Under the pieces are notes generated by a model, which saw nothing but the letters and a program-made list of their open reading frames with translations, was not told the origin of the DNA and made no database searches. From Phenylobacterium sp. (GTDB lineage Bacteria > Pseudomonadota > Alphaproteobacteria > Caulobacterales > Caulobacteraceae): a stretch of DNA of 64,000 bases. A program made the position numbers and the translations under genes. The stretch is taken from contig NZ_JAUSBZ010000048.1 in the NCBI RefSeq assembly GCF_030651755.1, positions 62,001-126,000 of the forward strand. The letters run 5' to 3'. Numbering within the stretch: position 1 is the first letter of the stretch; every line of letters starts with the position of its first letter. Below, in pieces: positions 1 through 64,000 of this stretch.

Positions 1-1067
1 AGGGCGCGCGCCATGGCCTCGCCGGCGGCGGCGTCGATGAGCGGCCCGATCAGCACGCCCTCCGCGCGGGGATCGCCGACCGTGACGGAGTCGTAGGCCG
101 TCTTCAGCCTCGGGACAAAGGTCTCGTACAGGCTCTCATGAACGAACAGGCGGCGAAGGGTGGTGCATCTCTGGCCCGCCGTGCCCATGGCCGCAAAAGC
201 CACACCCCGCAGGGTCAGGTCGGGGTCGGCCGTGGGCGTGACGATCGCGGCGTTATTGCCCCCAAGCTCCAGCAGGGCCCGGGCGAACCGCTTGGCCAGA
301 CGCGGCGCGACGGCGCGGCCCATGGCTGTGGAGCCGGTGGCCGACACCAACGGAAGTCTGGGATCGTCGGCCAGAGCTTCGCCGACCGCCCGACCGCCGA
401 TCAGGACCTGAGACAGGGCCGGCGGGGCGTCCCCGAAGCGTGCGGCGGCCCGGGCGAAGGCCGCCTGGACCGCGAGCGCCGTGAGCGGGGTCTTCTCCGA
501 CGGCTTCCACACCACAGGGTCGCCGCAGACCAGGGCCAGCGCGGCGTTCCAGGACCAGACCGCCACGGGGAAGTTGAAAGCGGTGATCACCCCCACCACG
601 CCCAGGGGATGCCAGGTCTCCATCATCCGATGATCGGGCCGTTCGGTGGCGATGGTCAGTCCAAAGAGCTGCCGGGACAGGCCGACGGCGTAGTCGCAGA
701 TGTCGATCATCTCCTGAACCTCGCCCAGGCCCTCCGAGACGACCTTGCCGGCCTCAAGGGTGACCAGTCGGCCAAGGTCGGCCTTGGCGACCCGCAACTC
801 CTCACCCAGCAGGCGCACCAGCTCCCCCCGCCGGGGGGCGGGAACCTGACGCCAGGCGAGAAAGGCCTCCTGGGCGCGGCCGACAGCGTCGTGAACCTCG
901 GCGAGCGAGACGTCCCGCACCTGTGCGACCGTCTCCCCGGTGATGGGGGAGGCCACCATCCGATCGCCCGCGGTCCATAGCGCGCGGTCGACGCCAAGGC
1001 GCTCGAGGGTGGCGGCGACGTCAGCGGCGGCGTCCTGGGCCGGGGCGGGTTTCAAGGTCAAGGTCAT
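1..1067 (-). CDS. amaB: ALDH7-family L-aminoadipate-semialdehyde dehydrogenase (3' end outside window)
   Basis: Read on the minus strand from ATG at 1067, preceded by a GAAGGAG ribosome site. About 355 codons are visible and the C-terminus runs off the left edge. Recognisable aldehyde dehydrogenase segments are FNFPVAVWSWN, the NAD-binding/active-site Glu block LELGGNNA, and the Cys nucleophile in GQRCTTLRR. The GQRCTTLRR form is typical of ALDH7 (antiquitin / piperideine-6-carboxylate dehydrogenase). It should oxidise L-2-aminoadipate 6-semialdehyde to 2-aminoadipate with NAD(P)+. It starts only 10 bp after the stop of the lysine 6-dehydrogenase gene, which makes that substrate, so the two form a lysine-degradation operon. 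The gene symbol is inferred from family and context. Confidence 0.88.
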   Translation of the reverse strand, partial: MTLTLKPAPAQDAAADVAATLERLGVDRALWTAGDRMVASPITGETVAQVRDVSLAEVHDAVGRAQEAFLAWRQVPAPRRGELVRLLGEELRVAKADLGRLVTLEAGKVVSEGLGEVQEMIDICDYAVGLSRQLFGLTIATERPDHRMMETWHPLGVVGVITAFNFPVAVWSWNAALALVCGDPVVWKPSEKTPLTALAVQAAFARAAARFGDAPPALSQVLIGGRAVGEALADDPRLPLVSATGSTAMGRAVAPRLAKRFARALLELGGNNAAIVTPTADPDLTLRGVAFAAMGTAGQRCTTLRRLFVHESLYETFVPRLKTAYDSVTVGDPRAEGVLIGPLIDAAAGEAMARA

Positions 1068-1077
1068 GGGCGCTCCT

Positions 1078-2178
1078 TCAGGCCGTGCGCAGGGCTTGAT
1101 CGGAGCCGGCGTACCAGCGGCCGAAAGGGTTGGCGAGGAAGCGGTCAAGGGGGATGTCCTCCTGCCGCAGGAACCCCTGTTGCGGCAGATCGCCCTGCGC
1201 CAGCATATCGGCGACCGCGCAGACCGACGCCGCCGTGGTGATCTGGATCGCGCTCTTCAGGGTTCCGGCCACGGGCTGGGCGTAGATCCGGTTCAGATAG
1301 GTGTCCTGCATCAGGGCGCCGGACTTCATCCCACTGACCGTCACGAAGACGATGACGACATCCTGCATCGTGGTCGGCACCGCATGCTCCAGAATGTCCT
1401 TCAGCAGATCCCGGCGGCGGCGGAGGCCCAGATCGTCCAGCAGGGTCCGCATGATCGCCGCATGGCCCGGATAGCGGATGGTGCGGTAGTTGAGATTGCG
1501 CACCTTGCCGGCCAGGGTCTCGCACAGGCTGCCCAGGCCGCCGGAGGTGTTGAAGGCCTCATAGGTCACCCCATCGAGGGCGAACTCCTCCAGGCCCTCC
1601 AGGGCGGCGACCTCCTGCCGCCGTCCCTGGACGATGGCCTCGCAGGGCTCGCAATATTCGTTGATCACCCCCTCGGTGCTCCAGGTGAGGTTGTAGTTCA
1701 GCCCGTTGGTGGGATAGCGCGGCAGGGCGCCTACCCTCAGCCGCACCTCGTGCAGCTCGTCAAACCCACGGGCCAGGTCGCTGGCGACGATGCTGATAAA
1801 GCCCGGCGCCAGGCCGCATTGCGGGATGAAGGCGCCGGCGGCGTCCTGGGCCAGGGCACGCACCTCCCGGGTCGAGGCGACATCCTCGGTCAGGTCGAGA
1901 TAGTGGGCGCCCGCCGCCTTCACCGCCTGGGCGATGGGGACGGTCAACTGATAGGGCGCCGCGCTGATCACGGCGAACACGCCCCTGAGCGACTCCGCCA
2001 GAGCCTTTGGATCGCTCACATCGACGCAGATCCGGTCGACCCCCGCGCCCAGGCGCAGAGCCTCCAGCCGGCCCTGGTCTCGATCGACCACGGCCACCTG
2101 GTAGGCGCCTGAGGCGAGCAGCATGTCGACGATCGCCGAGCCGATCTTGCCGGCCCCAATGACCGCAATCTTGCGCAT
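1078..2178 (-). CDS. L-lysine 6-dehydrogenase / saccharopine dehydrogenase family protein
   Basis: 366 aa from ATG 2178, with GGGGGTG just upstream. An in-frame GTG at 2187 would add three residues. The N-terminal Rossmann motif is IAVIGAGKIGSAI. Later blocks such as AAPYQLT, HYLDLTEDV, CGLAPGFISIVA and YNLTWSTEG are those of the short bacterial saccharopine-dehydrogenase-like enzymes that oxidatively deaminate the epsilon-amino group of lysine (lysine 6-dehydrogenase, as in Agrobacterium). The product, aminoadipate semialdehyde, is the substrate of the ALDH encoded immediately downstream. A divergent Lrp-type regulator lies upstream. Lysine 6-dehydrogenase is favoured over true saccharopine dehydrogenase because of the partner gene and the length. 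Confidence 0.82.
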   Translation of the reverse strand: MRKIAVIGAGKIGSAIVDMLLASGAYQVAVVDRDQGRLEALRLGAGVDRICVDVSDPKALAESLRGVFAVISAAPYQLTVPIAQAVKAAGAHYLDLTEDVASTREVRALAQDAAGAFIPQCGLAPGFISIVASDLARGFDELHEVRLRVGALPRYPTNGLNYNLTWSTEGVINEYCEPCEAIVQGRRQEVAALEGLEEFALDGVTYEAFNTSGGLGSLCETLAGKVRNLNYRTIRYPGHAAIMRTLLDDLGLRRRRDLLKDILEHAVPTTMQDVVIVFVTVSGMKSGALMQDTYLNRIYAQPVAGTLKSAIQITTAASVCAVADMLAQGDLPQQGFLRQEDIPLDRFLANPFGRWYAGSDQALRTA

Positions 2179-2239
2179 GGTCTTCACCCCCTGTGTGAAA
2201 ACCCAGGGTCCACCCCTGCGCCGTCGATCTCAATTGCAC

Positions 2240-2290
2240 TTTCGTCGTAAATGACCCATGATTTCGGCATTATGTCATATGTTTTCGGCA
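2240..2290. promoter_or_regulatory. Three phased TTTCG(T/G)C direct repeats in the lysine-operon/Lrp intergenic region
   Basis: TTTCGTCG at 2240, TTTCGGCA at 2262 and TTTCGGCA at 2283 repeat every 21-22 bp, i.e. two helical turns, between the lysine 6-dehydrogenase start (2178) and the Lrp start (2297). Lrp/AsnC proteins bind phased sites as multimers, so this is a plausible autoregulatory and operon-control region. The repeats are seen; the function is inferred. They also argue that the coding start is ATG 2297 rather than the in-frame ATGs at 2258 and 2279, which would place coding sequence over the repeats. Confidence 0.4.
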
Positions 2291-2296
2291 AATCGC

Positions 2297-2722
2297 ATGG
2301 ATGACCTGGACCAGCATCTGCTTGCACGGCTGCGGGAGAACGCCCGGGCCTCGGTAGCTGAGCTGGCCCGCGGCCTCGGCCTCTCGCGCACGACGGTGCA
2401 AAGCCGCATCGCCCGGCTGGAAGAGCGGGGGATCATCGCCGGCTATGCGGTGCGCACATCCGACGCCCATGAGCAGGGACAGATCCACGCCTTCGTCATG
2501 CTCACCGTACAGCCCAAGTCGACCGCCCTGGTGGTCACCGCCATGCGCCGGATGCCTGGGGTGCGCCGCCTGCAGTCGGTGAGCGGCGCCTTCGACCTGA
2601 TCGCCATGGTTTCGGCCTCGGATGTGGCCTCCATGGACGCCTTGATTGACGAGATCGGCGCCCTGACCGGGGTGGAGCGGACCAATTCCTCGATCGTGCT
2701 GTCCACCAAGTTTGATCGTTAG
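2297..2722 (+). CDS. Lrp/AsnC family transcriptional regulator
   Basis: 141 aa. The chosen start ATG 2297 gives the family-typical opening MDDLDQHLLARLRENAR. In-frame ATGs at 2258 and 2279 have no better ribosome site and precede repeated sequence. The N-terminal winged HTH (about residues 5-55, VAELARGLGLSRTTVQSRI) is followed by a RAM/effector-binding domain (about 65-140, including VRRLQSVSGAFDLIAMV). It is divergent from the lysine degradation pair, so it most likely senses lysine or a breakdown product and controls those genes. The effector is inferred from context only. Confidence 0.88.
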   Translation: MDDLDQHLLARLRENARASVAELARGLGLSRTTVQSRIARLEERGIIAGYAVRTSDAHEQGQIHAFVMLTVQPKSTALVVTAMRRMPGVRRLQSVSGAFDLIAMVSASDVASMDALIDEIGALTGVERTNSSIVLSTKFDR

Positions 2723-2800
2723 GCTGCGGGGACGGCGCGGCCAGCGCGGAACCGGCTGGAGCCTCGAAGAATTGCTCCTCGGTCACCAGAGGAGCGCGCC

Positions 2801-3784
2801 ATGACGGACCCCCATCTTGACCCATTCCGCAAAGGGGCGGCGGACGCCGCCAGCACCGGCCGTGAGGTCCAGGACCAGATCGACGCCATCGAGAACGACG
2901 GCGGCGAAGAGGAGGGGCCCAAAGCCATGCAGGCTGGCGCCCGGCCCTACCCGGTCCCGCCCCTGCCGCAGCAACACCTGAGGAAACCTGGGCGCGAAGC
3001 CGATCTGGAGCTCGAGCCCATGTTCGATGCGCCCTTCTATAGGGGCTCGGGCAAGCTTGAAGGCTTCGCCGCCCTGATCACCGGCGGCGATTCCGGCATC
3101 GGTCGCGCGGTGGCGGTGCTGTTCGCCCGGGAAGGCTGCGATATCGCCATCGCCTATCTGAACGAGGACCAGGACGCCGAAGCGACCAAGGCCGCCGTTG
3201 AACGCGAGGGCCGCAGGGCCATTCTGCTGCCCGGGGACGTGGCCGATCCGGCCTTCGCCACCCATGCGGTGTCCAAGACCCTCGAGGCCTTTGGCCGGCT
3301 CGATGTTCTGGTCCACAACGCCGCCTTCCAGGAGCACAGCGACGATCTCACCCAGATCACCGACAGCCATTTCGACCTGACCCTGAAGACCAACCTCTAT
3401 GGGGGCTTCTATCTCGCCCGGGCGGCGGTCCCGCACATGAAGCCGGGCGCCTCGATCCTGATGACGGGTTCGGTGGTGGGCCTGCAGGGCTCAGGCGGTC
3501 TCCTGGACTATGGCATGACCAAGGGGGGGCTTCACGCCTTCGCCAGGTCCCTGTCGTCCCAGCTCATCAGCAAGGGGATCCGTGTGAATGTCGTGGCGCC
3601 GGGCCCTGTCTGGACGCCTCTTAACCCCGCTGATCGCCCCGATGTCACCGAATTCGGCGCGGGCGTTCCCATGGGCCGGCCCGCCCAGCCCGAAGAGATT
3701 GCGCCAGCCTTCGTCTTTCTGGCGTCGCCGCAGATGTCGAGCTACATCACCGGTGAGATCCTGCCCGTCATCGGCGGATACTGA
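2801..3784 (+). CDS. SDR family oxidoreductase, general-stress type
   Basis: 327 aa from ATG 2801 with AGAGGAG upstream. A charged N-terminal extension of about 80 residues (ending PMFDAPFYRGSGKLEGF) precedes the short-chain dehydrogenase domain. That domain has cofactor motif TGGDSGIGRA, the NNAG-equivalent HNAAFQ, the catalytic Ser in MTGSVVG and YGMTK (Tyr/Lys). It belongs to the long SDR subgroup that includes the Bacillus stress proteins GS39/YhxC. The substrate is unknown. A permease gene follows after 24 bp on the same strand and may be co-transcribed. Confidence 0.85.
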   Translation: MTDPHLDPFRKGAADAASTGREVQDQIDAIENDGGEEEGPKAMQAGARPYPVPPLPQQHLRKPGREADLELEPMFDAPFYRGSGKLEGFAALITGGDSGIGRAVAVLFAREGCDIAIAYLNEDQDAEATKAAVEREGRRAILLPGDVADPAFATHAVSKTLEAFGRLDVLVHNAAFQEHSDDLTQITDSHFDLTLKTNLYGGFYLARAAVPHMKPGASILMTGSVVGLQGSGGLLDYGMTKGGLHAFARSLSSQLISKGIRVNVVAPGPVWTPLNPADRPDVTEFGAGVPMGRPAQPEEIAPAFVFLASPQMSSYITGEILPVIGGY

Positions 3785-3808
3785 CTCCTCAAGAAGCAGG
3801 CGCTGACC

Positions 3809-4915
3809 GTGGCTGAGTCCGAAAACCGCTCCGAACCCGCGCCTCAGGAAAAGGCTTCCCTAGGCTGGGCCCTGTCGCCCGCATTCGTCCGCCGCGTCTT
3901 GTTCCTGGTGGGGGTGGGTGTCGTCCTTCTGGCCGCCTGGAGCCTGATCGACGTCCTGCTCCTGGTGTTCGGAGCCATTCTGGTGGCGGTGCTGCTGCGC
4001 AGTCTCGCCAATCCCATCCACCGCCTGACTCCCCTCCCGGAGGGCCTCGCCCTGCTGGCGGCGGGCCTGATCATCATCGCCCTGCTGAGCGGCGCCGGCT
4101 GGCTGTTTGGGGCCACGATCACCGAACAGGTCCAGGAACTCATCGAGGAACTCCCGCAGTCGTCGGAGGAGTTGCAGGCGCGGCTGGCGCAGATCCCCCT
4201 CGCTGATCAGATCGCGACCCAACTGCAGACCTTTGACATGGAGTCCGCGCGCAGCGCCGCCGGGCCGATCCAGAGCATTCTTGGCCAGGTGGGCGGCTTC
4301 GCTGTGACCGCCACCGTGGCGGTGACCAATCTGCTGGTGGTGATCTTCGCCGGCATCTATCTGGCGATCAGCCCGCTGAAGTCCCGCGATGGCCTGCTGA
4401 GCCTGGTTCCCGCCGGCCCCCGGGAGCCGTTGCGCCATGCGATGAATGTCAGCGGCGCCGTCCTGCAACGCTGGCTATTGGGGCAATTCGCCTCCATGGC
4501 CACGGTCGGCGTCCTGACCGGGATCGGCGTGTGGATGATCGGCCTGCCGTCGCCGGTGGCCCTTGGGCTGTTCGCCGCCATCGTCGCCTTCGTCCCCATT
4601 GTCGGGGCGATCGTTTCGGTGATCCCAGCGGTGATGCTGGCCCTGCAGGAGGGTCCGATGATGGTGGTCTGGACCATCCTGGTCTACATCATCGTCCAGC
4701 AGGTGGAGAGCAACCTCACCTATCCGCTGATCCAGCGTAAGGCGGTGGATCTGCCGCCGGCCCTGACCCTGTTCGCCGTCCTGGGCTTCGGGGTGCTGTT
4801 TGGGCCCCTGGGGGTCGTGCTGGCCGCGCCCCTGCTGGTCGTGCTCTTCGTGATGGTCAAGATCCTCTACATCCGCAACACCCTCGGCGAACCGGCCAAC
4901 GTGCCTGGGGAGTAA
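3809..4915 (+). CDS. AI-2E/PerM family transporter
   Basis: 368 aa from a GTG start at 3809. Hydrophobic segments in paired blocks (about residues 28-75, 75-105, 155-185, 220-290, 300-360) and the sequence SNLTYPLIQRKAVDLPP match the PerM/AI-2E exporter family of inner-membrane permeases with about eight segments. Family members have been linked to autoinducer-2 export or sodium/proton antiport, so the substrate is not assignable here. The gene runs into a strong hairpin shared with the converging lipoprotein gene. Confidence 0.85.
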   Translation: MAESENRSEPAPQEKASLGWALSPAFVRRVLFLVGVGVVLLAAWSLIDVLLLVFGAILVAVLLRSLANPIHRLTPLPEGLALLAAGLIIIALLSGAGWLFGATITEQVQELIEELPQSSEELQARLAQIPLADQIATQLQTFDMESARSAAGPIQSILGQVGGFAVTATVAVTNLLVVIFAGIYLAISPLKSRDGLLSLVPAGPREPLRHAMNVSGAVLQRWLLGQFASMATVGVLTGIGVWMIGLPSPVALGLFAAIVAFVPIVGAIVSVIPAVMLALQEGPMMVVWTILVYIIVQQVESNLTYPLIQRKAVDLPPALTLFAVLGFGVLFGPLGVVLAAPLLVVLFVMVKILYIRNTLGEPANVPGE

Positions 4916-4950
4916 AAAAAGCGCCCGCCGCGAAAGTCCGCGGCGGACGC
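4914..4950 (-). terminator. Rho-independent terminator between converging genes
   Basis: GCGCCCGCCGCG (4921-4932) pairs with CGCGGCGGACGC (4939-4950) with one mismatch. On the minus strand the stem is followed by a run of seven T (complement of A 4914-4920), so it terminates the DUF4142 gene. The stem overlaps the end region of the plus-strand permease gene and may also stop that transcript. Confidence 0.75.
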
Positions 4951-4977
4951 TCATCATGGACTGCCGAAAGTCCCGCC

Positions 4978-5571
4978 CTATTGGGCTGTGGCGGTCTCCA
5001 GGGCCTGAGCCCGCTCCAGGTGCGCGCGCAGCTTGGGCGCCGACTCCCGGGCGAAGGCGACGAGTTGGGCGTTGTCGCCGCTGTCGGCATAGCCCTCGTG
5101 CAGGGTGAGGGCCTCCTGATGGGCGGCCACCTGCTGCTCGGCGAACACACGGTCGAACTCTGCGCCTTGTGCGGCCCGCAGATTGTCGAGCAGACCCTTG
5201 CGGCGCTCGTCCATCTCGGCAGGCACGGTCTCGCCCGCGGCTCTCGCAAGCCCCGCCAGGCGCTCGGAGCTGGCCGTATGGTCGCTCACCAGCATTTCCC
5301 CCAGCGACCGGACCCCGGCGCTGACGCCGCGCTCCTGGGCTATCCGGCCCGCCTCGATTTCATACATGTCGCCGATGGCCGCGCCGTTCACATAGCCGCT
5401 CAGGGTGTTGGCCCCAATCGTCGCGGCCGAGGTCTGGCCGACCACGGCGGAGGTGGCGTCCTGCGCGGCGTTGACCGCATCGCTCTGGCCAGGATTGTTG
5501 GTCTGATCTCCGCACGCGGCGAGGCCCACCAGGGCGGTCGCGCAGACCGATGCAATGAGATATCGCTTCAT
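4978..5571 (-). CDS. DUF4142 domain-containing lipoprotein
   Basis: 197 aa. The N-terminus MKRYLIASVCATALVGLAAC has a lipobox (LAAC, Cys20), so the protein is probably anchored in the outer or inner membrane facing the periplasm. The mature part is helical and matches DUF4142 (ferritin-like four-helix fold predicted; segments GDMYEIEAGRIAQ, LGEMLVSDHTASSERL and EFDRVFAEQQVAAHQ). DUF4142 proteins have no settled function and are often stress-induced. The gene ends at a strong terminator. Confidence 0.85.
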   Translation of the reverse strand: MKRYLIASVCATALVGLAACGDQTNNPGQSDAVNAAQDATSAVVGQTSAATIGANTLSGYVNGAAIGDMYEIEAGRIAQERGVSAGVRSLGEMLVSDHTASSERLAGLARAAGETVPAEMDERRKGLLDNLRAAQGAEFDRVFAEQQVAAHQEALTLHEGYADSGDNAQLVAFARESAPKLRAHLERAQALETATAQ

Positions 5572-5673
5572 GTTCAGCTCCCTCTGTTAGCTTCAGTGGA
5601 AAGCCGGGGCCTGGCCATGAGTTCCGTGTCGGGCCTGCTGGCCGTTACGATTCTCGTCCGTCGCCCCCGCCGG

Positions 5674-7209
5674 TCAGGGCGCGCGAGGGGTGAGAAAGAT
5701 CGGATTCCCCACGAGAATCAGGCGGCCTGAAGGGTCGCGCACGTCCACCCTCAACCACCGCCGGGGAACCGCCCCAGCCGCCCACTCAAAGCCCAGCTCA
5801 GCCCGATCGCCTGAGATGATCTGTGACAGGCCCGGGTCGGACGCGCCATCAATGACCGGCTCCATTCGGGCGCCGTCGAGCCCCTGAAGGCTCACGGTGA
5901 TCTGGACCGCCTCGTCCGCCGAGACCGCCAGGGTCTGCCCCATCACCGCCTGCCTTGCGCCGGTCTGGGCGCGCAGATCCAATAACCGGTCGGGTCGTCC
6001 ATCCATGTCGATGAAGACCCGGCCCGCCCTCAGGCCCGCCAGCAAGCCTGCGATCGAAAGCTCAGGCATGTGGACGACGGTGGTCGGGCTGCCGATGGCT
6101 CCGGGCTGGTCCAGGGGGCGCAGGGGGTCGTGGTTGTCGCTGCCGCCAATGCCGATCACCCGGGCGCCGGCATTCAGCCGCTCGCGCCAGAGGGTGAAGC
6201 CCTGCAATGGACCCTCGGCCGACCGCGTCTGGGCCAGGGTGGCGCCGTTGACCACCTCGACCATTTGGAAGGCCTCCTCATCGGCCTCGATGCGCCAGCC
6301 GCAGCCCATGCAGAATTCACCGGATGGCAGGCCTGGGTGATTGACCGAGACGAGCCCCCCGCTGGCGCGCGCTGCGGCGAGCCAGCTGCGGGAGGCCTGC
6401 GCCCCGGCCTCGGCCATGCGGAAGTCGAGGAAACCCGTTGGACCAAACACATTGGCGTGGCCGAAGAAGGTGGTGATCTCGCGCCCGGGAACCAGCAAGA
6501 GCTGGTCAAAGGCGGGTTGCAGCTCCCGCAGGGCGGCGAAATGCGAAGTGGTGTTGTGGTCGGTCACCGCGATGAAGTCGAGACCCCGCTCCGCGGCGGC
6601 CTCCACCGTCCGATAGACCGGGCACGGGGCCCGGCCCCCCGATTGACTGCGGCAGGTCCCATCGCTGGCGCCGCTATGGGTGTGCAGGTCGCCGCGGTAC
6701 CAGCCGGCCTTGGGATTCAGGGCGCCGGTCAGGGGAGAGGATCCTGAGACCTCGGCAGAAACACCGTCCCGCTCGAAAAACAGCAGCGCCTCGTAGCGGG
6801 CCACGACGCCTGGTCGAATGTTCGGCGCCCCCAGGATCAGCCGCCAGGAACCGGCCGGGAGCGGGCCAGGCAGGTAGCCCGGGGTCGCCTCCTCCGCCGA
6901 GAGGGTGAAGCGATCCCGCGCCCCCCCGCTCCATCCCCGGAACCGCTGCGGATCGAACAGGCCCAGGTCGATCACCGAGCGTTCGGTCTTTCCGGAATAG
7001 GTGAACACCACCGAGAGCCGGGTGACGCCGCCCGGCAGATCGAACGGGACTTCGCGGTAAGCCTCATGGTCAGCCCGGGTCAGGTCCCCGCTGAGGACGA
7101 GGTCAGGCGCGGTGGGGGCCTTCATCGGTTCTTGCGCCGCCCCTGGAGAGGCGACCGACAGGGCGGCGAGAATGGCCGCCAGCCGGGCGATCAGATGACG
7201 CATCCCCAT
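5674..7209 (-). CDS. CehA/McbA family (PHP-domain) metallohydrolase, exported
   Basis: 511 aa using ATG 7209, which has GAGGAGG five bases upstream and gives a clear signal peptide (MGMRHLIARLAAILAAL..., cleavage near ASPGAAQ). Residues about 30-150 form a beta-rich domain. The PHP domain follows with metal-binding motifs GDLHTHSGASDG, AVTDHNTTSHF, GHANVFG, SVNHPG and GGSDNHD. This places it with periplasmic PHP phosphoesterases such as CehA and McbA, which hydrolyse phosphoester or carbamate-type substrates. The physiological substrate is unknown. It is divergent from the hybrid kinase at 7426. Confidence 0.85.
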   Translation of the reverse strand: MGMRHLIARLAAILAALSVASPGAAQEPMKAPTAPDLVLSGDLTRADHEAYREVPFDLPGGVTRLSVVFTYSGKTERSVIDLGLFDPQRFRGWSGGARDRFTLSAEEATPGYLPGPLPAGSWRLILGAPNIRPGVVARYEALLFFERDGVSAEVSGSSPLTGALNPKAGWYRGDLHTHSGASDGTCRSQSGGRAPCPVYRTVEAAAERGLDFIAVTDHNTTSHFAALRELQPAFDQLLLVPGREITTFFGHANVFGPTGFLDFRMAEAGAQASRSWLAAARASGGLVSVNHPGLPSGEFCMGCGWRIEADEEAFQMVEVVNGATLAQTRSAEGPLQGFTLWRERLNAGARVIGIGGSDNHDPLRPLDQPGAIGSPTTVVHMPELSIAGLLAGLRAGRVFIDMDGRPDRLLDLRAQTGARQAVMGQTLAVSADEAVQITVSLQGLDGARMEPVIDGASDPGLSQIISGDRAELGFEWAAGAVPRRWLRVDVRDPSGRLILVGNPIFLTPRAP

Positions 7210-7425
7210 GGCCTCCTCAACACCAACGCCTCGTCGGCACGAGAGGATCAGAAGCCGTGACGAGCCGCCAGCAAGAAGAGCCCGGCACAGGCCCAACCAC
7301 GCCCCCGTGGATGTTGCTGACCCGGCGTCGGCACCGCAACAGAACGCCGTTACGCCGGCTTCAGCGCATTGGGGAACATTAAACCAATGCGCCACATAAT
7401 CAGGCAGTTGGGAAGGGTGCGCGCC

Positions 7426-10074
7426 ATGAATTCCACTACGAATGCGAGTGACATCGTGACATTCGCGGATGCCGAGAGCCGGGCTTATGAACTGACGCTC
7501 CGGGGCCTGTCTGTGCCGTGGCAGGTTTCTTTCGTCTTCAATGGACTGACCGCCGCCGCAGTCGCCCTGATCGGCGGGCCCTGGATCGCCCTGGCCTGGA
7601 TCGCAGCATCCCTGGCCCTGGACGTCGGCATCCTGACCCTTCACGGCCGGTGGCTGCGCAGTGTGGATCGCACCGACAACGCCGTGGGACTGCGTCGTCT
7701 GACCTTCACCTGCGCCATTCGGACGAGCGGCTGGATCGCCGCCCCGATGGCCACGGCCATGATCCATCCGTCTCCGGCGGCCTACGCCTTCCTCGCCATC
7801 ACCGTGGGGTCGCTGGCGGCGACGGCGGCCTCGGCCGGTTGGGCTTCAAGGGGGGTCTGGATCGCCAGCGCGGCGCCCGCCGTGCTGGGCGCCGCGGCGG
7901 TCGCCGCCCCACACCTGGGCGTTCGCGAGGCGTTCGGCCTGGTGATCAGCCTGACGCTCTTCAGCATCACGGCCATCCTGATCGCCCTGGCCACCCGCCG
8001 GCTGATCTCGGCGGCGGTGGACGCCACCGCCAGGACAGCCGCAATGCTGGAGGATCTCCAGTCGGCGCTCGCCAAGTCGGAAGCCGCTGAACAGGCCGCG
8101 GCCGAGGCCCGCGACCATGCGGCACGGTCAGAAGAGCGGCTGCAGATGGCCATGCGGATGGCCCAGATGCATGTCTTTGAGCTGGATTATGTGCGTAAGG
8201 AACTGGTCAAGAGCGGGGCGGAGGACACCTTCTTCACCACCCCTTTGACCTACGCAGACCTGTCGCGGGACATCTACGCTCTGGTCGATCCCCGGGACCT
8301 CGACAGGGTGAAGTCCGACTGGGCGGCGCATGTCGAGACCGGCGCGCCCTTCAATCCGGAATATCGGATCGTCCGTCACGATGGGCGGGAAGTCTGGGCC
8401 GCGATCAACCTCAAACTCATCAGCGACGGGAACGGTCGCCCCCTGCGGTTGATCGGCGCGATGCAGAACATCACGGCGCGCAAACAGGCCGAGCAGCAGC
8501 TGGTGGAGGCCAAGGAGCAGGCTGAGGCGGCCAACCGCACCAAAAGCCAGTTTCTGGCCAATATGAGTCATGAAATCCGTACGCCGATGAATGGCGTCAT
8601 CGGCATGAACGACCTCCTGCTCCGCACCCGGCTGACCCCGGACCAGCGCAGGTTCGCAGAGGCGGTCAGGCTCTCGGCCGACGCCCTGCTGGACCTGATC
8701 AATGACATCCTCGACCTGTCGAAATTGGAGGCTGGCAAGGTCGAACTGGAGGCCATCGACTTTTCCCCGCCCATGCTGGCCGAAGACGTGGTCGAGCTTC
8801 TCGCCCCCAAAGCCGTCGAGAAGAATATCGAGATCGCCTGCTATGTGGACGCCAGCGCCCAGGCGCCCCTGCTGGGTGATCCGATGCGCCTGCGCCAGGT
8901 GCTGTTGAACCTGACCTCCAACGCCATCAAGTTCACCGAGACCGGGCATGTGGCCGTGGAGGTGCGCGCCACTGAGCTCGACCATGGCCGTCGGCGCCTG
9001 CGCGTGGAGGTGCAGGACACCGGCATCGGCTTGAATGCGGAACAGAAGGCCAAGCTCTTCCAGAATTTTCAGCAGGCGGACGGCTCCACCACCCGGAAAT
9101 ACGGCGGCACCGGTCTTGGCCTCTCGATCTCCCGTCAGCTGATGGAGCTGATGGGCGGCGCGATCGGAGTCATCGACCGGCCAGGCGGCGGCAGCATCTT
9201 CTGGATCGAGGTCGAACTCCCCCTCGGCGGGGAGCCCGAACTCTCCAGCGCCAGTCCGCGCGGATTGGGGGGCGTTCGGGTCCTGGTCGTCGACGACCTG
9301 GCGATCAACCGCGCCATCTTCCGCGATCAACTGGAGCAGGCCGGCGCCGCCGTCGTAGAAGCCGACAGCGCCCAGACCTGCCTGGCCGCCATGCTGAGCG
9401 CCGAGGCGGCCGGGACCCCCTTCGACCTCCTGCTCATGGATCATCAGATGCCCGGCGTGTCCGGGGAGGCGGCGATCGCTCAGATCCGCGCCCGAACGGA
9501 CCTGACCCAGCCCAAGATCATCATGGCCTCCAGCATGGGCGAGCCCCCCGCGGGCGACCGGGCCTATGAGCTGTTCCTGGCCAAGCCCGTGCGCCGGGCC
9601 ACCCTGTTGTCCAGCCTCGGCGCCGTGCTGGGCGGCAAGGCTGCGCCCATCGTGGCGCCTGACACGCCCCTTGAGCTCGGCGGTGTGGTTCAGGCCGTAG
9701 TTCTGCTGGCGGAGGACAATGAGGTGAACACCCTGCTGGCCACCGAGATTCTCAAGCTGGTCGGCCTGCAGGTGGAATGCGTCAAGAACGGCAAGGCGGC
9801 CCTGGAAGCGGCCTCCGAAAGGCGATTCGATCTGATCCTGATGGACGTTCATATGCCCGAAATGGACGGGCTGGAGGCCACGCGGCGAATTCGTCAGCTT
9901 CCCGGCGAGGCCGGCCGGGTCCCCATCATCGCCATGACCGCCAACGCCATGGCCAGTGACCGTGAGCAGTGCATCGCCGCCGGCATGGATGACTTCGTCT
10001 CCAAGCCCTTCAAGCCCGCCGACTTCATCGCCGCCCTGTCCCGGGTCTTGAGCGGAGAAGAACTGGCGGCGTGA
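7426..10074 (+). CDS. Hybrid sensor histidine kinase with two receiver domains
   Basis: 882 aa from ATG 7426 (GGAAGGG upstream); a longer reading from 7369 is possible but lacks a ribosome site. Order of parts: an N-terminal membrane region with about six hydrophobic segments (residues 25-190), a short coiled coil (200-235), a PAS-like domain (240-350, EYRIVRHDGREVW), a HisKA box with His382 in NMSHEIRTPMNG, an HATPase domain (N box NLTSNAIKF, G boxes DTGIGL and GGTGLGLSIS), receiver 1 with Asp672 (LLMDHQMPG) and receiver 2 with Asp807 (ILMDVHMPEMDG). Receiver 1 starts with VLVVDDLAIN and receiver 2 with VLLAEDNEVN. There is no HPt domain, so a separate phosphotransferase is expected. The signal is unknown. 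Confidence 0.93.
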   Translation: MNSTTNASDIVTFADAESRAYELTLRGLSVPWQVSFVFNGLTAAAVALIGGPWIALAWIAASLALDVGILTLHGRWLRSVDRTDNAVGLRRLTFTCAIRTSGWIAAPMATAMIHPSPAAYAFLAITVGSLAATAASAGWASRGVWIASAAPAVLGAAAVAAPHLGVREAFGLVISLTLFSITAILIALATRRLISAAVDATARTAAMLEDLQSALAKSEAAEQAAAEARDHAARSEERLQMAMRMAQMHVFELDYVRKELVKSGAEDTFFTTPLTYADLSRDIYALVDPRDLDRVKSDWAAHVETGAPFNPEYRIVRHDGREVWAAINLKLISDGNGRPLRLIGAMQNITARKQAEQQLVEAKEQAEAANRTKSQFLANMSHEIRTPMNGVIGMNDLLLRTRLTPDQRRFAEAVRLSADALLDLINDILDLSKLEAGKVELEAIDFSPPMLAEDVVELLAPKAVEKNIEIACYVDASAQAPLLGDPMRLRQVLLNLTSNAIKFTETGHVAVEVRATELDHGRRRLRVEVQDTGIGLNAEQKAKLFQNFQQADGSTTRKYGGTGLGLSISRQLMELMGGAIGVIDRPGGGSIFWIEVELPLGGEPELSSASPRGLGGVRVLVVDDLAINRAIFRDQLEQAGAAVVEADSAQTCLAAMLSAEAAGTPFDLLLMDHQMPGVSGEAAIAQIRARTDLTQPKIIMASSMGEPPAGDRAYELFLAKPVRRATLLSSLGAVLGGKAAPIVAPDTPLELGGVVQAVVLLAEDNEVNTLLATEILKLVGLQVECVKNGKAALEAASERRFDLILMDVHMPEMDGLEATRRIRQLPGEAGRVPIIAMTANAMASDREQCIAAGMDDFVSKPFKPADFIAALSRVLSGEELAA

Positions 10075-10150
10075 CCAGGGGCTGCAGGAGGCCGCCCATG
10101 TCAGGGTCGGGCGATCGGATCACGCGCCGGGGGATCAAGCGTTATCGGAT

Positions 10151-10603
10151 TCAACGCCAACGCTCGCTGCGGGCCGTGATGAAGGTCGATACGACATACC
10201 GCCAGGGAATGACGGCAAGGAAGATCACCACCAGAAGGCAGGCCCACAGGTTTGACCAGACGCCGGGGTCCATCTGGTTGTTGATCAGCCGTGGCGCCGC
10301 GACAAACCCCAGCCAGAGCCCCTTCCACGCGACCTCGAAAAGCAGCAGGGGCAACATGCTGAGTGGGTGGCGTAGTCCAAGCAGCGCCAACAAGCCCACA
10401 GCGCCCAACATGCACTGGACGACCCCCTCCATCAGCGCCCAGTCGCCATGGCTCAGGACAATATCGGGCCACACCTGCACGCCCAAGCCGACGACCAGCA
10501 AGAGATAACCTGCGCGCAATCCGTGCAGACGCCAGACGGGCAGGAATTCGCCCGTACGGGGCCTGTGACCCCGTTGGCCGAGGGGGAGCGCGTCGGCCGC
10601 CAC
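10151..10603 (-). CDS. Small multi-pass membrane protein in repressor operon
   Basis: 150 aa from a GTG start at 10603 that shares its G with the TAG stop of the upstream gene (TAGTG), so the two are translationally coupled. Four hydrophobic stretches are visible (about residues 30-45, 63-78, 82-100 and 118-135; for example LLLVVGLGVQVW and LLVVIFLAVIPW). No enzyme motif is visible and I do not recognise the family. It is the last gene of an operon headed by a winged-helix repressor and a 71-aa membrane-anchored protein, which suggests a dedicated regulated membrane function. Confidence 0.7.
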   Translation of the reverse strand: MAADALPLGQRGHRPRTGEFLPVWRLHGLRAGYLLLVVGLGVQVWPDIVLSHGDWALMEGVVQCMLGAVGLLALLGLRHPLSMLPLLLFEVAWKGLWLGFVAAPRLINNQMDPGVWSNLWACLLVVIFLAVIPWRYVVSTFITARSERWR

Positions 10604-10818
10604 TATCCGACATCCTTTAGGACTCTCTCGATGCCGTCGAGGCGGCCCCGAATGCTGGCGAGTTCCGCATGCGTCTTTTCCGCCAGATCTGTGTAGGCCT
10701 GGTCATGAATCATCTGCGCCGCCGCCTGGCGGGTTGCGGCCAAATATCTCAATGCAAAAACTGCAATGATCGTCCCAAGCGGCAGGCCAATAGTCAAAAG
10801 GTACATATGATCGGACAA
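10603..10818 (-). CDS. 71-aa membrane-anchored coiled-coil protein
   Basis: One N-terminal transmembrane segment (about residues 6-25, YLLTIGLPLGTIIAVFALRY) is followed by a charged helical tail with heptad-like spacing (LAEKTHAELASIRGRLDGIERVL). The architecture is a small inner-membrane anchor with a cytoplasmic coiled coil. It lies 14 bp after the winged-helix regulator and overlaps the next membrane protein by one base. The function is unknown. The coiled coil could contact the partner membrane protein, which is inference. Confidence 0.72.
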   Translation of the reverse strand: MSDHMYLLTIGLPLGTIIAVFALRYLAATRQAAAQMIHDQAYTDLAEKTHAELASIRGRLDGIERVLKDVG

Positions 10819-10832
10819 TTTCTTCTCCTGTT

Positions 10833-11141
10833 TTATGGCATGCGAGTAAGAGACGTCGCGACGTCTGCTATGTAGGAAGGCGTGAGATTTATTCTAAAGT
10901 CGCTTATCTGAAAGTAGTTTAGCGCCTTACCGTCTTTAGAAATTTCGAGCTGACTTTTAACCAGCCCGGCCTCCTCTAATTTATTCAGGTGAAGGTGGAG
11001 CAGCGGACGGCTAATGCCGAGTTCCCGCGCCAGCCGGCTCACATAGTTCCGACCGCCGGCCTCCAGGGCCGCGATGATCCGCAAGCGATGGGGATTGTCG
11101 AGGGCGGAGAGAACCGCAAGCAACTTGTCACCGGCCGTCAT
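10833..11141 (-). CDS. ArsR-like winged-helix transcriptional regulator
   Basis: 102 aa using ATG 11141 with GGTGGCGGA upstream (MTAGDKLLAVLSALDNPHRL). In-frame codons up to 11207 lie over the operator dyad and lack a ribosome site. The HTH is in YVSRLARELGISRPLLHLHLNKLEEAGLV and the wing follows (LEISKDGKALNYFQI). No metal-binding Cys motif of classical ArsR is present. The C-terminal part (residues 80-102) is short. It heads a three-gene operon with two membrane proteins and very likely represses it through the dyad immediately upstream. Confidence 0.85.
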   Translation of the reverse strand: MTAGDKLLAVLSALDNPHRLRIIAALEAGGRNYVSRLARELGISRPLLHLHLNKLEEAGLVKSQLEISKDGKALNYFQISDFRINLTPSYIADVATSLTRMP

Positions 11142-11151
11142 TCCGCCACCG

Positions 11152-11187
11152 CCTTTCATGTGTAAGAATTTACTTACATATGAAAGG
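11152..11187. promoter_or_regulatory. 36-bp near-perfect dyad, probable autoregulatory operator
   Basis: CCTTTCATGTGTAAG (11152-11166) and CTTACATATGAAAGG (11173-11187) are inverted copies matching at 14 of 15 positions around a 6-bp AATTTA spacer. The dyad ends 10 bp upstream of the regulator start at 11141. Its AT-rich content contrasts with the surrounding sequence. The core TTACATATGAAA-type half-site is what dimeric winged-helix repressors commonly bind, and the position suits promoter occlusion. The symmetry is seen; the binding protein is inferred to be the adjacent regulator. Confidence 0.7.
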
Positions 11188-11220
11188 TTGTCAACAGTCG
11201 TGCTCAAGAGGCGGTCCAGG

Positions 11221-11654
11221 GTGATGTGGCCATTGGATTACGGAGGCGGATTCGGCCCATGAGGCTCGCGCCCGGGGCCCTGTTGGCCGCCCGTATGCGC
11301 TTCGAAGAAGCCTCCCCACCTTGCCCGTCGGGGGGGTGCTTGCGCGCGTCATAATAGATTCAGACCTCGGCCAGCTCGCCAGGCTGCTGGCCTGCCACCA
11401 CACCCACCTGTTCGGTAAGAATCAGTCCACCTGGTCAAGGCGGGCTACCTCCGGGTCCGCACCTCCCGCGGACGCGGCAAGGCTAGAGTCTACGCCCCTG
11501 CGCCTGATGAGAGGCGCAAAGTCTCGACCTGGACGCCTTGGGTAAAGAGGCCCAGGCCATCCTGGCCGGTGACGAGGGCGAGCTCGCCGCAACGCTCCCG
11601 ACCCTGGGCGGGGGCTCGGGCGGGGCACAAAAGAGGGCGCGGAATCGCACTTAG
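11221..11654 (+). pseudogene. Decayed winged-helix transcriptional regulator
   Basis: No frame stays open, but fragments in successive frames read like one MarR/ArsR-type winged-helix protein: an N-terminal piece PLDYGGGFGP near 11230, a middle piece DSDLGQLARLLA near 11360, then VKAGYLRVRTSRGRGKARVY from about 11433, then LDALGKEAQAILAG from about 11531, ending at a stop at 11652. At least two frameshifts and an in-frame TAA at 11415 interrupt it. The recognition-helix region is degraded. It is distinct from the intact regulator at 10833-11141. It fills most of the 487-bp stretch between that gene and tRNA-Arg. Confidence 0.45.
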
Positions 11655-11694
11655 CCCGCAGGGAGAGCCAAAAGCTTTGCTTTTCAGGAGAAAA

Positions 11695-11771
11695 TGGCGC
11701 GCCCGGAACGATTCGAACGTCCGACCCTCAGATTCGTAGTCTGATGCTCTATCCAGCTGAGCTACGGGCGC
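11695..11771 (-). tRNA. tRNA-Arg (anticodon ACG)
   Basis: The minus strand folds as a complete cloverleaf: 7-bp acceptor GCGCCCG/CGGGCGC, D arm GCTC...GAGC, anticodon stem TCAGA/TCTGA with loop CTACGAA (ACG), T arm with TTCGAAT loop, discriminator G and an encoded CCA (complement at 11695-11697). ACG is read with inosine as the main CGN-decoding arginine tRNA. A weak AAAAGC/GCTTTT hairpin (11670-11684) follows the 3' end and may help termination. Confidence 0.96.
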
Positions 11772-11877
11772 GCAATGCCTTACGGCAAGGGCGCGGAACC
11801 TAGTCGGCCTTTTGGGAAAGTTCAAGCCGGCGATTTGGGGAAAAGGCGATTTGGCGGAGGGGCGCGTTTGGCGCCCC

Positions 11878-12906
11878 CTAGGCCAGGTCTCGCCAGCAGC
11901 GCACCGGGGCGTCCGGCCAGGGCGCAGCGGCATAGACGCCGCGGGCCACGGCGCGGGCCAGGACGTCGGCGGCCAGGGCGCCCAGGCGGGCGATCTGGAA
12001 GTCCGGGCGCTCGCCCAGGGGCCGCCTCGCCGTGGACAGGGCGAAGACCACATCCCCGTCGAAGGGGGCGTGGATCGGGCGGATGGCCCGGGCCAGGCCG
12101 TCCTGGGCCATCACCGCCACCCGGCGCGCCTGGGCCGGCGTCAGGGCGAGGTCGGTGGCCACGCAGGCGATGGTGGTGTTGGTCCGCGCCAGGGGATCGG
12201 CCTTGGCCAGGCCCCAGTCATCGCCAGCCGCGGCCAGGCCGACTGAGCCCAGGCCTCCGAACTCTCCGTCCATCTCAAAGGGCGCCGCCCAGAAGGTGCG
12301 GCCGCCGGGCGCCACCACCGAGCCGAAGCTGTTGACCGCCACCACCGCGCCCACGGTAAAGCCGTCGGCTGTGATCGCCGAGGCCGAGCCGACCCCGCCC
12401 TTGAGCTGACCGGCCATGGCGCCATAGCCGGCTCCGGCCGTGCCCAGATCGAAGTCGATCCCGGACGACAGCGCCGCCTGGCGACCCAGGGCGCGGTAGG
12501 GAGGCTCCTCCCCCCAGGCCTTGTCGCCCCCATTGGCCAGGTCAAAAAGAATGGCCGAGGGGATCACTGGTGATGGGGGAACCTTGGGGTCAGCCACAAG
12601 CCCATAGCCGCGACCCTGGGCGCCCAGCCAGGCGGTCACCCCGTCCGGAGCGGCCAGGCCATAGACCGAGCCCCCGGACAGGACGATGGCGTCGATGGCC
12701 TCGACCAGGTTGTGCGGATCCAGGGCGTCGGTCTCGCGGGTGCCCGGTCCGCCGCCCCGGACGTCGCAGGCCGCCACGGCGCGCGCGTCCGGCAGGATGA
12801 CGGTGACGCCGCTGCGCACGACGGGGTCATGGGCCTGGCCCACCCTCAGCCCAGGGACGTCGGTGATCAGGTTGCGGGCGCCGGGTCGGGCGATGGCGGA
12901 GCGCAT
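11878..12906 (-). CDS. P1 family autoprocessing peptidase/amidase (DmpA/NylC-like)
   Basis: 342 aa from ATG 12906 with GGGAGG upstream. Conserved blocks are the N-terminal GARNLITDVPGLRVGQAHD, ARAVAACDVRGGGPGTRE, IVLSGGSVYGLAAPDGV and GTAGAGYGAM. The autocleavage segment RTNTTIACVATD corresponds to the Asn-Thr site used by nylon hydrolase NylC; here it would be Asn243-Thr244, freeing Thr as the N-terminal nucleophile. Family members are aminopeptidases (DmpA, BapA) or amide oligomer hydrolases (NylC). The substrate is not predictable. There is no signal peptide, so it is cytoplasmic. It is divergent from gamma-glutamyltransferase 104 bp away. Confidence 0.85.
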   Translation of the reverse strand: MRSAIARPGARNLITDVPGLRVGQAHDPVVRSGVTVILPDARAVAACDVRGGGPGTRETDALDPHNLVEAIDAIVLSGGSVYGLAAPDGVTAWLGAQGRGYGLVADPKVPPSPVIPSAILFDLANGGDKAWGEEPPYRALGRQAALSSGIDFDLGTAGAGYGAMAGQLKGGVGSASAITADGFTVGAVVAVNSFGSVVAPGGRTFWAAPFEMDGEFGGLGSVGLAAAGDDWGLAKADPLARTNTTIACVATDLALTPAQARRVAVMAQDGLARAIRPIHAPFDGDVVFALSTARRPLGERPDFQIARLGALAADVLARAVARGVYAAAPWPDAPVRCWRDLA

Positions 12907-13010
12907 GGGGCGGGCCTCCCTGGGCCGCGAGATCCCTGCGGCTTGGCGGTTGTTGTCCACTGCTGGGGGTTTAAGGTGCGCCACCGACCACCGCCAGCCC
13001 CCGGAGCGCC

Positions 13011-14753
13011 GTGTCCCCTCGTTTGAGTTCTCTGTCCCGCCTCACCCGCCTGCTGGTTCCGGGCGCGCTCTTCATCCTGGCCGCCTGCGCGCCGCTCCCG
13101 AAGGATGCGCCAAGCGCCGCGGCGCCTGCGGCGGTCGAGGCGGGTTCGGGTCAGGTCATGGTGGCCGCCGCCAATCCGCTGGCGGTGGAGGCCGGGCTGG
13201 AGATCCTGCGGGCGGGCGGGTCCGCGGTGGACGCCGCCGTGGCGGTTCAAGCGGTGCTAGGCTTGGTGGAGCCGCAGAGCTCGGGCCTGGGCGGCGGCGC
13301 CTTCCTGGTCCACTACGACGCCGAAACCGGCGCCGTCAGCGCCTATAATGGCCGGGAAACCGCGCCGGCCGCGGCCACCCCGGACATGTTCCTGAACGCC
13401 GAGGGCAAGCCCCTGCCCTTCGTCCAGGTGCTGCTCAGCGGCCGGTCCACCGGCGCGCCTGGCGCCGTCGCCATGCTGCACATGGCCCAGGCCGAGCATG
13501 GTCGGCTGGAATGGAGCCAGCTCTTTGGCGCCGCCGAGCGGCTGGCCGAGGACGGCTTCATCGTCAGCCCCCGCCTGGCCGAGATGATCGTCAGCCGGGC
13601 CCCCCAGGCCAAGGCGCCGGACGCGGTCGCCTATTTCTCCAAGCCGGATGGAACGCCCCACCAGGCCGGCGACCGGCTGAAGAACCCGGCCTACGCCGCC
13701 ACGGTGCGCAGGATCGCCGCCGAGGGGCCAGCCGCCCTGATGCAGGGCGAGATCGCCCAGGCCATCGTGGCGCGGGTCGGCGAGGGCGACCTGCCTGGCG
13801 CCCTCACCCTGGCTGACCTGGCGAGCTACCGTCCCCAGAAGACCGAGGCGCTGTGCCGGCCCTACCGCATCTATGTGGTCTGCACCCCGCCCGCGCCGTC
13901 CGGCGGCCCGGCGGTGCTGGAAGGTCTTGGCCTCCTGGAACACACCGCCATCGCCGACCATCCCAACACCGCCCAGGGCTGGTACCTGTTCACCCAGGCC
14001 AGCCGGCTGATGTACGCCGACCGCGACCGCTATATGGGCGATCCCGACCATGTGGATGTGCCCACCGAGGGCCTGCTGGATCGCAGCTATCTGGCCGCCC
14101 GCGCCGCGCTGATCGGGCCCCGGGCGGGTCCGCCGCCGGCGCCCGGGACGCCCAAGGGCGCTGGGATTCGCGCGCCCGACACCACCCGCGAGGTCTCTGG
14201 CACATCGCACTTCGTCATCGTCGACGCCCAGGGGGATGCGGTCTCCATGACCACCACGGTGGAGAGCATCTTTGGATCAGGCCGGATGGTCGGGGGCTTT
14301 TTCCTCAACAACCAGCTCACCGACTTCGCCTTCGCCCCGGCAAATACCGACGGGACGCCAGCGGCCAACGCCATCGCCGGCGGCAAGCGGCCGAGGTCAT
14401 CCATGGCGCCGGCCATCGTCCTGGACGGCGAGGGCCGGATGCTGGCGGCGGTGGGGTCCCCCGGCGGCACCTCGATCCTGGCCTATAATCTGAAGGCCCT
14501 GGTGGGGATGCTGGACTGGAAGCTGCCGGTCGCCGAGGCCCTGGCCCTGCCCAATCTGATCGCCCGGGGAACATCCTACGCCGCCGAGGGCGACAAGTTC
14601 GCGCCCGAGGTGGTTGAGGGCCTGGCCGAGCGGGGCGTCGTCTTCACCACCGTGGGGGGCGAGGGCTCGGGCCTTCATGCGGTGATGGTGACCCCCAACG
14701 GCCTGGACGGCGCCGCCGATCCCCGCCGGGAAGGCGTGGCGCGCGGCTTCTAG
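13011..14753 (+). CDS. ggt: Gamma-glutamyltransferase, lipoprotein
   Basis: 580 aa from GTG 13011, with GGAG six bases upstream. The N-terminus RLTRLLVPGALFILAAC has a lipobox, so the enzyme is probably a periplasmic lipoprotein. GGT landmarks include MVAAANPLAVEAGLEILRAGGSAVDAA, SGLGGGAFLVHYD and YNGRETAP. The autocleavage site is in SGTSHFVIVD, with Thr398 becoming the small-subunit nucleophile. Further blocks are TTTVES, RPRSSMAPAIV and GSPGGTSI. It cleaves gamma-glutamyl bonds of glutathione and transfers or hydrolyses the glutamyl group. The divergent neighbour is another autoprocessing Ntn-type hydrolase. Confidence 0.93.
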   Translation: MSPRLSSLSRLTRLLVPGALFILAACAPLPKDAPSAAAPAAVEAGSGQVMVAAANPLAVEAGLEILRAGGSAVDAAVAVQAVLGLVEPQSSGLGGGAFLVHYDAETGAVSAYNGRETAPAAATPDMFLNAEGKPLPFVQVLLSGRSTGAPGAVAMLHMAQAEHGRLEWSQLFGAAERLAEDGFIVSPRLAEMIVSRAPQAKAPDAVAYFSKPDGTPHQAGDRLKNPAYAATVRRIAAEGPAALMQGEIAQAIVARVGEGDLPGALTLADLASYRPQKTEALCRPYRIYVVCTPPAPSGGPAVLEGLGLLEHTAIADHPNTAQGWYLFTQASRLMYADRDRYMGDPDHVDVPTEGLLDRSYLAARAALIGPRAGPPPAPGTPKGAGIRAPDTTREVSGTSHFVIVDAQGDAVSMTTTVESIFGSGRMVGGFFLNNQLTDFAFAPANTDGTPAANAIAGGKRPRSSMAPAIVLDGEGRMLAAVGSPGGTSILAYNLKALVGMLDWKLPVAEALALPNLIARGTSYAAEGDKFAPEVVEGLAERGVVFTTVGGEGSGLHAVMVTPNGLDGAADPRREGVARGF

Positions 14754-14764
14754 CCTGCCCGAAC

Positions 14765-16276
14765 TCAGGCGCCTCTGCGGGCGATCCTGGGGGTCTTGCG
14801 CACGCGACGGGGGGCGGGCGCAGGGGCGACGGCCGCTGGCGCTCCGGGCAGTCTCAGCTCGAAGACCGAGCCCTCAGGGCCGGTCGACGCCAGGGTCAGG
14901 TCGCCCCCATGGCCCTGGGCGAGCTCCCGGGCGATGGCCAGGCCCAATCCCGCCCCGTCAGGTCGCCCGGAGCCGGCGAAGGGCAGGAAGAGACGCTCGC
15001 GCACCCGCTCGGGCACCCCCGGGCCATCATCGGCCAGGCGCAGGCGGCTCTCGCCCTCGGCCTGATCCAGGGTCACCAGGATGACTCCGCGTCCGTCGCG
15101 GTCCGGCTGCTGCTCGATGGCCTCCCGGGCGTTGCGCATCAGGTTGACCAGAATCCGGTGCAGCTGGTCGGGATCGGCGATGATCTGATCGGTGTCCCCG
15201 AGGCGAGACTCCAGGCGCACGCTATCGGGTGTCAGGCGAGCCTCCTCGGCGGCCATGGCCACCGCCTCGGCCACGGGGGTGGGGCGGACCTCCGGCGGCG
15301 GCTCCTGGGTCTTGCCATAGGTGAGGACGTGCGAGGCGAGCTTCACCGCCCGGTCCAGGGCCCGCTCCAGCCTGGGCAGGGCGCGGCTGACATCAGGGTC
15401 GGCCGAGGCCGCCAGCCGTTCGGAGGCGATCTGAGCGCTGGTCAGCATGTTGCGCAGGTCGTGATTGATCTTGGCCACCGCCTCCCCCAGGGCCGCCAGC
15501 CGGGCCCGGGCGTTCAGCGCCGCGCGAAGGTCCCCCTGCATCAGGGCCAGCTCCACCTCGGCGCGACCGATCTCGTCACGGCGCCCAGACAGCTTGACGC
15601 TCGCACGGGGATCGTCCGGGTCAGCCCGGAACAACTCCATGCCCCGGGTGATCCGCTGCATGGGGCGCACCAGGAACAGGTTGAGGGAGAGATAGACCAG
15701 ACCCCCGGCCATGGCCGAGACAAAGGCGGTGACGGCGATCAGCCGCCAGAGATAGGCGATCAGGTCCTGACGGAGCTCATCATCTGGGGCGACGATCTCG
15801 ATGAAGTCAGCGTCCCGGAACCGCGGCTCGGCCACCACCCGCACCATCCGGCCCTCGCCGCCGAACAGGGTCTGGAAAGGCGCCGCCAGCCAGGAGGCCA
15901 CAGCCTGATCGCGCAGGTCCACCAGATAGGGGGTGCGGCTCATGTTCGACCCGCGCAGGACCAGACGGCGGACCCCATCGCTCTGGATGGCCACCCACTC
16001 CACCCCGGCCACTTCCAGCAGATCTGAGGAGAGTTGTTCGCTGACCACCCTGTCGGGGGCGACTTCGGTGGCCAGGGAGGCCAGCTCGGCGGCCCGCACT
16101 CGGTCCAGCAGCCATTGCTCCTCAAAGGCCGCCAGGGTCGGAGGCACGATCAAGGCGCCGCCAAACAGCACGAAGAGGCTGGTCAGGATCAGCAGGCGAG
16201 CAGAAAGGCCGCCCGGCCAGAAGAAGCCGCGTCTGGGGGGTCCCGAGGACTGCGGTGGCGAGGAAGGCTCCACCAT
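14765..16276 (-). CDS. Membrane sensor histidine kinase
   Basis: 503 aa. The proline-rich N-terminus leads to TM1 (about 26-48), a periplasmic loop of about 130 residues, TM2 (about 178-200), a HAMP-like region (RPMQRITRGMELF), an H box with His272 (AKINHDLRNML), an N box (NLMRNAREAI) and G boxes DDGPGVPE and GAGLGLAIA. The C-terminus is Ala/Pro/Arg rich. No response regulator is adjacent. It is the last gene of the run sixA-like, DUF952, pyrD, kinase on the minus strand, with a 72-bp gap after pyrD, so it may be co-transcribed or have its own promoter. It converges on ggt with an 11-bp gap. Confidence 0.9.
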   Translation of the reverse strand: MVEPSSPPQSSGPPRRGFFWPGGLSARLLILTSLFVLFGGALIVPPTLAAFEEQWLLDRVRAAELASLATEVAPDRVVSEQLSSDLLEVAGVEWVAIQSDGVRRLVLRGSNMSRTPYLVDLRDQAVASWLAAPFQTLFGGEGRMVRVVAEPRFRDADFIEIVAPDDELRQDLIAYLWRLIAVTAFVSAMAGGLVYLSLNLFLVRPMQRITRGMELFRADPDDPRASVKLSGRRDEIGRAEVELALMQGDLRAALNARARLAALGEAVAKINHDLRNMLTSAQIASERLAASADPDVSRALPRLERALDRAVKLASHVLTYGKTQEPPPEVRPTPVAEAVAMAAEEARLTPDSVRLESRLGDTDQIIADPDQLHRILVNLMRNAREAIEQQPDRDGRGVILVTLDQAEGESRLRLADDGPGVPERVRERLFLPFAGSGRPDGAGLGLAIARELAQGHGGDLTLASTGPEGSVFELRLPGAPAAVAPAPAPRRVRKTPRIARRGA

Positions 16277-16348
16277 GCCTGTCCGTTAATGCACCCCGCG
16301 TGATTGGGCAATGTGGCCGATCAATCCCGTGGCCTCGTTCCCTGGGGC

Positions 16349-17395
16349 TCAGGCGGTGGCCACCGCCTCGGCGGTGGACGAAAACCCGTCCGCCCGAAGC
16401 CGCGCGGCGAGGTCAGCCTTGATCCGCCCCACGAGGCCAGGGCCAGAGAACACCAGGGCTGAATAGAGCTGCACCACGCAGGCGCCGGCGCGGATCTTGG
16501 CGTAGGCCTCGGCCCCGGAGCTCACCCCACCGGCTCCGGCCAGGGGGAAACGTCCGTCGGCGGCCTCGTGAAACAGGCGCAGGGTCTGGGTTGAGAGGGC
16601 CATCAGCGGCGCGCCGGACAAGCCGCCCGTCTCGCCCGCCTGCGCCGATCTGAGGGGCGGTCGCGAGACGGTGGTGTTGGAGACAATCACCGCATCGAGC
16701 CCCGCGGCCGCCACCACATCGCAGATCGCCTCGATCTCCGCCTCGTCCAGGTCCGGCGCCACCTTGAGGAACATGGGAACCTTGCCCTCGGCCGGCAGGG
16801 CGTCCCGGGCCTCGACCAGCCGGCCCAACAACTCCTCCAGGGCGCCGCGGGTCTGCAGGGCGCGAAGGCCCGGCGTATTGGGCGAGGAGATGTTGATGGT
16901 GAAGTAGGAGGCCAGCCCCCACAGGCGGCGCAAGCCCGTCACATAGTCCCCGACCCGGTCCTCGGACTCCTTGTTGGCGCCGATATTGGCCCCCACCACG
17001 CCCCCACGACGTCGCGCCAATCGGCCGGCGAAGGGCTCCAGGCCTTCATTATTGAAACCCATGCGATTGATCACCGCCCGGTCTTCGGACAGGCGGAAGA
17101 GGCGCGGGCGGGGATTGCCCGCCTGGGGCAGGGGGGTGACCGTGCCGCACTCCACAAAGCCGAACCCCGCCGCCAGCATCGGCCGGTAAACCTGAGCGTT
17201 CTTGTCAAAGCCAGCGGCCAGACCCACGCAATTGGGCAGCGACAGGCCCGCGAATGTGATGGCCAGGATGGGATCCCCAGGTCCTGGGGTTCTCGGTCCC
17301 AGGCCAGCCTGCAGGGCGCGAATCGTCAGGTCATGGGCCTGTTCCGGATCCAGCTGACGCAGGGCAACAGCGGCGAGATCATGAACGATGCTCAT
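16349..17395 (-). CDS. pyrD: Dihydroorotate dehydrogenase (quinone), class 2
   Basis: 348 aa. It oxidises dihydroorotate to orotate, the fourth step of pyrimidine synthesis, at the inner face of the membrane with FMN and quinone. The class 2 N-terminal helix (HDLAAVALRQLDPEQAHDLTI) is present, followed by LPNCVGLAAGFDKNAQV, GFGFVECGTVTPLPQAGNPRPR, NRMGFNNEG, FTINISSPNTPGLR (catalytic Ser region), IVSNTTVSRP and GAGGVSSGAEAY. Its start overlaps the stop of the DUF952 gene by 4 bp (ATGA). Length is normal for the family. Confidence 0.97.
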   Translation of the reverse strand: MSIVHDLAAVALRQLDPEQAHDLTIRALQAGLGPRTPGPGDPILAITFAGLSLPNCVGLAAGFDKNAQVYRPMLAAGFGFVECGTVTPLPQAGNPRPRLFRLSEDRAVINRMGFNNEGLEPFAGRLARRRGGVVGANIGANKESEDRVGDYVTGLRRLWGLASYFTINISSPNTPGLRALQTRGALEELLGRLVEARDALPAEGKVPMFLKVAPDLDEAEIEAICDVVAAAGLDAVIVSNTTVSRPPLRSAQAGETGGLSGAPLMALSTQTLRLFHEAADGRFPLAGAGGVSSGAEAYAKIRAGACVVQLYSALVFSGPGLVGRIKADLAARLRADGFSSTAEAVATA

Positions 17396-17733
17396 GCCAG
17401 TCCTGTCAGGTTTGGAACCCCGTCGGGACCCAGGGGCGCCTCATGGATCGCACGGACCTTGGCCGCCTCCAGGGGGCCATAGAGGTGGGGGAACAGCTCC
17501 CCGCCCCGGGACACCTCCCAGACCACGGCCTCGCCGAGATCGCTGACCTCCAGCTCAAGGACCACAAGATCGGCCTGGCCGGCAAAGTGACGCCGCGCCG
17601 TCTCCTGCGCCTGGGCCGCCGTGGAGAGGTGGATGTAACCATCCTCAAGATCGACGGCTGAGCCGAGGAACTGTCCGGCCATCCGCGCCGCCGACCATTC
17701 GCTCCGGCGCAGAATCTTATAGATGCGGGTCAA
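17392..17733 (-). CDS. DUF952 domain-containing protein
   Basis: 113 aa. Conserved DUF952 blocks are the initial IYKILRRSEW, VDLEDGYIHLSTAAQAQETARRHF, LVVLELEVSDLG and GELFPHLYGPLEAA. The fold is small and related to ADP-ribosyltransferase-like domains, but no reaction is established for the family. It overlaps pyrD (4 bp) on one side and the sixA-like gene (4 bp) on the other, so all three should be translated from one message. Confidence 0.88.
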   Translation of the reverse strand: MTRIYKILRRSEWSAARMAGQFLGSAVDLEDGYIHLSTAAQAQETARRHFAGQADLVVLELEVSDLGEAVVWEVSRGGELFPHLYGPLEAAKVRAIHEAPLGPDGVPNLTGLA

Positions 17734-18233
17734 TCGTAACCTCCCCGGGGGGGCGTCATCAGGCCGTCATAGACCGGACGGCCCTGTCCATCGAAGAGGA
17801 AAACCGCCGCCGCCGAGGTGGGGAATCGCGCCCTGGCCGACTGCAACAGGTCCGGCGAGGCTCCGCCCTCCACCAGCAGGCGCAGGACCAGCTCGTGCAG
17901 GCCGGGATTGTGGCCGATGACCATCAGGGCGTCACTCGAGCCCGCCGCCTCGCGCACCCTCGCCAGCACGGTCTCAGCCTCGGCATGATAGAGGTCGTCG
18001 TGAAAACGCACCTCGCACGCGGGGCATACGCCCTTCAGGGCCTCCCAGGTCTCACGGGTGCGGGCGGCGGTGGACACCAGGGCGAGGTCCGGCCGAAATC
18101 CCATTTCCGCCAGACGTTCGCCGGCTTGCCGGGCGTCCTTCGCCCCGCGGGGGGTGAGACGCCGCGCGAAGTCGTCGCCGCTCGGGGAGTCCCGCTCAGC
18201 CTTGCCATGACGCAAGAGGATCAGCCGCTGCAT
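17730..18233 (-). CDS. Histidine phosphatase family protein, SixA-like
   Basis: 167 aa from ATG 18233 (GGAG upstream); ten more in-frame residues exist upstream but would remove the canonical start MQRLILLRHGKAE. The RHG motif holds the phospho-accepting His. Further family blocks are RLTPRGAKDARQAGERL, DLALVSTAARTRETW and LMVIGHNPGLHEL (second catalytic His). This is the SixA branch, which removes phosphate from phosphohistidine on HPt domains or PTS proteins in E. coli. The kinase gene in the same run (14765-16276) makes a signalling role attractive but unproven. Confidence 0.85.
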   Translation of the reverse strand: MQRLILLRHGKAERDSPSGDDFARRLTPRGAKDARQAGERLAEMGFRPDLALVSTAARTRETWEALKGVCPACEVRFHDDLYHAEAETVLARVREAAGSSDALMVIGHNPGLHELVLRLLVEGGASPDLLQSARARFPTSAAAVFLFDGQGRPVYDGLMTPPRGGYD

Positions 18234-18325
18234 TCCCACTCCATAGCCCAAGGCCGCACCCATAGCGCGACCCTGACCGGACGCGAAGCGGTTGACAGTC
18301 GCGGAGCTTGGCGGTCCAAGGCGGC

Positions 18326-19486
18326 ATGAGCGACACGGCGGTTCCGATCCCGGCCATTGAAACCAACGGCGGAACCCTGCGCCTGCCCGCCGACGCCCCC
18401 CTACGCCTCGACTCCGGGGCCACGCTGGCGCCTCTTGAGGTCGCCTACAAGACCTATGGGCGACTGAACGCGACGCGATCCAACGCCGTGCTCGTCTGTC
18501 ACGCCCTGACCGGCGACCAGCATGCGGCCTCGACCCATCCCATCACCGGCAAGCCCGGCTGGTGGAGCCGGGTGATCGGCCCTGGCCTGCCGCTGGATCC
18601 CGACCGCTATTTCATCATCTGCACCAATGTGATCGGCGGCTGCATGGGGTCCACCGGACCCTCCTCGATCGATCCGGCCACGGGCAAGCCCTACGGCCTG
18701 ACCTTCCCGGTGATCACCATCGCCGACATGGTCCGCGCCCAGGCCATGCTGCTGGACGCCCTGGAGATCGAAACCCTGTTCGCCGTGGTCGGCGGGTCCA
18801 TGGGCGGCATGCAGGTCCTGCAGTGGGCGGCTGACTATCCGCACCGGCTGCACTCAGCCATCTGTATCGCCGCGGCCGCCCGGCACTCGGCCCAGAACAT
18901 CGCCTTCCACGAGGTCGGTCGTCAGGCGATCATGGCTGATCCGGACTGGCGTGGCGGCGCCTATGACGCCCATGGGGTCCGCCCCGAAAAGGGCCTGGCC
19001 GTGGCCCGCATGGCCGCCCACATCACCTATCTGTCCGAGGCCGCCCTGCAGCGGAAGTTCGGCCGCGAACTGCAAAGGGACGGCCTGTCCTGGGGCTTCG
19101 ATGCGCCGGACTTCCAGGTGGAGAGCTATCTCCGCTATCAGGGCGCCTCCTTCGTCGACCGGTTTGACGCCAACTCCTATCTCTACATCACCCGCGCCCT
19201 GGACTATTTCGACCTGGCCGCCAGCCATGGCGGCGTGCTGGCCAACGCCTTTCGCAAGGCCCGGGACGTGCGGTTCTGCGTGCTCTCCTTCTCGTCGGAC
19301 TGGCTCTATTCCACCGGTGAAAGCCGCGACATCGTCCGCGCCCTGAACGCCGCCGGCTGCCGGGCGAGCTTTGTGGAGATCGAGACCGACAAGGGCCACG
19401 ACGCCATCTTCCTGGACGAGCCGGTGCTGGATTCCGCCCTCCGCGGCTTCTTTGAATCCCAGGCTTCCCGTCGGGGGCTGCCGTGA
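18326..19486 (+). CDS. metX: Homoserine O-acetyltransferase (MetX family)
   Basis: 386 aa from ATG 18326 (AAGGCGG upstream); an in-frame TTG at 18308 is the alternative. It acylates homoserine at the start of methionine synthesis. The alpha/beta hydrolase motifs are [22 protein letters not shown], the nucleophile elbow GGSMGGMQ (Ser158), the acid region FSSDWLYS and the His in [10 protein letters not shown]. Whether acetyl-CoA or succinyl-CoA is used cannot be settled from sequence alone. The stop overlaps the metW start (GTGA), the standard metX-metW arrangement. Confidence 0.95.
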
Positions 19487-20142
19487 GCGCGCTGCGGGAA
19501 GACTTCAAGGAGATACTGCGCCTGGTGCGTCCCAACGCCCGGGTGCTGGACGTGGGCTGCGGCGAGGGCGAGCTGCTCGAACTGCTGACCCAGGAAAAGG
19601 CCGTCGATGGTCAGGGGCTGGAAATCAGTCCCAGCGGCGTGGCCGCCTGCCTGGCCAAGGGCATCGCCGCGGTCCAGGGGGACGGCGACCGCGACCTGGA
19701 CCACTTCCCGACCCAGGCCTTCGACTACGCCATCCTGTCCAAGACCCTGCAGCAGATGCGCGAACCCCGGCACGTCCTCTCGGAGCTGCTGCGGATCGCT
19801 GACCGGGCCATCGTCTCAGTGCCGAACTTCGGCCACTGGCGGGTCCGTTGGGCGCTGCTGACCCAGGGCCGCATGCCCGAGACCAAGGCCCTGCCCGAAC
19901 CCTGGTGGTCGACGCCGAACATCCACCTCTGCACCCTCCGCGACCTGACGACGCTCTGTGATGAGCTGGGCTTTCGGATCGAGGCCTGCGCCGCCGTCAG
20001 CCGCGGCCAGCCGGCCCGCAGCATCGATCCCTCCCGCGCCATCGAGAACTGGCGGGCCGAGACCGCGCTGTTCCTGCTGACCCGCGAACGCCCGCGACCA
20101 CCAGCCCCGAAGCCGGCGGTCACGGGCGACCTGTTCGACTAG
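19483..20142 (+). CDS. metW: Methionine biosynthesis protein MetW
   Basis: 219 aa from a GTG start overlapping metX by 4 bp. The class I methyltransferase-like fold has motif [46 protein letters not shown] and [22 protein letters not shown], typical of MetW. MetW is paired with MetX in many bacteria and is thought to stimulate homoserine acylation. The C-terminal tail (about residues 195-219) is Pro/Arg rich. It ends 2 bp from the converging autotransporter gene. Confidence 0.93.
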
Positions 20143-20144
20143 AG

Positions 20145-23100
20145 CTAGAACGCCAGGCGCGCGGTGACCCGGGCGTCATAGGCCTGGTAGTCCCCCCGCA
20201 ATTCGCCGCCGCCCTCGAGGGCCAGGTCGAAGTGGCGGCTCAGACCCCGGACGCCCAGGCGAACCACCATGGCGCCGTCATCCAGTTCCGGCGCGGTCAG
20301 GGTGAAGGCCGGTCCGCCGCTGACGAAGCGGGCGGTGGTCGCGCCTGCCCCATCGCCAGTCAGGGCTCGGTAGCCCGCGGTCACCTCGGGCCGCCACAGC
20401 ATCCGCTCGGGATCTCCGAAGGTGGCGCCGAGCGCCAGGCCGGCGAAGGCCGCCAACTGTTGACCCGTGCGATCCTCGATCGCGAGGTCGACCGCCTCTC
20501 CGCCGCCGCTCTCGGTGCGGCCATCCTCCCCCAGATAGACATAGTCGGCCCGCAGCATCGGCCGGACGTAGTAGCGACCGGCTCCAGCCGTCCATGACAG
20601 GGCCAGATGCGCCGTCCCCAGGGCTGCGTTCCAGTCGGAGGTCGCGGTCCGCGACAGGCCAGCGTCAAGGTCGGCCACCACCCGTTCGCCCTTGAACCAG
20701 GCATAGCCGCCGGTGGCGCCCGCCGAGGCCTGCAATCCCCCCGCCGAGGCCCGCCAGTAGACGCCCGCCGAAAGGGTTGAGCCGCTGAGGGTTTCGGCGG
20801 CGGCGGCGCCGTTCTCCTCCACATTCACATTGAGGAAGCTGGTCTGGATCCCGAAGGTCCCAAGGGCGGTTTCACCCCCCTCGACCCCGGCGGCGAAGCC
20901 GAACCCGTCAGCCTCAAATCCGGCGGCCCCATCCAGGTCCTGACGGTGGATGACGCCAATCTCCTGCGCCCAGCCGCGTCGGCGGCCCCGGGGCAGCAGG
21001 CCCTCGGTCTCGTCGATGCCCCGGGCCGTCGCCTCCTGGGCCACAGCGATCACCCGGAACAGGGCGCCCGAATAGTCCGGCAGGAACTGGTTATAGAGCC
21101 TGTTGAAGCCCGCCGCGTCGGTCTTGGACAACAGGGCGTCGCGGACGGCGGCGTCCCGGTCGAAGGCCTCGAAGACCGCTTCATAGGCGCCCGCATGGGC
21201 CGCGCCCAGGCCCGCCTCCTCGGCGGAGCGGCGACGGACGTCGGCGATGATCCTGTCCTGACCCTCGTCCACCCGCAGGCTGGTGCGATACAGCCACGGC
21301 CCCTCCGCCAGGAGCCCTTCATTGAGGGCGCCGCTGACCTGCAGATCGCTGGCCTGAATCAGGGTGAAGCTGGCGGGCCCAGTCAGCTTGGAGGTGAAGC
21401 GCAGGCCGATCTGCGCCCCCTCGGCGACCACCGCCTGGCCCGCGACGTCGAAGCGGCTGGCTGTGCCGGCGACGGGGTCGGCGGTGAGCACCAGCTTGGC
21501 GTCCGAACCGAGGCTCAGGCTGTCCAGGCTGAGCGCGCCGGTGTTGGTGGTGGTCAGGCGACCATTGCCCACCGTGATCGCCAGTCCCCCGCCCGCATCG
21601 CTCAGGGCGCCCCAATAGGTCGCGCCGCCATTGAGGGTCAGGTTATCGGCGCCGCCGCCGAAGGCCAGGGCGCCGGTCATCTGGCCGGCCAGCAGCTCCA
21701 TCCGGGCCGGGCCAGAGCCGAACAGGACGTCTCCGGTGATGGTCGGGACCACGGTCTCGCTGGCGTTGGCGCTCTGGCGAACCGTAACGCCCGTGGTGTT
21801 GGCGCGCAGGTCCAGGGCGACGGCCCGCCCCTCGACCGCCTCGCCGGCGGCCGGGGCGAAGGCGGCGCTGATCAGGCCGGTGTTCTCCACCAGGCTCAGG
21901 GTTCCGGCGGCGTCCAGCACGGCGGTGGCCGACCCCTTGGCCCCGGTGATCGCAGAGAAGATCGTGCCGTGATTGGTGAGACGGTCAGCGGCGGCGCCGA
22001 CGTCGATCTGGATGGCGCGGACATCCACGGCGGAGTCCGACACCGCCCGGCCCCGGATGGTCCCGCTATTGGCGATGACCGGAGCGGTCGCTCCGGACTT
22101 CAGATGCAGGCCGACGGCGCCAGCCTGGACCGCGTCGCCGGACACCAGGCCGCCCACCTGGATTCCCCCGGTGATGTTCGCAGCCCCGCCCTGTCCGCCG
22201 ATCTCGATCCCAAGGCCGCGGACGCCGTCATAGAGGCCCACCCCCTGGACCGTGCCATTCACCACCAGGCCAAATCCGCCTCCGCCCACCGTCCCCAGGA
22301 AGAGGTCTTCGGCGCCGCCGATCTGCAGGCCCGCCGCGGCGCCATAGCTGGTGATCACCCCGGTGGACTCGCTGGCGTCGGGCACGCCGTCGCCGTCCTC
22401 ATCATCATTATCGGGGTCATTGTCCGCCGGCGGCGCGTCCACCAGGACGCCCCCCTGCACGCTGCCGCGGACCCGCACCGCCGGCCCGCCCTGCAAGAGA
22501 TCGTCAGCGTCCAGCTTGCTGACATCGGCGGGCCTGGTCGTATAGCGATAGCCCGTGGCGGTCACAGCCCCGCCGAGGATCAGGGTCCCGCCCACATGCC
22601 CGTCGACGGCCACCCCGACGGACTCTGCGCCCTGGACCACCACCCCGCCGGTGGTGACCACATCGCCCCCCACCGTGCTGGCCGCCCGAATTCCATAGCT
22701 ACGATCCCCCAGCACCGAGATGGACCCCGCGGCGCGGATCGGACCATCGACGGCGCTTTCCGCCAGGATGCCCGCCGAATCATTGCCCTCGACCGTGATG
22801 GAGCCGCCGGTCTGCACGATGGAGCCATGAAAGGCCTCGCTGCCTGTGACCCGCACCCCGAAACGACGGACGCCTGTGGCGAAGGGGCCATCCAGGTCGC
22901 CATCGGAATCGGAGTCCGTCGGCTCATAGGTTTCGTCGACCCGCAGGACGCCGGACAGGACGACCTCTCCGCGGCGACCGCCCTCCACCAGCAGGGCTGT
23001 GGCGTCATTGGCGTCGGTGATGACCACCTCGCCCTCGATGGCGACGCTGTTGTCACTGTTGAGGGTCACCGCTGCGCCCCCCGCCGGCTTCACCGATCCG

Positions 23101-23258
23101 GCGCTGGAGATTCGCAGATTGTCGGGGGCGCCGGACGCCGCCGTGGCGGTGGTGACCGGCGTGGTGCGCGCCTCGCCGATGACGGTCTCCGCCCGGGCGA
23201 CGCCCGCGGCCAGAATGAGAGGGCCAATCGCCGCCGCACTGAGCCAACGCCTGTCCAT
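20145..23258 (-). CDS. Autotransporter with repetitive passenger and calcium-type repeats
   Basis: 1037 aa from ATG 23258, with GGAGGGG upstream and a clean signal peptide (MDRRWLSAAAIGPLILAAGV, cleavage near ARAE). The passenger (about 25-700) is Gly/Val/Thr-rich with repeated short beta units (such as GGSITVEGNDSAGILAES) expected to form a beta-helix. Two Asp-rich loops, DSDSDGDLDG (115-124) and DNDPDNDDEDGDG (279-291), look like thrombospondin type 3 calcium sites. The C-terminal 260 residues form the autotransporter beta-barrel ending in Phe. No protease or lipase triad is visible. The likely role is a surface-exposed or released adhesin-type protein. Confidence 0.88.
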   Translation of the reverse strand: MDRRWLSAAAIGPLILAAGVARAETVIGEARTTPVTTATAASGAPDNLRISSAGSVKPAGGAAVTLNSDNSVAIEGEVVITDANDATALLVEGGRRGEVVLSGVLRVDETYEPTDSDSDGDLDGPFATGVRRFGVRVTGSEAFHGSIVQTGGSITVEGNDSAGILAESAVDGPIRAAGSISVLGDRSYGIRAASTVGGDVVTTGGVVVQGAESVGVAVDGHVGGTLILGGAVTATGYRYTTRPADVSKLDADDLLQGGPAVRVRGSVQGGVLVDAPPADNDPDNDDEDGDGVPDASESTGVITSYGAAAGLQIGGAEDLFLGTVGGGGFGLVVNGTVQGVGLYDGVRGLGIEIGGQGGAANITGGIQVGGLVSGDAVQAGAVGLHLKSGATAPVIANSGTIRGRAVSDSAVDVRAIQIDVGAAADRLTNHGTIFSAITGAKGSATAVLDAAGTLSLVENTGLISAAFAPAAGEAVEGRAVALDLRANTTGVTVRQSANASETVVPTITGDVLFGSGPARMELLAGQMTGALAFGGGADNLTLNGGATYWGALSDAGGGLAITVGNGRLTTTNTGALSLDSLSLGSDAKLVLTADPVAGTASRFDVAGQAVVAEGAQIGLRFTSKLTGPASFTLIQASDLQVSGALNEGLLAEGPWLYRTSLRVDEGQDRIIADVRRRSAEEAGLGAAHAGAYEAVFEAFDRDAAVRDALLSKTDAAGFNRLYNQFLPDYSGALFRVIAVAQEATARGIDETEGLLPRGRRRGWAQEIGVIHRQDLDGAAGFEADGFGFAAGVEGGETALGTFGIQTSFLNVNVEENGAAAAETLSGSTLSAGVYWRASAGGLQASAGATGGYAWFKGERVVADLDAGLSRTATSDWNAALGTAHLALSWTAGAGRYYVRPMLRADYVYLGEDGRTESGGGEAVDLAIEDRTGQQLAAFAGLALGATFGDPERMLWRPEVTAGYRALTGDGAGATTARFVSGGPAFTLTAPELDDGAMVVRLGVRGLSRHFDLALEGGGELRGDYQAYDARVTARLAF

Positions 23259-23455
23259 AATACCCCTCCAATGTGGCCGAAATGGCGACTTTGGAGCGGA
23301 AATGGCCCCCAAATGCGGAGGAAGTCGGGAGCCAATGAGGCCATGCCGGGGCCAATAGGGGCGGAGATAAGGCGCGGAAAATCGCCGTTCTTCCGAGGCG
23401 AGTCGAAAGATTCCTACTATCTCAGGCTGTTAGCTTCACCACACCCGCGTCGGGC

Positions 23456-23800
23456 CTATCCGGCAATGGCGGCGGCGTCCCGGTCGCCCGTGCGAATTCG
23501 CAGGGCCTGCTCCAGGTCGAGGACGAAGACCTTGCCGTCGCCGATCTTGCCGGTGTTGGCGGTGCGGGCCACCGCCTCGATCACCGCATCGGCGATATCG
23601 GAGGGCACGGCGATTTCCAGCTTCACCTTGGGCAGGAGCTTCACCTCATACTCGGCCCCGCGATAGACCTCGGTCTTGCCCCGCTGCCGGCCATAGCCGC
23701 GAACCTCGGTGACAGTTAAGCCCGAGGCGCCGGCCTCGGTGACAGCTTCGAGCACCGCGTCTAGGCGGCTGGGCTTGATGACCGCGACGATCATCTTCAT
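23456..23800 (-). CDS. PII family nitrogen regulatory protein
   Basis: 114 aa from ATG 23800. The PII signatures are the opening MKMIVAVIKPSRLDAV, the T-loop GYGRQRGKTEVYRGAEYEV with the uridylylatable Tyr51, and the C-terminal TGKIGDGKVFV. PII trimers bind ATP/ADP and 2-oxoglutarate and control nitrogen transport and assimilation. It is solitary here: neither amtB nor glnA is adjacent, so GlnB versus GlnK cannot be decided. The C-terminal 15 residues (IRTGDRDAAAIAG) follow the family pattern. Confidence 0.92.
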   Translation of the reverse strand: MKMIVAVIKPSRLDAVLEAVTEAGASGLTVTEVRGYGRQRGKTEVYRGAEYEVKLLPKVKLEIAVPSDIADAVIEAVARTANTGKIGDGKVFVLDLEQALRIRTGDRDAAAIAG

Positions 23801-23937
23801 GGCGACGGGTCTCCGCTGAGGGTCGGCGGAATGCCGAACAGGTCTAGAGAAGCTAGGACGTTCCGCGCCCGCCTCCAAGGGTGCGGAGGGGGATGGATGA
23901 CGGGCGCCTGCGCCTTAGGCGCCTTTGGAACCGATCG

Positions 23938-24687
23938 TCAGGGGCTGGGGTTGCGCCGCGCCGGATCGCGGGTCGCCGGGATCGGCGCCATGACAGGCCG
24001 CGCGCCCCTGGATTTCACCCGCTGCGGACGGGCCTTGATGGCGTAGGTCTGCTTGATCGCTTCGATGAGCACCACACCGGAAAAGCGCGGCCACAGACGC
24101 GATCCGGCCTGCTCGAAGGTCTCGGCCTGACCCGACAGCCAGGACACCGGAGGCGCATACAGGGCGCGGGTGTAGCCGAGGGGTTCGAACTCCGCCTCCC
24201 GGATCAGTTGCGCCAGCTGGCGGCGGCTATAGGGACGCCCATGGCCAAAGGGGGTGCTCTCGGCGTTGGCCCACAGGCCGTCCCGGGCGGCGACCGCCAC
24301 GATCACCCGCCCCGACGGCGCCATCACCCGCCAGACCTCCCGCAGCAGGGCCGTGGGATCAGGGCTTTCCTCCAGGGCGTGGATCACCAGGATTCGGTCG
24401 AACAGCGCATTCTGGAACGGCAGGGCGTCTTCATGCGCCAGGGTGGTCAGTCCGCCGCCGACTCCGGGCCAGATCTCCACCCCCTGCTGAGCGGGCATGG
24501 CCGCCACCACCCGCCGCGCCCGGGGACGGAAGGCGCCCAGATAGGGGGTGGGGTAGCCGAGGCCCAGGACGTCCAGCCCGGCGGCGTCCCCCCAGGTTTC
24601 GGTGAGTTTGCGGCCGACCATGGCGCGGGCCATGCGCCCCAGCTCGGAGGCGTAGAAGGCGCGCAGATCAAGGATGTCTCGACGCAT
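23938..24687 (-). CDS. Class I SAM-dependent methyltransferase-like protein
   Basis: 249 aa. A methyltransferase type 11 core is visible (LDVLGLGYPTPYL as motif I, EDALPFQNALFDRILVIHALEESPDP, LLREVWRVMAPSGRVIVAVAAR). The glycine-rich motif I is less canonical than GxGxG, so SAM binding is likely but not certain. The C-terminal tail of about 40 residues is basic and proline rich. It is divergent from glyoxalase II with a GANTC-bearing repeat between them. The substrate is unknown. Confidence 0.82.
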   Translation of the reverse strand: MRRDILDLRAFYASELGRMARAMVGRKLTETWGDAAGLDVLGLGYPTPYLGAFRPRARRVVAAMPAQQGVEIWPGVGGGLTTLAHEDALPFQNALFDRILVIHALEESPDPTALLREVWRVMAPSGRVIVAVAARDGLWANAESTPFGHGRPYSRRQLAQLIREAEFEPLGYTRALYAPPVSWLSGQAETFEQAGSRLWPRFSGVVLIEAIKQTYAIKARPQRVKSRGARPVMAPIPATRDPARRNPSP

Positions 24688-24725
24688 GGGCCTTCGGCGT
24701 TAGGATGAGACGCGAAAACCTATCC

Positions 24726-24837
24726 TAGAGCCTGATGCGATCAAACGGCATCGTCTGATCGTTGAATCAGGCTCTAAACTCCAAGTCTTGAGCGCGTTTC
24801 GTCCCGACAACCGGTTCCCACCTATCGGAACGCGCTC
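24726..24837. repeat. Alphaproteobacterial-type intergenic palindromic repeat with a GANTC site
   Basis: Two adjacent inverted repeats fill the gap between the methyltransferase and gloB: TAGAGCCTGAT (24726-24736) with ATCAGGCTCTA (24766-24776), a perfect 11-bp match, and GAGCGCGTT (24790-24798) with AACGCGCTC (24829-24837), perfect over 9 bp. GAATC at 24764-24768 is a CcrM-type (GANTC) methylation site at the edge of the first palindrome. Long intergenic repeats linked to GANTC sites are known from Caulobacter and relatives. I found no second copy in this window. Confidence 0.65.
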
Positions 24838-24890
24838 TGGATCGGCGGCTGGCGACTTGTCCCCCCGCCCGAACATGACGAGGCGCAAGC

Positions 24891-25652
24891 ATGGCCCTGA
24901 GGGTCCACCAGTTTCCCTGCCTGTCCGACAATTATGGCTTCCTGATCCAGGATGAGGCCACCGGCCAGGCCGCCACCATCGACACCCCGGACGCCGGCGC
25001 CATCCTGGCCGAGCTGGACAAGACCGGCTGGACGCTATCCCTGATCCTCAACACCCACTGGCATCCCGACCACGCCGGCGGCAATGCGGAGATCCAGGCC
25101 GCCACCGGGGCCAGGATCATCGGTCCGGCCGAGGTGCGCAAAATCGCCCCCTTGGACCAGGCGGTCTTCGAGGGGGATGTGGTCGAGCTGGGGGAGACCC
25201 GGTTTTCCGTGCTGGAGGTGGGCGGCCACACCCTGGGCCATATCGCCTTCTATGACGCCGAAGACTCCATCGCCTTTGTCGGCGACACCCTGTTCGCCCT
25301 GGGCTGCGGGCGGATGTTCGAGGGGCAGCCGGATCAGATGTGGGCGAGCCTGCAGCGACTGGCGTCCCTGCCGGAGGCGACCACCGTCTATTGCGCCCAC
25401 GAATATACCGCCGCCAACGCCCGCTTCGCCCTGTCGGTGGATGACGATCCCGCCGTCGCGGCCCGCGCCCAGGAGATTTTCGCCCTGCGCGCCGAGGGAC
25501 GGCCCACCGTCCCGACCACCATCGGCCTGGAGCGGCGAACCAATCCGTTCCTGCGGGCGCCGCTGCTGGCGCCGAAGATGGGGACCCGCCTCGGCGCCGA
25601 CCACGAGGCCTTCGCCGCGGTGCGGGCCGCCAAGGACAGTTTCAAGGGCTGA
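24891..25652 (+). CDS. gloB: Hydroxyacylglutathione hydrolase (glyoxalase II)
   Basis: 253 aa. It hydrolyses S-D-lactoylglutathione, the second step of methylglyoxal detoxification. The metallo-beta-lactamase metal motif THWHPDH spans Thr55-His61, followed by GGHTLGHIAFY, FVGDTLFALGCGRMFEG and YCAHEYTAANARFA. The C-terminal substrate domain ends ...FAAVRAAKDSFKG. Length is standard. The start follows the repeat region by about 50 bp. It converges on the DUF4908 gene. Confidence 0.95.
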   Translation: MALRVHQFPCLSDNYGFLIQDEATGQAATIDTPDAGAILAELDKTGWTLSLILNTHWHPDHAGGNAEIQAATGARIIGPAEVRKIAPLDQAVFEGDVVELGETRFSVLEVGGHTLGHIAFYDAEDSIAFVGDTLFALGCGRMFEGQPDQMWASLQRLASLPEATTVYCAHEYTAANARFALSVDDDPAVAARAQEIFALRAEGRPTVPTTIGLERRTNPFLRAPLLAPKMGTRLGADHEAFAAVRAAKDSFKG

Positions 25653-25682
25653 TCAGTTCGAGGACTGACAGGGCGCTGAACC

Positions 25683-26453
25683 TCAGCGCGCGCCCGTCGC
25701 GGCGAGAATGCGCTCGGAGGACGGGCGGCCGGCCAGGCCATCCTCCGGCGTAATGGTGATCAGGATGACGCCGGCGCGCAGGCTGGCGCCCGGGCGGCGG
25801 CCTTCGACCAGGGTCACCTTCTCGATGCCGTTCAGCACGTTGCGGCCGCTGGAATCGGCTGACAGTCGCACCACCGCCTCGGCCGCCACCATGGCCGCGT
25901 CGGCCACCAGGGGCGCGGTCTCCGGTGAGGCGTCGGCCTCGAAGGGAATCAGTCGGCGGGCCGCCCGGCTGGCCCGGGCGCTGGCCTGGGCCAGGCGTTG
26001 CAGCAGGGCTTCTGGACCCAGCGTCGGCAGCCGAAGGGGGTTGCTCCCCCCGACCAGGGCCGCAGCGGCTCCGGAGGGGCGGGCGGGCGTGAACACTGTC
26101 AGGCCGCCCAGCCGGGTGGCGCGCAGCACCGGCTGGCCCAGATCGTTCTTGTAGATGATGTCGCCCCGGGGGGCGGGATGGGGTTGCAGCACCCAGACCT
26201 CGGCGCTGTCCTCAAACTTCATCATCGGCCGCGGGGTGGACCGGTCCAGGATGAAGCCGCCGCCGTCCTCCACCGCATATTTGGCCACCGGCGGAGCCGC
26301 AAATCGGCGGCTGTCATAGCGGCCCTCGCCGAAGAGACCCTCGCGCAGGGAGCCCGGCGCCGCGGCGGCGGGCGCGCCCGAGGCGATCCCGGCCACGGCG
26401 AGAGTCGCCGCGACCAGGAGTCTCAAGGGCAGCATGGGTCGAGCGCTCATCAT
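25683..26453 (-). CDS. DUF4908-type exported protein
   Basis: 256 aa with an N-terminal signal peptide (PLRLLVAATLAVAGIASGAPAAAA). Starts at 26453, 26450 and 26435 (MLPLRLL) are all possible and none has a clear ribosome site. The mature protein has FGEGRYDSRRFAAPPVAKY and VWVLQPHPAPRGDIIYKND, which I associate with DUF4908, a family largely restricted to Caulobacterales. No catalytic motif is seen. It lies 52 bp downstream of phaB on the same strand and could be read through from it. Confidence 0.7.
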   Translation of the reverse strand: MMSARPMLPLRLLVAATLAVAGIASGAPAAAAPGSLREGLFGEGRYDSRRFAAPPVAKYAVEDGGGFILDRSTPRPMMKFEDSAEVWVLQPHPAPRGDIIYKNDLGQPVLRATRLGGLTVFTPARPSGAAAALVGGSNPLRLPTLGPEALLQRLAQASARASRAARRLIPFEADASPETAPLVADAAMVAAEAVVRLSADSSGRNVLNGIEKVTLVEGRRPGASLRAGVILITITPEDGLAGRPSSERILAATGAR

Positions 26454-26505
26454 GGGCGATCACACATGCCGTTCGACTGGGGCGCTTTTGAGACGAGACC
26501 GGCGT

Positions 26506-27231
26506 TCAGCCGGCCATGTACTGGCCGCCGTTCAGCGACAGGGTCGACCCCGTCACATAGCCGGCGTGCTCTCCGGCGAGGAAGGCCACCATGTCGGCGA
26601 TCTCCTCACCCCGGCCAAGGCGACCGACGGGAATCTGGCTGATGATGCCCTTCAGCACCTCTTCGGGCACAGCGGTGACCATTTCGGTGTCGATATAGCC
26701 CGGCGCGATACAGTTCACCGTCACCCCCTTGCGGGCGTTCTCCAGGGCCAGGGCCTTGGAGAAGCCGATCATGCCGGCCTTGGCGGCGGAATAGTTGGTC
26801 TGACCCACCTGGCCCTTCTGGCCGTTGATCGACGAGATGTTGATGATCCGGCCCCACCCGCGCTCGCGCATGCCCTCGATCACCTGCCGGGTCATGTTGA
26901 ACAGGGAGTCCATATTCACCCGGATCACGTCGGACCACTGCTCGGAGTCCATCTTGTGGAAGAAGCCGTCGCGGGTGATGCCGGCGTTGTTGACCAGCAC
27001 ATCCACGGGACCGAGCTCGGCTGTCACCTTGGCCACGGCGGCCTGACAGTCGGCGAACACGCCCACATTGCCCTTGACCACCATGATGCCCAGCTCCCGG
27101 GCGCAGGCCTCGGCCGCGGCCTCATTGCCGGAATAGCCGGCGGCCACATGGAATCCGTCGCTCTTCAGTCTTTCACAGATGGCCCGGCCGATTCCGCGCG
27201 TGCCCCCGGTGACGAACGCCACTCTGGCCAT
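26506..27231 (-). CDS. phaB: Acetoacetyl-CoA reductase
   Basis: 241 aa SDR. The motifs are TGGTRGIGRAI (NADPH site), NNAGITRDGFFHKM, INISSINGQKGQVGQTNYSAAKAG (Ser, Tyr, Lys) and a C-terminal SLNGGQYM. NITRDGFFHKM and SINGQKGQ are characteristic of PhaB rather than FabG. It reduces acetoacetyl-CoA to (R)-3-hydroxybutyryl-CoA for PHB synthesis. It is downstream of the thiolase gene (51-bp gap) in a phaA-phaB operon. No phaC synthase is in the window. Confidence 0.94.
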   Translation of the reverse strand: MARVAFVTGGTRGIGRAICERLKSDGFHVAAGYSGNEAAAEACARELGIMVVKGNVGVFADCQAAVAKVTAELGPVDVLVNNAGITRDGFFHKMDSEQWSDVIRVNMDSLFNMTRQVIEGMRERGWGRIINISSINGQKGQVGQTNYSAAKAGMIGFSKALALENARKGVTVNCIAPGYIDTEMVTAVPEEVLKGIISQIPVGRLGRGEEIADMVAFLAGEHAGYVTGSTLSLNGGQYMAG

Positions 27232-27282
27232 AGGATTCCTTCCCTGTTTGGATAGTCGCCGAAAGCTTGAACGCCTTCTGGC

Positions 27283-28458
27283 TCAGACTTTTTCGACACA
27301 CATGGCCACGCCCATGCCGCCGCCGACACACAGGGTCGCCAGACCCTTGGCGGCGCCCGAGCGCTGCATTTCGTGCAGCAGGGTCGTGAGGATGCGCGCG
27401 CCTGACGCCCCGATCGGGTGACCGATGGCGATGGCGCCGCCATTCACATTGACCTTGTCCGGGTCGAGGCCCAGTTCGCGCACCACACAGATGGACTGGG
27501 CGGCGAAGGCTTCGTTGGACTCCACCAGGTCGAGGTCGGCGACGCTCCAGCCGGCCTTTTCCAGGGCCTTGCGGCTGGCGGGGATCGGTCCGGTCCCCAT
27601 GATCTCGGGCTCGACGCCGGCATGGGCCCAGGAGGCGATGCGGGCCAGCGGCTTCAGGCCGCGGGCCTTGGCCTCGGCGGCGCTCATCACCACCAGGGCC
27701 GCGGCGCCGTCATTGAGGCCCGAGGCGTTGGCGGCGGTGACCGAGCCCTCCTTGTTGAAGGCCGGGCGCAGGCCCGAGACGCTTTCCAGCGTGGCCCCGT
27801 GGCGGATGTATTCGTCCTGGTCGACGATGGTGTCGCCCTTGCGGCCCTTGATGGTCACGGGCGCGATCTCGCCTGTGAACCTGCCGGCCTTCTGGGCGGC
27901 CTCGGCGCGGTTCTGAGAGGCGACGGCGAAATTGTCCTGATCGGCCCGGGTGATCTGCCAGCGGGCGGCGATGTTCTCGGCGGTCTGGCCCATGTGATAG
28001 CCGTGGAAGGCGTCCCACAGACCATCCTTGATCATGGTGTCGACAAAGGCCAGGTCGCCCATCTTCTGGCCCGAGCGCAGATGGGCGGCGTGCGGCGCCT
28101 GGCTCATGCTCTCCTGGCCGCCGGCGATGACGATCTTTGAAGCGCCCTCGGCCACCTGCTGGGCCGCCAGCGCCACGGCGCGCAGGCCCGAGCCGCACAG
28201 CTGGTTGAGGCTCCAGGCCGGGGCCTCAGCCGGAATGCCCGCCGCCATCGAGGCCTGTCGGGCCGGGCCCTGGCCGGCGCCGGCCTGCAGCACCTGGCCG
28301 AGGATCACCTCATCAATATCGGAGGGCTTCAGTCCCGCCTGGGCGATCGCCGCCGAGATGGCCACGCGGCCCAGCTCATGGGCCGGGAGACTGGCGAGGG
28401 CTCCATTGAACGAACCCACCGGCGTACGTGCGGCCGCGACGATCACCACTTCGGTCAT
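27283..28458 (-). CDS. phaA: Acetyl-CoA C-acetyltransferase
   Basis: 391 aa thiolase. It condenses two acetyl-CoA to acetoacetyl-CoA. The nucleophilic Cys is in [13 protein letters not shown]. The other family landmarks are [28 protein letters not shown] with the second Cys, and [14 protein letters not shown] with the catalytic His. It is first in the phaA-phaB operon and divergent from phaR, the PHB synthesis repressor, across a 170-bp region that contains TGC-rich sequence near 28568-28583. Confidence 0.95.
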
Positions 28459-28628
28459 ATGACGCTTCTCCCTGGCGTTACCCGGCTATCTATCAGGATG
28501 AATAGGGGCTTGGGCAAGGCCGGCCGCGCAGGCGGGCTGGATTTGCGATTTCCCTCGCATCCGCGATACTGCGCTGCAAATGCCGCCTTCGGGACCGCCT
28601 GAGGCGCAAAAAAGGTTTGAGGATCGCC

Positions 28629-29246
28629 ATGGCCGACACCCAGGACAGCGCCAAGAAGTCGAGCGGCGAGCGCGTCGTCATCAAGAAATATGCGAACCGC
28701 AGGCTCTACAACACGGCCTCAAGCTCCTACGTCACCCTCGAGCACCTGGCCGACATGGTGAAGCAGGGCGTCGATTTCGTGGTCTATGACGCCAAGACCA
28801 ATGACGACATCACCCGCACGGTCCTGACCCAGATCATCTTCGAGGAAGAGAGCCAGGGGCAGAGCCTTTTGCCCATCCAGTTCCTGCGCCAGCTGATCGG
28901 CTTCTATGGCAACTCCATGGAGGCCTTCCTGCCGAGCTATCTGGAGCTGTCGCTGGCCACCTTCGCCCAGCAGCACGAGCGGATGCGCACCCAGTTCACC
29001 CAGATCGGCCAGGCCACGCCGCTGGGCGCCTATGACGACCAGATCCGCCAGAACCTGGCCATGTTCGACCGGGCGATGAAGATGTTCACCCCCTTCGCCT
29101 ATCCGCCCGGCAAGGGCGAAGCCGACATCCCGCGCCCCGAAGGCGCCGCCGAACCGTCCGCCGCGCCCGACGATACGCTGAAGGCCCTGCAGGACCAGCT
29201 GGCCGCCATGCAGGCCCAGATCAACAAGCTGGCCTCGAAGGAGTAG
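28629..29246 (+). CDS. phaR: Polyhydroxyalkanoate synthesis repressor PhaR
   Basis: 205 aa from ATG 28629 (GAGGA upstream). The N-terminal DNA-binding/PHB-accumulation domain has VIKKYANRRLYNTASSSYVTLEHLA and DFVVYDAKTNDDITRTVLTQIIFEEE. Central regions (about 75-150) hold the second PHB-accumulation domain. The C-terminus is Pro/Ala rich and ends in a short coiled coil (LKALQDQLAAMQAQINKLA). PhaR binds PHB granules and DNA and represses phasin and its own gene. It is divergent from phaA. Confidence 0.94.
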   Translation: MADTQDSAKKSSGERVVIKKYANRRLYNTASSSYVTLEHLADMVKQGVDFVVYDAKTNDDITRTVLTQIIFEEESQGQSLLPIQFLRQLIGFYGNSMEAFLPSYLELSLATFAQQHERMRTQFTQIGQATPLGAYDDQIRQNLAMFDRAMKMFTPFAYPPGKGEADIPRPEGAAEPSAAPDDTLKALQDQLAAMQAQINKLASKE

Positions 29247-29366
29247 GCTGGGAGGCCCGATCGACCAAGACCGGACGCCGCGGTTCGGAAAGTTCAGTCC
29301 CCTTGGGCGTTCCTTAAGGATGGCGGCGCCAGGGTGGTCCGCCCTGGTCCCAGAAGGAGCGCGCCC

Positions 29367-29699
29367 TTGACCTCGTCTGTCGATCCCATCCGTCGGGTCG
29401 CTCGCCTGAGCCGCCTGCGTCGTCGGACCGATCAGGCCCAGGCCAGCGGGCACGACGAGCATCCGAACCTGCCGGTTCCGGTGTCCCAGACCCTGCCCGA
29501 CCAGCCCGCGCCGACCATCACCGCCGGCGGCCCAGCGGTCTTCACCGCCCATGTCATCGGCGAGGGCGGGCAGAAGCGGGGCCTGCGCGGTGGTCCGCCG
29601 ACCCTGAACGCCGCCCGCAGCGCCTATACCCAGACCGAATATTCCGGCCGGGCCGACCGCCGGGCGCGCAAGGGCGGCCTGACCCGCACCGATATCTAG
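29367..29699 (+). CDS. Hypothetical basic protein
   Basis: 110 aa from TTG 29367, chosen because AGAAGGAG sits eight bases upstream; an in-frame GTG at 29334 is not similarly supported. The N-terminus is Arg rich (VARLSRLRRRTDQ), the middle has VPVSQTLPDQPAPTITAGGPAVFTAHVIG, and the C-terminus is a charged segment (YSGRADRRARKGGL). No domain, signal or membrane segment is recognised. Codon bias matches its neighbours. A CCAGGG...CCCTGG inverted repeat lies just upstream near 29330. Confidence 0.6.
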   Translation: MTSSVDPIRRVARLSRLRRRTDQAQASGHDEHPNLPVPVSQTLPDQPAPTITAGGPAVFTAHVIGEGGQKRGLRGGPPTLNAARSAYTQTEYSGRADRRARKGGLTRTDI

Positions 29700-29744
29700 G
29701 TCTCCCGCGGCTGATCCGATGAGCGGCCTGTCGGACTGCGCGCT

Positions 29745-30053
29745 CTAGCTTTTCAACCGCGCCAGCTCGGCCTCCAGGGCCGCCACCCGACGCTCCAGGG
29801 CTGCGATCCGGGCCTCTGGCCCCGCGCCGGGAATGGGCGTTGAAATGCCGGCCTGCCGGGCGATTTCGGCCGGGCTGACCCCGAGCAGCTCGGCGAAAAC
29901 CCCCACCTCGTCCGCCGACAGCTCCCGCTGGTCCTTGTAGGCCAGCGCCAGGTCGGCCTCGCTCATGCCGGCGGCGGCGGCCAGGACCCGGCGGGTCAGG
30001 CCCCGCTGCGCCAACTGGGCGTCGAACCATGCCGCATCAAAAAACAGAGCCAC
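29745..30053 (-). CDS. Small HTH protein with C-terminal coiled coil
   Basis: 102 aa. Residues about 10-65 resemble an XRE-like helix-turn-helix (FDAQLAQRGLTRRVLAAAAGMSEADLALA then ELSADEVGVFAELLGVSPAEI). After a Gly/Pro linker, a heptad stretch IAALERRVAALEAELARLKS forms a probable dimerising coiled coil. It is likely a DNA-binding protein; targets are unknown. The next feature upstream on this strand is a 22-codon plus-strand ORF, with no obvious operon partner. Confidence 0.75.
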   Translation of the reverse strand: MALFFDAAWFDAQLAQRGLTRRVLAAAAGMSEADLALAYKDQRELSADEVGVFAELLGVSPAEIARQAGISTPIPGAGPEARIAALERRVAALEAELARLKS

Positions 30054-30133
30054 AGGTCCCAGACCCTCCGAACTTGGCGCCGGTCTTGCTTAACCGGGGA
30101 TAACCCTTTGTGCGTTTTCCAAGGTTGCGTCTC

Positions 30134-30202
30134 ATGATGGCCCTGGCCACCCGCGTTTTCGACATCACCCTGGTCGCCCTGATCTTCACCGCCCTGACCT
30201 GA
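30134..30202 (+). CDS. Candidate 22-aa hydrophobic micro-ORF
   Basis: ATGATG at 30134 opens a 22-codon frame ending at TGA 30200. The peptide begins MMALATRVFDI and ends in a hydrophobic stretch (TLVALIFTALT). AAGG lies about ten bases upstream, a weak ribosome site. It sits alone in a 162-bp gap between two minus-strand genes. A single membrane-spanning micropeptide is possible, but chance is a real alternative at this length. Confidence 0.25.
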   Translation: MMALATRVFDITLVALIFTALT

Positions 30203-30215
30203 GGCCGACCCGGTT

Positions 30216-30647
30216 TCAGGCGCCGCCGGTGAAGTCGATGTCGCGACGGGCCGCGACAATGGTGACGATGAAGCCCGCCAGGACGTCCAACAGCACCATC
30301 AGGGTGATCAGGAAAAAGGTCGAGGTGGCGAAGGCCGGCGCCAGCAGAAACTGGATCAGGCAGACGATGAACAGGATCATCGACAGGGCGTGATTGACGA
30401 TGGCCACCCCACGACTGGTGGTGGATTTCAGCAGCTCGATGAACAGCACCACCAGGGCCGCGGCCAGGAACAGGTCCCCCAGGGCCACCGGCCAGTCCAC
30501 ATTGGAGGCCATGCGGATGGTGAACAGCGCCTCGGTCATCCGGGCGTCGGCGTCCACCGCCGAGAACCCGCCCACCAGGGTCAGGGCGACGAGGTTGTAG
30601 ACCAGCACCGGCAGGGCCAGCAGTGGAAATGCGGCGAAGTTGCGCAA
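30216..30647 (-). CDS. Hypothetical four-helix membrane protein
   Basis: 143 aa. Four hydrophobic segments are seen at about residues 5-28, 52-72, 82-103 and 105-130 (for example FLAAALVVLFIELL and LITLMVLLDVLAGFIVTIVAA). No conserved catalytic residue stands out and the family is not recognised. The sequence begins MRNFAAFPLLALPVLVYN. It lies between the small HTH protein gene and a glycosyltransferase on the same strand, with gaps over 100 bp on both sides. Confidence 0.75.
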   Translation of the reverse strand: MRNFAAFPLLALPVLVYNLVALTLVGGFSAVDADARMTEALFTIRMASNVDWPVALGDLFLAAALVVLFIELLKSTTSRGVAIVNHALSMILFIVCLIQFLLAPAFATSTFFLITLMVLLDVLAGFIVTIVAARRDIDFTGGA

Positions 30648-30752
30648 CGGTTCTTCCCCCAGGGGGCCGGGCGGCCCGGACCGATCTTAACCCCCAAGGC
30701 CGAGCTGCGGAAAGCGCCTGCACGCCCTGCGGGCGCCCCGCCGCCTCTGCTC

Positions 30753-31478
30753 TCAGATCTCGTCCACCCCTTGCGGCCGCCGCGACCGGCTCTGCAGCCA
30801 CATGACCCCCAGGAGGTCCGAGGCCGAGGCCCAGAGCCGCCCAAGGTTGGTGTACTTCGAGGCGCCGGTCTGGCGATGACGGTGCCCCACCGGCAGGAAG
30901 GCCACCTGATAGCCTTCCCGCAGCATCAGGGCCGGCAGGTAGCGATGGATGTGATCAAAATAGGGAAGCTCCAGGAAGGCCTGGCGCCGGAAGGCCTTCA
31001 GGCCGCAGCCGGTGTCGTTGGCGGTGTCGCCCAGCAGGCGCTTGCGGACGCCATTGCCCAGCCGCGAGGCGATCTTCTTGGCGCGGCTGTCCTGCCGTTT
31101 GACCCGCTCCCCCCCCACCAGGGCCACCTGCGGCCCGGCCGCGGCCAGGGCGTCCACCAGGGCCGGGCCATCGGCAGGGTCGTTCTGACCGTCGCCGTCC
31201 AGGGTGACGATGATCGGCGCGCGGGCGGCCATGACGCCGGTGCGGATGGCCCGGCTCTGGCCGGAATTGCGCTGGTGCCGCAACAGACGCAGCTGCGGCA
31301 GCTCTCGCTTCAGGTCGGAGAGGACGGCGACCGTGGCGTCACGGCTGGCGTCATCCACGAAGATGATTTCAATATTTCGGTCGGAGAACGCCGTGGCGAT
31401 CTCCCGGGCCAGGGCGGGCGCGGCGCCTTCTTCGTCGAAGACGGGAACGACCACGGAAATGTCAGGACTCGGGTGCAT
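30753..31478 (-). CDS. Family 2 glycosyltransferase, dolichol/undecaprenyl-phosphate type
   Basis: 241 aa from ATG 31478 with GAGGGG upstream. It is a GT-A fold enzyme of the ArnC/DPM1 class: ISVVVPVFDEEG, EIIFVDDASRDATVAVL, GQSRAIRTG, IVTLDGDGQNDPAD (metal-binding DxD) and the family tail HRHRQTGASKYTNLGR. Unlike full ArnC it lacks the C-terminal two-TM extension. It should load a sugar on polyprenyl phosphate at the cytoplasmic face. A GT39 (ArnT-like) transferase, which would use such a lipid-linked donor, is divergent 54 bp away. Confidence 0.88.
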   Translation of the reverse strand: MHPSPDISVVVPVFDEEGAAPALAREIATAFSDRNIEIIFVDDASRDATVAVLSDLKRELPQLRLLRHQRNSGQSRAIRTGVMAARAPIIVTLDGDGQNDPADGPALVDALAAAGPQVALVGGERVKRQDSRAKKIASRLGNGVRKRLLGDTANDTGCGLKAFRRQAFLELPYFDHIHRYLPALMLREGYQVAFLPVGHRHRQTGASKYTNLGRLWASASDLLGVMWLQSRSRRPQGVDEI

Positions 31479-31532
31479 TCCCCTCAATAGCGGAAAACTT
31501 GGCCGGAGCCAGATCGTGCTATCACCGCAATC

Positions 31533-33230
31533 ATGACGTTTCAGTCCAGTCTTCAATGGGCGAGCCAGGGCTGGCGCGGCCCGCTGTTCGCCGCCCTGCT
31601 GGCCATGGTCGCCGGCCTGCCCGGCGTGTTCGCCATGCCGCCGCTGGATCGCGACGAATCGCGATTCGCCCAGGCCACCGCCCAGATGCTGGAGACCGGC
31701 GACTTCGTGGTCATCCGCTATCAGGACGAGCCGCGGTTCAAGAAGCCGGTGGGCATCCACTGGCTGCAGGCCGCCAGCGTCTCGGCGGTCTCGGCGGTGG
31801 AGGACCGGGAGATCTGGGCCTATCGCCTGCCGTCCCTGCTGGGCGCCATGCTGGCCGCAGCGGCCTGCGCCTGGGGCGCCGCGGCCTTCTTCGGCGCGCC
31901 CGGCGGGCTGATCGCCGGGGCGCTCCTGGGCTCGAGCCTGCTGCTCTCCACCGAGGCCTTCATCGCCAAGACCGACGCGGTGCTCTGCGGATCGGTGGTT
32001 CTGGCCCTGGCCGCCCTGGGGCGGATCTATGGCGCGGCCCGGGGCGGGCCGCCCGCGGGATGGCGGACTCGCCTGCTGTTCTGGCTCGGGCTGTCCCTGG
32101 CCCTGCTGGTCAAGGGACCGGTCGGCCTGATGGTGGCGCTGCTCACCATCATCGCCCTTGTGGTCTGGGAGCGAAGGGCCGACTGGCTGGGGGGATTGGG
32201 CCTCACATGGGGGCCGATTCTGCTGGTCGGACTGGTGGGGCCCTGGGCCTGGGCGGTGACCGTGGCCACCGACGGGGCGTTCTGGAGCACCGCCCTGATG
32301 AGCGATCTCGCCCCGAAGCTGGCCGGCGGTCATGAGACCCATGGGGCGCCCCCGGGCTACCACCTGCTGGGCCTGAGCCTGCTGGCCTTTCCGATGACCC
32401 TGCTGATCCCCGCCGGCCTGATCGCGGCCTGGACCCGGCGCCACGAACCGGGGGTGCGGTTCGCCCTCTGCTGGCTGATCCCCACCTGGATCGTGTTCGA
32501 ACTCGCCCCGACCAAGCTGGTCCACTACACCCTGCCAGTCTATGGCGCCCTGGCCTGGCTGGCCGCAGCCGCCCTGCAGGCGCCCCTGGGGCGCATCGCC
32601 CGCTGGACGGGGGCGGGCCTGGGCGCCTTGGCGGGCCTGATCCTGGCCGGGCTGTGCTTCGCCCTGTTGTCCAATTTCGGCGCCGCCGCCGATGTCACCG
32701 CTGCGGCCGCCGCCGGAGGCCTGCTGGCGGCGGCGGGCCTGCTGGGCGCCTTCATGCTCGTCAACCGCGCCCCTCGGGGGGCCATCGTCACCGCCATGGC
32801 CCTGACCGTGCTGGGGCACGGGGCCCTGTCGGCGGGGCTCGCCCCGGGTCTGGCGCCTCTCTGGTCCTCAGCCAGGGTGGCGCGGATCCTGGAGTCCGAG
32901 CGGCTGTTGCCGCGGCAGGGCATGGCGCCCTCCCCGGTCGCCGTCGCCGGATATGCTGAGCCGAGCCTGGTCTTCGCCCTGGGCACGCCGACCAAGCTTG
33001 GCGCGCCGGCCGACGCGGCCCAGGCCATCGCCACCTTCCGCCCCGCCGTCGTGGAGGCCGCCAGTGAGGCCGACTTCCGCCAGGCCCTCGACGACCGCGG
33101 CCTGCGGGTGCGCATGGTGCGTCAGGTGACCGGCTTGAACTATTCCAACGGGCGGCCGGTCGTGCTGCGGATCTATGTCAATGACGCGCCCCGGCCCCAA
33201 GCCCCCGCCGCCCCGGAGGCCCCGCCATGA
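31533..33230 (+). CDS. Family 39 (ArnT-like) membrane glycosyltransferase
   Basis: 565 aa with about 12 hydrophobic segments. The periplasmic loop motif MPPLDRDESRFAQATAQMLETGDFVV (Asp/Glu catalytic region of the PMT/ArnT family) and YQDEPRFKKPVGIHWLQAAS are clear. A soluble C-terminal portion (about 450-565) follows. It transfers a sugar from a polyprenyl-phosphate donor onto lipid A, another glycolipid or a protein in the periplasm. It pairs functionally with the divergent ArnC-like gene. Its stop overlaps the HMG-CoA lyase start by 4 bp. Confidence 0.88.
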   Translation: MTFQSSLQWASQGWRGPLFAALLAMVAGLPGVFAMPPLDRDESRFAQATAQMLETGDFVVIRYQDEPRFKKPVGIHWLQAASVSAVSAVEDREIWAYRLPSLLGAMLAAAACAWGAAAFFGAPGGLIAGALLGSSLLLSTEAFIAKTDAVLCGSVVLALAALGRIYGAARGGPPAGWRTRLLFWLGLSLALLVKGPVGLMVALLTIIALVVWERRADWLGGLGLTWGPILLVGLVGPWAWAVTVATDGAFWSTALMSDLAPKLAGGHETHGAPPGYHLLGLSLLAFPMTLLIPAGLIAAWTRRHEPGVRFALCWLIPTWIVFELAPTKLVHYTLPVYGALAWLAAAALQAPLGRIARWTGAGLGALAGLILAGLCFALLSNFGAAADVTAAAAAGGLLAAAGLLGAFMLVNRAPRGAIVTAMALTVLGHGALSAGLAPGLAPLWSSARVARILESERLLPRQGMAPSPVAVAGYAEPSLVFALGTPTKLGAPADAAQAIATFRPAVVEAASEADFRQALDDRGLRVRMVRQVTGLNYSNGRPVVLRIYVNDAPRPQAPAAPEAPP

Positions 33231-34129
33231 GCCGCACCATCCAGATCGTCGAGGTCGGGCCCCGGGATGGCCTGCAGAATGAGAAGGTCCTGCTGGAGAT
33301 CGACCAGAAGCTCGACTTCATCACCCGCCTGCGGGCCGCCGGCGCCCGGCGGATCGAGACCGTCTCCTTCGTCAATCCCAAGCGCGTGCCGCAGATGGCG
33401 GGCGCCGAGGAGATCATGGCCGCCCTGCCCGCCGAGGCCGGGTTCTCGCCCATCGGCCTTGTGCTGAACGCCCGCGGCTGGGAGCGGGCGGTGGCGGCGG
33501 GCTGCGCCGAGGCCAATGTGGTGGTCTGCGCCACCGACGGCTTCGGAATCCGCAACCAGGGCGCCACCACCGCAGAGCAGATGGACACCTTGGCCGCCAT
33601 TGTTGAGCGCCGCCAGATCGAAGGCGGGCCGGTTCTGTCGGTGACCCTGTCGGTGGCCTTCGGCTGCCCCTTCGACGGGGAGGTCAGCACCGACCAGGTG
33701 GTGGCCCTGGCCGCAGCCGCCGCGAGCCTGGGGGTTCCAGAGATCGCCCTGGCCGACACCATCGGCGTCGCCGATCCCTGGACCGTGCGTGAGCGGATCA
33801 CCGCCGTGCGCGCCGCCGCGCCTGACGCCGCCTTGCGGGTTCACTTCCACGATACGCGCAACACAGGCCTGGCCAACGCCTTCGCCGCCGTGGAGGCCGG
33901 GGTCGATGTGCTGGACGCCAGTTGCGGCGGCCTGGGCGGCTGTCCCTTCGCCCCGGAGGCCACGGGCAATATCGGCACCGAGGATCTGGTCTACATGCTG
34001 GAGCGGGCCGGGTTCGAGACGGGCTATGATCTCGACGCCCTGATCGAGACCGCCCGCTGGGTGTCGGGCCTGCTGGGCAAGCCGCCGGCGGCCTCGGTCA
34101 GCCGGGCCGGCGGATTTCCAAAGATCTGA
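33227..34129 (+). CDS. Hydroxymethylglutaryl-CoA lyase
   Basis: 300 aa. It cleaves HMG-CoA to acetyl-CoA and acetoacetate at the end of leucine degradation. The sequence carries VEVGPRDGLQNEKVLL (catalytic Arg/Asp), LVLNARGWERAV, VSVAFGCPFDGEV, the metal His in VHFHDTRNTGLAN and the C-terminal signature Cys in GGLGGCPFAPEATGN. It overlaps the preceding GT39 gene by 4 bp (ATGA) and no other leucine-pathway gene is nearby, so the pairing is probably one of convenience rather than pathway. Confidence 0.93.
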   Translation: MSRTIQIVEVGPRDGLQNEKVLLEIDQKLDFITRLRAAGARRIETVSFVNPKRVPQMAGAEEIMAALPAEAGFSPIGLVLNARGWERAVAAGCAEANVVVCATDGFGIRNQGATTAEQMDTLAAIVERRQIEGGPVLSVTLSVAFGCPFDGEVSTDQVVALAAAAASLGVPEIALADTIGVADPWTVRERITAVRAAAPDAALRVHFHDTRNTGLANAFAAVEAGVDVLDASCGGLGGCPFAPEATGNIGTEDLVYMLERAGFETGYDLDALIETARWVSGLLGKPPAASVSRAGGFPKI

Positions 34130-34138
34130 CTCCAGAGC

Positions 34139-35077
34139 CTAGACGGCCCGGCCGGTGAGCCGCCAGAGCAGGGGGCGGATGACCGCCGCGCCGACCACCA
34201 GGGGCCAAAGGAGCCAGGCCGCAGCCGCCTCCCCAGCCCCGCGGGCGCGTTTGCGAAAATAGCGGGCGAGACCCAGGCCCTTATAGAGCTCCACCTGCAG
34301 GGGACTGGCGCGGCTGGTGTGGCCCAGATGGATCACCTCGGCCTTGGGATGGAACATCACCTCGCCGCCGGCCTCGCGCACTCGCCAGCAGAGATCGATG
34401 TCCTCCACATGCAGGAAGTAGCCTTCGTCGAACCCGCCAAGACGGGCGTAGTCGGTCCTGCGCATGGCGAAGAAGGCGCCGGAAATGGTCGGAACCGGGC
34501 ACAGAGCGGCCGGCGCCGTCTCATTCTCCCAATGCACCTCGAAACGTCGCAGGGCGGGCGCCCGCCGGGTCAGGCCGCTGAGGGACAGAAGGGCGGCCAC
34601 CGGGGTGATCTCGCCGCGCCGGGCGCCGCGCTGCTCGCTGCCATCGGCGTTCAGCACGCGGCCCCCCACCAGACGCATGGTCTCGGCGCCCATCACCGCC
34701 CTGGCCAGGCCATGGGCGCCGCCGGGCTGCAGGAAGGCGTCGGGATTGAGGAAGATGAGCACCTCGCCGGTGGCGGCCCTGGCGCCCAGATTGGCCCCGC
34801 GGGCGAAGCCCACATTGCCCTGCCCGCGCACCAGCCGCATCTGTGCGTGGCGCTCAGCGAAGGCGTCCAGAACGGCCGACTCGCTGGGATCAGAGCCGTT
34901 GTCGACGACGATGAATTCGTCCACCTGCGGATCGTCGAGCACACAGGCGAGGCTCTGGTCCAGAGCCTCGCCTGTCATGTACACGACCATGATCACCGAG
35001 ATGCGAGCATCCTCGGCGATTCCATGCGGCGTCGGGGCGGTCTCGACCGCCACAAACGATGCGCCGATATCGTTCAT
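34139..35077 (-). CDS. Family 2 glycosyltransferase (rhamnosyltransferase-like)
   Basis: 312 aa. The GT2 core has [62 protein letters not shown] and a DxD-like ENETAP...[21 protein letters not shown] block. A C-terminal hydrophobic patch ([21 protein letters not shown]) may attach it to the membrane. It probably adds a deoxysugar to a surface polysaccharide. The start overlaps the thrS stop by 4 bp, making it the third gene of yidD-thrS-GT2. Confidence 0.88.
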
Positions 35078-37053
35078 CCAGCCTCCATGGCCTCGGCGGA
35101 CCCCCCGGAATCCACCTCGCCCCGAGCCTCGCGCTCAACATCGGGCGGAAGCGCCTCGGAGGCAAGCGCTGAGACGGCTTCCTCCAGGGTCAGGATCTCC
35201 TGTCCCTGAGATCCGAGGCGTCGCAGAGCCACCTTGCCCTCCTCGGCCTCGCGGCGACCGACGACGGCGATGACGGGGGTCTTGGTCAGGCTGTGCTCGC
35301 GGATCTTGTAGTTGATCTTCTCATTCCTCAGGTCGGTCTCCACCCGCAGGCCCGCCGCCTTCAGCCTCGCCGCGGCGGCCCGGGCGAAGTCGTCGGCGTC
35401 CGAGGTGATCGTCGCCACCACCACCTGCACAGGCGCGAGCCACAGGGGGAAGGCGCCGGCATAGTTCTCAATCAGCATGCCGATGAAACGTTCCATCGAG
35501 CCGGCGATCGCCCGGTGCAGCATCACCGGGCGCTGCTTTGAGCCATCCTCGGCCACATATTCGGCGTCCAGGCGCTCAGGCAGGACGAAGTCCAGTTGCA
35601 GGGTGCCGCATTGCCACGTCCGGCCGATGGCGTCGCGCAGGTGGAATTCGAGCTTCGGGCCATAGAAGGCGCCTTCCCCGGGCAGGTGCTCGACCCCCAT
35701 GTTCACCGCCTGCCGGGCGGCGCGCTCAAGCTTGGCCTCGGCGATGTCCCAGATTTCGTCGGTGCCGGCCCTGAGGTCGGGCCGCAGGGCGAGCTTCACC
35801 GAGTGCAGTTCGAGGCCAAAGTCGGCATAGGCGGAGTTGAGCAGGCGGACGAACCGCTTGGTCTCCTCCTCCACCTGATCCTCACGGCAGAAGATGTGGG
35901 CGTCGTCCTGGGTGAAGCCGCGCACCCGCATGATGCCGTGCAGGGCGCCGGAGGGCTCATAGCGATGGCAGGCGCCGAACTCGGCCATACGCAGGGGCAG
36001 GTCGCGATAGGACTTCTGGCCGACATTGAAGATCTGCACGTGGCCGGGGCAGTTCATCGGCTTGACGGCCAGGCTCTCGCCTTCGGCGGTCTCGCAGACG
36101 AACATGTTGGCGCCGAACTTCTCCCAGTGACCCGAGGCCTCCCACAGGGTGCGGTCCAGGATCTGAGGCGTCTTGACCTCCTCATAGCCGTCCTTGGTCA
36201 GGCGTCGGCGTATGTACTCCTCGACGGCGCGGTAGAGGGTCCAGCCCTTGGCGTGCCAGAAGACCATCCCCTTGCCCTCTTCCTGGATGTGGAAGAGGTC
36301 CATGGCCTTGCCGATCCTGCGGTGGTCGCGGCGTTCGGCCTCTTCCACCCGTTGGATATAGGCTTCCAGATCGGCCTCGGTGGCCCAGGCCGTGCCGTAG
36401 ATCCGCTGTAGCTGGGCGTTGCGGTGGTCGCCCCGCCAGTAGGCGCCGGCCAGCTTGGTCAGCTTGAAGGCCTTCCCCACATGTTTGGTCGAGGGCAGGT
36501 GCGGGCCGAGACACAGGTCCTTCCAGGCCCCCTGCCAATAGACGCTGATCTCCTCGGATTCCGGCAGGTCCTCGATGATCTCGGCCTTGTAGGCCTCGCC
36601 TATCCCACGGAAGTGCTCGATCGCGTGGTTGCGGTCCCAGACCTCCCGGCGGATCGGCTCGTCGCGCTCGACGATCTCGCGCATCTTGGCCTCGATCTTT
36701 TCGAAGTCATCGAGACTGAAGGGCTCGTCGCGGGCGAAGTCGTAATAGAAGCCGTCCTCGATGGACGGGCCGATGGTCACCTGGGTGCCGGGGAACAGCT
36801 CCTGAACCGCCTCGGCCAGCACGTGGGCGGCGTCATGGCGGATGGTCTCCAGGACCTCGGGGTCCTCCCGCGTCAGGATCTGGAAGGCGCCGCCATGGTT
36901 CAGGGGCCGTTCCAGGTCCAGCAGCTGGCCGTCCAGCTTCACCAGCACGGCCTTCTTCTCCAGGGACTTGGAGATGCCCGCGGCGATCTGGCGGCCGGTC
37001 ACGCCGACCTCAAAGGGCCGTTTTGAACCGTCGGGAAAAACGAGCTCGATCAT
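35074..37053 (-). CDS. thrS: Threonyl-tRNA synthetase
   Basis: 659 aa, full length. The N-terminal TGS domain (about 1-60) is followed by the editing domain with [20 protein letters not shown] and the class II catalytic core with [10 protein letters not shown] (Cys zinc ligand), [19 protein letters not shown] (motif 2), [10 protein letters not shown] and [27 protein letters not shown] (motif 3). The anticodon-binding domain (about 550-645) follows. It overlaps yidD upstream and GT2 downstream by 4 bp each. Confidence 0.98.
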
Positions 37054-37322
37054 GTGTCACACGTCCATTTGCGCGCCGGCGACTCGTCGGAGCGGCCCGG
37101 CGGCGGAGGCGGCGGATCATAGCCCGAACCGCCCCAGGGGTTGCATCGGCACAGCCGCCGCGCCGCAAGCCAGGAGCCGCGCCAGGGGCCGTGATCGATC
37201 AGCGCCTGAGCCGCATAGTCCGAACAGGTCGGCAGAAAGCGGCAATGGCGTCCGATCAAGGGGGAAAGCGTCAGCTTGTAGGCGCGATGAGCGCCTCTGA
37301 CGCAGGATTCATAGGGGGTCAT
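37050..37322 (-). CDS. yidD: Membrane protein insertion efficiency factor YidD
   Basis: 90 aa. The YidD signature [31 protein letters not shown] and [18 protein letters not shown] is complete. YidD is a small amphipathic helix protein that assists the YidC insertase; normally it sits beside rnpA-yidC, but here it is upstream of thrS with a 4-bp overlap. The C-terminus is slightly longer than usual and Pro rich. Confidence 0.92.
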
Positions 37323-37376
37323 GCCGGCCGCAGGCTTGCGAATACTCGCAGCGATTACGTTGCGGGGGCGGTCAAA

Positions 37377-37826
37377 TCAAGCCGCGCCGGCGGGGCTAGT
37401 TCGCGTCATGGCCTGACGGACAGCATCGACCGTCGCCTCGAACGCCAGAAGCGTGGAGGCGTGGCGGGCGGGATAGTCCTTCACCGGCGCAAGCATGGCG
37501 AGATCCGAAAAACGTCCAAGCGGCGCGTCTGCGCCATCCTTCAACATAGCACGGAAGGCGTCCCGGGCCATCTCGATCTCCGCCAGACTGGCGCCGACCA
37601 CGTGGGTCCCCAGCACGGCGGCGGCGGCCTGGCCCAGCGCACAGGCCTTCACGTCCTGGGCGAAGTCGACCACCTGGTCGCGCTCGAGGCGCACATCGAC
37701 CACCACCCGGCTGCCGCACAGCTTGGCCACCTTCTCCGAGGTGCCGTGCGGCTGCGCCAGACGCCCGGCCCGGGGCATGTTGGCCGCGAGTTTCAGAAGC
37801 CTGCTCGAATAGAGATCGTCGATCAT
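37377..37826 (-). CDS. Iron-sulfur cluster assembly scaffold protein, NifU-N/IscU-like
   Basis: 149 aa. The IscU-like fold shows KLCGSRVVVDV (Cys37) and VKACALGQAAAAVL (Cys62). The third cluster-ligand Cys of IscU/SufU is missing: the equivalent segment reads YPARHASTLLAFEA. Such two-Cys versions recur in Alphaproteobacteria and may act differently from true scaffolds. It follows yidD on the same strand after a 54-bp gap. Function as a scaffold is inferred from fold, not proven. Confidence 0.8.
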   Translation of the reverse strand: MIDDLYSSRLLKLAANMPRAGRLAQPHGTSEKVAKLCGSRVVVDVRLERDQVVDFAQDVKACALGQAAAAVLGTHVVGASLAEIEMARDAFRAMLKDGADAPLGRFSDLAMLAPVKDYPARHASTLLAFEATVDAVRQAMTRTSPAGAA

Positions 37827-37843
37827 GGGACTGATCTAGGCAT

Positions 37844-38398
37844 TCAGCGGGACCTGCGCCACGCGGCCTCCGCCTTCGCCTTCAGCGCCTCGCCCATGGC
37901 GGCGAAGCCCTTCTTCAACGGCCGCTGAACCCGCTTGGCCGCAGCCGGACCCAACAGGCCCTGATACAGCTCGCCATTGGAGACGATGCAGGCATGGTCG
38001 GCCACCTGATCGATCTCGATATAGCGGATGGCCACGCCCAGCCCGCTGGCCACGCTGGTGCGCCAGTGCAGCTGTTCATTGGGCACCCAGTCCAGAACCA
38101 CAGGCTCGATGTGCCGCTGGGGCTGGTCGGGCAGGGCCAGGGTCAGCTCAAGGGGCGCGCCAATCGACAGGACCCCTGAGGCCCGGGGGTAAAGGGGATT
38201 CCACTCCGGCCAGGCGTTGAGATCGGTGATCAGCGCCCAAAGCGTCTCGGGCGGAGCCTGGACGCCGATGCGGTGCTCGAGTTTGAGCCCGCTTGGTCCC
38301 GAGCCGCCCTTGCGCTTGCCAAAGCCGAACCCCGGCATGAAGGACGGCGATAGCTGGCTGGTCGCCAGGGCGTTGGTGTTGCGGTTCATGCCCATCAT
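37844..38398 (-). CDS. SRPBCC family protein
   Basis: 184 aa from ATG 38398 with GGAGG upstream. After a glycine-rich N-terminal 35 residues, the START/Bet v1-like domain reads HRIGVQAPPETLWALITDLNAWPEWNPLYPRASG, then VLDWVPNEQLHWRTSV. The C-terminus is basic (KGFAAMGEALKAKAEAAWRRSR). These proteins hold a hydrophobic cavity for lipids or aromatic ligands; the ligand is unknown. It lies between cysS and the Fe-S scaffold on the same strand. Confidence 0.82.
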   Translation of the reverse strand: MMGMNRNTNALATSQLSPSFMPGFGFGKRKGGSGPSGLKLEHRIGVQAPPETLWALITDLNAWPEWNPLYPRASGVLSIGAPLELTLALPDQPQRHIEPVVLDWVPNEQLHWRTSVASGLGVAIRYIEIDQVADHACIVSNGELYQGLLGPAAAKRVQRPLKKGFAAMGEALKAKAEAAWRRSR

Positions 38399-38433
38399 GA
38401 CTCAGTCCTCCAGAGAGACGGGGGGTCGGCGCA

Positions 38434-39834
38434 TCAGGTTGGCTCCTTCAGCCGCCAGGTGGCGCCATCTGCGGAATCCATGACCACCACATTGAGGGCG
38501 TTCAATTCGTCCCGGATAGCATCGGCCCGTGGCCAATCCTTGGCGGTGCGCGCGGCGATGCGATCAGCGATCAGCCCCTCGACCCTGGCCTTCAGTTCAG
38601 GGTCAGCCCCGCCCTGAAACCAGGATTCCGGATCGGCCTGCAGGAAGCCCAACAGGGCGCCGGAGGCCAGCAGTTCGCCCTTGGCCTGGGCGCGGGCCGC
38701 CTCGTCGCCGGTCTCGATGATCGAGGCCAGCGCGAACAGCTCGGCCATGGCCTGGGCGGTGTTGAGGTCGTCCTCCAGGGCCGCCAGGAAGCGTGGGGCT
38801 GGGGCGTCGGTGCTGGCGGTGATGTCGGCGGAGCGGCGCAGGGCGCCATAGAGCCGGTCCAGGGACTTGCGCGCCTGTTCCAGCAGTTCGCCTGACCATT
38901 CCTGGGGCGCGCGATAGTGGCCGACCAAGAGGGCCCAGCGGACCGCCTCGCCCGGCGTCTCCTTCACCAGGTCATGGACCAGGACCACATTGCCCAGGCT
39001 CTTGGACATCTTTTCCGAACCGAAGTTCAGGAAGCCATTGTGCATCCAGTAGCGGGCATAGTCGCCCCCGTGCCCGGCCTCGCAGCCGTGGGCGGCGCAG
39101 ATTCCTTGGGCCAGTTCGTTCTCATGGTGGGGGAAGATCAGGTCGTTGCCGCCCCCGTGGATGTCGATGGGCAGGCCGAGCGTCTGCTCGATCATGGCCG
39201 AGCACTCGATGTGCCAGCCGGGACGCCCAGGCCCCCAGGGGCTGTCCCACACCGGCTCGCCCGGTTTGGACGGCTTCCACAGGACGAAGTCAGCAGGGTT
39301 GCGCTTATAGGGCGCCACATCGACCCGGGCGCCGGCGATCATATCCTCCAGGCCGCGGCCTGAGAGCTGGCCATAGTCGGGATAGGCCTCCGTGCTGAAC
39401 AGCACATGGCCCTCGGCGGCATAGGCCGCCCCCTTGTCCACCAGACGGCCGATCATCTCGATGATCGCGTCCATGGTCTGGGTGGCGCGGGGCTGGAAGG
39501 TGGGCGCAAGCGCCCCCAGCGTCGCCATGTCGCGATTATAGATGTCGAGATAGCGCTGGGTGATGACGTCGATCTCGACGCCTTCGGCCTGGGCCTTGGC
39601 GTTGATCTTGTCGTCCACGTCGGTGACGTTGGCCGCATAAAGCACGGCGTCCCGGCCATAGATGTGACGCAGCAGACGGAACAGCACGTCGAACACCACC
39701 ACCGGCCGGGCGTTGCCGATATGGGCGTAGTTATAGACCGTCGGTCCGCAGACATACATCGTCACCCGCTGGGGATCGACGGGGACGAAGGGCCGCTTTT
39801 CACGGGCCATGGTGTCATAGAGATTCAGGGACAT
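38434..39834 (-). CDS. cysS: Cysteinyl-tRNA synthetase
   Basis: 466 aa, usual length. Class I signature HIGH is YNYAHIGNARP, KMSKS is SEKMSKSLGN, and the zinc site includes Cys in VCGPTVYNY and CSAMIEQ. The C-terminal helical anticodon-binding part ends NVVVMDSADGATWRLKEPT. The gene is divergent from folE across a 182-bp region. Confidence 0.98.
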   Translation of the reverse strand: MSLNLYDTMAREKRPFVPVDPQRVTMYVCGPTVYNYAHIGNARPVVVFDVLFRLLRHIYGRDAVLYAANVTDVDDKINAKAQAEGVEIDVITQRYLDIYNRDMATLGALAPTFQPRATQTMDAIIEMIGRLVDKGAAYAAEGHVLFSTEAYPDYGQLSGRGLEDMIAGARVDVAPYKRNPADFVLWKPSKPGEPVWDSPWGPGRPGWHIECSAMIEQTLGLPIDIHGGGNDLIFPHHENELAQGICAAHGCEAGHGGDYARYWMHNGFLNFGSEKMSKSLGNVVLVHDLVKETPGEAVRWALLVGHYRAPQEWSGELLEQARKSLDRLYGALRRSADITASTDAPAPRFLAALEDDLNTAQAMAELFALASIIETGDEAARAQAKGELLASGALLGFLQADPESWFQGGADPELKARVEGLIADRIAARTAKDWPRADAIRDELNALNVVVMDSADGATWRLKEPT

Positions 39835-39963
39835 CGACCATACTGACGCTGCGGAACGGTTGCCCGCTCGGTTTAGGGAACCATATACAGATCAGCCGGG
39901 CGGGAAGACAGGGGGCGCATCTGCTCAAGCTTCCCGACCGTACCTCGGCGGCACGCGTCATTT

Positions 39964-39981
39964 CCGGAGCCCTCGCTCCGG
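39964..39981 (+). promoter_or_regulatory. Leader hairpin upstream of folE
   Basis: CCGGAGC (39964-39970) and GCTCCGG (39975-39981) form a perfect 7-bp stem around CCTC, about 35 bp upstream of the folE start. It may affect folE mRNA stability or translation. No known pterin riboswitch features are seen, so the function is open. Confidence 0.3.
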
Positions 39982-40016
39982 CGCAACTCAGCACCAGAAA
40001 GACCCGAATCAATCCC

Positions 40017-40640
40017 ATGGACGCCATCACCCCTGAACGGACCATCGTCGGCGCCGACCTGGAACCCGTCGCCCGCCCGACCCGCGAAGAGGCCATGGCC
40101 GCTGTTCGCACCCTGATCGCCTGGGCCGGGGACGATCCCCGCCGCGAGGGCGTGATCGACACGCCCAAACGGGTGGTGGACGCCTATGCTGACTGGTTCG
40201 AGGGCTATGGCGCCGATCCGGCCAAGGAGCTGTCGCGGACCTTTGAGGATGTGCAGGGCTATGACGACATCGTCATGCTCCGCGAGATCGAGGTGGAGAG
40301 CCACTGCGAGCACCACATGGCGCCCTTCCTGGGCAAGGCCTATGTGGCCTACATGCCGACCAACCGCGTCGTCGGCATCTCCAAACTGGCCCGGGTTGTG
40401 GAGATCTACGCCAAGCGTCTCCAGACCCAGGAGACCATGACCCAGCAGATCGCCGACGCCATCACCGACAGCCTGCGCCCGGCCGGCGTGGCCGTGCTGA
40501 TCGACGCCCAGCACCAGTGCATGACCACCCGCGGGGTCCACCACCGCCACGTCAGCACCATCACCACCCAGTTCACCGGCGTATTCAAGACCGACAACAG
40601 CCTGCGCCAGCGGTTCCTGGACTTCGTCAACAAGCGCTAG
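40017..40640 (+). CDS. folE: GTP cyclohydrolase I
   Basis: 207 aa. It converts GTP to dihydroneopterin triphosphate, the entry step of folate/pterin synthesis. Zinc and catalytic motifs are EVESHCEHHMAPFLGKAYVAYMP and a later DAQHQCMTTRGVHH; LQTQETMTQQIADAI is also diagnostic. This is the zinc FolE1 type. It ends sharing its TAG with the converging DUF817 gene (4-bp overlap). Confidence 0.97.
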   Translation: MDAITPERTIVGADLEPVARPTREEAMAAVRTLIAWAGDDPRREGVIDTPKRVVDAYADWFEGYGADPAKELSRTFEDVQGYDDIVMLREIEVESHCEHHMAPFLGKAYVAYMPTNRVVGISKLARVVEIYAKRLQTQETMTQQIADAITDSLRPAGVAVLIDAQHQCMTTRGVHHRHVSTITTQFTGVFKTDNSLRQRFLDFVNKR

Positions 40641-41494
40641 GTGGCCCGCTCCGCCCGGCGCGGCGGATGGACCAGGGTCACCAGGACGAAGCTGAGCATC
40701 ATCAGCAGGTACCAGGACCCCATCTTGGCCAGGCTGACCGGCGTCCAGCCGTCAGCCTGGTCGGGATAGACCCAGGCCGAGGCGTAGGTCCCCAGGTTCT
40801 CGGCGATCCAGATGAAGAAGGCCGTCAGGATCGCCGCGGCCAGCAGGGGCATGCGCCGGTCCCTCAGGTCTGGGCGGTAGACCACCGAGGTGCGGGCGAA
40901 GATCACCACGGAAAAGGCGAACAGCCCCCAGCGGATGTCGGGCAGATAGTGGTGGCTGAAGAAGTTGGCATAGGCCAGCACCGCCAGGATCCAGGGCGCC
41001 CAGACCGGGGGATAGCTGGCGAAGCGGATATCCATCAGCCGGATGATCCGGGCCATGAACGAGCCGACGCAGGCGTACATGAAGCCTGAGAACAGCGGCA
41101 CCTCGCCAATGCGCAGCAGGCTTTCCTCCGGATAGGTCCAGGAGCCGTGGGCGGTCTTGAAAAGCTCCATCGCGGTCCCGACGCCGTGGAAGATGGCGAT
41201 GACCAAGGCCTCCCTCGGCCGCTCCAGCCCTGTGACAAGCAGGAAGACCTGCAGGAGCACCGCTGCGATGACCAGGAAGTCGTAGCGGGCCAGGGGCGCG
41301 CCGTCCGGCCACCAGAAACTGGTGGCCACCAGCAGGGCCAGCATGGTCCCGGCGAACAGGCAGGCCCAGGCCTGCTTCAGTCCAAACAGCAGGAATTCAT
41401 AGGCGCCGGCCCGCCACGGCGCGCCAAGCGTCCAGGGCCTGGCCCAGGCGTCGAAGGCCTCGACCCTGGCCTTGATCTGGTCCTTCAGGTTCAC
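40637..41494 (-). CDS. DUF817 family integral membrane protein
   Basis: 285 aa from a GTG start. It has about eight hydrophobic segments. The family blocks include YEFLLFGLKQAWACLFAG, FHGVGTAMELFKTAHGSWTYPEES, FSGFMYACVGSFMARIIRLMDIRF, AYANFFSHHYLPDIRWGLF and VYPDQADGWTPVSLAKMGSWYLLM. The conserved E, H and W residues in the loops suggest a membrane enzyme or transporter, but DUF817 has no established role. It converges on folE. Confidence 0.85.
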   Translation of the reverse strand: MNLKDQIKARVEAFDAWARPWTLGAPWRAGAYEFLLFGLKQAWACLFAGTMLALLVATSFWWPDGAPLARYDFLVIAAVLLQVFLLVTGLERPREALVIAIFHGVGTAMELFKTAHGSWTYPEESLLRIGEVPLFSGFMYACVGSFMARIIRLMDIRFASYPPVWAPWILAVLAYANFFSHHYLPDIRWGLFAFSVVIFARTSVVYRPDLRDRRMPLLAAAILTAFFIWIAENLGTYASAWVYPDQADGWTPVSLAKMGSWYLLMMLSFVLVTLVHPPRRAERAT

Positions 41495-41505
41495 CGGGCG
41501 GCGAG

Positions 41506-42558
41506 CTAGGCGACCACCACGTCGAGCAGGCTTCGGGCCAGGGCGTCAGCCGCGCCGCTTCCCTTCAGGGTGACGGCGACCGTGGCGCGGGTGGTCATCG
41601 AATAGGCGACGATCGAAGCTGCATTCGGCTCTCCAGCATAGAGCCAGGTGTCGGCTGGGGCGCCCGCCTCGGCGGCGAGATCGCGCACCCGGACCCCGAG
41701 ACCCACATAGTCGGCCAGCTCTTCGCCCACGGGATGGAGCCGGTAGAACCGCCGCCGGGTCATCTCGCCCCCGTGCAGCCGGTCCCCCAGCAGGTCACGC
41801 CAGAATCGCACCACGTCCAGGGCCGAGGCGTTCACCGCGACCGGCTCGCCGGCGGTGAAAATTGTCTCCCCCAGATCCCGCCGCGTCGCGATCCTCTGGG
41901 CCAGCAGGTCGGACATGGGGGCGTCGGCGGCGGCGGTGAGGACCTGGGCCAGCAGGGCGTCATTGGCCGGCGACAGGCGCATCGCCGCGCCGGGCTGGAA
42001 CAGGGCGGCCTGGGGCTCAGGCGCCGTCAGGTCGGGGAGGCCGCTGGTATGGGCCAGCAGGTCCTCCAGGGTGATCCAGGCGGCGTTGGGCAAGTCCGGC
42101 GCCCATCGGGCGATCTCGGCGTCCAGGGTCAGGGCGCCGCCTTCCACCATCTGCGCCGCCGCAGTGGCGACATAGGCGCGATCGAGCCCGTCCCAGGCGA
42201 ACTGCGCCGCGGGCGCCGTCCCGTCGCGGGTCCAGCTCTGAGTCCAGACGGCGCCGCCCGGCTCGGCCAGGGCCGCCGTCGCCGCCTCGACCCCGGGCGT
42301 CGCGGTCACGCCCTGGATGAACCGGTCCTCGATGGCGTCGCGGATCACCGGCTGCAGGCGCGCAGAAACCGCCGTGCGGATCTGGTCGAACTGCCAGTCG
42401 CCCAGCTGCTGGCGCAGGGGCGGACCGGCATAGTCGGCCCGGCCAGCCCGTGGCGCCCGGCCCCCTCGCCGGCCAAGACCGAAGGGCCACTGGGCGAAGG
42501 CCGGCGCGGGCGCGGCCAGGACAGCGGCGGACAGGAGGGCGCGGCGGCTGAGGCTCAT
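41506..42558 (-). CDS. Serine-hydrolase (beta-lactamase class C) fold protein lacking catalytic residues
   Basis: 350 aa with a twin-arginine signal ([19 protein letters not shown]), so it is exported folded. Residues about 100-350 align by eye with the beta-lactamase/esterase family ([39 protein letters not shown]). But the position of the SxxK motif reads G124-L-D-R127 in [10 protein letters not shown], and the later YxN segment reads [10 protein letters not shown], so the nucleophile, general base Lys and Tyr all seem lost. It is probably a pseudoenzyme or binding protein. Fold assignment by eye. Confidence 0.7.
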
Positions 42559-42638
42559 GTCGAATCGTCTCCCTTGGAAAGGCGCAAGCTGCGCTGCGGC
42601 GCCTCCCCCTGCCTGAGAAGGAGGGCTATAGTTTGCCC

Positions 42639-43037
42639 ATGTCCGTGCAATTTCCCACCGCTTCCGACACCCACGCCCTGGAGCGCGGCGAGGTCATCGC
42701 CCCGCGCTTCGACACCAACGGCCTGATTGCGGCGGTCGCCACCCATGCCGAGACCGGCGAGGTGCTGATGTTCGCCTGGATGAACGCCGAGGCCCTGGCC
42801 CTGACGCTCTCCACCGGACAGGCCCACTATTACAGCCGATCGCGCAAGGCCCTCTGGCTCAAGGGCGAGACCAGCGGCCAGGTGCAGCAGGTGGTCGAGA
42901 CCCGGATCGACTGCGACCAGGACTGTGTCTGGATCAAGGTGCTGCCCCAGGGCGACGGCGGCGCCTGCCATGTGGGCTTCCGGTCATGCTTCTATCGGGT
43001 GGTCGAGAATGGAAGGCTGGTCGAGCGGCCCGACTGA
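42639..43037 (+). CDS. hisI: Phosphoribosyl-AMP cyclohydrolase
   Basis: 132 aa from ATG 42639. It opens the purine ring of phosphoribosyl-AMP in histidine synthesis. The sequence contains [59 protein letters not shown] (metal Cys/Asp) and [14 protein letters not shown]. There is no HisE domain, so it is the stand-alone HisI. Histidine operon partners are absent here. Its stop lies inside a 12-bp inverted repeat shared with converging phoD. Confidence 0.95.
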
Positions 43038-43053
43038 GCCAGGCCGCTCGACC
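43019..43053. terminator. Hairpin between converging hisI and phoD-type genes
   Basis: GGTCGAGCGGCC (43019-43030) and GGCCGCTCGACC (43042-43053) form a perfect 12-bp stem with an 11-nt loop holding the hisI stop codon. There is no clear T-run, so it may be a weak or protein-assisted bidirectional terminator. Confidence 0.5.
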
Positions 43054-43060
43054 CTGATCC

Positions 43061-44743
43061 TCAGATTTCGACCGGCTTGAGCGGCGAGACGCCGCCCTCC
43101 AGGGGCGAGACGGCATAGGCCTTGCGCACGCGCGTCTCATAGTCCCGGGAGGTGATGGACGAGACGGTCATCAGATCCCCACGGGCCATGTCCGGCGTCA
43201 GGGTCAGCAGGACAAAGCCCTTGGCGTCGTGGTCGCTATGGACCACCTCCTTGGCGCCCTTGATGTAAAGCTCGCCCACCGGCAGATCCTTCACCGTGTC
43301 GCCGGCCCCCGGGCTGGTGATTCCGGTGGTGCCGAACTCCACGGCGCGCAGCACGCCGTCGTCGTCGTGCAGTTCATTGACCCAGAAGGCGTGACTGTCG
43401 CCGGAGACGACGATGGCCCGGGCCCCGGCGGCCTCGACGGCGTCATAGAGGCGCTCGCGGGCGGCGGGATAGCCGTCCCACATGTCCATGCCATAGGGCA
43501 GACCCATGGCGGCCAGACGCTCCATCTGCTCGATGCGCCGGGCGATGTCCTCGGGCTGGGCGGCGATGGCCGCGGCCACGGCCTCTTCGCCGAGGACCTT
43601 GCTCGGGCTGGGGACATCCATCCGGGCCATGACCACCTGGTTGCCCAGGATCTGCCAGGTCCGGCCTGACTGGACCGACTGGGCCAGTTCCTTGGCCAGC
43701 CAGTCTTCCTGAGCGGGGCTCATCATCCGGCGGGCGGGATCCGCCAGCTTCTGGCGGAAGGCGGCAAGGTCGGGCTGGCCATCCACCACGGGCAGGTCAC
43801 GGCCATAGTCCAGCTGGTCGTCCCGGGCGGTCAGCCGGGTCTCCAGCATCATCAGGCTGGCCAGGTCGCCAAACTGGAAGCTGCGGTTCATGGCTTCGAA
43901 GCTGCCGCCCGGCGCCGGGTCGCGGATCGGCATCCACTCGAAATAGGCCTTCAGCGCATTGGCCTTGCGCACATTCCAGTCGCCTTCGGTCTCTGGCGTA
44001 TGGTTCTGGGCGCCGCCCATCCAGCTGTTGTTGGCGGTCTCGTGGTCGTCCCAGGAGACGATCCAGGGGGCGCGGGCATGGGCCGCCTGCAGCTGGGGAT
44101 CGGTCTTGTACTGGGCGTGACGCTGGCGGTAGTCCTCCAGACTGACGATCTCGCGGTCGGGAATATGGGGCCGCTCGGCCGCCACCGCAGAGTTCATCCC
44201 ATAGGAGCCGGGGCCGCCATACTCATAGATGTAGTCGCCCAGGTGGACCACGGCGTCCAGCTTGGGCAGGTCGGCGATCGCCTGATAGGCGTTGAAATAG
44301 CCGTAGGGGTAGAGTGAGCACGAGGCCACGGCGAAGACCAGTTCGCGGACCTCCCCCGTGGGCAGGGTGCGGGTGCGCCCCATGGGCGAGGTGACCCCAT
44401 TGGCTTCGAATTCAAAGGTGTAGGCCCGGGCCGGGTCCAGTCCTGTGACATCCACCTTGACGGTGAAGTCCCGGTCGGGGCCGGTCAGGCCCGCGCCTGA
44501 CTTGGCGCCGCCGGCGCGGCGATCCACCGGGTTCAAGCGCCAGGCATAGGCGATCAGCCCTGCGCCGTCGGTTTTCGGCGTGATCCGCGTCCACAACACG
44601 ACGGCGTCGGCCAGGGGATCGCCAGAAGCTACGCCGTGCTCGAAGGCCACCGCCCCCGAATAGGCGCTCTGGGCGTGGGCGGTAAGCGGCGCTGCGGCGC
44701 CGATGCCAAGAAGGGCCAGCGCCCGGCGTCGATCGATGTTCAT
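43061..44743 (-). CDS. phoD: PhoD-like alkaline phosphatase/phosphodiesterase
   Basis: 560 aa from ATG 44743. A twin-arginine signal (NIDRRRALALLGIGAAAPLTAHAQ) precedes an N-terminal fibronectin-like domain (about 30-130), then the PhoD metallophosphatase domain with VHLGDYIYEYGG, SLEDYRQRHAQYKTDPQLQAAHA, VSWDDHETANNSWMGG, ARDDQLDYGRDLPV and VVSGDSHAFWVNEL. It is a Ca/Fe-dependent phosphomonoesterase exported to the periplasm in folded form. It is divergent from the ferritin-like gene. Phosphate control would be expected but no clear pho box is seen. Confidence 0.92.
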   Translation of the reverse strand: MNIDRRRALALLGIGAAAPLTAHAQSAYSGAVAFEHGVASGDPLADAVVLWTRITPKTDGAGLIAYAWRLNPVDRRAGGAKSGAGLTGPDRDFTVKVDVTGLDPARAYTFEFEANGVTSPMGRTRTLPTGEVRELVFAVASCSLYPYGYFNAYQAIADLPKLDAVVHLGDYIYEYGGPGSYGMNSAVAAERPHIPDREIVSLEDYRQRHAQYKTDPQLQAAHARAPWIVSWDDHETANNSWMGGAQNHTPETEGDWNVRKANALKAYFEWMPIRDPAPGGSFEAMNRSFQFGDLASLMMLETRLTARDDQLDYGRDLPVVDGQPDLAAFRQKLADPARRMMSPAQEDWLAKELAQSVQSGRTWQILGNQVVMARMDVPSPSKVLGEEAVAAAIAAQPEDIARRIEQMERLAAMGLPYGMDMWDGYPAARERLYDAVEAAGARAIVVSGDSHAFWVNELHDDDGVLRAVEFGTTGITSPGAGDTVKDLPVGELYIKGAKEVVHSDHDAKGFVLLTLTPDMARGDLMTVSSITSRDYETRVRKAYAVSPLEGGVSPLKPVEI

Positions 44744-44809
44744 TCCAACTGTCCCCAACTCGCGCGGTGATCGTGCGCGTGCAATAGAAGGCGTTTCTGC
44801 GACAGGAGC

Positions 44810-45136
44810 ATGATGATCATGGCCAGCGAGACCCTTCACGTCCCCCGGGAGAAGCTTAGCCCCAGGACCCTCCAGCTCCACTATGCGATCTCCTCGCTGA
44901 TGGAAGAGCTCGAAGCGGTGGACTGGTACCGCCAGCGGGCCGACGATTGCGACGATCCCGAACTGAAAGCCATCCTCCTGCACAACGCCAAGGAGGAAAT
45001 GGAGCATGCGGCCATGGTCCTGGAATGGATCCGCCGCAATGATGAGCAGTTCGACGGCCAGCTGCGGGAATACCTGTTCAAGGAGGGTTCCATTACGGGT
45101 CAGGAAGAGGACGCGGCCGGCAAGCATGGTCTCTGA
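44810..45136 (+). CDS. Encapsulated-ferritin-like (EncFtn family) protein without cargo peptide
   Basis: About 105-108 aa; starts at 44810, 44813 and 44819 share one AGGAG site. Two antiparallel helices carry the EncFtn ferroxidase residues: SLMEELEAVDWY (Glu32, Glu33, Glu35, Trp39, Tyr40) and AKEEMEHAAMVLEWIRRND (Glu62, Glu63, Glu65, His66). These match Rhodospirillum rubrum EncFtn. EncFtn oxidises ferrous iron inside an encapsulin shell and normally ends in a cargo-loading tail such as GSLxx. This one ends ...GQEEDAAGKHGL with no such tail, and no encapsulin gene is in the window. It overlaps the rluD-type gene by 11 bp. Confidence 0.85.
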   Translation: MMIMASETLHVPREKLSPRTLQLHYAISSLMEELEAVDWYRQRADDCDDPELKAILLHNAKEEMEHAAMVLEWIRRNDEQFDGQLREYLFKEGSITGQEEDAAGKHGL

Positions 45137-46139
45137 CCCCCCCGCCGCCGCCCAGGCCGCCGTCGATGAGGACGAGGATGGCGATCTGCTGATCGTCCAA
45201 GTCGCCCCCGAGGCGGCCGGCGGACGGCTGGACAAGACCTTGGCGGCCCTGGTTTCGGCGCTGTCGCGGGCCCGTATCCAGTCGCTGCTGGCGGACGGCG
45301 CGGTCACCCGCGACGGGTCGCCGGTCCGCGACGGGTCGGCCAAAGCCCTGGCGGGCGCCTATGAAATCCTGGTTCCGGCGGTGATCTCCGCTGAGCCGGC
45401 GGCGCAGGACCTGCGGCTCACCGTGCTGTTCGAAGACAGCCACCTGATCGTCATCGACAAGGCGGCCGGCATGGCGGTCCACCCGGCGCCGGGAACCCCG
45501 GACGGGACGGTGGTCAACGCGCTGTTGCACCATTGCGGCGAAAGCCTGTCGGGCATTGGTGGGGTGGCGCGGCCCGGCATCGTCCACCGGCTGGACAAGG
45601 ACACCTCCGGCGTCCTGGTCTGCGCCAAGACCGACGCCGCGCACCAGGGCTTGTCGGCCCTGTTCTTTCGCCATGACATCGACCGGGCCTATGTGGCCCT
45701 GACCCGAGGGGCGCCCAAGCCGCGCAAGGGCGTCGTACAGTCGCGCCTGGGCCGCTCGGCCCATGACCGCAAGAAGATGGCGGTGCTGCGCACCGGCGGC
45801 CGCGAGGCCATCACCCACTATGAGACCACCGAGCTGTTCGGCCCCAGCGATCGCCCCACCGCGGCCCGGGTCCGGTGCCGATTGGAGACCGGCCGCACCC
45901 ATCAGATCCGCGTCCACATGGCGTCCAAGGGCGCCCCCTGCCTGGGAGATGCGATCTATGGCTCCGGCAGCCCCGCCCCAGGGGTGCGCGCCGCCATGGC
46001 CGAAGCCGGTCTGACCCGGCAGGCCCTGCACGCAGCGGTGCTTGGTTTTGTTCACCCCATCACCGGCGAGCCCCTGCGCTTTGAGAGTCCCCTGCCCGCC
46101 GACATGGCCAGGCTTCAAGTTCTCCTGGGCGCCCTCTGA
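45126..46139 (+). CDS. RluD-family 23S rRNA pseudouridine synthase
   Basis: 337 aa from ATG 45126, which lies inside the 3' end of the EncFtn-like gene. An S4-type RNA-binding domain at about 30-95 (GRLDKTLAALVSALSRARIQSLLADGAVTRDG) precedes the synthase core with catalytic Asp in GIVHRLDKDTSGVLV, then TGRTHQIRVHMAS and GDAIYGS. It isomerises uridines in rRNA helix 69 or related sites. Translation is probably coupled to the upstream gene. It is the last gene before rpoH. Confidence 0.93.
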   Translation: MVSDPPAAAQAAVDEDEDGDLLIVQVAPEAAGGRLDKTLAALVSALSRARIQSLLADGAVTRDGSPVRDGSAKALAGAYEILVPAVISAEPAAQDLRLTVLFEDSHLIVIDKAAGMAVHPAPGTPDGTVVNALLHHCGESLSGIGGVARPGIVHRLDKDTSGVLVCAKTDAAHQGLSALFFRHDIDRAYVALTRGAPKPRKGVVQSRLGRSAHDRKKMAVLRTGGREAITHYETTELFGPSDRPTAARVRCRLETGRTHQIRVHMASKGAPCLGDAIYGSGSPAPGVRAAMAEAGLTRQALHAAVLGFVHPITGEPLRFESPLPADMARLQVLLGAL

Positions 46140-46162
46140 GTTTTTCGGCAGGCGTCGGCGCC

Positions 46163-46192
46163 TTGCTCACGCCAAGATCGGCGCGTACTAAT
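46163..46192 (+). promoter_or_regulatory. Candidate promoter upstream of rpoH
   Basis: TTGCTC (46163) and TACTAAT (46186) are separated by 17 bp, good spacing for a sigma-70-type promoter. CCTTG at 46161 followed about 20 bp on by CGTACTAA also gives a partial heat-shock-type pattern. The start codon is at 46344, leaving a leader of about 150 nt. Which sigma factor uses it is not resolved. Confidence 0.4.
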
Positions 46193-46343
46193 ACCTGAGT
46201 TCACAAGTGGGACTTTCCAACCGCCCTCCCCGGCGGCCTTCCGCTCCGAGAGCCCAGTACCTATCTGAGGATTTGAGGGGTGGAGGGACCTGCGCGCACC
46301 CGCGCGGCGGCCCGGCGAGTCCACACAATCAGAGGGGATAGTC

Positions 46344-47231
46344 ATGGCCGTGCAAACGCTTGCCGTCATGTCGCCGGAAGGCGGCCTGAGCCGGTATCTC
46401 AGCGACATTCGCAAATTTCCGATGCTGGCCAAGGACGAGGAGTTCATGCTCGCCAAGCGCTGGCAGGAGCACGAGGACCCCGAGGCCGCCCATCGTCTGG
46501 TGACCAGCCACCTGCGCCTGGTGGCCAAGATCGCCATGGGCTATCGCGGCTATGGCCTGCCCATCGGCGAGGTGATCTCCGAGGGCAATGTCGGCCTGAT
46601 GCAGGCGGTCAAGAAGTTCGATCCTGACCGGGGCTTCCGTCTGGCCACCTACGCCATGTGGTGGATCCGCGCCTCGATCCAGGAATACATCCTGCGCTCC
46701 TGGTCGCTGGTGAAGATGGGGACCACGGCGGCGCAGAAGAAGCTGTTCTTCAACCTGCGCAAGGCCAAGAGCCAGATCAGCGCCTTCGAGGAAGGCGACA
46801 TGCATCCCGACCAGGTCCGCCTGATCGCCACCAAGCTGGGCGTGCTGGACGAGGAGGTCATCTCCATGAACCGGCGCCTGTCGGGGCCGGACGCCTCCCT
46901 GAACGCGCCCCTGCGCTCGGATTCCGAGAGCGAATGGCAGGACTGGCTGGCCGATGACGCCGCCCCCAGCCAGGAGACGGTGGTCGCCGACAATGAGGAG
47001 CGCGGCCTGCGCATGGGCCTCCTGCAGGAGGCCATGGCCGAGCTGACCGATCGCGAGCGTCACATCCTGACTGAGCGCCGGCTGAAGGACGACCCGACGA
47101 CCCTGGAGGAACTGGCCGGCCAGTATGGCGTCAGCCGCGAGCGGGTCCGCCAGATCGAGGTTCGCGCCTTCGAAAAGCTGCAGAAGACCATGCAGGCCGC
47201 CGCCGAGGACCGGAACCTCGTCAACGCCTGA
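46344..47231 (+). CDS. rpoH: RNA polymerase sigma factor RpoH (sigma-32)
   Basis: 295 aa. Heat-shock sigma factor. Region 2 has LVTSHLRLVAKIAMGYRGYGLPIGEVISEGNVGLMQAVKKFDP and TYAMWWIRASIQEYILRSWSLVKMGTT; the RpoH box is represented by QKKLFFNLRKAKSQI; region 4 has ERHILTERRLKDDPTTLEELAGQYGVSRERVRQIEVRA. Length is typical. It ends at a strong terminator. Paralogues exist in many Alphaproteobacteria, so whether it is the principal RpoH is open. Confidence 0.96.
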   Translation: MAVQTLAVMSPEGGLSRYLSDIRKFPMLAKDEEFMLAKRWQEHEDPEAAHRLVTSHLRLVAKIAMGYRGYGLPIGEVISEGNVGLMQAVKKFDPDRGFRLATYAMWWIRASIQEYILRSWSLVKMGTTAAQKKLFFNLRKAKSQISAFEEGDMHPDQVRLIATKLGVLDEEVISMNRRLSGPDASLNAPLRSDSESEWQDWLADDAAPSQETVVADNEERGLRMGLLQEAMAELTDRERHILTERRLKDDPTTLEELAGQYGVSRERVRQIEVRAFEKLQKTMQAAAEDRNLVNA

Positions 47232-47255
47232 CGGAGCCAAGCCTCTGAGACGTCG

Positions 47256-47285
47256 ACGGCCGGCCCCCACAGGGCCGGCCGTTTT
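47256..47285 (+). terminator. Rho-independent terminator of rpoH
   Basis: ACGGCCGGCCC (47256-47266) and GGGCCGGCCGT (47272-47282) form a perfect 11-bp GC-rich stem with loop CCACA, followed by TTTT. It lies 25 bp after the rpoH stop and just before the end of the converging TonB receptor gene. Confidence 0.85.
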
Positions 47286-47299
47286 CGTGTCCCTGGGCC

Positions 47300-49684
47300 T
47301 TAGAAGCTGCGCTGAACCGTCAGCCGCCACTGCCGGCCCACGCTCGGCAGCACTGCGACATTGGCGTAAACGTCGGCCACCGGCGTAAAGTAGAGCTTGT
47401 CGAACAGGTTATCTATGTTCAGACGCGCCATCCAGGGACCCCGGGCATAGTAGGCCGAGGCCGTCATGGTCGTGTGCTCCGGATAGACCACCGCGCCAGG
47501 GACCGTGCCGGAGGTCTCGCCCACATATTTCACACCGCCGGTCAGGCCCGCCTGCCCCCAGCTCATTTCGTCAGAGGTGTAGGTGGCGTAGATGCTGGCC
47601 ACGGTGTCAGGGACCGTCGTCTCTTCATAATCCACGGCCCGGGAGGGGAAGGTCGCATAGGAGAAGACGGCGTAGCCGCCGCCAAAGCCCAGCTCTCCCG
47701 GCGTCCTCGCGGCGAAGGCCGGGATATAATAGAAGCCGGTGTTGGGACCCTTGACGATGGTCTGCTGGTTGTTGCCGTTGACACTCAGGCTGAGATTGCG
47801 GTTGACCACCCAGCGGGCTTCCAGCTCCAGCCCCTTGGACCTGTGGCCGACCACCGTATTGTTCACCGAGTTCAGTCGGGTGCGGGTCTGGCGGTAGGCC
47901 GACAGGGAAGCCACCAGCGCGCCGTCCAGCCATTGGCCCTTCAGACCAAGCTCGCGCAGGTCGGAGTCCGAAATCCACGAGCCGTTCGGCACCTGGCCAG
48001 GGTTGATATCGCCCGCTTGGCTGACTTCCAGCGCGGCGGTTTCGGCGTAGGTCACATAGGGCATCAGGCCGAAGGGCGCCTTGTAGCTTGCGCTGAGGCT
48101 GTAGGTCCCCTTGCCACTGGCGTCCTTCTGGCCGAGGCGGTTGGCGACCGAGGCCTGGGAGCCGACGTCCTGGGACTTGACGCTGTAGTCGTCCAGTCGG
48201 CCGCTGAGGACCAGGTTCAGGCGGTCATAGATGGTGAGGTCGGCGACGGCGAAGGCGCCCCGGTCGTGCCATTTGGACTTGTTGTGCAGGTTCCACGGCA
48301 GGCCAATGCCGCCCGGCTCCTGCGAGAAGGGGTCATCGAAAATGTCGTTGGGCGTTGCGCCCGTGAGGATGTCGCGACGGTCCAGGGCGATGAAGGCGGT
48401 GCTCTCCTTGCGCTCCCCCTCGAAGGTCCTCCAGGACAGCCCCGACACCGTGTTCAGCACCAGATTGCGATCGGCGCTCGCGAACTCGCCATTGTAGGTC
48501 AGGCGCGCCTCGGCGACCCAGGTGTCGTAGTCGGCGGGAAAACCGTAGGACACGAAGCGCTGGTTCTTCAGCTGGTCATAGAACAGCTGGCCCTTGACCA
48601 CATGGTCGGGCCCAAACCGACGTCCGACATCCAGATAGTAGGTCTGGGTCTCGGTGTCGGAGAAGTCGCGGTCGGAGATGAAGACGTCCCGGGCGGTGAT
48701 CTTGGAGACGCCAAGGCCGGTGTCGAGGGTGAACCGGGGGTCGATCGAAGGCGCTGCGCCGCCGAAATAGCCCCGTGTCAGGGAGGCGCCGATCTCATTG
48801 GGGGTCAGGCGGCCATTGCCATCGAGGTCGACGATCGTCGTGTCGCGACCGCGGATATAGTTCTGGTTGTCCACCAGGTCCTGGGTCAGGCGGTTCCAGC
48901 CCGGGGTCTGAACATAGCCCTCGGAATTGTAGTACATGCCGCCGAAAGACACGAAATAGCCCTCAGGGGTCGAGAAGTCGGAGGAGAGCTGCAGCAGCTG
49001 GTGCTTGGGGGTGATCCCCCGATAGAAGCTGCCGGAGTCCTCGACCTCACCATAGAGGTAGACCCCGCCCTCCACCGCGCCGAAGCTGGCCGGCAGGCCG
49101 ACCTGGGCGCTGAGGTTCTTCTTGTCATAGCTGCCGACCGTCACCTCGACCTGCCCCGTGGGCGCGGTCAGATAGGCGCCCTCCACCTGGGCCGTCTTGG
49201 GGACGAAGTTCAGGAAGCCGCCGACCTTGCCGGGGCCGTTGAAGGCCGTCGGGGGACCGCGAACGATCTCCACCTGCTGGACCGCGCTGAGCAGGGTCGG
49301 ATAGGTGCCGCGGTTCTCGATGCGCTTGAACCCCCGGAAATAGACCTCGGCCAGGGTGCCGCGCACCGCCACGGACCCCGGAACATTGTAGAAGCTGGCG
49401 GTGAATGTGCCCGGAGAGACGGCGACCAGATCATCGACCGTCTCGATCCCGTAGCGCTGCAGCGTCAGGTCGCTGGCGAAGCTCGCCGAGCGGGCGGTCT
49501 CGATCAGAGGCTTGTCGATCCCCAGAACCGTATTGGTCGGCTGACGTTCGATCAGCCCGGCCCGGTCATTGGCGATGACAGTGATTTCTTCGACGGTCGC
49601 TGGCGTGTCGTCGGCCGCATGGGCGGTTCCCGCAACCAACAACAGGGCGGTCAGGCTGGCGGTGGCGAAATATGACGTCGACAT
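47300..49684 (-). CDS. TonB-dependent siderophore-type receptor
   Basis: 794 aa from ATG 49684 with GGGGGAG upstream. The signal peptide (STSYFATASLTALLLVAGTAHA) precedes the TonB-box region (EEITVIAN), the plug domain (LQRYGIETVDDLVAVSPGTF, VAVRGTLAEVYFRGFKRIENRG, VEIVRGPPTAFNGPGKVGGFLNFVPK) and a 22-strand barrel ending in Phe (WRLTVQRSF). It fits the siderophore receptor subgroup. No uptake genes are adjacent. A 26-bp dyad lies about 100 bp upstream and is a candidate regulatory site. Confidence 0.92.
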   Translation of the reverse strand: MSTSYFATASLTALLLVAGTAHAADDTPATVEEITVIANDRAGLIERQPTNTVLGIDKPLIETARSASFASDLTLQRYGIETVDDLVAVSPGTFTASFYNVPGSVAVRGTLAEVYFRGFKRIENRGTYPTLLSAVQQVEIVRGPPTAFNGPGKVGGFLNFVPKTAQVEGAYLTAPTGQVEVTVGSYDKKNLSAQVGLPASFGAVEGGVYLYGEVEDSGSFYRGITPKHQLLQLSSDFSTPEGYFVSFGGMYYNSEGYVQTPGWNRLTQDLVDNQNYIRGRDTTIVDLDGNGRLTPNEIGASLTRGYFGGAAPSIDPRFTLDTGLGVSKITARDVFISDRDFSDTETQTYYLDVGRRFGPDHVVKGQLFYDQLKNQRFVSYGFPADYDTWVAEARLTYNGEFASADRNLVLNTVSGLSWRTFEGERKESTAFIALDRRDILTGATPNDIFDDPFSQEPGGIGLPWNLHNKSKWHDRGAFAVADLTIYDRLNLVLSGRLDDYSVKSQDVGSQASVANRLGQKDASGKGTYSLSASYKAPFGLMPYVTYAETAALEVSQAGDINPGQVPNGSWISDSDLRELGLKGQWLDGALVASLSAYRQTRTRLNSVNNTVVGHRSKGLELEARWVVNRNLSLSVNGNNQQTIVKGPNTGFYYIPAFAARTPGELGFGGGYAVFSYATFPSRAVDYEETTVPDTVASIYATYTSDEMSWGQAGLTGGVKYVGETSGTVPGAVVYPEHTTMTASAYYARGPWMARLNIDNLFDKLYFTPVADVYANVAVLPSVGRQWRLTVQRSF

Positions 49685-49782
49685 AGCGGTTATGCTCCCC
49701 CGCTGGCGGCCGGCGTCCAACATGGATACCCCTCCAGCACGGGGGTGATTACCGGCGAAGGCGACAGCGAGCTTCCCGGCGC

Positions 49783-49808
49783 CGCGACAATTTCATGAAG
49801 TTTTCGCG
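49783..49808. promoter_or_regulatory. 26-bp palindrome upstream of the TonB receptor
   Basis: CGCGACAATTTCATGAA (49783-49799) continues into GTTTTCGCG (49800-49808). The whole is symmetric at 22 of 26 positions about TTCATGAA, 99-124 bp upstream of the receptor start. It does not match a Fur box as I know it. No regulator gene is next to it, so the cognate protein is unknown. Confidence 0.5.
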
Positions 49809-49910
49809 TCGCAACCATAACGCGAGTTAAATTCGCACTCTGGGTTCCAAGGTTGGCGGGCCTGGCGACCGTGCAACCGGCCTCCACCCCCAGGACGCAG
49901 CGGCAGAGGT

Positions 49911-50729
49911 TCAGGCCACCCGCTTGCGGCCGCCGTCCTCTTCCGGCGCGAAAACGGCCAAGGCGGCGACGTGAAAGGCGACCTGCGCCGGGTCGAGACG
50001 TCGGGCGTCGACCACGGTGGCCAGGTAGCGCTGCAAATCCGCCGCGGCCCCCGCCAACTTCATATCGCCCATCTTGACCGCCACCGACTGCAGGTCGGTT
50101 CCCTGCGCCTTCATGGCGCGCATGGCCTGGGCGGGATCGGTCTCCAGCGCCCCGGCGGCCGATTTGAGGATCTTGATGGCCTGGGACACCCGGCTGCGCT
50201 CAGGGGTGGCCCGGGAATCTGACCGGCGCTTCAGCGCCCCGGCATAGTCGCCGGAGTTGAACCGCCGCCGGTCGGGGCCGACATAGGTCACAGCCTCAAC
50301 CCAGTCCCGGGGCCGCAGGGCGACGGCGGCCAGGCGTTTGAGCAGGTCGCCGGTGGTGAAGGGCTTGCGCAGGAATTCATGCACCCCGGCGTCCCGGGCG
50401 CCGAGCACGGCCGCCGCCGTGGGTTGGCCCAGGATCATGATCACCGGCGCCTGCCGGCAATTGGCCTCACTTCGCCGCAGACGGCGGGTGAATTCGATGC
50501 CGTCGACCCCGCCCCCCTCGGCGTGTTCGATGAAGATGATCTGCGGATCGACGCCCTTGAGCAGCTCCATGCCCTTGCCGGCCGAAGGCGCCACCCAGAC
50601 CTGGCAGTGAGTCAGGCTGCGCATGAGATCGGCCAGCATGCGCCCGCCAGCAGGGGAAGGGTCAATGACCAGCACCCGCTGCAGCGCGGGCGCCATACGG
50701 TCGATCAGCTTACGGTCATCATTGAACAC
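49911..50729 (-). CDS. Response-regulator-like protein with degenerate receiver
   Basis: 272 aa from a GTG start at 50729. Residues about 16-135 have the receiver fold (RVLVIDPSPAGGRMLADLM, GVDGIEFTRRLR, VIMILGQPT, EFLRKPFTT with conserved Lys122). But the acidic pair is reduced to a single Asp23 and the phospho-acceptor position is Glu68 (IIFIEHAE) instead of Asp. The C-terminal half (about 150-272) has no recognised output domain and is helical and Arg/Ala rich. It may be a phosphorylation-independent signalling or scaffold protein. It is divergent from nothing close and sits between purA and the TonB receptor. Confidence 0.75.
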   Translation of the reverse strand: MFNDDRKLIDRMAPALQRVLVIDPSPAGGRMLADLMRSLTHCQVWVAPSAGKGMELLKGVDPQIIFIEHAEGGGVDGIEFTRRLRRSEANCRQAPVIMILGQPTAAAVLGARDAGVHEFLRKPFTTGDLLKRLAAVALRPRDWVEAVTYVGPDRRRFNSGDYAGALKRRSDSRATPERSRVSQAIKILKSAAGALETDPAQAMRAMKAQGTDLQSVAVKMGDMKLAGAAADLQRYLATVVDARRLDPAQVAFHVAALAVFAPEEDGGRKRVA

Positions 50730-50797
50730 GGACGGGCGCTCCCAATGAGGTCACCCTGGCAGGAGCCCGTAAAGAAGCGCTTACGCCGCACCCAAAT

Positions 50798-52087
<1,290 letters not shown>

Positions 52088-52203
52088 TGAGATACGATCC
52101 TTCCGCCTGCCGGGCGGATCCGTCCCGCCCTTCGACAGGGCTCGGCGAGAGGATGTGATCGATTGTGGAACCGGCGGTCAGACGCCGTTGAGGCGGGGGC
52201 CGG

Positions 52204-52809
52204 TCAGAAGCTGTAAATCAGTCGCACGCCGGCCGCGTCAAGGCCCTGGTTCTTTCCCTGGTGGAAAATCTGGGCGTTGGAGATGTGAACCCAGGACAGC
52301 TCGGCGGCCAGCCGTGAGGTGAGCTCATAGCCGAGAGACAGTTCAGGCTGAAACAGCACCTGCGAGCCAAAGTCGATGCGGGTGTTGTAGAGTTCCAGGC
52401 GTCTGGCGATCTCGGCTGGGGTCAGCCCCGGCGCATTGACCGGCGGCAGGCCCGCCTCACCGTCAGTATAGGCCAGGCCAAGGCCAGGACGGACATAGAG
52501 CCGCTCGGTCAGGGCGATGGGCCAGGAGACTCCAGCGGCCACAAAATTGCTGGTGGACTCGCTATTGATCGACACGAAGACGTGGAGTTGCGGGCCGCCG
52601 AAAAGATAGGCGATGGGCTCGGTGCGCAGGCCAAGGTGCAGGTCGACTCCCTCTTCGCGACCCGGCGCCCCTGATCCGATCGCCTCGCCGATGAAGGTGA
52701 CGTCATGGGCGAAAGCGCCCACCAGCAGTTCAGCGGACCGCGCCACGGAGGCGCCCCCGATTCCAGCCATGAGGACGGCCGCCCCGGCCGCCGCAGCAAG
52801 CTTGCGCAT
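52204..52809 (-). CDS. Acyloxyacyl hydrolase, PagL-like lipid A deacylase
   Basis: 201 aa from ATG 52809, with signal peptide MRKLAAAAGAAVLMAGIGGASVARSA. The mature part is an outer-membrane beta-barrel. The PagL motif is near the C-terminus (LSWVHISNAQIFHQGKNQGLD), holding the catalytic His-Ser pair, and the chain ends in Phe (LIYSF). It removes the 3-O-acyl chain of lipid A. Together with the ArnC/ArnT-like genes at 30.7-33.2 kb it suggests active lipid A remodelling. Confidence 0.82.
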   Translation of the reverse strand: MRKLAAAAGAAVLMAGIGGASVARSAELLVGAFAHDVTFIGEAIGSGAPGREEGVDLHLGLRTEPIAYLFGGPQLHVFVSINSESTSNFVAAGVSWPIALTERLYVRPGLGLAYTDGEAGLPPVNAPGLTPAEIARRLELYNTRIDFGSQVLFQPELSLGYELTSRLAAELSWVHISNAQIFHQGKNQGLDAAGVRLIYSF

Positions 52810-52914
52810 TATGATTCGCCCCCAACCCACCGCTATGGGTCGCCGACAGATAAGCACGGCGCCGCCAAGCTTAAAACCATCGCGCGTCGGACGAACGCGA
52901 GCTAATCAGATTTC

Positions 52915-53334
52915 ATGACCCGACCGCGCTTCCACCTCGCCTTTCCCGTCCGCGACCTGGCCGAAGCCCGCGCCTTTTATGGTGAGCTGTTGGGCTGCGC
53001 CGAGGGGCGCTCCAGCCCGGACTGGATCGATTTCGACTTCTACGGCCACCAGATCGTCGCCCATCTGGCGCCCGATGAGGTCGGCCACCATCAGACCAGC
53101 GCCGTGGATGGCGAGCAGGTGCCCGTGCGCCATTTCGGCGTCATCCTGACCCTTAAGGCCTGGCAGGATCTGGCGGACCGGCTGACGGCGGCGGGCACAC
53201 GGTTCATCATTGAGCCGCAGATCCGCTTCAAGGGTCAGGCGGGCGAACAGGCGACGCTGTTCTTCCTGGATCCGTCCGGCAACGCCCTCGAGTTCAAGGC
53301 CTTTGCTGACGACGCCATGGTCTTCGCCAAATGA
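52915..53334 (+). CDS. VOC (glyoxalase/bleomycin resistance) family protein
   Basis: 139 aa. The vicinal oxygen chelate fold starts [22 protein letters not shown] and has [23 protein letters not shown] and [15 protein letters not shown], giving metal ligands His and Glu. No specific substrate can be named. It overlaps the next gene by 4 bp and is divergent from the PagL-like gene. Confidence 0.88.
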
Positions 53335-54311
53335 GCGTGACCCTGGCGGATATTCAGGCGGCGGCTGAACGCATCCGGGGCCACGCCATCGAGACGCCCC
53401 TGATCGAAAGCCCGGCCCTCAACGAACGCATGGGCCTGCGAGTCCTGCTCAAGGCCGAGACCCTGCAGCGGGTCGGCGCCTTCAAGTTCCGCGGGGCTTA
53501 CAATCGGCTGGTTCAGCTGTCGGCTGAAGGCCGGACCCGCGGCGTGGTGGCCTTCTCCTCGGGCAATCACGCCCAAGGGGTGGCGCTCGCCGCGCAGATG
53601 CTGGGGATTTCCGCCCTCATCGTCATGCCCAAGGACGCGCCCGGGGTGAAGGTGGCCGCCACCCAGGCCTATGGCGCTGAGATCCGTTTCTACGACCGGC
53701 TGACCGACAGCCGAGAGGCCATCGCCGCGGAGATCGCCGAGGCGCGGGGCTCGGTGGTCGTGCCCGCCTTCGACGACCCAGACATCATCGCTGGCCAGGG
53801 TACGGTGGGCCTGGAGCTGGTGGCCCAGGCGCGGGCCATGGGCGCGGCGCTCGATGTGGTCGTCGCCCCGATCAGCGGCGGCGGCCTGCTGGCCGGGCTG
53901 GCGACGGCGGTCAAGGGGCTGAGTCCCGACACCGCCATGGTCGGCGTCGAGCCGGAAGGTTTCGACGACACGCTGAAGTCCCTGCAGGCCGGCGAACGCA
54001 AGGTGTTCAAGCCCACGGGCCGATCCCTGTGCGACGCCCTGGAATCTCCCTTTCCCGGCGTGCTGACCTTCCCGATCCTGCAACAAACGGTGGCCGATGT
54101 GGCCGTGGTCAGCGACCCGGAGGTCACCGCGGCCATGCGCTACGCCTTCTCGACCCTGAAGCTGGTGGTCGAGCCGGGGGGCGCTGCGGCGCTCGCCGCC
54201 CTGCTGGCTGGTAAGGTCAACACCTTTGGCGGCAAGACCGTGGCCCTGGTCCTGTCCGGCGGCAATGTCGATCCAGACCAGTTCGCCCGGGTGATCGGCG
54301 GCGAAATCTAG
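53331..54311 (+). CDS. Threonine/serine dehydratase (PLP-dependent)
   Basis: 326 aa. Fold type II PLP enzyme; PLP lysine in [46 protein letters not shown], the phosphate-binding SGGGLLAG and VLSGGNVD. There is no C-terminal ACT domain, so it is the short, catabolic or serine-racemase-like type, deaminating threonine or serine to the 2-oxo acid. It overlaps the VOC gene (4 bp) and converges with the RND pump gene (4-bp overlap). Confidence 0.9.
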
Positions 54312-57300
54312 AGCCGGTCGTCCGGCACGGCGGGGCCCGGCGCTTCCCGAGGCGTGATCAGGCGGCCCAGGCGAGGCTTCAGCCAGCGCTCGAAATCGTC
54401 GACGAACTCATAGACCACCGGCACCAGCACCAGCGACAGGATGGTCGAGGTGATCAGGCCGCCGATCACCGCCACAGCCATGGGCTGGCGGAACTCCGCA
54501 CCCTTTTCCAGGGCGAGCGCCGTGGGCAGCATGCCGGCGGCCATGGCCACGGTGGTCATGACGATGGGCCTGGCCCGTTCGCGGCAGGCCTCGATCAGGG
54601 CCTCCCGCTGAGCCATGCCTTCGCGCTCGCGCTCAATGGCGTACTCCACCAGCAGGATCGAATTCTTGGCCGCAAGGCCAAGCAGCATCAGGAAGCCGAT
54701 CATCGATGGGATCGACAGGGAGAGCTGGAAGGCGAGCAGGCCCAGGAAGGCGCCCCCCACCGCCAGGGGCAGGGCCGAAAGAATGACCAGCGGCTTGAAG
54801 AAGCTCCGGAACAGCAGCACCAGCACCGCAAAGATCATTGAGACGCCGGTGAAGATGGCCAGACCCATGGCGCCAAACAGCTCCTGCATGGCCTCAAGCT
54901 GACCCGTCTCGGCGGGGGCGACCCCCTCGGGGAGGTTCCGCATGATCGGCAGGGCCTGGACCTTCTGATTGGCGTCGCCGAGCTCGACCCCATTCAGCTC
55001 GGCCTGGACGGTGAGCTGGCGGCTTCGGTTCAGGCGTTCAATCCGGGCCGGGCCGGCCTGGAACTCCACATCGGCCACGGCGCCCAGGGTGGTGACGCCG
55101 CCGGTGGCGGTGGGAATACGCAGGGAGCGGATCGCCTCCAGGTCTGTCCGCGCCTCGGCCGGCAGGCGCAGGCGGATCGGCAGCCTCCGCTCTTCAATGG
55201 TCATCTTGGCGACATTGGCGTCGATATCGCCCACCGTCGCCACCCGGGCCACGGTGGCGATCTGCTCGGCGCTGACCCCCAGCCGCGCAGCCTCGGCGGC
55301 CCGGGGTCGGATGATCAACTCCGGCCCAGTGGGAGGCACCGAAGGCCGGGGCTCGGCGATCTCGGGCACATCGCGCATCTGCCACTCAAGTTCGAGGGCC
55401 GCCGCTCGCAGGGCGTCGGGGTTCTCGCTTGTCAGGACGATTTGAAGACCCGCCTGCCCCTGGCCATCGAGGAAGGTCACCCGGGCGTCGGGTATCTCCC
55501 GCAGGGCTTCGCGCATTTCGCGGCGGATTTCCGCGCCGGTCAGGTTGCGGCTCTCATTGAGCAGCACGGTGACCGTACCGCTGCGCAGATCGCTGCCCCC
55601 CCCGCCGCCGCCGCCGGGTCCTTGGGCGACCACGGTGGAGCCGATCTGGGCGAAGATGTTGGTGACCTCCGGGCGCCCGGCGAAGGTCTGGGTGATGTTG
55701 CGCACCACCCCTTCCATATGATCGGCGGTGGCCCCGGGAGGTCCCTGGACGTTCACATAGAGATAGTCGGGGTCGCCCGCCGGCTGGAAGCCTTTGGGCA
55801 GCAGGGGGATCAGGGCGAGAGAGGCCACGAACAGCACGCCGCCCGCGATACAGGCGAGAATGCGGTGATCCAGCGCCCATTCCAGGACGTCGCGGTAGAA
55901 GCCCTTGAACGGCTTGCGCGGATGGGGCGCTGCGGCGGGCTTCAGCAGATAGGCCGCCATCAGGGGCGTCAGCAGGCGCGCCACCAGGAGGGAGAAGGTG
56001 ACGGCCACCGAAACCGTGATGCCGAACTCCCGGAAGAACTGTCCCGCCATGCCGCCCATGAAGGAGACCGGCATGAAGACCACCACGATGGAGGCTGTGG
56101 TGGCGACCACCGCCAGGCCGATGGCGTCGGCGCCCTCAAGGGCGGCCTGGAAAGGCCGCATGCCCGAGACGATCCGTTTCTCGATATTCTCGACCTCGAC
56201 GATGGCGTCATCCACCAGGATGCCCACCACCAGGGTCAGACCCAGCAGGGTGACGATGTTGAGTGAAAAGCCCAGCAGGTCCATCACGAAGAAGGTCGGG
56301 ATCATCGACAGGGGCATGGCGACCGCCGCAATGGCCGTTGATCGCCAGTTCCGCAGGAAGACAAAGACCACCAGGGCGGCCAGGCCCATGCCTTCCAGAA
56401 GGACGTTCTGAGTGGCGTGGAAGCTGGCGCGGGTCTCGTCCACCGACGAGAAGATCTTGGTGAATGAGACGCCTTCGTGCTGCGCCTCCAGCTCGGCCAG
56501 GCCCTCGAGCACGCCGTCCTCGACCGCGACGTCGCTGGAGTCCCGGGTCTTCATGACCATGAAGCCGACCACCGGCTGGCCGTTCAGGCGGGCAAAGCCC
56601 CGGGGCTCAGACGCGCCGTCGCCCACGTCGGCGATGTCGGACAGACGGACATAGCCCCCCTGCCCGGTGGGGATGGTGAGGTCGCGCAGCGCCTCGACAT
56701 TGCCGACCGCCCCCAGGACCCGCAGATTCTGCTCCTGGCCGCCAATCGTGACCCGGCCGCCGGGGGCGTCCAGGTCAAAGCTGCGCAGGGCGTTGTTCAC
56801 CTGGACCGCGGTGAGGCCGCGGGCGGCCAGCCGGTCGGGATCGAGGACCACATTGATCTCTCGGGTCACCCCGCCGACCCGGGCGACCTGAGCGACGCCG
56901 TTCTTGGCCTGCAGGGTCCGGCCCAGGGTGTCGTCCACAAACCAGGACAGTTCCACATCCGACATGGCCGGGGCGGCGACGGCGTAGGTCATGATCGGCT
57001 GGGAATCGAGCTCGATCCGCTGGACGGTGGGCTCGTCGATCTCCCGGGGCAGGACGGCGCGAGTCTGGTCGATGCGCGAACGGACGTCGTCAGTGGCCTT
57101 CTGCAGGTCCTCGCCAAGCTCGAACTCGACGCTGGTGACCGAGACCCCCTGGGTCACCGTGGAATAGATGTTTTTGACATTGGGGATGCCCGCCAGGGCG
57201 TCCTCAATGGGCCGGGTGATCTGCGTCTCCATCTCGCCCGGCGCAGCGCCGCTCTGGGTGACGCTCACCGAGACGGCGGGGAACTGAACGTTGGGGTACA

Positions 57301-57424
57301 GCTTGACCGGCAGATTCCCATAGGAAATCAGCCCCGCCAGGGTCAGGGCGACAAACAGCACCGCCACCGGAACCGGATTGCGGATGGCCCAGGTGGAGAG
57401 GCCTAGGGGGCGGTCAGGATTCAT
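54308..57424 (-). CDS. RND multidrug efflux inner-membrane pump
   Basis: 1038 aa, usual for HAE1-type RND pumps. Twelve TM segments in the standard pattern around two large periplasmic loops. Proton-relay Asp pair in TM4 (LVVGILVDDAIVEVENIEKRI). A PD-loop, IERLNRSRQLTVQAEL and the glycine run before SDLRSGTVTVLL are visible. It is the third gene of TolC-like, adaptor, pump. The start overlaps the adaptor stop by 4 bp. Confidence 0.95.
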   Translation of the reverse strand: MNPDRPLGLSTWAIRNPVPVAVLFVALTLAGLISYGNLPVKLYPNVQFPAVSVSVTQSGAAPGEMETQITRPIEDALAGIPNVKNIYSTVTQGVSVTSVEFELGEDLQKATDDVRSRIDQTRAVLPREIDEPTVQRIELDSQPIMTYAVAAPAMSDVELSWFVDDTLGRTLQAKNGVAQVARVGGVTREINVVLDPDRLAARGLTAVQVNNALRSFDLDAPGGRVTIGGQEQNLRVLGAVGNVEALRDLTIPTGQGGYVRLSDIADVGDGASEPRGFARLNGQPVVGFMVMKTRDSSDVAVEDGVLEGLAELEAQHEGVSFTKIFSSVDETRASFHATQNVLLEGMGLAALVVFVFLRNWRSTAIAAVAMPLSMIPTFFVMDLLGFSLNIVTLLGLTLVVGILVDDAIVEVENIEKRIVSGMRPFQAALEGADAIGLAVVATTASIVVVFMPVSFMGGMAGQFFREFGITVSVAVTFSLLVARLLTPLMAAYLLKPAAAPHPRKPFKGFYRDVLEWALDHRILACIAGGVLFVASLALIPLLPKGFQPAGDPDYLYVNVQGPPGATADHMEGVVRNITQTFAGRPEVTNIFAQIGSTVVAQGPGGGGGGGSDLRSGTVTVLLNESRNLTGAEIRREMREALREIPDARVTFLDGQGQAGLQIVLTSENPDALRAAALELEWQMRDVPEIAEPRPSVPPTGPELIIRPRAAEAARLGVSAEQIATVARVATVGDIDANVAKMTIEERRLPIRLRLPAEARTDLEAIRSLRIPTATGGVTTLGAVADVEFQAGPARIERLNRSRQLTVQAELNGVELGDANQKVQALPIMRNLPEGVAPAETGQLEAMQELFGAMGLAIFTGVSMIFAVLVLLFRSFFKPLVILSALPLAVGGAFLGLLAFQLSLSIPSMIGFLMLLGLAAKNSILLVEYAIEREREGMAQREALIEACRERARPIVMTTVAMAAGMLPTALALEKGAEFRQPMAVAVIGGLITSTILSLVLVPVVYEFVDDFERWLKPRLGRLITPREAPGPAVPDDRL

Positions 57425-58581
57425 TTCGCGGGCTCGGTCTTGGCCTTCGGCGCCGGCGCGGTGGGCGCGCCCTCGGCGCCCTTGCGGACAGGCCGGACGA
57501 GGTCGTTCTCAAGCAGGAAGGAGCCGGCGCTCTCGACCACCATGGCCCCAGCGGCCGGACCCCGCACGAGTTCCACAAGGCCGCCGCCGCGGGCGCCGGT
57601 GGACACCGCCACCCGCTTCACCCGATTGTCCTCGCCGACCACCATGACGCTGGCGCCGTCGCCGTCATAGCGCAGGGCGGTCTCGGGCACGGTCCGGGAG
57701 GCGGCGCCAGCCCCCTCGAAGGCCGCGCTGGCGAAGCCGCCGGCCCGGATCGCGGCGCGACTGGGCAGGCTGATCCAGACAGTCCCCAGCTGGGTCTGAG
57801 CGCTCACCTGCGGGCTGACCAGGCGAACCTGGCCAAGGACGGTCTCGCCGTTCTGCAGAGTGACCTGAACCGATTGGCCGACGCCGATCCGGGCGAGATC
57901 AGCCTCCGACACCTCGGCCTGTAGCTCAATCAGCCCATCCCGGGCGATGACGAACCAGGGCGTGGTTCCGGCGCCGGACTGGTCGCCGGGGCGAACATTG
58001 CGCTGCAGGACCAGACCGGCCACCGGCGCGCTCACCGACAGTCGCGCCTGGCGGGCCCGGAGGTCGGCGAGACCAGCGGCCTGGGCGCGGGCCTGAGCCC
58101 GGGCGCTGCGGGCCTGGAACTGGCGCTGCTCGATCTGTTCGTTGGACAGCACGCCCTGATCTTCCAGCCCGGCGACCCGGGCGGCCTGGCTCTCGGCCTG
58201 CTGGGCCTGCACCTCGGCCTGGGCCAGGGCGGCTTCCTGCTGTTGCAGTTGAGACTGGAGAAGCGCCCCGTCCAACACCGCCAGGGTCTGACCGCGGCGG
58301 ACATAGGCGCCGGGCTCGACCAGGACCCGGGCGACCCGATATCCGGCGACCTCGGCGCTGACGGCGGCCTCTTCCCGAGGAACGAGGGGACCAGAAGCGG
58401 TGACTGAACCGGTGATGGCGCGCGCCTCCACCGGCACGACCGTCACGGCCCGGGCCTGCTGTTCCGCCGTCTCCCGAGGGGCGTCTTCGCTACAGGCGGC
58501 CAGGCCCAGGAGGCTGGCCATCAACACGGCCAGGGCGGGGGCGCCACGACGGGCCGTCGGAGAAGTCTTGATCTGCATCAT
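57421..58581 (-). CDS. RND efflux periplasmic adaptor, lipoprotein
   Basis: 386 aa. The signal LAVLMASLLGLAAC has a lipobox, so it is anchored to the inner membrane. The lipoyl and hairpin domains read AVSAEVAGYRVARVLVEPGAYVRRGQTLAVLDG followed by an Ala/Gln-rich coiled-coil hairpin, then VSAPVAGLVLQRNVRPGDQ. It bridges the pump and the outer-membrane channel. It follows the TolC-like gene by 10 bp. Confidence 0.94.
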   Translation of the reverse strand: MMQIKTSPTARRGAPALAVLMASLLGLAACSEDAPRETAEQQARAVTVVPVEARAITGSVTASGPLVPREEAAVSAEVAGYRVARVLVEPGAYVRRGQTLAVLDGALLQSQLQQQEAALAQAEVQAQQAESQAARVAGLEDQGVLSNEQIEQRQFQARSARAQARAQAAGLADLRARQARLSVSAPVAGLVLQRNVRPGDQSGAGTTPWFVIARDGLIELQAEVSEADLARIGVGQSVQVTLQNGETVLGQVRLVSPQVSAQTQLGTVWISLPSRAAIRAGGFASAAFEGAGAASRTVPETALRYDGDGASVMVVGEDNRVKRVAVSTGARGGGLVELVRGPAAGAMVVESAGSFLLENDLVRPVRKGAEGAPTAPAPKAKTEPAK

Positions 58582-58591
58582 GCCGTCCGCC

Positions 58592-60055
58592 TCAGCGGGC
58601 CTGGGTGTTGGGGGGGAGGCTCTGGGACGGCCAGCCGCCGCCCAGGGCCTTGTAGGCCTGTACCGCGCGGCGCTGGGCCTGAACCAGGGCGCCGGTGTGT
58701 TGGGCGCGGGTGGCGCGCCAGATCTGTTCGGCGCCCAGGGCGGTGTTCAGATCGGTAAGCCCCGCGTCATAGCCCAGCCGCGCGGACTCATAGGCCCGCT
58801 CGGCGCGCACCGCCCCGTCGGACAGGAGATCCACCCTTCGCCGGTCGGCGGCGAGGCGAACCAGCGCGCTCTCCGCCTCGGCGTAGGCGGTCTGGACCAC
58901 CTTCTCATAGGCGATCACCGCCTGTTCGGTGCGGGCGTCCTGAGCTTTGAGGTCCAGCATGAGCCGCGGGATGTTCAACACCGGCTGGGAGACCCCCGCG
59001 CCGATGCTCCAGTTCTGGGTGGTGGCCGAGTAGCCAGGCTGATCGTTGCGCGAAATCCCCAGGCCCGGGGTCAGGGTGAAGGTGGGGAAGAAGGCGAGCT
59101 GAGCATAGGTCAGCCGTCCGGCGGCCGAGCGCACCCGCGCCTCGGCTTCGCGGACATCAGGGCGCCTGGCCAGCAGCTCCCCCGGCAGAGTGGCGGGAAC
59201 CGGCGGTGGGGGCGTGGTCAGGGGCGGGGTTGAAACGCCGTCCAGCGGTGCGGTCCCGCGACCGACCAGGACCAGCAGGGTGCGCTGCTGAGCCTGCAGT
59301 TCGGCCTGCAGCCCCTGAACCTGACTCTCGGCCTGGGCGAGTTCACCGGCCACCCGGTCGGAGTCCAGACGCGCGGCGAGGCCCAGCTCCACCCGGCGAT
59401 CAGCCACATCGTAGAGCGAGCGTTGGATGCGGGCGCTCTCCCGGGCGTCGTCCAACTGGATGGCCAGGCCCCGGGCCTGGAAATAGGCGTCGGCGACATT
59501 GGCGGCCAGGCTCGCCCGGGCGCCTTCATAGGCGAAACGGGCGGCGGCGGTGTCGCCCCGGGCGGCGCGCCGGGCGGCGAAAAACCGCCCAAACAGGTCC
59601 AGCTCCCAGCTGACGTTGAAGTTCGCCTGGTAGGCCTCAGTGGTCCCCGAGGTGGAGAGCCCCGGAATCGAGATTTCCTGCCCGTCGATCTGTTCAGTCT
59701 CGGTCCGGCGGGCTGACCCCGTCAACTGCCCCTGGGGCAGGAAGGCGGTAAGGGCGCTGCTGGCCGTCAGGCGGGCCTCACGCAGGCGGGACGCCGCGCT
59801 CTGCGCGTCCGGGCTACGGGCCAGGGCCTCTTCCACCAGGGCGGTGAGTTCTGGATCGTCGAAAGCCAGCCACCATTGGTCGATCGTCTGACCCGACGAG
59901 GCTTCCGCCGCCAGGGGAAAGGCCTCCGGCAGGGCGATCTGCGCGTCACGGGGTGTGGCGCAGGCGCTCAGGGTCAAGCCGGCGAGCAGGGCGAAGGCGG
60001 TCGACAGACGCATGGCAGTCTTTGGTGGCCTCCGCCGCGAATCGGACGTCATCAT
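58592..60055 (-). CDS. TolC/NodT-family outer-membrane efflux lipoprotein
   Basis: 487 aa from ATG 60055; ATG 60013 (MRLSTAFALL) would be shorter and gives a more usual signal. The lipobox is LTLSAC. The mature part has paired long helices and beta strands of the outer membrane factor family (VEEALARSPDAQSAASRLREARL, ELDLFGRFFAARRAARGD, LAQAESQVQGLQAEL, GLTDLNTALGAEQ). First gene of the efflux operon on the minus strand, divergent from the DUF72 gene. Confidence 0.92.
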   Translation of the reverse strand: MMTSDSRRRPPKTAMRLSTAFALLAGLTLSACATPRDAQIALPEAFPLAAEASSGQTIDQWWLAFDDPELTALVEEALARSPDAQSAASRLREARLTASSALTAFLPQGQLTGSARRTETEQIDGQEISIPGLSTSGTTEAYQANFNVSWELDLFGRFFAARRAARGDTAAARFAYEGARASLAANVADAYFQARGLAIQLDDARESARIQRSLYDVADRRVELGLAARLDSDRVAGELAQAESQVQGLQAELQAQQRTLLVLVGRGTAPLDGVSTPPLTTPPPPVPATLPGELLARRPDVREAEARVRSAAGRLTYAQLAFFPTFTLTPGLGISRNDQPGYSATTQNWSIGAGVSQPVLNIPRLMLDLKAQDARTEQAVIAYEKVVQTAYAEAESALVRLAADRRRVDLLSDGAVRAERAYESARLGYDAGLTDLNTALGAEQIWRATRAQHTGALVQAQRRAVQAYKALGGGWPSQSLPPNTQAR

Positions 60056-60253
60056 AGCTCAGCTTCAGGTTCCGACTGCGCCGGGTTCCAGACCACAGGT
60101 CTGCGACGGCGAGATTGCAAGGTCGATACAAACCGCTTTCGACCTGCGCCGGCGTCTGGCCAGCCGCCTGAAAGCTGGCGCGATAAATGGGCCGGCGCTA
60201 GGGTTGAGACAACCCCCAATTGAGGGCGGCGCGCTCGCAAGGAGTGAAAAGCG

Positions 60254-61063
60254 ATGGGCGGTCAGGTCCGGGTTGGGATCGGAGGATGGACCTTCGAGCC
60301 CTGGCGGGGCGTCTTCTATCCCAAGGGGCTGCGCCAGGCCGACGAACTGGCCTATGCCAGCGCACGCCTGCCGGTCATCGAGATCAACTCCACCTACTAT
60401 TCCGGCCAGAAGCCCGAGAGCTTCGCCAAGTGGGCGGTGGCCACCCCCGAGGGCTTCATCTTTACGGTGAAGGCGTCGCGCTTCTGCACCAACCGCAAGG
60501 TGCTGCGGGACGGCGGTGAGTCCGTCGCCAAGTTTCTGAACCAGGGCCTGATGGAACTGGGCGACCGTCTGGGACCGATCCTATGGCAGTTCATGGCGAC
60601 CAAGCGGTTTGATCCCGATGACTTCGAGGGATTCCTGGACCTGCTGCCCGACCAGCTCGGGGGGCGGCCCCTGCGCCACGCCGTCGAGGTTCGGCACGGG
60701 AGCTTCGCCGACGAGGTCTTTCTGGACATGTGCCGGGCGCGCAATGTGGCGGTCTGCCTGACCGAACATGCTGAGTTTCCTCTCATCGCCGATGCGACGG
60801 CGGACTTCGTTTATGCCCGGCTGATGATGGGCGCCGACGGGATCGAGACGGGATACGCCCCAGCCGCCCTGGACCAATGGGCGCGGCGGCTGGCCATCTA
60901 TGCCCGCGGCGGGACGCCTGACGAATTGCCGCGGGTCAGCGATCACGCCCTCTCTCCAGGGGAGCGGGAGGTGTTCGCCTTCTTCATCAGTGAGGGCAAG
61001 GTGCGGGCGCCCGCGGCGGCCCAGGCCTTGATGGCGCGCCTTGGACCAGAGTCGCCCGCCTGA
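60254..61063 (+). CDS. DUF72 domain-containing protein
   Basis: 269 aa. The TIM-barrel-like DUF72 blocks are VRVGIGGWTFEPWRGVFYPKG, VIEINSTYYSGQKPESFAKWA, FTVKASRFCTNRK, LGPILWQFMATKRFDP, HAVEVRHGSF and FVYARLMMGAD. DUF72 proteins are widespread with no proven reaction; some are suspected nucleases or glycoside-type enzymes. A 13-bp hairpin follows 16 bp after the stop. Confidence 0.9.
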   Translation: MGGQVRVGIGGWTFEPWRGVFYPKGLRQADELAYASARLPVIEINSTYYSGQKPESFAKWAVATPEGFIFTVKASRFCTNRKVLRDGGESVAKFLNQGLMELGDRLGPILWQFMATKRFDPDDFEGFLDLLPDQLGGRPLRHAVEVRHGSFADEVFLDMCRARNVAVCLTEHAEFPLIADATADFVYARLMMGADGIETGYAPAALDQWARRLAIYARGGTPDELPRVSDHALSPGEREVFAFFISEGKVRAPAAAQALMARLGPESPA

Positions 61064-61079
61064 ACGGTGGCCAACGAAA

Positions 61080-61109
61080 GACGCCTCCGCGGCGGACCGC
61101 GGAGGCGTC
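61080..61109. terminator. Bidirectional-type hairpin after DUF72 gene
   Basis: GACGCCTCCGCGG (61080-61092) and CCGCGGAGGCGTC (61097-61109) form a perfect 13-bp stem with loop CGGA. There is no real T-run in either direction (CTTTCG on the minus strand), so it may act on both converging transcripts only with help. Confidence 0.6.
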
Positions 61110-61154
61110 GGATCGTCAAGAATACGAATTCTCGCGTGTAACTGAGCCTTGGGC

Positions 61155-61460
61155 TCAGCTGCCGGGGAACCGCATCGGGACCTTAACCTGGCCCGTCTTG
61201 GAACCCATGGGCAAGACCTCGGCGACGCAAAGCGCGGCCTTGTCGAAGCCCTTACCCGCAGCACTGTCCTGCAGGACCTTGCAGTCCGACAGCTTGCCGC
61301 CGTCAGCATTGCATTCCAGCATGACCGTCGCCGCGTCACGCATATTGGCGTGCTTGGCGATACAACGGGCCATGCTTTGTTCAAACGAGGACGCCGCTGT
61401 TGCAGACGTCAGTACGAGGCTGATGAGGACGCCCCCACCCACTGCGATGATCTTTTTCAC
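61155..61460 (-). CDS. Exported stand-alone TonB C-terminal-like protein
   Basis: 101 aa with signal peptide MKKIIAVGGGVLISLVLTSA (cleavage near ATAA). The mature 78 residues resemble the TonB C-terminal fold (ATVMLECNADGGKLSDCKVLQ...GKGFDKAALCVAEVLPM...GQVKVPMRF). There is no TM anchor beyond the signal, no proline-rich stalk and no full TonB. Four Cys (33, 50, 60, 78) could form two disulfides. The function is unknown; it may interact with TonB-dependent systems or act as a periplasmic binding domain. Confidence 0.65.
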   Translation of the reverse strand: MKKIIAVGGGVLISLVLTSATAASSFEQSMARCIAKHANMRDAATVMLECNADGGKLSDCKVLQDSAAGKGFDKAALCVAEVLPMGSKTGQVKVPMRFPGS

Positions 61461-61722
61461 CTACCCACTCCTTCTAGACCGGAAGTGAGAGCACCATCAG
61501 GGATTCAGGTTAAAATTGTCTAATCCACGCAAGAAAAGAACGGTAAACGCAAATAAACTATGTTTATCTACCTCGCGCAGCAGGCTTTCGACTTGCTGGT
61601 GCTCCATATAGGGGACCGCCCCGGCGACGAGCCGCCGCCCAGGCTCAACTCACGGTTATGAACTGTTAGCAACTCCGATTCATCATGCCCTGGCCACGCG
61701 GCTTGGGGCATGGGTAACGGGG
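61461..61722. other. Relatively AT-rich intergenic region upstream of the chemoreceptor
   Basis: About 261 bp without a gene. The part around 61500-61575 is visibly AT richer than the neighbourhood. It contains ATAAAC (61553) and GTTTAT (61562), an inverted repeat around TAT, and GGATT...AATCC flanking TTAAAATTGTCT near 61501-61526, with a GATTC (GANTC) site at 61502. It probably holds the divergent promoters for the small exported protein and the chemoreceptor. Roles are inferred. Confidence 0.4.
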
Positions 61723-63684
61723 ATGGGGCGTCAGATGCGGTTTCGGCTCGTAGATTTACCACTGATCGTGAAGATCGGCTTCGCGCCGGCCTTCGCCCTG
61801 ATCATGCTGGCGGCGCTGGCGGTCGGTACGATCGTCATGCAACAGGCCCAGACCCAGACGCTCAGGCAGGTCGTCCACACAGACATGCCCAACAGCTTGC
61901 GGATCCAGCGGGTCTCCGAGCGGATCAACAACGTCCATGGCGAACTCTATTACCTTCTGGCTCAGCAGGCCGCCGGCCTCGAGCTGGAGGCCATCGAGGG
62001 CCGCGGCCAGGCCATGCTGGCCGAGGTCGACGCCCTCGCCGCCGAGGTCGAGACCGCCAAGACCACAGCCCCGGAAGATCAGTTCGCCGCCTTCGACACC
62101 CTCATCGCCGACCTGAAGGAGACCCGGGACGGCCTGGACGTCATCCTGGCGATGATCGGCGTCGACTTCGCCACCGCCGCCAGCTTCGCCGCGCCCTTTG
62201 AAGAACAGTACAAGGAGATGACGGTCAATCTGGCCGGCATTGTCGCAGCCACCCAGGCCTCCACCGATCAGCGGGCCGCCGCCAGCGAAGCTCGCGCCGG
62301 AATGTCTCGAAACCTCACCATCATCGTCGTCCTGGTGACCTTGCTGGCCGCCGGCGCCCTGGCTCTCAGCTCGGTGCTGACCATGCGCCGGGCGGTTCAA
62401 CGGATCGCCAGCGCCACCGAGCGGCTGTCGCGGGGCGACAACGAGGTCAAGCTGGACGAACTGGCGCGCAAGGACGAGCTGGGCGCCATCGTGCGCTCCC
62501 TCACCGTCTTCCGTGACAACCAGATCCAGATGGAGCGCCTGCGCGAAGAGCAGGAAGCCACCCGTCAGGGCGCTGAGGAGACCCGGCGCCAGAGCGCCGA
62601 GGCCGCGGCGGCCGTGGCCGAGGAACAGGCCCAGGTCGTGGGAGCCCTGGCCATGGCCATGGATCGTCTGGCCGATGGCGACCTCACCTACCGGCTGGAG
62701 CAGAGCTTCCCCGGCGAGTATCAGAAGCTCCGCGACGACTTCAACGCCGCGGTGGCCAAGCTGGAAGAGGTCATGGGGGCGATTGCGTCCACCACCCTGT
62801 CCATCAACTCAGGCGCGACGGAAATTTCCAGCGGCGCCGACGACCTGTCCCGGCGCACCGAGCATCAGGCCGCAACCCTGGAAGAGACCGCCGCGGCCCT
62901 CGATGAGATCACCGCCACGGTTCAGAAGACCTCCAGCGGCGCCGACCAGGGCCGCGAGGCCGTGACCTCGGCCCGCGCCGACGCCGAGCGCTCCGGCGAG
63001 GTGGTCCGCCGGGCCGTCTCGGCCATGGGCCAGATCGAGCACTCCTCGGCCCAGATCAGCCAGATCATCGGCGTCATCGACGAGATCGCCTTCCAGACCA
63101 ACCTCCTGGCCCTCAACGCCGGCGTCGAGGCCGCCCGGGCGGGCGACGCCGGCCGCGGCTTCGCCGTGGTCGCCTCCGAGGTGCGGGCTCTGGCTCAGCG
63201 CTCAGCCGAGGCCGCCAAGGAGATCAAGGCCCTGATCAGCGCATCCACCGAGCAGGTCGCCCAAGGGGTCGGCCTGGTGGGGGAGACCGGCAAGGCTCTG
63301 GAACGGATCGTCACCCAGGTGACCGAGATCAACAGTCTGGTGTCCGAGATCGCCGCCTCCGCCAAGGAGGAGGCCCTTGGCCTCGCCCAGGTCAACACCG
63401 CGGTCAACGAGATGGACCACGTCACTCAGCAGAACGCCGCCATGGTCGAGCAGTCCACCGCCGCCAGCCGGGTTCTGGCCGAAGAGGCCCACGAACTCTC
63501 CCGCCTGGTGGCGCGGTTCAAGTTGTCGCCGGTCCATGCGTCTGCGGCGGCCCGCCCGGCCCCCGCGCCCGCAAGGCCCGCCCCGCGGGCCGATGCACGC
63601 CCCGCCCAGCGACCCTCCGTACAGGGGGCCACCGCCCTGGCCATGCGACCCCAGGCCGAGGAAGAGGGCTGGGAAGAGTTCTAG
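61723..63684 (+). CDS. Methyl-accepting chemotaxis protein
   Basis: 653 aa from ATG 61723 (ATG 61735 is an alternative). TM1 about 13-38, periplasmic four-helix-like sensor domain (about 40-190), TM2 about 192-215, a HAMP domain (RRAVQRIASATERLSRGDN), a second HAMP-like segment (MAMDRLADGDLTYRLEQ), then the signalling hairpin with EIAFQTNLLALNAGVEAARAG and RGFAVVASEVRALAQRSA. The C-terminus ends GWEEF, matching the xWxxF CheR-docking pentapeptide. It should report an unknown stimulus to CheA/CheW. Confidence 0.95.
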   Translation: MGRQMRFRLVDLPLIVKIGFAPAFALIMLAALAVGTIVMQQAQTQTLRQVVHTDMPNSLRIQRVSERINNVHGELYYLLAQQAAGLELEAIEGRGQAMLAEVDALAAEVETAKTTAPEDQFAAFDTLIADLKETRDGLDVILAMIGVDFATAASFAAPFEEQYKEMTVNLAGIVAATQASTDQRAAASEARAGMSRNLTIIVVLVTLLAAGALALSSVLTMRRAVQRIASATERLSRGDNEVKLDELARKDELGAIVRSLTVFRDNQIQMERLREEQEATRQGAEETRRQSAEAAAAVAEEQAQVVGALAMAMDRLADGDLTYRLEQSFPGEYQKLRDDFNAAVAKLEEVMGAIASTTLSINSGATEISSGADDLSRRTEHQAATLEETAAALDEITATVQKTSSGADQGREAVTSARADAERSGEVVRRAVSAMGQIEHSSAQISQIIGVIDEIAFQTNLLALNAGVEAARAGDAGRGFAVVASEVRALAQRSAEAAKEIKALISASTEQVAQGVGLVGETGKALERIVTQVTEINSLVSEIAASAKEEALGLAQVNTAVNEMDHVTQQNAAMVEQSTAASRVLAEEAHELSRLVARFKLSPVHASAAARPAPAPARPAPRADARPAQRPSVQGATALAMRPQAEEEGWEEF

Positions 63685-63713
63685 CAACCCCGGTCCCGGC
63701 CCCTGAACGAACC

Positions 63714-63749
63714 GAAGCGCGCGGGCCGCCCCGCGCGCTTCTTTCGTTT
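63714..63749 (+). terminator. Rho-independent terminator after the chemoreceptor gene
   Basis: GAAGCGCGCGGG (63714-63725) and CCCGCGCGCTTC (63730-63741) form a perfect 12-bp stem with loop CCGC, followed by TTTCGTTT. It lies 29 bp after the stop. Confidence 0.85.
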
Positions 63750-63836
63750 CTCCCTGGAGAACCGCTGGCCCGGCGCCCTTGACCTCCGCGGCGTCAGGGG
63801 GCGGCATCCTGGCTGCAAATCGCAGAGGGAATGGCC

Positions 63837-64000
63837 ATGGCTCAGCTTGAGTTGAACGACCTGATGTTCCGCCCCGGTCTGATGGCCGGCGAACGTATCC
63901 TGATCACCGGCGGCGGCACCGGCCTGGGCAAGGTGATGGCCGAGGCCTGCCTGATGCTGGGGGCGGACGTCTATATTTGCGGCCGCCGCGGCGGGGTAGT
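63837..64000 (+). CDS. SDR family oxidoreductase (5' part only)
   Basis: The first 54 codons are visible from ATG 63837, with AGAGGGA seven bases upstream; an in-frame ATG at 63831 overlaps that site and is less likely. The sequence reads AQLELNDLMFRPGLMAGERI then the cofactor motif ITGGGTGLGKVMAEACLMLGADVYICGRR. The TGGGTGLG pattern and the N-terminal extension fit 2,4-dienoyl-CoA reductase/enoyl-CoA reductase type SDRs. The rest lies beyond the window. Confidence 0.85.
   Translation, partial: MAQLELNDLMFRPGLMAGERILITGGGTGLGKVMAEACLMLGADVYICGRRGGV

Follow-up and report, generated by a model that had tools for sequence, protein, structure and literature searches.

A putative autorepressed membrane-protein switch with an inseparable ArsR-type regulator and single-pass partner in Phenylobacterium and distantly related bacteria

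The window, i.e., the whole stretch of 64,000 nucleotides of a Phenylobacterium sp. contig that was analyzed, carries the gene of an ArsR-type regulator (R), the gene of a small single-pass membrane protein (S) and the gene of a polytopic membrane protein (M) behind a conserved operator dyad. The comparison of genomes strongly supports that R is tied to this operator, that R and S are inseparable, and that M and DUF4386 proteins are alternative or joint outputs. On the basis of the sequences, the module is read as a laterally moving, autorepressed membrane-protein switch in which S would relay a membrane signal to the sensor-less R, and to this reading we assign a probability of about one half.

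Organization of the Module and Its Operator

The features of the module are listed in Table 1. A preliminary description of this DNA had reported a 36-bp dyad at 11152-11187 with 14 of 15 positions matched, and the repeat was found as described, with its arms at 11152-11166 and 11173-11187. Both membrane-protein genes named there, for a 71-aa anchored coiled-coil protein and a four-helix membrane protein, are present as well, and base 10603 is indeed common to the TAG of S and the GTG of M. The one-base overlap, from which a tight translational coupling of S and M had been proposed, is shared by some relatives of the module, but elsewhere the two genes are tens of bases apart.

Table 1. Positions of the module genes and of the predicted regulatory elements in the window.
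Feature	Position	Strand	Description
M	10151-10603	-	150 aa, GTG start; four membrane-length helices in the model; undescribed family
S	10603-10818	-	71 aa, TTG start; one hydrophobic segment and a C-terminal coiled-coil-like helix
R	10833-11159	-	ArsR-type winged-helix regulator, 108 aa from the likely start codon inside the operator
Operator dyad	11152-11187	no strand	15-nt arms, 14/15 matched, 6-nt gap; conserved 26-bp core CATATGTAAGTAAATTCTTACACATG
-10-like hexamer TAAATT	11167-11172	-	dyad centre; N6 spacer of the conserved core TGTNAG-N6-CTNACA
-35-like hexamer TTGACA	11189-11194	-	TTGA(C/T) at a near-constant distance in relatives

The window was searched for inverted repeats with arms of 15 nt, at least 14 matched positions and a gap of at most 12 nt. 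Apart from the module dyad, this resulted in a single further, near-perfect repeat at 34942-34976, around GGCGAGGCTCTGGTCCAGAGCCTCGCC, and five simulated Markov-1 sequences of 64 kb yielded 1, 0, 0, 0, and 0 such repeats. The module dyad had been placed just upstream of the repressor gene. It covers more than that region, as it spans the predicted -10 element, the transcription start and the start codon, a position that fits repression.

The module is adjoined by a tRNA-Arg(acg) gene at 11695-11771, the only tRNA gene of the window. No convincing gene was found between this tRNA and the operator, and the stretch 11230-11650, which by eye had been considered a broken winged-helix regulator, received no support from Pfam.

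Start Codon of R and Predicted Leaderless Transcription

The translation of R probably starts at ATG 11159 rather than at 11141. ATG 11159 is located in the right dyad arm and shares the reading frame of R. The TTGACA hexamer starts 35 nt ahead of this ATG at 11194, and TAAATT ends 7 nt ahead of it at 11167. In some relatives (e.g., L007), the operator ATG is the sole ATG, GTG or TTG ahead of the conserved part of R. Of the winged-helix repressor previously assigned to 10833-11141, the fold and the stop at 10833 could be retained, but the in-frame ATG and the promoter spacing make the upstream start the likelier one.

Operator and start codon were measured at 42 R loci, comprising 30 of the 40 R-containing genomes of the family of the window, 11 named genomes, and L194. 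Forty of the 42 (39 by script, L009 by eye) have a spacing of 34-35 nt between the beginning of TTGA(C/T) and the operator start codon, and the remaining two have 37 and 40 nt. In 32 loci (31 by script, L009 by eye) this codon is in frame with R, in the other 10 it is out of frame. Seven of the latter (L062, L063, L065, L066, L068, L069, L090) contain a reading frame of 6-7 codons from the operator ATG, the TGA of which overlaps the R start, and which possibly encodes a leaderless leader peptide coupled to R; three are otherwise out of frame.

From the near-fixed 35-nt spacing between promoter and start codon, the R-S-M mRNA is predicted to be leaderless. This is plausible for the family of the window, as 375 leaderless mRNAs are reported for Caulobacter crescentus (PMC4117421).

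R Is an ArsR-Type Regulator Without Cysteines

The roughly 108 aa of R comprise a DNA-binding domain and leave no space for an additional sensor domain. R matches the Pfam families HTH_20 (E 2.3e-12, 47.1 bits, gathering cut-off 27) and HTH_5/ArsR (E 5.6e-11, 42.6 bits, gathering cut-off 22), and the best NCBIfam match is the metalloregulator subfamily model NF033788, below its cut-off (46.4 vs. 55 bits). With these matches, its shortness and its operator dyad, R resembles the ArsR/SmtB regulators, and the module could be taken for an ordinary metal-sensing efflux operon of that type. This we consider very improbable. As already stated in the preliminary description, metal-binding Cys motifs are lacking: none of the 14 members of the R alignment contains a single Cys, and the His residues kept in all 14 (window residues 24, 55, and 57) are located inside the winged-helix domain. 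Among the neighboring genes displayed, no metal transporter was recognized by eye. The obligate membrane partner and the start codon within the operator also set R apart from ArsR/SmtB.

R and S Are Inseparable, M Is Exchangeable

A scan with M over genome contigs resulted in 27 loci, in 13 of which R adjoins M. These belong to seven Xanthomonas, one Brevundimonas, two Caulobacter, two Oxalobacteraceae (a Rugamonas MAG and Pseudoduganella flava) and Paenibacillus phyllosphaerae, and S is located between R and M in all 13 (11 by tblastn, two by reading).

In 299 genomes of the window's family, searched with limits of E 1e-20 or better for R and 1e-4 or better for S, R was detected in 40 genomes, always with E 3.1e-43 or better and with no match from there to 1e-20. 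S was detected in the same 40 genomes, once per genome and adjoining R by coordinates in every case, and neither gene occurs in the other 259. M is present in 26 genomes, so that 21 genomes contain both R and M, 19 only R, 5 only M and 254 neither. Fisher's test resulted in 1e-50 for R and S and 7e-17 for R and M, both uncorrected for relatedness. M follows R-S in all 21 genomes with both R and M. R loci were fetched for 30 of the 40 genomes, and each of them has S after R, whereas 19 have M as well; the gap between R and S, measured with the first start codon accepted by the script, is -4 to +13 nt in all 29 loci besides the window. A short M remnant is found after S in G407, and short ORFs weakly like the start of M in G464 and G533; M thus seems to have been lost repeatedly, in G407 and maybe in the other two, with R-S being kept. 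Since R and S occur in identical genomes and M is variable, R-S is regarded as an obligate unit and M as an exchangeable output. The homologs are syntenic wherever they occur together and not scattered, and the module as previously proposed is therefore not refuted, but as a three-gene unit it has to be relaxed, with M absent from 19 of the 40 R-containing genomes and present without R in five.

In 10 of the 14 M loci without R, genes for a GntR-type regulator and an ABC ATPase are located upstream of M on the same strand, as assigned by Pfam for L013 and by like sequence for the other nine; L013 and L018 contain one further gene in between. A DUF4386-type gene follows M in L013 (Pfam E 1.9e-53) and, by like sequence, in L015, L016, L018, and L025, and two of the 14 loci (L027, L028) contain a partial M only. 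In Paenibacillaceae other than P. phyllosphaerae, the GntR-ABC gene set precedes M in place of R-S. The GntR domain of L013 scores 62.9 bits, and its best NCBIfam models, PdxR and PmtR, are both far below cut-off; the Paenibacillus GntR protein upstream of M may be YtrA-like, with no NCBIfam model matched above cut-off. Relatives of M elsewhere adjoin AraC, TetR or GntR regulators, and M therefore requires neither R nor S. Among these relatives, L056, L057, and L060 lack R-S and adjoin a gene that by eye resembles an AraC-type regulator, and a DUF2306-like membrane protein is encoded next to M, with a score, determined for L056, just below the cut-off of the family.

The linkage of R and M could also be explained by an SdpI-like function of M as the receptor, which would sense a toxin or stress, sequester R and confer immunity, with S as an accessory protein. 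The combination of a polytopic protein with an ArsR-like autorepressor is also that of SdpRI (PMC1626106). R-S loci without M in 19 of 40 genomes, an M remnant in G407 and perhaps in G464 and G533, and the location of M beside GntR or AraC regulators elsewhere speak against it, as does the score of R with the NCBIfam SdpR model NF033789 (23.2 bits, cut-off 100), and M as the receptor is judged unlikely.

Lateral Distribution

In the R tree, the R of the window clusters with those of Xanthomonas, Brevundimonas and some Caulobacter (16 rows, support 99/95), and five of the six other R proteins of its genus in the tree are found in the other group. Its highest identity, 76%, is to a Xanthomonas R. 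The Paenibacillus R is nested within the proteobacterial R proteins with weak support. In samples of the phylum, 3 of 398 genomes contained R, two of these being the genome of the window and a genome of its genus, and 5 of 299 contained M, again with the genome of the window included. The patchy distribution speaks for lateral transfer, and the module appears to move laterally between distantly related bacteria.

The R of the third match of the phylum samples (L191 in G208) is divergent, and genes for an S-like protein and for DUF3817 and UPF0093 membrane proteins come after it in a row; an operator of this type was not seen by eye before this R. L194, which belongs to a different family of the same class, carries the full module of operator, R, S and M and was one of 2 matches in 270 genomes. 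The two loci indicate that the plan of a winged helix, an anchored coiled coil and an exchangeable small membrane protein extends beyond the close family.

The Operator as a Marker of Additional Target Genes

The operator was found at R in all 42 loci measured (L009 by eye), which together with the synteny supports the earlier view of a self-regulated module with its own, putative operator. The 26-base operator pattern was run on the 40 R-containing genomes and on four of the five M-bearing genomes without R, allowing up to three mismatches in nine of the R-containing genomes and up to two in the other 31 and in the four without R. A site was detected in 38 of 40 R-containing genomes vs. none of the four others. 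In 36 of the 38 genomes the site directly adjoins R. Of the other two, G321 has R truncated by a contig edge and the site at the edge of a different contig, and G421 has an ORF between the operator and R. This ORF (L114, 1076-1525) has a signal-peptide-like start and about 110 aa from an inner ATG, so that this operon may begin with the gene of a secreted protein. The two genomes missed by the pattern are G397, the contig of which begins about at R, and G402 with a degenerate site. In the window's own genome, the module operator is the only site without mismatches, and nine named genomes (seven Xanthomonas, P. phyllosphaerae and P. flava) have a site with 0 or 1 mismatches at R only.

As a control, the backward pattern was used, which matched six places in the nine genomes searched with up to three mismatches, four in the named genomes and none in the set with up to two mismatches. 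Weak operator-like sites, i.e., nine places with three mismatches and seven with two mismatches in the named genomes, are accordingly near chance level. One more site with two mismatches is located in G485, in the set without control matches. A two-mismatch site in G362 is located between TetR-type and oxidoreductase genes by eye and consists of a different palindrome; it was dropped. An identical operator-like sequence with three mismatches, AATAAGTAAGTATGTCCTGACTTATG, is shared by L101 and L102 (G492 and G498, Caulobacter-group) and is perhaps another target.

G395 (0 mismatches), G563 (0), and G503 (2) each contain a further site, which immediately precedes a DUF4386 gene or coincides with its start. 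In these three genomes R-S is present and M absent, and the operator copies at the DUF4386 genes are distant from the R-S locus. In addition, R-S-M in G583 and G552 is directly followed by a DUF4386 gene on the same strand, and so is R-S in G577. The assignment to PF14329 (cut-off 27.6) is based on 132-164 bits for L084, L098, L124, and L125 and 182 bits for L013, and the downstream proteins of G583 and G552 are above cut-off as well. An operator matrix was built from 30 operators, which include the R operators of G577, G583, and G552, but none of the three distant sites. When it was applied to the loci of 28 DUF4386 matches from 60 genomes, six had a site in the fetched locus with 35-46 bits, whereas the other 22 remained at 8 bits or less. 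The six are the three distant sites and the loci of G577, G583, and G552, where the site is the R operator. Of the 20 genomes without R in this set, three (G331, G385, and G436) have DUF4386 genes, and no site was detected at these by the matrix. In 15 of the 19 genomes with R but without M, no other operator-controlled gene was found, the two-mismatch site of G485 and the three-mismatch sites being left out, so that many genomes retain R-S with no apparent output.

These sites bear on two further explanations. ArsR-type proteins often bind small ligands directly, and R might accordingly be a ligand-binding autorepressor, e.g., for a lipid or hydrophobic compound, with S and M as mere effectors and S kept by the mRNA shared with R; that both follow R in 21 of the 40 R-containing genomes is in line with this. 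On the other hand, 19 of the 40 keep S without M, and the DUF4386 sites are located away from the R-S locus while S occurs only once per genome, beside R, as one would expect of a partner of R rather than of an output protein. A ligand-binding R is thus considered possible, but doubtful.

The second is a toxin-antitoxin-like pair of R as antitoxin and S as small membrane toxin, with M and the DUF4386 proteins as passengers. The obligate adjacency of R and S, the dyad at the regulator gene and the patchy, lateral distribution would agree with such a pair, but DUF4386 genes that are not linked to R-S have the operator as well. Neither a toxin family nor an antitoxin family scored above cut-off (Epsilon_antitox 16.8 vs. 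25 bits), and M, the only protein searched there, was not found in a plasmid collection by tblastn. PADLOC matched R only to proteins bearing a helix-turn-helix (e.g., Csa3) and S and M to none, and the toxin-antitoxin reading is regarded as quite improbable. The PADLOC result also led to the rejection of a defense system as the identity of the module, and a search of phage families gave two weak matches to R and none to S or M.

Properties of S and M

The preliminary description had assigned S and M to no known family, which was borne out by the database searches. In Pfam, no family was matched above cut-off by S (14 S members) or by M (25 M members), and the window proteins S and M had no NCBIfam match at E up to 1. 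The profile of S against the PDB reached at best E 0.29, that of M E 0.079.

The first five residues of S are free of Lys and Arg in 29 of 30 members, and residues 23-42 contain 2-4 of them in all 30. This distribution indicates an N-out/C-in topology. The best-conserved residues are located in the C-terminal helix as well as in the transmembrane segment. PspB, which has a signaling role, shares with S the architecture of one N-terminal transmembrane helix followed by a coiled coil. Homology of the two found no support in these comparisons: HMMER matches were below threshold and restricted to 3 of 14 members and the L191 cousin (at best 16.5-17.1 bits with PF06667, cut-off 25.6), and the hhalign comparison of the S profile with E. 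coli PspB was not supportive (probability 7.7%, 20 columns).

For M, a first structure model from 25 sequences had a pLDDT of 66 and no fold match, and a second one from 42 sequences reached 86.6. With the second model, Foldseek returned no match at E 0.001 or better. The best VIA-align Z for M was 7.4, a value that is ordinary for helical models according to the tool's own note.

Proposed Mechanism and Comparison With Known Systems

SdpR of Bacillus subtilis is ArsR-like. Its operon combines a small autorepressor and a membrane protein by which the repressor is sequestered at the membrane (PMC1626106), and in this layout it is similar to the module. The proteins differ, as R fails the SdpR model and S and M have no SdpI family match. 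Moreover, the obligate partner is here a separate protein with a single transmembrane segment, and the polytopic protein is optional and exchangeable. The best reading is an autorepressed membrane-stress switch that would resemble SdpR/SdpI in logic, not by homology.

A second similarity exists to ytrGABCDEF of B. subtilis, which is induced by lipid II-cycle inhibitors and combines a repressor (the GntR-type YtrA), a small transmembrane protein (YtrG) and membrane machinery in the form of an ABC transporter (PMC12772383). The M loci with GntR-type and ABC ATPase genes described above, Pfam-assigned on L013 only, are a further likeness. The regulator of the module, however, belongs to another family, and the module of the window includes no ABC transporter.

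Judging from the position and the conservation of the operator, R would occupy the dyad, cover the -10 element, transcription start and start codon, and keep the expression of the operon low. S would be an inner-membrane protein, the C-terminal coiled coil of which faces the cytoplasm. S or an associated membrane protein may sense a disturbance of the membrane, whereupon S would remove R from the operator, probably by retaining R at the membrane in the way SdpI retains SdpR. The release of R would result in more of the predicted leaderless R-S-M mRNA, and the outputs would build up, i.e., M in the window and DUF4386 proteins or both in relatives. In the least certain step, these proteins might serve within the bilayer for protection or for the handling of lipids. 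We infer from this scheme an inducible membrane response, as suggested before, with S as the relay of the membrane signal.

Several observations speak against the reading as a switch with S as relay. The co-occurrence of R and S could instead reflect a joint role as effectors, M of relatives adjoins other regulators, and no family or fold match tells the function of M. In addition, R-S often lacks an apparent output, 10 of the 42 loci have an operator start codon that is not in frame with R, an ORF intervenes in G421, and L191 has no operator by eye.

A further-reaching interpretation, which we put forward tentatively, is that R-S may be an undescribed membrane-to-DNA signaling pair with the single-pass coiled-coil S as sole input. 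It would be carried between phyla with exchangeable small membrane outputs, i.e., M, DUF4386 proteins and, in the distant cousin, the DUF3817 and UPF0093 proteins, which together would form an unrecognized system for inner-membrane protection or lipid handling.

Significance

In a literature search, no description of this module was found, S and M having no name to search by, and the name DUF4386 occurred in none of the papers searched. As a single conserved operator is involved, the signal should be findable by a simple reporter screen. If the reading as a switch is true, it would provide the first context and a ready reporter promoter for M and DUF4386, two membrane families of undescribed function, and the module would be a minimal model of how the membrane can control a repressor without a sensor domain.
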